Shown in pieces: positions 1 to 15,133 of a DNA stretch of 15,133 nt. Within the stretch, counting starts at the first letter, position 1, and each line of letters begins with the position of its first letter. Where the stretch lies: contig PKTO01000351.1 in the NCBI GenBank assembly GCA_002869095.1, positions 1-15,133 on the forward strand, given 5' to 3'. Both the position numbers and the translations under genes were made by a program. A model generated the notes under the pieces. That model saw only the letters and a list, made by a program, of their open reading frames with translations. It was not told the DNA's origin and made no database searches. Source of the stretch: Clostridiales bacterium (GTDB lineage: Bacteria > Bacillota > Clostridia > Peptostreptococcales > BM714).

Positions 1-55
1 CGCCTTAAGTTTTATGAATGCCTAAAAAACAATCTGCAAGGGAGGTTTGCCTGAC

Positions 56-1837
56 ATGGATGAAAAAAAGGGAAACAAGATAAGCCTGACTCGGCAAAGC
101 CTCCTGTTCTCGATAATAGTAATTCTTTTCCTGAGCCTTTCAAACGGCGTTATGACTTATTTCGGTCAGGTAAGGGCTTACGAGGCCGACCTCGAATCCA
201 ATGAAAAATCTTATCTTGCAAGGGAGCTCGATGCAAGCCGGTCAAAAATACAAAGCATAAAGTCATATATAGACAATGAATCTGCTTTATCTGAGGAATC
301 CCTGAGAGAAAAAGCAAAATCCATCGTGTCGGAAGCACATGAAATGGCGCTTTCAATATATGAAGAAAACAAAAATGAAATTGGAGAGGCCGAGCTTAAA
401 GAATTGATAAAACATGTTGTCGAATCGCTTAGATACGATGACGAACCTGGATACAACTTCATTGGCCAAATGGACGGCAAAATCGTCATGCTTCCTTCAA
501 TGCCCGGGCAGGATGGCTCTGACATTTTGAATCTGAAAGACAAAGAGGGATCATATCCTGTGCAAACCGCCATAAGAATAGCATCCTCGCCTGAAGGCGA
601 AGGCTACCTGGAATGGCATTGGTACAAGCCGGGCGAAACGGAGGAAATGCATAAAAAAATCGGCTACGTAATGTACTTCGAACCATATGACTGGTTTATC
701 GGCACAGGAGAATATCTTTATGTTTCAGAAGACAAATTGAAAATGAAAATTCTCGATACCCTCGAAAAAATATATATTGATTCGGAACAATATGTGTTCA
801 TTGGGGACAGCGGCGGAAATGTTTTGATGGCTCCCTACGAGATTGAGAATTTCTACGATTTGGGGAAATCCGGAGACACGCATGTATGGGACATAATTAA
901 AAGCCTCCCCGCCGATTCGGAAGGATTCGTCGACTATGTCCTGCCTGAAAACGCATTGGGATATTCCTATTCCAAGACAAGTTACGTGCTTTACATCCCA
1001 GAGTGGGACTGGTACGTGGGGTCCGGTATAAACCTCGATTTTCTATATTCTCAAAACCTCCAGAAGATTGAAGAATTGAAAGCTCTGCTTGTGCGAAATT
1101 TTATGTTTAGCATACTTCTTTCATTTGCGACATTTTTAGTTGCGATATACCTTTTCGCATACTACAACAGGAACCTGGACAAGGAATTCGAGATGATGAA
1201 CGACTTTCTCTCCAGCGCCCCAGGCAAATACAGGGAACTCGATGTCTCAAGATTCAAATACCGCGAACTGCACCAATTGGCTTCCACGGCAAACCAGATG
1301 ATTTCAAAAATACGCATGCAGAAAACCGAACTCGAAAAATATTCAAAGAGAATGAAGCAGCTCGCAAGAACAGACAGCCTTACAGGCCTGCTAAACCACA
1401 ATGCCATAATGGAAAACATGCAGTCCCGGATGCATGAAGCGGACCGCTACCATACGCCTCTTTCAGTAATAATGCTGGACATAGACGATTTCAAATCCAT
1501 AAACGACACGTACGGCCACCAGTTCGGCGACGAGATTCTTGTGGGCGTTTCATCCATTTTCAACAAGACCCTTCGGGAGACGGATATTATAGGCAGGTAC
1601 GGGGGCGAGGAATTCCTTATCCTTCTTCCCAACACAAATCTTGACAACGCATGGCGAGTTGCCGAAAAAATAAGAAAAACCGTGGCATCCGGCACATGGG
1701 ATGTGGAAGGCTTGACAGTCACATTGAGCGGAGGCGTTTCGGAATATGAAGGCAAACACAGCAACAAGCTGATAGGCGATGCCGACAAGAAGCTTTATAA
1801 GGCTAAGTCCATGGGCAAAAACCGCATGGTCAAATGA
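56..1837 (+). CDS. Membrane-bound diguanylate cyclase with double Cache sensor and GGDEF domain
   Basis: A 593-residue protein predicted to make cyclic di-GMP from two GTP at the inner face of the membrane in response to an extracellular ligand. Seen: a short charged N-terminus, a transmembrane helix at about residues 14-36, an outer region of about 300 residues with two Cache-like repeats (ending in similar WFIGTGEY and WYVGSGIN motifs, the dCache_2 pattern), a second helix at about 348-370, a helical linker, and a C-terminal GGDEF domain. The active motif is GGEEF at 516-520. An inhibitory-site RxxD (RETD, 507-510) lies exactly five residues before it, so product inhibition is expected. Start choice: GGAGG at 41-45 is well spaced from ATG 56, while the in-frame TTG at 47 sits almost on the ribosome site. 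No partner gene is visible upstream. The ligand cannot be deduced. Function of the GGDEF domain is secure. Confidence 0.93.
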   Translation: MDEKKGNKISLTRQSLLFSIIVILFLSLSNGVMTYFGQVRAYEADLESNEKSYLARELDASRSKIQSIKSYIDNESALSEESLREKAKSIVSEAHEMALSIYEENKNEIGEAELKELIKHVVESLRYDDEPGYNFIGQMDGKIVMLPSMPGQDGSDILNLKDKEGSYPVQTAIRIASSPEGEGYLEWHWYKPGETEEMHKKIGYVMYFEPYDWFIGTGEYLYVSEDKLKMKILDTLEKIYIDSEQYVFIGDSGGNVLMAPYEIENFYDLGKSGDTHVWDIIKSLPADSEGFVDYVLPENALGYSYSKTSYVLYIPEWDWYVGSGINLDFLYSQNLQKIEELKALLVRNFMFSILLSFATFLVAIYLFAYYNRNLDKEFEMMNDFLSSAPGKYRELDVSRFKYRELHQLASTANQMISKIRMQKTELEKYSKRMKQLARTDSLTGLLNHNAIMENMQSRMHEADRYHTPLSVIMLDIDDFKSINDTYGHQFGDEILVGVSSIFNKTLRETDIIGRYGGEEFLILLPNTNLDNAWRVAEKIRKTVASGTWDVEGLTVTLSGGVSEYEGKHSNKLIGDADKKLYKAKSMGKNRMVK

Positions 1838-1840
1838 AAA

Positions 1841-1874
1841 ATCCCCGATGCCGCTTTTGCGGCGATCGGGGATT
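1841..1874. terminator. Bidirectional intrinsic terminator between convergent genes
   Basis: A GC-rich stem (ATCCCCGATGCCGC against GCGGC-G-ATCGGGGAT, one bulged G, loop TTTT) starts 3 bases after the diguanylate cyclase stop codon. Read on the minus strand it is followed by TTTTT, a good terminator for the ileS/HD transcript. Read on the plus strand the U-tract is weak (TTCGTTTG), so it may be less efficient in that direction. Confidence 0.85.
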
Positions 1875-1892
1875 CGTTTGTAAAAACATTTT

Positions 1893-2459
1893 CTAAAGTC
1901 CCAGCTCTCCTGAAATCTCTTTCATCGCATTCAGCGAAAGTTCGGCAAAGTCCCGGAAATCCATTCCCAGTTCTTCTATGGACCACATGGCCTCCCGGTC
2001 GGCTCCAGCCGCGAAACGCGTTTCGTGCATGCGTTTCGTTATCGACTTCACTTTGACTTTTTCGATTTTTTTATCCGGATAAACCAGCGTTATTGCATTG
2101 ATGAAACCTGTTATGGGATCTGCCGCGTATATGGCCCTGTCAAGCGGAGACTTTATGGGTGTCTTTGTGCACTTGTTGTGTGCCATTATCGCATGGTACA
2201 TGACCTCGTCTCCGAAGCCCTCTTCCCTGAGTATTTCTATTGCCCTTGGCCCGTGAAGCTCGGGGTGCGCCCTGTAGTCTACAAGGTCGGCGTCAAGGTC
2301 GTGAAGGAGTCCTGTGATTGCCCACAGCTTTTCCCTTTCAGGATCGAATTTCTTGCCAAGGCTTCTCATCACCGCTTCAACCGCGTATGAATGCCTTACA
2401 AGGTACTCCGTTTCAAGGTGCTTGGTCAGTATTTCTATTGCCCTGTCTCTATCGTACAT
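1893..2459 (-). CDS. HD-domain metal-dependent hydrolase (COG2316-like)
   Basis: A 188-residue soluble protein of the HD phosphohydrolase superfamily. Seen: RHSYAVEAVM (first metal His), the diagnostic LLHDLDAD (His-Asp pair), a following AHPELHG, and IMAHN. The later stretch (YAADPITGFINA, KVKSITKRM, then FAAGADREAM) resembles the HD proteins of COG2316, whose substrate is not established. The reading frame extends to a GTG at 2468, but GGGAG at 2468-2472 is 8 nt from the ATG at 2459 and would overlap the GTG, so ATG 2459 was chosen. It begins 48 nt after the ileS stop on the same strand with no promoter or terminator between, so it is probably on the ileS transcript and under T-box control. 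Family assignment is strong. Substrate is unknown. Confidence 0.87.
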   Translation of the reverse strand: MYDRDRAIEILTKHLETEYLVRHSYAVEAVMRSLGKKFDPEREKLWAITGLLHDLDADLVDYRAHPELHGPRAIEILREEGFGDEVMYHAIMAHNKCTKTPIKSPLDRAIYAADPITGFINAITLVYPDKKIEKVKVKSITKRMHETRFAAGADREAMWSIEELGMDFRDFAELSLNAMKEISGELGL

Positions 2460-2507
2460 CTCAATCACTCCCGGAATCGTTTTTATAACACGAAACTGTT
2501 GCCCTGA

Positions 2508-5500
2508 TCAGCTTATGCGTTCAAGCAGTATTCCTGTTTCGTGGTCGTTCAGGTTCTTTTTCTCAATCGAGTCATTCTCAACCCTCTCTATTGATACTGC
2601 AAGGGTTTCCTTCTTTATATATTCCTCAAACGCATCTACGGCTTTGGCGATTTCATCGTCGCCGTCGTATTGTATCTTGATCCTGTCCATCATGTCGTAG
2701 TCGTTCTGCTTCCTCATCTGCTGAACCTTTGAAATCATTTCCCTCGCAAATCCCTCGTCTATAAGTTCTTCAGAGAGCTTGGTGTCGAGAATGACGAACA
2801 TGTTGTTTTCCATCGAAACCGTGAATCCTTCCTTGGCTGAAATGGTTACAACGACAAGTTCTTCGGTAAGGTCGAGTTTCCCGCCTTCGAATTCAACCGG
2901 CACAACTTCCCCGGCTTCAAGTCTCGGAGCCATGTCGGATGCGTCGAGTTCCGAAAGGAATTTGCCGAAGGCTTTGATTTTCTTGCCCAGTATCGGTCCG
3001 GCCTTCCTGAAGTTGGGCTTCAGGCTGAATGACATGAACTCGGAGAGGTCTTTTGCGAAAACGACTTCTTTCACGTTCAATTCCTCTTTTATAAGCGGAA
3101 CCGCATCGGTCATTTCATCTGCATATTTTCCGTCTACAAGCACTTTTGAAATCGGCTGCCTCACTTTTATTCTCACCGATTCCCTGGCGGCCCTTCCCAG
3201 TCCCACAAGCCTGCGTACATGCTCCATTTTCTCTTCGAGAGCTTTGTCTATCACTTTTTCGTCCTTTTCCGGATATCTGCTTATATGGACAGACTCTTCC
3301 CCGGTCAAATCGCGGTAGATTTCCTCGGAAAGGTATGGCGCTATGGGTGCAACCAACTGGCAAAGTCCCTTGAGAACCTCATATGTCGTGTTGTAAACCG
3401 CTTTTTTGTCTTCTGTCAGTTCAGAAGCCCAGAACCTTCTTCTGTTCCTTCTGATGTACCAGTTTGAAAGGTCCTCGTTTACGAAAATCTGTATCTTCCT
3501 TACCGCCTTTGTCATGTCGAAGGACTCCATGTCGTCTGTCACTTCACTGACTAAGGTGTTGTAGACCGAGAGCAGCCATCTGTCTATTTCAGGTCTGGAC
3601 TCGTAATCCACAAAGAATGTCCTAGGATCGACTTTATCGGTGTTTGCGTAAAGCGTAAAGAAGTTATACACATTCTTTATCGTGCTGAAGAACTTGTTCA
3701 GTATTTCCTGAAGGCCGTCCTCGTCAAATTTTGTAGGAGTCCAAGCCGGTGAAACGTGCAGAAGGTACCATCTTAGGGCATCCGCTCCGTACTTGTCGAA
3801 CATTTCGAAAGGATCAACCGTATTGCCTTTGCTCTTGGACATTTTCTTTCCGTCTTTGTCCAATATGAGGTCGTTGACCAAGACTCTCTTGTATGGCGAT
3901 ACGCCCTTTACAAATGTGGAAATTGCCAACAGCGAGTAGAACCATCCCCTGGTCTGGTCTATTCCTTCGCAGATGTAGTCTGCAGGGAAGAGCTCGTCGA
4001 AGTTTTCCTTGTTTTCAAACGGATAGTGGTGCTGAGCGAAAGGCATCGATCCGCTGTCGAACCAGCAGTCTATTACATCTGGAACCCTTGTCATTCTTCC
4101 TCCGCACTTGGGGCATGTGATGTGCACATTGTCCACGTAAGGCCTGTGCAGTTCTATGCTCTCGTCGATGTCCTCGTGGGCCCTTTCCACAAGCTCTTTC
4201 CTTGAGCCTATGCTGTCGAAGCTGCTGCATTCCTCGCATCTCCAGATCGGGAAGGGAGTGCCCCAGTAACGGCTTCTTGAAATGGCCCAGTCGTTAAGGT
4301 TCTCAAGCCAGTTTCCGAAGCGTTTTTCTCCCACATAGTCAGGATACCATTCGACCGAATTGTTGTTTTCTATGAGCTTGTCTTTCAGGTCGGTCATTTT
4401 GATGTACCAGCTCGGTTTCGCGTAGTACAGCAAAGGAGTCTTGCAGCGCCAGCAATGCGGATAATTGTGGGCCATGTTTTCCCTCTTGTAAAGCTTTCCG
4501 TTCTCTGAAAGCCATTTCATGACATCAAGGTCCGTATCCATGACGAAGCGGCCCTTCCATGGTGTTTCTGTGAATTTGCCGTCTTCCCCCACCGGCTGCA
4601 GAACCGGAAGCCCGTAACGGACCCCTGTATTGTAGTCGTCCTCTCCAAAGGCAGGCGCGGTGTGCACTATGCCTGTTCCGTCCTCGGTTGTTACATAGTC
4701 TGCCAACGTGACGAAGAACGCCTTCCTGTCAGGCTCTACGAAAGGAAGAAGCTGCTCGTATTCAACATATTCGAGGCTGCTTCCCTTGATTTCTTCGATG
4801 ACTTCGTATGATTCCTCAAGAACCGTATCGGCAAGAGCCTTTGCGACGATGTATACCGTTCCGCTTTCAGCCTTGACCTTTACGTATGTTTCTTCGGGGT
4901 GCACTGTGAGGGCAACGTTCGACGGAAGAGTCCAGGGTGTCGTTGTCCATACCAGGAAATACTCCTCGGCGTCTTTCCTTTTGAATTTGACTGTGACTGT
5001 AAGGGATTTTATTTCCTCGTAGCCAAGAGCCACTTCGTGCGAAGCCAGTCCCGTTCCGCAACGTACGCAATAAGGAAGTATCTTGTGTCCCTCGTATATG
5101 AGGCCGGCCTTGTTCATCTGGTCCAGTATCCACCATTCTGTTTCGATGAAGTCGTTGTCCAGTGTGATGTAGGGATTTTCCAGATCGACCTCGTATGCTA
5201 CGCGTTTTGTCATCTCTCGCCATTGCTTTTCATAAGTGAAGACCGATTCCCTGCACTTTTCGTTGAATTCCGCAATTCCGTATTTTTCGATGTCGTTCTT
5301 GTCTGAAAGCCCCAGCTGCTTTTCGACCTCTATTTCCACCGGAAGTCCGTGGGTGTCCCATCCGGCTTTCCTTTTGACCTGGTAGCCTTTCATGGTTTTA
5401 TATCGGCAAACAGAATCTTTGAGTGTGCGGGCCAACACATGATGGATTCCCGGCTTTCCGTTGGCCGTTGGAGGTCCCTCGTAGAATATGAAGGGCTCCT

Positions 5501-5615
5501 GTCCATCCCTCGTGTCTATGCTCCTTTTGAGGATGTTTATTTCCTCCCAATAATCAGCGATGCGCTTTTCCGATTCCTTTACCGGTATCTTGCCCAATTC
5601 TTTGAATACGCTCAT
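2508..5615 (-). CDS. ileS: Isoleucine--tRNA ligase, type 2 (IleRS2)
   Basis: Charges tRNA-Ile with isoleucine in the cytosol. At 1035 residues it has the length of the type-2 (eukaryote-like, often mupirocin-resistant) IleRS rather than the roughly 930 of type 1. Seen: the first class I signature as PTANGKPGIHH, with GIHH at residues 56-59 (nt 5439-5450) in place of the usual HxGH; a CP1 editing domain (TTTPWTLPSNVAL, HTAPAFGEDDYNTG with the editing Asp); cysteine pairs CVRC, CWRC, CEEC and CPKC; WFDSGSMPF; and an intact KMSKS loop (KKMSKSKGN). An alpha-helical anticodon domain and the long type-2 C-terminus follow. AAAGGA is 7 nt before ATG 5615. Two three-codon ORFs (ATG at 5631 and 5623) immediately precede the start. 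Expression is governed by the upstream T-box. Identity is certain. Confidence 0.98.
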   Translation of the reverse strand: MSVFKELGKIPVKESEKRIADYWEEINILKRSIDTRDGQEPFIFYEGPPTANGKPGIHHVLARTLKDSVCRYKTMKGYQVKRKAGWDTHGLPVEIEVEKQLGLSDKNDIEKYGIAEFNEKCRESVFTYEKQWREMTKRVAYEVDLENPYITLDNDFIETEWWILDQMNKAGLIYEGHKILPYCVRCGTGLASHEVALGYEEIKSLTVTVKFKRKDAEEYFLVWTTTPWTLPSNVALTVHPEETYVKVKAESGTVYIVAKALADTVLEESYEVIEEIKGSSLEYVEYEQLLPFVEPDRKAFFVTLADYVTTEDGTGIVHTAPAFGEDDYNTGVRYGLPVLQPVGEDGKFTETPWKGRFVMDTDLDVMKWLSENGKLYKRENMAHNYPHCWRCKTPLLYYAKPSWYIKMTDLKDKLIENNNSVEWYPDYVGEKRFGNWLENLNDWAISRSRYWGTPFPIWRCEECSSFDSIGSRKELVERAHEDIDESIELHRPYVDNVHITCPKCGGRMTRVPDVIDCWFDSGSMPFAQHHYPFENKENFDELFPADYICEGIDQTRGWFYSLLAISTFVKGVSPYKRVLVNDLILDKDGKKMSKSKGNTVDPFEMFDKYGADALRWYLLHVSPAWTPTKFDEDGLQEILNKFFSTIKNVYNFFTLYANTDKVDPRTFFVDYESRPEIDRWLLSVYNTLVSEVTDDMESFDMTKAVRKIQIFVNEDLSNWYIRRNRRRFWASELTEDKKAVYNTTYEVLKGLCQLVAPIAPYLSEEIYRDLTGEESVHISRYPEKDEKVIDKALEEKMEHVRRLVGLGRAARESVRIKVRQPISKVLVDGKYADEMTDAVPLIKEELNVKEVVFAKDLSEFMSFSLKPNFRKAGPILGKKIKAFGKFLSELDASDMAPRLEAGEVVPVEFEGGKLDLTEELVVVTISAKEGFTVSMENNMFVILDTKLSEELIDEGFAREMISKVQQMRKQNDYDMMDRIKIQYDGDDEIAKAVDAFEEYIKKETLAVSIERVENDSIEKKNLNDHETGILLERIS

Positions 5616-5668
5616 TTTTTCATCCTTTCATCCTTTAATAATTTCACTCCGCAATCAGGGCCTTTAAA

Positions 5669-5910
5669 TAAAAAACCCCCGAGCCAAAGCTCAGGGACGA
5701 ATTAACCGCGGTGCCACCCAGATTACAGAATATTTTCTGCCACTCTCCGCTTTAACGCAAGCATACGGAGCACCCTAAGTTTTTTCAGGTGCCCGGCTCC
5801 AAGGTGATCCGCATAAACCGTTCATTTGCAATCTTTCACCAATCGATTGCATCTCTGCCAACACTCCGGTCATGCCGTCCTTGTCATCGCCTTTTGTCCT
5901 ATTTATACCT
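5669..5910 (-). promoter_or_regulatory. T-box riboswitch leader of ileS, specifier AUC (Ile)
   Basis: Read on the minus strand, the conserved T-box core TGGCACCGCGG lies at 5706-5716 inside the antiterminator. Stem I can be traced by hand: AAGG pairs with CCTT at the base, GCAT/ATGC and ACCG/CGGT sit above, and TGCAATC/GATTGCA forms the distal arm. The 3' side of the internal loop reads GGATCA, putting ATC (5806-5808, an isoleucine codon) followed by the usual A directly before the CCTT strand. This is where a specifier belongs. A stem III hairpin lies around 5770-5800. Known mechanism: uncharged tRNA-Ile pairs with the specifier and with the T-box bulge, stabilises the antiterminator and allows ileS transcription. 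Confidence 0.95.
5670..5697 (-). terminator. T-box conditional terminator upstream of ileS
   Basis: On the minus strand CCCTGAGC pairs with GCTCGGGG (one U-G pair) around a TTTG loop and is followed by GTTTTTT. The stem begins about 10 nt after the T-box core, so it is mutually exclusive with the antiterminator. Because no other terminator follows aroEK, this element also faces read-through from the aromatic operon. Confidence 0.92.
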
Positions 5911-5914
5911 TTCC

Positions 5915-5943
5915 ATAGTATAACAGAACATGTTTGTTGTCAA
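5915..5943 (-). promoter_or_regulatory. ileS T-box promoter (sigma-A, extended -10)
   Basis: Minus-strand consensus -35 TTGACA at 5938-5943 and -10 TATACT at 5917-5922 (15-nt spacer, with TGT directly before it as an extended -10). The overlapping TACTAT at 5915-5920 gives a 17-nt spacer. The TGA stop of aroEK (5940-5942) lies inside the -35 hexamer. Confidence 0.8.
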
Positions 5944-7235
5944 AATATTTTTTTGAGCATATTCTGTATCTCGATAGCCTGCAGTGCCTCGTTTCCCGCA
6001 TCCGCAACCGTAAGATCAGCCGATTGCCTGTAAATTTCCTCCCTCTCTTCATACAGCTTCCTCAAATCCCCTTGGTCCTTCAGCAGGGGCCTGCCTCCGT
6101 CTTCCATCGACCTCCTGATCGAATCGAGCGACCGGTTCAGATATATGAGTGTTCCGTTCAATTTAAGGTCCGCCACGTTGTCCGGATCAAGTATCGAGCC
6201 TCCGCCGGTGGCCAGCACAATATTCCTTCTGTTTCTAAGCGACTTTATCGTTTCTCTTTCAATTTTCCTGAAGCCTTTCTCTCCCCGCGATTTGAATATT
6301 TCAGTTATGGGCCCGAATTTTTTTTCTATCATTTCATCGACATCAATGAATTCGCGGCACAAGAGCCCTGCGAGGCGCCTGCCTGCCGAGCTCTTGCCGC
6401 TCCCTGGCATTCCGACCAGCACCGGATTCATGTTTTCATGGAAAAAGGATTCAATCAAGCCTTTCTCCACTTGACCGAGGCTGACTCCATTCCATATCTC
6501 CTGTGCCTTGCAAGCCTGCGCAACCAGCATTGAAAGCCCGCCCGCCGTGCGGCAGCCCTTTTTCTCCATCTCCTGCAGAAATATGCTTCTCATAGGATTG
6601 TATACAAGATCCATTGCCATGGAGGCATTTTTAGCGATGCCTGCATCTATTGGGCTTTCATCCGTTTCCGGAAACATTCCGCACGGCGAGCAATTCACAA
6701 TAAGGTCCATTTTCCCTATGGCAGACTCGTTCTTGCTTTCAATAACCTGGAAGGTTCGAAGCTTCTTCATGGCTTCCCGCCCCGACCTGCTTAAAAACCA
6801 TACTCGCCCGGTCCTTTGCCTGAGCCAATATGCGGCGGTTTTCGCAGCTCCTCCCGTCCCTATGACCAAGGCGCGTGTTCCGCTGTCTATTTCCAGTTTG
6901 CAGAGCTCCGCCATTTTCCCGAAGCCGTATATGTCGGTGTTGAAGCCTTTCATCCTGCCGCCTTCAATCTTGACCGTATTCACAGCTCCGATCGCTTGGG
7001 CTTCCGGAGACAATTCATTCAAAAGCGGAATTATTGCATTCTTATATGGAATTGTGACGTTGAATCCGTCAATGCCCGAATCCGCAAGCCTTTTAACATC
7101 ATCGCAAAAACGATCTTTCCCGATTTCCACAAGCTCATATGTACCGTCCATGCCGATTTTTTCAAAAATCCTGCTGTGGATTTCCGGAGACAAACTATGG
7201 GAAAGCTTTTCTCCTATCAGAGCGTATCTACCCAT
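5940..7235 (-). CDS. aroEK: Bifunctional shikimate 5-dehydrogenase / shikimate kinase fusion
   Basis: A 431-residue fusion of two consecutive pathway enzymes. Residues 1 to about 262 are AroE, which reduces 3-dehydroshikimate with NADPH: SHSLSP shikimate site, NVTIPYK with the catalytic Lys, GAVNTV, GFNTDIYGF with the catalytic Asp, nucleotide loop GTGGAAKTA, and GGLSMLVAQA. Residues about 270-431 are AroK, which phosphorylates shikimate with ATP: Walker A GMPGSGKS (275-282), DVDEMIE, FRKIE, ATGGGS, and lid GGRPLL. Both halves look complete, with almost no linker. The open frame continues upstream, but AAGGAGGAG lies just before ATG 7235 and MGRYALIG is the natural AroE N-terminus. It overlaps the chorismate mutase gene by 8 nt and is the last gene of the operon. 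Domain assignments are secure. The fused state is read directly from one uninterrupted frame. Confidence 0.95.
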   Translation of the reverse strand: MGRYALIGEKLSHSLSPEIHSRIFEKIGMDGTYELVEIGKDRFCDDVKRLADSGIDGFNVTIPYKNAIIPLLNELSPEAQAIGAVNTVKIEGGRMKGFNTDIYGFGKMAELCKLEIDSGTRALVIGTGGAAKTAAYWLRQRTGRVWFLSRSGREAMKKLRTFQVIESKNESAIGKMDLIVNCSPCGMFPETDESPIDAGIAKNASMAMDLVYNPMRSIFLQEMEKKGCRTAGGLSMLVAQACKAQEIWNGVSLGQVEKGLIESFFHENMNPVLVGMPGSGKSSAGRRLAGLLCREFIDVDEMIEKKFGPITEIFKSRGEKGFRKIERETIKSLRNRRNIVLATGGGSILDPDNVADLKLNGTLIYLNRSLDSIRRSMEDGGRPLLKDQGDLRKLYEEREEIYRQSADLTVADAGNEALQAIEIQNMLKKIF

Positions 7236-7503
7236 TCGGCTCCTCCTTGATTTCTTGAAGAAGCCTGCTTTCCTCGAATATCCTGTCATAAACGCCTGAA
7301 ATGGATTTCTCAAAGCCCGGAAGGCTCGCCTTTGCAAGCCGGCTTTTTATTTCTTCCTCCCTGCCGGAAACAAGCACGGCAGCACCCTTTTCCGCCTTGA
7401 GTTGACCAACTTCAACAGACAGAGCGAACCTCCTGTTCAGCATCCCTACAATTTCCCCGTCTATCTCGTCTATTTTTTCTCTCAGTTTTTTCAATTCATC
7501 CAT
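7228..7503 (-). CDS. Chorismate mutase, AroQ type, stand-alone
   Basis: A 91-residue all-helical chorismate mutase converting chorismate to prephenate, the branch point to Tyr and Phe. Against the E. coli AroQ domain the spacing of active-site residues is kept: R8, R25, K36, R48, E49, S79 and Q83 match E. coli R11, R28, K39, R51, E52, S84 and Q88. The residue at the D48 position is Val45. No prephenate dehydratase or dehydrogenase domain is attached. The dehydrogenase is encoded separately upstream (tyrA). GGGGAGG precedes ATG 7503, which overlaps the aroC stop by 8 nt, so translation is probably coupled. The 3' end overlaps aroEK by 8 nt. Confidence 0.93.
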   Translation of the reverse strand: MDELKKLREKIDEIDGEIVGMLNRRFALSVEVGQLKAEKGAAVLVSGREEEIKSRLAKASLPGFEKSISGVYDRIFEESRLLQEIKEEPNG

Positions 7504-8587
7504 TTAAAGCCTCCCCTTCCATTTGGAGGTCAAGCAGAGCCAATGCCAGCGCAGCCTCTACTGCCGGAATCGCCCTGACAGCTATGCATGGATCGTGCCT
7601 TCCCACAACGGAAAGCCTTGCGGTTTGTCTGGAATCCATGTCTATCGTTTCCTGCTCCTTGCCTATGGATGGAGTCGGCCTGAATGCCGTTTTGAAAACA
7701 ATCGGCATTCCGTTGGTAATTCCTCCGTTTATGCCTCCGCTGTTGTTGGTGCGCGTACCGATTGACTTTCCATTCATGAAAAAGGAGTCATTCGCCTCCG
7801 ACCCTTTCATGTCCGCAAATCCGAAACCCTTTCCGAAATCGACTCCCTTCACTCCCGGAATCGAGTAAAGAAGACTCGACAAAACGCTTTCGACCGAATC
7901 AAAGAAAGGTTCCCCTATCCCCGCAGGAACTCCAACGGCGGCAGTCTCTACAATGGCGCCTACTGAATCTTGGGATTTTTTTATTTTTTCCAAATGGACG
8001 GCAGCCTTTTCTTCAATGCCTTCTTTCAAGAAAGGCATTTTCATGCCTCGCAGGGTTTTCAATTTTCCCGGAGATATTTCCGTTTCAAACGGTTGGTCCT
8101 CGACTTGACCCATCTTAAGCAAATGACTGCCTATTTCTATGCCCCGGCTTTCCGATAGAACGGCTTTTGCCAAAGCCCCGGCGAAAACCAAAAATGCCGT
8201 CAGCCGACCCGAAAAGCGTCCGCCTCCCCTATGGTCTCCAAATCCATTGTATTTGACCATGGATACATAGTCTGCATGGGACGGTCTTGGCTTCTTTCTC
8301 ATTTCTTCATAGTCGTCTGATCTGGTGTCCTTGTTTCTGAAAACAACAGCAAGAGGGGCTCCGGTAGTCTTGCCTTCGAAAAGGCCGCTTATGATTTCAT
8401 ATGAGTCGTCTTCCTTCCTTTTTGTAGCAAGATTTCCGCCCGGCTTCCTCCTCTGCAATTCGAATTCGATCAAATCGGCCGGAAAAGCCATCCCCGGCGG
8501 CAGTCCGTCCACTACTCCTCCCACACATGTTCCATGAGATTCTCCGAATATTGTAAGCTTTAAATTTCTACCCCATGTCGCACTCAT
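7496..8587 (-). CDS. aroC: Chorismate synthase
   Basis: A 363-residue flavin-dependent enzyme that makes chorismate from 5-enolpyruvylshikimate 3-phosphate by anti-1,4-elimination of phosphate. Signatures in order: FGESHG near the N-terminus, LQRRKPGG, RPSHADYVSMVKYNGFGDHRG, GGGRFSGR, then TNNSGGINGGITNG and the C-terminal HDPCIAVRAIPAVEAALA. The frame stays open to 8650, but ATG 8587 opens the standard MSATWGRNLKLTIFGESHG and is preceded by GGGGGTG about 6 nt away, so it was chosen. It overlaps the end of aroA by 20 nt and the start of the chorismate mutase by 8 nt. Full length and unambiguous. Confidence 0.97.
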   Translation of the reverse strand: MSATWGRNLKLTIFGESHGTCVGGVVDGLPPGMAFPADLIEFELQRRKPGGNLATKRKEDDSYEIISGLFEGKTTGAPLAVVFRNKDTRSDDYEEMRKKPRPSHADYVSMVKYNGFGDHRGGGRFSGRLTAFLVFAGALAKAVLSESRGIEIGSHLLKMGQVEDQPFETEISPGKLKTLRGMKMPFLKEGIEEKAAVHLEKIKKSQDSVGAIVETAAVGVPAGIGEPFFDSVESVLSSLLYSIPGVKGVDFGKGFGFADMKGSEANDSFFMNGKSIGTRTNNSGGINGGITNGMPIVFKTAFRPTPSIGKEQETIDMDSRQTARLSVVGRHDPCIAVRAIPAVEAALALALLDLQMEGEALNG

Positions 8588-9866
8588 GAATTTCACCCCC
8601 CAATTCCTTAAAGTCATTGACAAACTCCGGATAGGACTTTCTGATAGCATCCATTCCTTCTATAACAACGGGCTCTTGGCAAACCGTTGATGCAACGGCC
8701 AGAGCCATCGCTATCCTGTGGTCGTTGTGGCTCCAAACCTTGACTCCGCCCCTCAGGGTTTCAACCCCTTTAACAACAAGCCCGTCCTCTGTCTCGACGA
8801 TCATCGCTCCAAGCTTGTTGAGCTCCTCCCTTGTTGCTTTAAGCCTGTCCGACTCCTTGTATCTAAGCCTTTCCGCATTCGTTATTGTCGTTGTACCTTC
8901 AGCCAAGGCTGCTGCGACTGCCATTATAGGCACTATGTCGGGGCAGTCCGAGGCATCCATTTCAATGGACTTCATGCTTGATTGCTCCGCAGTCATCGAC
9001 CCCTGCGTTTCGAGAAGCCTTCCGCCCATTCTCCTGAGCAATTCTACCGCAGCCCGGTCTCCCTGAAGGGAATCGGGCTTTAAGCCCTCCATCTCGACTT
9101 TTTCTCCTATTAGGCCGGCAACCATCCAAAAGGCAGCCTGCGAATAGTCTCCTTCCATCTCGACATCTGCGGGACGATAGCTTTGATTTTCGATGGAAAA
9201 GCTATTGTAGCCGTCTCTATCCACCTTGACCCCGAAGTCTTCCTGAACTCGAATCGTTATGTCGACATAATTCCCCGACTCAAGCGGGCTTTTCAATGCT
9301 ATTTCCGAAGGGCCTCCCGCAATGGGAAGCGCAAGCAAAAGCCCTGTGACGAATTGCGAGCTCACATTTCCCTCGAGGCTGTATTTGCCGGCTTCAAGCC
9401 TTCCTTTGACAGTCAAAGGCAATTTGCCCCCATCAGTCTCAAACTGTATTCCCTTTTCCTTGAAAATCCTATAATAATCGTCCATGGGCCTTTCAGGCAA
9501 TTTGCCCCGCCCGACAAATTCAAATTCTTCTCCCGTCGCCAATGCCAGCGGTATTGAAAATCTGAGAGTCGATCCCGATTCCGCGCAATCTATGGTTTTT
9601 CTCGTTTTCCCAAGATATCCCTTGCCCGAAACGACCAGGTCCGACAATTTGCCATTTTTGCAGGATTCGGTTTCCGCAACTTCCGCGCCGAAAGCCCTTG
9701 CGGCTTCGATTGTTGCCGATATGTCTTCCGAAAGAACCACATTCCTGATTTTAGAAACGCCTTCCGCCATTGCCGCGCAAAGGATCGCCCTGTGGGTTTG
9801 ACTTTTTGATGTCGGCACGTGTATTTTGCCCTTTAGTTTCCCTGGAAATATTTTCACCTTGTCCAT
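8568..9866 (-). CDS. aroA: 3-phosphoshikimate 1-carboxyvinyltransferase (EPSP synthase)
   Basis: A 432-residue enzyme that transfers the enolpyruvyl group of PEP to shikimate 3-phosphate; the glyphosate target. Seen: PTSKSQTHRA near the N-terminus, CAESGSTLRF, ERPMDDYY, SSQFVTGLLLA, EGDYSQAAFW, DCPDIVPIMAVAAA, NAERLRYKESDRL, and C-terminal HNDHRIAMA. At the region equivalent to the E. coli NAGTAMRP loop the sequence is ESGSTLRF, which keeps Gly at the Gly96 position but has Phe at the Pro101 position. Inhibitor sensitivity cannot be read from this alone. Start: ATG 9866, with AGAGG about 6 nt upstream, 2 nt after the aroB stop. An in-frame TTG at 9872, overlapping the aroB stop, is less likely. 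Confidence 0.96.
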   Translation of the reverse strand: MDKVKIFPGKLKGKIHVPTSKSQTHRAILCAAMAEGVSKIRNVVLSEDISATIEAARAFGAEVAETESCKNGKLSDLVVSGKGYLGKTRKTIDCAESGSTLRFSIPLALATGEEFEFVGRGKLPERPMDDYYRIFKEKGIQFETDGGKLPLTVKGRLEAGKYSLEGNVSSQFVTGLLLALPIAGGPSEIALKSPLESGNYVDITIRVQEDFGVKVDRDGYNSFSIENQSYRPADVEMEGDYSQAAFWMVAGLIGEKVEMEGLKPDSLQGDRAAVELLRRMGGRLLETQGSMTAEQSSMKSIEMDASDCPDIVPIMAVAAALAEGTTTITNAERLRYKESDRLKATREELNKLGAMIVETEDGLVVKGVETLRGGVKVWSHNDHRIAMALAVASTVCQEPVVIEGMDAIRKSYPEFVNDFKELGGEIHECDMG

Positions 9867-9868
9867 TT

Positions 9869-10942
9869 TCAACCTCTTTCCTCCGCAAAGAAGGCTTCGA
9901 GCCCTTCGATCGGCACTCTATGTATGAAAGCCTCTCCGATTCTTTTAAGCAAAACCAAGTTCAAGCATCCGTCAATCGTCTTTTTATCCTGCCTCATTAT
10001 GTCCAAAGATTCCTTGCCCGCCTGGATTTTACTGAATGAACCGGTGTCGAATCCCAAAGCGGAAAGTGTTTCCTCTATTTCTACGGCGGTTCCCGGTTCA
10101 GTAAAGCCCCTCGCTTCGCTCAGGCGGGTTATCTGAAGCATTCCGCATGCCACAGCCATTCCATGGCTTATGGCTTCATATCCCTCCATTGTTTCGAGCA
10201 CATGGGCGATTGTATGCCCGAAGTTAAGAAGCATTCGCCGACCCCTGTCCTTCTCGTCTTCTGCAACATACTTCATTTTAATCGTAAGCGCCTTCTCAAC
10301 ACAAAATCCGGCATTCCTTTCCAAAAACTCGCCCGGAACTATTTTCTTCATATACATGAAGAAATCCTTGTCGCCTATGCATCCGTATTTTGCCATTTCA
10401 GCCATTCCGTCGAGCATCGTTTCCTTGCCCAGCGTCTCCAGAAAGGACTTGTCCGCGAAAACAGCCTTGGGATGATGAAACATACCAACAAGATTCTTTC
10501 CCGCCTCAAGATTCACCGCAGTCTTACCGCCGACCGAACTGTCGACCTGCGCCAAGAGCGTGGTCGGAAGGTTTACATAGTCCATTCCCCTTTTGAATGT
10601 CCCTGCGGCAAAACCGGCTATATCTCCGACTACTCCACCTCCCACAGCAACCAGCAAGTCGTCCCTGTCAGCCTCCATTTCACAGAGGCGGTTGTAGACC
10701 ATTTCAAGTGTTCTCAAAGACTTGCTCGACTCGCCGGAAGGTATTGATACAACCCTTTCCTTGGAAAACCCGTCGAATTCTTTTTCAATGCGGCCGCCGT
10801 GGATTCTCAGGACATTCTCATCGATTATGAAAAGTGCCTTGCCGTATCGGCTTTCCTTCATGAATCCATTGAAATCCATGGATGCGTCCCCTACAAAAAG
10901 CGCCGTTTCAGATTCTTTTAAATCAACATCAATAATTTTCAT
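9869..10942 (-). CDS. aroB: 3-dehydroquinate synthase
   Basis: A 357-residue NAD- and metal-dependent enzyme that cyclises DAHP to 3-dehydroquinate. Seen: GGGVVGDIAGFAAGTFKRG (nucleotide site), PTTLLAQVDSSVGGKTAVN, AGKNLVGMFHHP, GMAEMAKYG (Glu metal ligand), LNFGHTIAH (His ligand) and AISHGMAVA (His ligand). All are in the usual order and spacing for the family. ATG 10942 lies inside the last codons of tyrA (14-nt overlap) with AGGAG about 11 nt upstream, a slightly long spacing that fits translational coupling. Second shikimate-pathway enzyme by reaction, third gene of the operon. Confidence 0.97.
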   Translation of the reverse strand: MKIIDVDLKESETALFVGDASMDFNGFMKESRYGKALFIIDENVLRIHGGRIEKEFDGFSKERVVSIPSGESSKSLRTLEMVYNRLCEMEADRDDLLVAVGGGVVGDIAGFAAGTFKRGMDYVNLPTTLLAQVDSSVGGKTAVNLEAGKNLVGMFHHPKAVFADKSFLETLGKETMLDGMAEMAKYGCIGDKDFFMYMKKIVPGEFLERNAGFCVEKALTIKMKYVAEDEKDRGRRMLLNFGHTIAHVLETMEGYEAISHGMAVACGMLQITRLSEARGFTEPGTAVEIEETLSALGFDTGSFSKIQAGKESLDIMRQDKKTIDGCLNLVLLKRIGEAFIHRVPIEGLEAFFAEERG

Positions 10943-11771
10943 GTTCGGCGAGACTCCTTTTCTTTTCGTTTGTTTTCTCCAGAAGGTCGTAAACCGATCC
11001 GTAGTCGTCCTTTTCTATCATGTTCTTGAGTCCAACGAGGCTGGACATGAAATCATCCAAGACCTCCGTTACGTTCATTTTATTATTTTTTATGATTTGA
11101 GTCCACAAATCAGGGTTTATATCCGCAATTCTTGCCAAATCCCTGAAACTTCCTCCATGTATTTCAAAATCATTGCCGTTGAATGCTGTCAGGAATGCCG
11201 ACGATATGAGATGGGGAAGGTGGCTTACTACAGCCACTCTGCGGTCGTGTTCACCCGGAGGCATTTCGATTATCCTTCCTATTCCCGCCAGCTTTAAGAC
11301 ACTCTTCAATTCTTGCATCTGTTTCTTTCTGTCAGGCTTCGTATCTATGAGTATATAGCTGGCTCCGGAAAACATTTGAGGAGAGGCTTTTTCATGGCCT
11401 CTGCCCTCTACCCCGCAAAGGGGATGTCCTCCTATGCGGCAAAGTCCTTCCGCCTCGGCTTCTATGCGGCTGCACAATTGACCTTGTATGCCTGAAATAT
11501 CGGTTACTATGGTATCCTTGCCGATATCGTTTCTGTGAGTTCTTATGAATTCGAGAATCTCATCGGGATAGAGGCAAAGGAATATTATATCGACATCGCA
11601 GGCTGCGTCGAAGGCTTCCATGCCCTCGTCTATATATCCGTTTGAAAGAGCATTTCCTATGGCTTCGGGGTTTGTGTCGACCCCGGTCACTCTGAAGCCT
11701 GCGTTCGTTTTCATTGCCCCCGCAAGCGAGCTCCCCATAAGCCCCAATCCTACAACAGTGATGTTCTTCAT
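10929..11771 (-). CDS. tyrA: Prephenate dehydrogenase
   Basis: A 280-residue NAD(P)-dependent enzyme that oxidatively decarboxylates prephenate to 4-hydroxyphenylpyruvate, the committed step to tyrosine. Seen: Rossmann motif GLGLMGSSLAG at the extreme N-terminus, Asp at the end of strand 2 (GVDTNP, favouring NAD), TDISGIQ where many relatives have DVGSVK, GGHPLCGVEGRG, VSHLPHL with the catalytic His, and a helical C-terminal dimerisation region (SFRDLARIA, LWTQIIKNN). There is no chorismate mutase or ACT domain, so direct feedback on this enzyme through an ACT domain is not expected. ATG 11771 overlaps the aroF stop as ATGA, with GGGGAGG 9 nt upstream. Its place directly after aroF fits a tyrosine-responsive operon. 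Confidence 0.94.
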   Translation of the reverse strand: MKNITVVGLGLMGSSLAGAMKTNAGFRVTGVDTNPEAIGNALSNGYIDEGMEAFDAACDVDIIFLCLYPDEILEFIRTHRNDIGKDTIVTDISGIQGQLCSRIEAEAEGLCRIGGHPLCGVEGRGHEKASPQMFSGASYILIDTKPDRKKQMQELKSVLKLAGIGRIIEMPPGEHDRRVAVVSHLPHLISSAFLTAFNGNDFEIHGGSFRDLARIADINPDLWTQIIKNNKMNVTEVLDDFMSSLVGLKNMIEKDDYGSVYDLLEKTNEKKRSLAEHENY

Positions 11772-12787
11772 GCGGAAAAGCCTCCCCTTCTAAAGGCCTC
11801 CATGTTCCTTATGCTTTGCATAAGATTTTCGAACCTTTCGGGCTTGAGCGACTGTTCCCCGTCGCAAAGGGCTTCCTTGGGAGAATTATGCACCTCTATC
11901 ATGAGTCCGTCCGCCCCGGCTGCTATTGAGGCAAGCGCCAAGGGTTCAACAAGCCACCAGTATCCTCCCGAATGGCTCGGGTCTACAATTACCGGCAAAT
12001 GGGTTTTCCTCTTGAGGACAGGTATCGCGCTTATGTCCAGTGTGTTTCTCGTCGCGTTTTCAAATGTCCTGATGCCCCTCTCGCATAAAACAATCTTTTC
12101 GTTGCCGCCGGCCGCTATGTACTCCGCCGCCATGAGAAAATCCTTTATCGACGCCGACATTCCTCTTTTGAGCAAAACCGGCTTGTCGAGGGAGCCGACC
12201 TCTTTGAGAAGTTCGAAATTCTGCATGTTCCTTGCGCCTATCTGGATCATGTCTATTTCGCTCGCGTGTTCGTCCAGTTGCCTGACCGACATTATTTCCG
12301 TTACTATAGGCAGTCCGGTTTCCTTCTTTGCCTCCAGTAGAAGTTCTATTCCGCCCTCTCCAAGTCCCTGGAAACTGTATGGAGATGTTCTGGGCTTGAA
12401 AGCTCCTCCCCTCAGCAAATCGGCCCCGGCCTTTTTTACTCCCATTGCAGTATCAACCATCTGGTCTCTTGTCTCAACGGAGCAGGGTCCGGCTATTACC
12501 GCAAAATTGCCGTCTCCTATTTTCCTTCCGGCGACGTCCACAACCGTATCGCAGCTCTTGAACATTTTGTTGACCTTCTTGTAGGGCTCCTGTATTCTTA
12601 CTATCCGGTCGATTCTTTCATCCGAAAGATTGAATCTGTCTTGGAAGGCTATGGTGTCCCCAACCAATCCTATTATAGTCAGCTCGTCTCCTTTGGAAAC
12701 ATGCGGCGTGAAACCCTTTGCCGCTATCTCCTCTTTCAAGTTCTCCATTTCGCAATTCGAAATTCCCTTTTTCAAGATCAGTATCAT
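11768..12787 (-). CDS. aroF: 3-deoxy-7-phosphoheptulonate (DAHP) synthase, type I-beta with regulatory N-domain
   Basis: A 339-residue enzyme that condenses PEP and erythrose 4-phosphate, the first step of the shikimate pathway. About 70 N-terminal residues form the ferredoxin-like regulatory domain of the Thermotoga-type enzyme, which binds Tyr/Phe for feedback inhibition in that family. The barrel shows AGPCSVE, KPRTSPYSFQG, QIGARNMQN, LLKRG, ERGIRTFE, TRNTLD and DPSHSGG. The four metal ligands fall at C102, H272, E298 and D309, identical in numbering to the Thermotoga maritima enzyme. ATG 12787 is preceded by AAAGGGG about 8 nt away. First gene of the operon, behind a leader-peptide attenuator, so control is likely both transcriptional (attenuation) and allosteric. 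Confidence 0.97.
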   Translation of the reverse strand: MILILKKGISNCEMENLKEEIAAKGFTPHVSKGDELTIIGLVGDTIAFQDRFNLSDERIDRIVRIQEPYKKVNKMFKSCDTVVDVAGRKIGDGNFAVIAGPCSVETRDQMVDTAMGVKKAGADLLRGGAFKPRTSPYSFQGLGEGGIELLLEAKKETGLPIVTEIMSVRQLDEHASEIDMIQIGARNMQNFELLKEVGSLDKPVLLKRGMSASIKDFLMAAEYIAAGGNEKIVLCERGIRTFENATRNTLDISAIPVLKRKTHLPVIVDPSHSGGYWWLVEPLALASIAAGADGLMIEVHNSPKEALCDGEQSLKPERFENLMQSIRNMEAFRRGGFSA

Positions 12788-12801
12788 TTTTATTCCCCTT
12801 T

Positions 12802-12836
12802 CAAAAAAATAAATGAGGACCTATAAATAGGTCCTC
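12802..12836 (-). terminator. Attenuator terminator in the aroF leader
   Basis: A perfect 10-bp inverted repeat, GAGGACCTAT/ATAGGTCCTC (12815-12836, 2-nt centre), is followed on the minus strand by ATTTATTTTTTTG. It lies between the leader peptide stop and the aroF ribosome binding site, so transcription ending here would not reach aroF. A competing fold that sequesters its 5' arm can be drawn (see the antiterminator entry). Confidence 0.9.
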
Positions 12837-12869
12837 TGTCCAATCGCCATTCGATTATCAACTTAAGGA
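12832..12869 (-). promoter_or_regulatory. Candidate antiterminator hairpin of the aroF attenuator
   Basis: Hand pairing on the minus-strand RNA: UCCUU (12869-12865) with GAGGA (12836-12832), GUU (12862-12860) with GAC (12840-12838), and UAAUCG (12857-12852) with CGAUUG (12846-12841) around an AAUGG loop. GAGGA is also the 5' arm of the terminator, so the two folds exclude each other. UCCUU begins 6 nt after the leader stop codon, within the footprint of a terminating ribosome. The pairing is visible in the sequence. Its role is inference. Confidence 0.6.
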
Positions 12870-12874
12870 ATCAT

Positions 12875-12991
12875 TTATGTCCGCAAATTTCCATATTCAT
12901 TTCCACGACTAATAACCGGCGCATAATAATAGCCCCAGCTAAAAAATAGATATGAATATGTGCTTTGCGTATTTCTGTTTTGCTCTCTCAT
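12875..12991 (-). CDS. Aromatic-rich leader peptide of the aroF operon (38 aa)
   Basis: A short ORF of 38 codons: ATG 12989-12991, with AAAAAGGTGATC giving an AAGGTGA ribosome site about 6 nt upstream, ending TAA at 12875-12877. Residues 11-25 read TYSYLFFSWGYYYAP. In all there are 6 Tyr, 2 Phe and 1 Trp, eight of them in positions 12-23, including Tyr-Tyr-Tyr at 21-23 (nt 12923-12931). The ORF lies between a strong promoter and an intrinsic terminator directly before DAHP synthase. This is the arrangement of a ribosome-sensing attenuator in which shortage of charged tRNA-Tyr (or Phe/Trp) stalls the ribosome. The peptide itself need not be stable or functional. An arrest peptide sensing a free ligand is an alternative reading. 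No named family was recognised. Confidence 0.85.
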   Translation of the reverse strand: MREQNRNTQSTYSYLFFSWGYYYAPVISRGNEYGNLRT

Positions 12992-13024
12992 AATGATCAC
13001 CTTTTTAAATAATAGTTAAAAATA

Positions 13025-13052
13025 AGTATAACAGTTTAAAAACGACTGTCAA
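13025..13052 (-). promoter_or_regulatory. Promoter of the aroF operon (sigma-A, extended -10)
   Basis: Minus-strand -35 TTGACA (consensus) at 13047-13052, 16-nt spacer, -10 TATACT at 13025-13030 with TGT directly upstream. The -35 begins only 3 nt after the stop codon of the aldo/keto reductase. The expected start near 13018 gives a leader of about 230 nt before aroF. Confidence 0.85.
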
Positions 13053-13055
13053 GCT

Positions 13056-14198
13056 CTATTCCTTTATTTCTCTCATCTTTTCGTCAACCAGCTCCAAAAG
13101 GTCCATTATCTTGAGGTCCTGGGGACACTTTGTTTCACATAATCCGCATTTTCTGCAATTCGAAGCCCTGTTCTCTTCCGTGAAGAAACCCCAATACACT
13201 CGGTTGGCCTCTTTTGGCGTGTCAAACATGAACATGTCGTTGTAAAGCTCGAGACTTCTGGGAATCCTGACCCCGTATGGGCAAGGCATGCAGTATCCGC
13301 AAGCGGTGCATTGGATTTTGATGTACTTTCTGTACATGTCCCTGACTTCGCCAATTATTTCATGCTCCTTGCGGCTGAGCTTTCCCGGCTCCGCATCCGA
13401 CATTGTAAGTATATTTTCAACAACCTCTTCGAGTTCGCCCATTCCGCTGAGCACCACAGAAACTTCCGGAAAATCGGCGATCCATCTGAAAGCCCACTCC
13501 GAGGGTGTTCTTACAACATCCGCCTTGGCCCAGATTTTTTCGGCTCTTGGATTCGGCTTGACAATCTTGCCTCCCTTTAGAGGCTCCATTATAACGACTC
13601 CCAAACCTTTTGCTGCAGCGTACTTGAGGCCCTCCACACCGGCTTGGTATTCTTCATCCATGAAGTTCAATTGTATTTGGCAGAAATCCCAATCCCAACC
13701 GTCTACTATGTCCTTGAAAATATCTATTGTGTCGTGGAACGAAAAGCCTACATATCCAACTTTCCCTGACTCTTTGGCCCTTTTTATGAAATCGAAAAGA
13801 CCTGCTTCCTTAAGCTTGGGCCACCATTTTCTGTTCAGCGTATGGATAAGGTAGTAGTCTATTCTTTCGGTCCCGAGGTTCTCGAGCTGTTTGTCGAGCA
13901 GCTTGTCGAAATCATCAGGCCCGTTAACGAGCCTTGATGGCAATCTAGTCGCCAGATGGACCTTTTCCCTGTACCCGCCTGGAAGAGCCTTTCCTACGGC
14001 CTTCTCGCTCATGCCTCCATGGTATGGCCATGCAGTGTCAACATAGTTGACGCCATGATCGATTGCGTAGCGAATCAACTTTGTCGTTTTTTCCAGATCG
14101 ATGTCTTTTGGATTCCCATTGTGTGTAGGCAGGCGCATCGTTCCAAACCCCAAAAGGGATACCTCGTCGCCTATTTTTCCAAACTTCCTGTACTTCAT
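13056..14198 (-). CDS. Aldo/keto reductase with C-terminal 4Fe-4S ferredoxin domain
   Basis: A 380-residue fusion. Residues 1 to about 275 form an aldo/keto reductase barrel (LLGFGTMRLP, NYVDTAWPYHGG, DYYLIHTLN, VGFSFHD, QIQLNFMD, VIMEPLKGG). The C-terminus carries ferredoxin-type cysteines, CTACGYCMPCPYGV and CRKCGLCETKCPQ, as in the iron-sulfur AKR proteins common in anaerobes, whose physiological substrates are mostly unknown. Of the usual tetrad, D54, Y59 and H119 are present, but the catalytic Lys position in LATKLP is Arg85 (AGA, nt 13944-13946). GGAG lies 9 nt before ATG 14198. The gene is divergent from the lipoprotein gene, and its stop is 3 nt from the aroF promoter with no terminator between. 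Probably a redox enzyme. Substrate and electron partner cannot be told. Confidence 0.92.
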   Translation of the reverse strand: MKYRKFGKIGDEVSLLGFGTMRLPTHNGNPKDIDLEKTTKLIRYAIDHGVNYVDTAWPYHGGMSEKAVGKALPGGYREKVHLATRLPSRLVNGPDDFDKLLDKQLENLGTERIDYYLIHTLNRKWWPKLKEAGLFDFIKRAKESGKVGYVGFSFHDTIDIFKDIVDGWDWDFCQIQLNFMDEEYQAGVEGLKYAAAKGLGVVIMEPLKGGKIVKPNPRAEKIWAKADVVRTPSEWAFRWIADFPEVSVVLSGMGELEEVVENILTMSDAEPGKLSRKEHEIIGEVRDMYRKYIKIQCTACGYCMPCPYGVRIPRSLELYNDMFMFDTPKEANRVYWGFFTEENRASNCRKCGLCETKCPQDLKIMDLLELVDEKMREIKE

Positions 14199-14255
14199 GT
14201 CATCACTCCATTTTTATTTTAGGTTCTTTGTTTTCGGTTCTTGTTTGTTTTCTTA

Positions 14256-14285
14256 ATGATAACAGATTTTTCAGTAAAATTACAA
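14256..14285 (-). promoter_or_regulatory. Probable promoter of the aldo/keto reductase gene
   Basis: Minus-strand -35 TTGTAA (14280-14285), 18-nt spacer, -10 TATCAT (14256-14261) preceded by TGT, an extended -10 as in the ileS and aroF promoters. The 5' UTR of about 50 nt holds two imperfect copies of GAAAACAA(A)CAAGAACC. Confidence 0.55.
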
Positions 14286-14330
14286 TTTGTAATATGCTCT
14301 TAACCATAAGAATTTTCATTGCCTTTGTTG

Positions 14331-14336
14331 TATAAT
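14331..14336 (+). promoter_or_regulatory. Consensus -10 element for the lipoprotein gene
   Basis: TATAAT lies 33 nt before the lipoprotein start codon. No convincing -35 hexamer is found at 16-18 nt spacing (AAGAAT occupies that place), so the promoter would be weak, activator-dependent or read by another sigma factor. Confidence 0.45.
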
Positions 14337-14369
14337 GGAAGCAAACAAAAACAAACAAGGAGATTTCCA

Positions 14370-15133
14370 ATGAAGAAAATACTTTGCCTGCTTTTTATTA
14401 TAACCCTCATTTCCGTCGGATGCTCGCCCGGGGCCGCAAATGACGATCCCCCGCAAAACGGCGAAGAGACTTCAGAGCCTGTTGAAAACGAATATATGGG
14501 AAATGCCACAATAATCGGAATCAACATATCCCTCAGGGAATCACCCGATACTTCTTCAGAAAGAATAGGCCTTCTTAGTTTTCCTTCAGAGGTATACCTG
14601 ATTGAAAAATCCGAATCCAAAGAAAAAATAGGAGATTACGAAGAATACTGGTACAAGGTTAGATTGGAAGACTCGACCGGATGGTGCTACGGCGCATTCA
14701 TCGCCTCTGAAGACGAATTGCAGCAGGCTTTGAGCGACCGCATAACCGATTCGTTGCCGGTCGACAAGAGCACTACCGTCTCAAAATCGGTTTCAACTCT
14801 GAAAAGCATAATTTCAATGACCGGAAGCACAGATTTGGCAGACAAGGGAGTCATGCGCATAAAAGAGCTGCAGGAAAATCTTCTGCCGGCCCTTCAGGCT
14901 GAAATGCTCCCATTGACAGAATCCCTCTACAGCTACTCAGTCGAAGACCTTAGGCAGCCTGAAAACCTTCCAGACGGCGCAATCAAGGATTTGATGGCAA
15001 GTTACCTCGATATGGGATACAGCGTATACATGTCCGAAGGCATGTATTACCTTGACCCCAGTCCCCGCTTCCTGCTCGGCAATTTCAAGACATCAATATC
15101 GGACGGGCTTTACGACTATCTTTCATACCGCGC
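14370..15133 (+). CDS. SH3-domain lipoprotein, partial (runs off right edge)
   Basis: The first 254 codons of a secreted lipoprotein. Seen: MKKILCLLFIITLISVGC, a short positive N-terminus, hydrophobic core and lipidation Cys18 (lipobox SVGC, slightly atypical at -3), then an acidic low-complexity tether (about 20-42) and a bacterial SH3-like domain at about 45-115 (ISLRESPDTSSERIG, YWYKVRLEDSTGWCYGAFI). After it comes a region of about 140 residues not recognised, rich in short helices and Tyr. Bacterial SH3 domains often bind cell-wall peptides, so anchoring to the membrane and contacting the wall is likely. AAGGAGA is 6-7 nt before ATG 14370. The frame is open to the window end, so the C-terminus and any catalytic domain are unseen. 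Confidence 0.85.
   Translation, partial: MKKILCLLFIITLISVGCSPGAANDDPPQNGEETSEPVENEYMGNATIIGINISLRESPDTSSERIGLLSFPSEVYLIEKSESKEKIGDYEEYWYKVRLEDSTGWCYGAFIASEDELQQALSDRITDSLPVDKSTTVSKSVSTLKSIISMTGSTDLADKGVMRIKELQENLLPALQAEMLPLTESLYSYSVEDLRQPENLPDGAIKDLMASYLDMGYSVYMSEGMYYLDPSPRFLLGNFKTSISDGLYDYLSYR

Follow-up and report, generated by a model that had tools for sequence, protein, structure and literature searches.

In the enterobacterial leaders trpL, pheL and hisL, a short open reading frame (ORF) with control codons is combined with mutually exclusive RNA segments (1:2, 2:3 and 3:4) and a terminator before the first gene of the pathway. For aromatic genes in Bacillota, discussion usually centres on T-boxes and TRAP. 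Leaders of a comparable plan are described in several reports. Genetic evidence supports a leucine-rich attenuator peptide for the ilv–leu operon of Staphylococcus aureus (PMC5794164), and a histidine leader peptide, made up of a control-codon ORF and a terminator, precedes hisS/hisZ in bacilli (PMC2965389). The uORFC-13-1 motif of Acholeplasma places an upstream ORF with one or more Phe codons and a terminator before aroF, and attenuation has been proposed for it; it is reported, with 24 unique sequences, from Acholeplasma and environmental sequences only (PMC8632094). An element of Streptococcus agalactiae, gbs2033, which also precedes aroFBC–tyrA of Enterococcus faecium, is called a riboswitch by its authors (PMC4448216).

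Here we analyse the leader of an aro operon in a 15,133-nucleotide stretch of a Clostridiales genome (contig PKTO01000351.1; the whole stretch is called the window). Like the enterobacterial trp, phe and his attenuators, it has a control-codon ORF, predicted mutually exclusive segments and, ahead of the first gene of the corresponding pathway, a terminator. It differs from them in its mixed Tyr and Phe codons, in a segment 1 that precedes the control codons (in the clearest cases, judged by eye) and in a covarying hairpin formed by the codons that surround the aromatic block, and we found no sequence relation to them. The S. aureus ilv–leu peptide is likewise a case of leader attenuation in Bacillota, but it concerns leucine and another operon, and its antiterminator pairs with the U tail (PMC5794164). 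The hisS/hisZ leader has the same ORF-plus-terminator plan in the same phylum, but for histidine and genes of other function (PMC2965389). uORFC-13-1 shares the upstream ORF with Phe and the terminator before aroF and is set apart by its description, not by sequence (PMC8632094); gbs2033 is likewise an attenuator-like element before an aro operon, a likeness again of description and not of sequence (PMC4448216).

The database searches agree with the original prediction, which recognized no named family. At gathering scores, no Rfam family was found in the window leader or in the leaders of 22 other leader-bearing loci (20 loci plus L002 and L340, the last overlapping L253 of the 20), and Phe_leader (RF01859) reached 14.6 bits on the window leader against a cut-off of 55. 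T-boxes likewise answer uncharged tRNA and control a terminator, but the aro leader had no match to RF00230; within the window only the ileS leader matched. NCBIfam gave no matches at E ≤ 1 among 28 of 30 leader peptides, and the same 28 gave three single, weak Pfam matches (best E 0.037) to families with unrelated names. A literature search found no account of this leader in Clostridia; most subscription papers were beyond its reach, and an earlier description is possible. The kind of control is already known; within these searches, we found no description of the leader family, of its coding hairpin or of its spread.

On the minus strand of the window, a promoter-like site is followed by a ribosome site, a 38-codon ORF, a terminator hairpin and the aroF start codon at 12787 (Table 1), with AAAAGGTG upstream of the leader ATG. 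The window thus has a control-codon cluster in a short ORF and an intrinsic terminator between that ORF and the first structural gene. Eight of the 12 codons at positions 12–23 of the ORF are aromatic, a density reached by 3 of 5,000 dinucleotide shuffles of the 237-nt leader region, which bears out the predicted aromatic ORF between promoter and U-tailed hairpin. The leader RNA folds with z = −5.7, and none of 200 shuffles folded as low. In the sister species (G001), the ORF has equal length, the peptides are 71% identical and the terminator hairpin is the same. A repeated or mobile element was considered and rejected, because in its own genome the leader DNA is matched over its full length only once; a second match covers only 52 nt (E 0.11).

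Pfam supports the reading of the downstream genes as a shikimate operon. The ORFs overlap from aroF to the aroE–aroK fusion, and next downstream is the predicted T-box before ileS, which Rfam also recognizes. The start given for aroE–aroK is that of the listed ORF; an ATG at 7235 fits too. Upstream, an aldo-keto reductase gene with a 4Fe–4S domain (13056–14198, minus strand) ends just before the leader's promoter-like site. Elsewhere in this genome (G000:C234:3835-4575) lies a second, short DAHP synthase match that lacks the N-terminal domain, and the assembly (90.9% complete) gave no match to prephenate dehydratase or the trpE domain.

Table 1. Leader elements, aro operon genes and neighbouring T-box in the window.
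Feature	Positions	Strand	Basis
Promoter-like site, TTGACA–16 nt–TATACT, TG before second hexamer	13025–13052	−	Consensus scan, 11/12
Possible segment 1 (leader start codon with its ribosome site, AAGG..GAUCAUUAUG); complement at 12879–12865	12989–13003	−	Minimum-energy fold
Leader ORF, 38 codons plus stop, MREQNRNTQSTYSYLFFSWGYYYAPVISRGNEYGNLRT	12875–12991	−	ATG 12991, TAA 12875
Control-codon block, codons 12–23 (YSYLFFSWGYYY): 5 Tyr, 2 Phe, 1 Trp	12923–12958	−	
Conserved coding hairpin around aromatic codons (CUGGGGCU...GCGCCGG)	12912–12941	−	Covariance model R1
Predicted antiterminator hairpin (2:3)	12824–12877	−	Fold of transcript before terminator 3′ arm
Terminator hairpin (3:4), GAGGACCTA-ttta-TAGGTCCTC	12815–12836	−	Followed by U-rich tail to ~12802
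aroF, DAHP synthase, N-terminal ferredoxin-like domain	11768–12787	−	PF00793, PF18152
tyrA, prephenate dehydrogenase	10929–11771	−	PF02153, PF20463
aroB, 3-dehydroquinate synthase	9869–10942	−	PF01761, PF24621
aroA, EPSP synthase	8568–9872	−	PF00275
aroC, chorismate synthase (listed ORF, start codon unsettled)	7496–8650	−	PF01264 on 7499–8602
Chorismate mutase	7228–7503	−	PF01817
aroE–aroK fusion, shikimate dehydrogenase and shikimate kinase	5940–7337	−	PF08501, PF01202 on 5943–7247
T-box leader before ileS	5690–5896	−	RF00230, 103.6 bits (gathering score 93)

The original prediction had proposed testing whether a short aromatic ORF followed by a terminator recurs upstream of related aroF genes. 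We searched for AroF in 98 relatives (83 matched), in 291 genomes of the class (217 matched) and in named genomes, from which the best 80 of 592 confirmed stretches were taken, and scanned the 450 nt upstream of aroF. ORFs reaching 8 or more aromatic codons in 12 were present in 24/30, 13/28, 26/80 and 42/79 loci of the sample sets (105/217; the 79 are 80 extra loci minus one dropped); these figures should not be taken as unbiased frequencies, the loci having been ranked by the similarity of their aroF. After reduction to distinct regions, at least 7 in 12 was reached on the aroF-side strand in 130/214 and on the opposite strand in 9/214. Kinship inflates such counts; the shuffles and swaps used here lessen relatedness without removing it. 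The comparison is positive, and most sampled relatives have the ORF instead of lacking it or showing random codons at this place. In the other 84 regions, no ORF with at least 7 in 12 lies within 450 nt, and a few have one further upstream (L005, L006, L014 and L045). Named examples with the leader include Clostridium ganghwense, Bittarella and Angelakisella, and it also occurs in metagenome-assembled genomes labelled in their records as Pelosinus, Lachnospiraceae, Oscillospiraceae, Fusobacteria and Treponema. A leader-peptide attenuator thus appears to precede aroF in most sampled relatives within the class and, more rarely, beyond it, while being absent from Rfam, NCBIfam and Pfam; it would account for short ORFs that annotation would overlook, and predicts where Tyr and Phe control might be sought in these bacteria.

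Phe and Tyr codons are AU-rich, and AU-rich intergenic DNA could yield them by chance or low complexity, with the terminator belonging to the preceding gene; the nine opposite strands that reach 7 in 12 are what such an account would lead one to see. Against it, at least 8 in 12 was found in 0–0.4% of shuffles, on 2/217 opposite strands and at none of 60 control loci (30 prephenate dehydratase and 30 trpE-domain loci, of which two reached 7 in 12), although this last control is imperfect, as many pheA genes lie inside operons and a full 1,500-nt flank was assumed, wrongly for at least two clipped loci (L269 and L276). The promoter-like site, moreover, lies beyond the end of the aldo-keto reductase gene, and promoter and ORF both precede the terminator. 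We consider chance so improbable as to carry almost no weight.

Some leaders are of a second type (AAEYYYYYFF, FAYEYFFYFYF) that lacks the coding hairpin described below (L019, L022, L029, L030 and L206); by eye, GCAGCA near the start can, in some of them, pair with UGCUGC near the end. At L007, a T-box lies after aroF at 2573–2832, so that a T-box and a peptide leader occur near each other with the T-box outside the leader.

The attenuator reading makes a further demand on the RNA, namely that the leader contain segments competing with the terminator. Behind each of the 129 unique leaders with at least 7 aromatic codons in 12 there is a terminator candidate, the finder giving its best candidate per region. 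Four leaders were dropped from the pairing tests, two for weak terminator scores and two for terminators inside the ORF. In the remaining 125, 2:3 pairing was measured by the energy of the duplex that the stretch beginning at the aromatic codons forms with the terminator 5′ arm plus loop. Leaders paired better with their own terminator (mean −15.0 kcal/mol) than with swapped ones (−11.9 kcal/mol; permutation z −13.3), and the own terminator was better than the row mean in 88/125 and the column mean in 105/125. The ranks are modest: the median share of foreign arms as good as or better than the leader's own is 0.23 by row and 0.15 by column. Against dinucleotide shuffles, 42/125 leaders had p ≤ 0.05 (about 6 expected; Stouffer 14.5). 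The competing 1:2 pairing, between the ORF start and the same segment 2, behaved similarly (permutation z −10.4; p ≤ 0.05 in 27/125; Stouffer 8.3).

In 81/125 leaders, 2:3 could be drawn as a helix of 7 or more pairs without a break. This helix starts a median of 27 nt past the aromatic block (at least 12 nt in 66/81, less than 12 nt in 15/81) and ends a median of 26 nt short of the stop codon's last base, a spacing that suits a stalled as opposed to a finishing ribosome. By eye, one clade has a near-perfect 1:2/2:3 set, formed by CTTATTAGAAAG (codons for Leu-Ile-Arg-Lys) towards the start, CTTTCTAATGAG towards the end and ACTCATTAGA in the terminator; in other clades, different sequences make up the competing set.

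In the window alone, the predicted 2:3 partners are the stop-codon segment UAAAUGAUUCCUU and the terminator 5′ arm and loop. The by-eye guess GGUUAUUAGUC for segment 2 was given up for this stop-codon segment once the transcript before the 3′ arm had been folded. Taken singly, the window's 2:3 pairing does not surpass that of shuffled sequences (z −0.46; sister locus L002, −0.08), and its 1:2 pairing gives z −0.96 (L002, −2.1). That 1:2 pairing is uncertain: it is present in one fold and missing from the predicted fold of the transcript lacking the terminator 3′ arm. In equilibrium folding, the window's terminator stays at 0.95–0.97 at all ribosome positions tried and thus does not discriminate stalling; with the terminator so dominant, antitermination would have to be kinetic. 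An antiterminator that would exclude the terminator is supported over the family, and in the window it is predicted and not significant.

Read from the sequences, the ORF, the terminator candidate, the operon, their conservation, the family-wide, genome-specific 1:2 and 2:3 complementarity and the hairpin covariation point to a ribosome-mediated transcription attenuator controlling the aro operon of the window, a reading to which we assign a probability of roughly 0.88. The original prediction's attenuator is thereby supported, with the competing RNA segments over 125 leaders as added evidence. Translation, stalling, pausing, read-through and the amino acid sensed are steps that we infer, as follows. 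Polymerase would start at the promoter-like site and transcribe the leader, with a ribosome behind it translating the aromatic ORF. When Tyr-tRNA (and Phe-tRNA) is charged, the ribosome would reach the end of the ORF and cover the stop-codon region (segment 2), so that the terminator hairpin would form and transcription would halt before aroF. With uncharged tRNA, the ribosome would stall within codons 12–23 and leave segment 2 free to pair with the terminator 5′ arm (segment 3), allowing polymerase to read through into the operon. If no ribosome were present, the ORF start (segment 1) could hold segment 2, and the terminator would form. The conserved hairpin, whose loop contains or adjoins the aromatic codons, may act as a pause site that gives the ribosome time to catch up with polymerase; alternatively, it may be the tip of 1:2.

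A peptide core resembling SWG-FYF-SAGY is common to leaders of many families. The shared-core pattern matches 74/129 leaders, and at the nucleotide level it reads NNC-UGG-RGC-(aromatic codons)-RGC-GCY-RGY. The codon before UGG ends in C in at least 68/75 cases with a varying residue (Ser, Tyr, Phe, Asn, Thr, Cys, Ile or Gly), and the UGG position itself is written UUG, CAG, CGG or UUU in other species. Changes match across the hairpin: all three GCA codons stand opposite UUG, UUU stands opposite UAC in L017, L020, L043, L194 and L203, CAA opposite UUU in L038, and CAG opposite GUU in L070. The exceptions are UUG opposite GCU (L047 and L067) and CAG opposite GCC (L053).

We examined pairing in the 61 unique arms among the 74 pattern matches. 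Pair n6:m8 is kept in 58/61 arms (45.5 when shuffled) and n5:m9 in 48/61 (39.9 when shuffled), values that none of 1,000 shuffles reached; n9:m5 is kept in 60/61, reached by 10 of 1,000. Pairs n3:m11, n4:m10, n8:m6 and n10:m4 form in 57–60 of the 61 arms and vary so little that they offer hardly anything to test. At n7:m7 most arms have a G.G mismatch, and no signal came from n11:m3 or from the outermost three positions. The peptide pattern by which sequences were chosen prescribes G/S/D and S/G/N/C at two codons, so part of the invariance there comes from that choice. In a stricter alignment, A4 (47/61 arms, with at least three of four anchor positions, loops of at most four codons and four odd loci left out), 87.4% of cells pair, compared with 83.3 ± 0.6 after shuffling (0/500 shuffles), and the covariation score is 0.258, compared with 0.173 ± 0.014 (0/500 shuffles) and a maximum of 0.137 for slid versions. 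Only two A4 pairs are changed on both sides, which 169 of 500 shuffles equalled, and the number of pair types was reached by 44 of 500. Taken together, two to three pairs of the coding hairpin covary.

The window and its sister species provide a natural frameshift. In both, the right arm is one base short, which puts the 3′ half into another frame (YYYAPVIS, compared with YYYSAGY), and covariance model R1, which was not trained on this genus, nevertheless scores the window at 32.3 bits and the sister at 24.7 bits. The window hairpin, 1 nt shorter than the consensus, is found with E 2.4 × 10⁻⁵ in the whole genome. A frameshifted 3′ half with a hairpin that is still recognized argues that the RNA has been kept more than the peptide. 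A similar leader, AYYSFYYAPVFSTG, occurs in a metagenome-assembled genome labelled Phascolarctobacterium (L076); it resembles the frame-shifted form and is not matched by R1 at E ≤ 0.05.

These observations bear on nascent-peptide arrest. In TnaC and Erm leaders, the ribosome is stalled by the leader peptide's own sequence, and the core SWG-aromatics-SAG might act likewise, perhaps with a bound aromatic amino acid, so that stalling controls the terminator. The apparent conservation of about ten residues over many families invites this explanation. What is kept, however, is nucleotides and not residues: G/S, W/L/Q/R/F and A/F/Y/V exchange while most pairs persist, the window's genus has the 3′ half in the other frame with the hairpin still found, and L019, L030 and L206 have an aromatic run only, without this core. 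Arrest peptides of the TnaC/Erm kind have conserved residues that stalling needs, whereas residues at the conserved positions here vary. We therefore regard arrest as very unlikely and reject peptide-level selection as the main cause of the conservation of the SWG..SAG core; the leader would instead be a case of apparent peptide conservation caused by RNA structure, with the natural frameshift as evidence.

A covarying hairpin whose covariance model finds places in whole genomes could also be a translation-independent RNA switch, whether by binding an aromatic metabolite as an aptamer or by binding a protein, with the ORF incidental. Yet its loop is made of in-frame Tyr and Phe codons, many leaders without the core still keep the aromatic ORF and the terminator, and 29 of the 30 best R1 matches in the class genomes are 31 + 3n nt long, the window being the exception (the model's 31 positions favour a length of 31). 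Such a switch seems to us a shade less probable even than arrest. The ribosome-mediated attenuator remains our preferred reading, and the composition of the core qualifies what it would sense. The original prediction named Tyr, Phe and Trp. Within the 14-residue core, Tyr is present in 128/129 leaders and Phe in 127/129; Trp is present in 60/129, and because UGG is a stem element of the hairpin, Trp sensing is doubtful.

R1 also finds the hairpin away from aroF. Taking its E-values as rough, it matched in 72 of the 291 class genomes (E ≤ 0.05), 52 of the 98 relatives (E ≤ 0.01) and, across the phylum, 19 of 299 genomes (E ≤ 0.001, the window's counted). Among the 18 phylum matches besides the window's, aroF shares the locus in 11, and in 10 of those 11 an aromatic leader ORF reaches at least 7 in 12; one more match has a leader near a contig end, and six have neither aroF nor leader. 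From the class and relative searches we picked 31 R1 matches, none before a known full-length aroF. An aromatic leader was present in 14/31, with none at the match in 17/31. The 14 leaders precede chorismate mutase–shikimate kinase (5), sodium:solute symporters (2), and shikimate kinase, dehydroquinase II, aroB, tyrA, a short aroF followed by tyrA, prephenate dehydratase and a masked stretch (1 each); gene names come from Pfam for 10 and from resemblance for L260, L363 and L364.

The sister species allows two leaders of one genome to be compared. The core of its aroF leader has five Tyr and one Phe codons, whereas that of its pheA leader has no Tyr, six Phe and one Trp, its one Tyr lying at codon 3, outside the core; among aroF leaders, 1/129 lacks Tyr in the core. 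In this one case, codon content follows the gene, as the attenuator model predicts. When 20 further stretches (12 pheA and 8 trpE) were scanned for leaders, only this pheA had one.

These matches lead us to favour, with some reserve, an aromatic regulon spread through the phylum that would work without a regulator protein, through copies of one dual-coded leader element (control codons inside a covarying hairpin) placed before unlinked aro operons and pheA, tyrA, shikimate kinase and sodium symporter genes, each tuned by its Tyr/Phe codon content. If true, such a regulon would do in Clostridia what TyrR or TRAP does elsewhere. In genomes with two aroF genes (G012, G068 and G077), a leader-hairpin match precedes each copy, and the sodium:solute symporters behind the leaders at L356 and L367 are candidate aromatic amino acid transporters.
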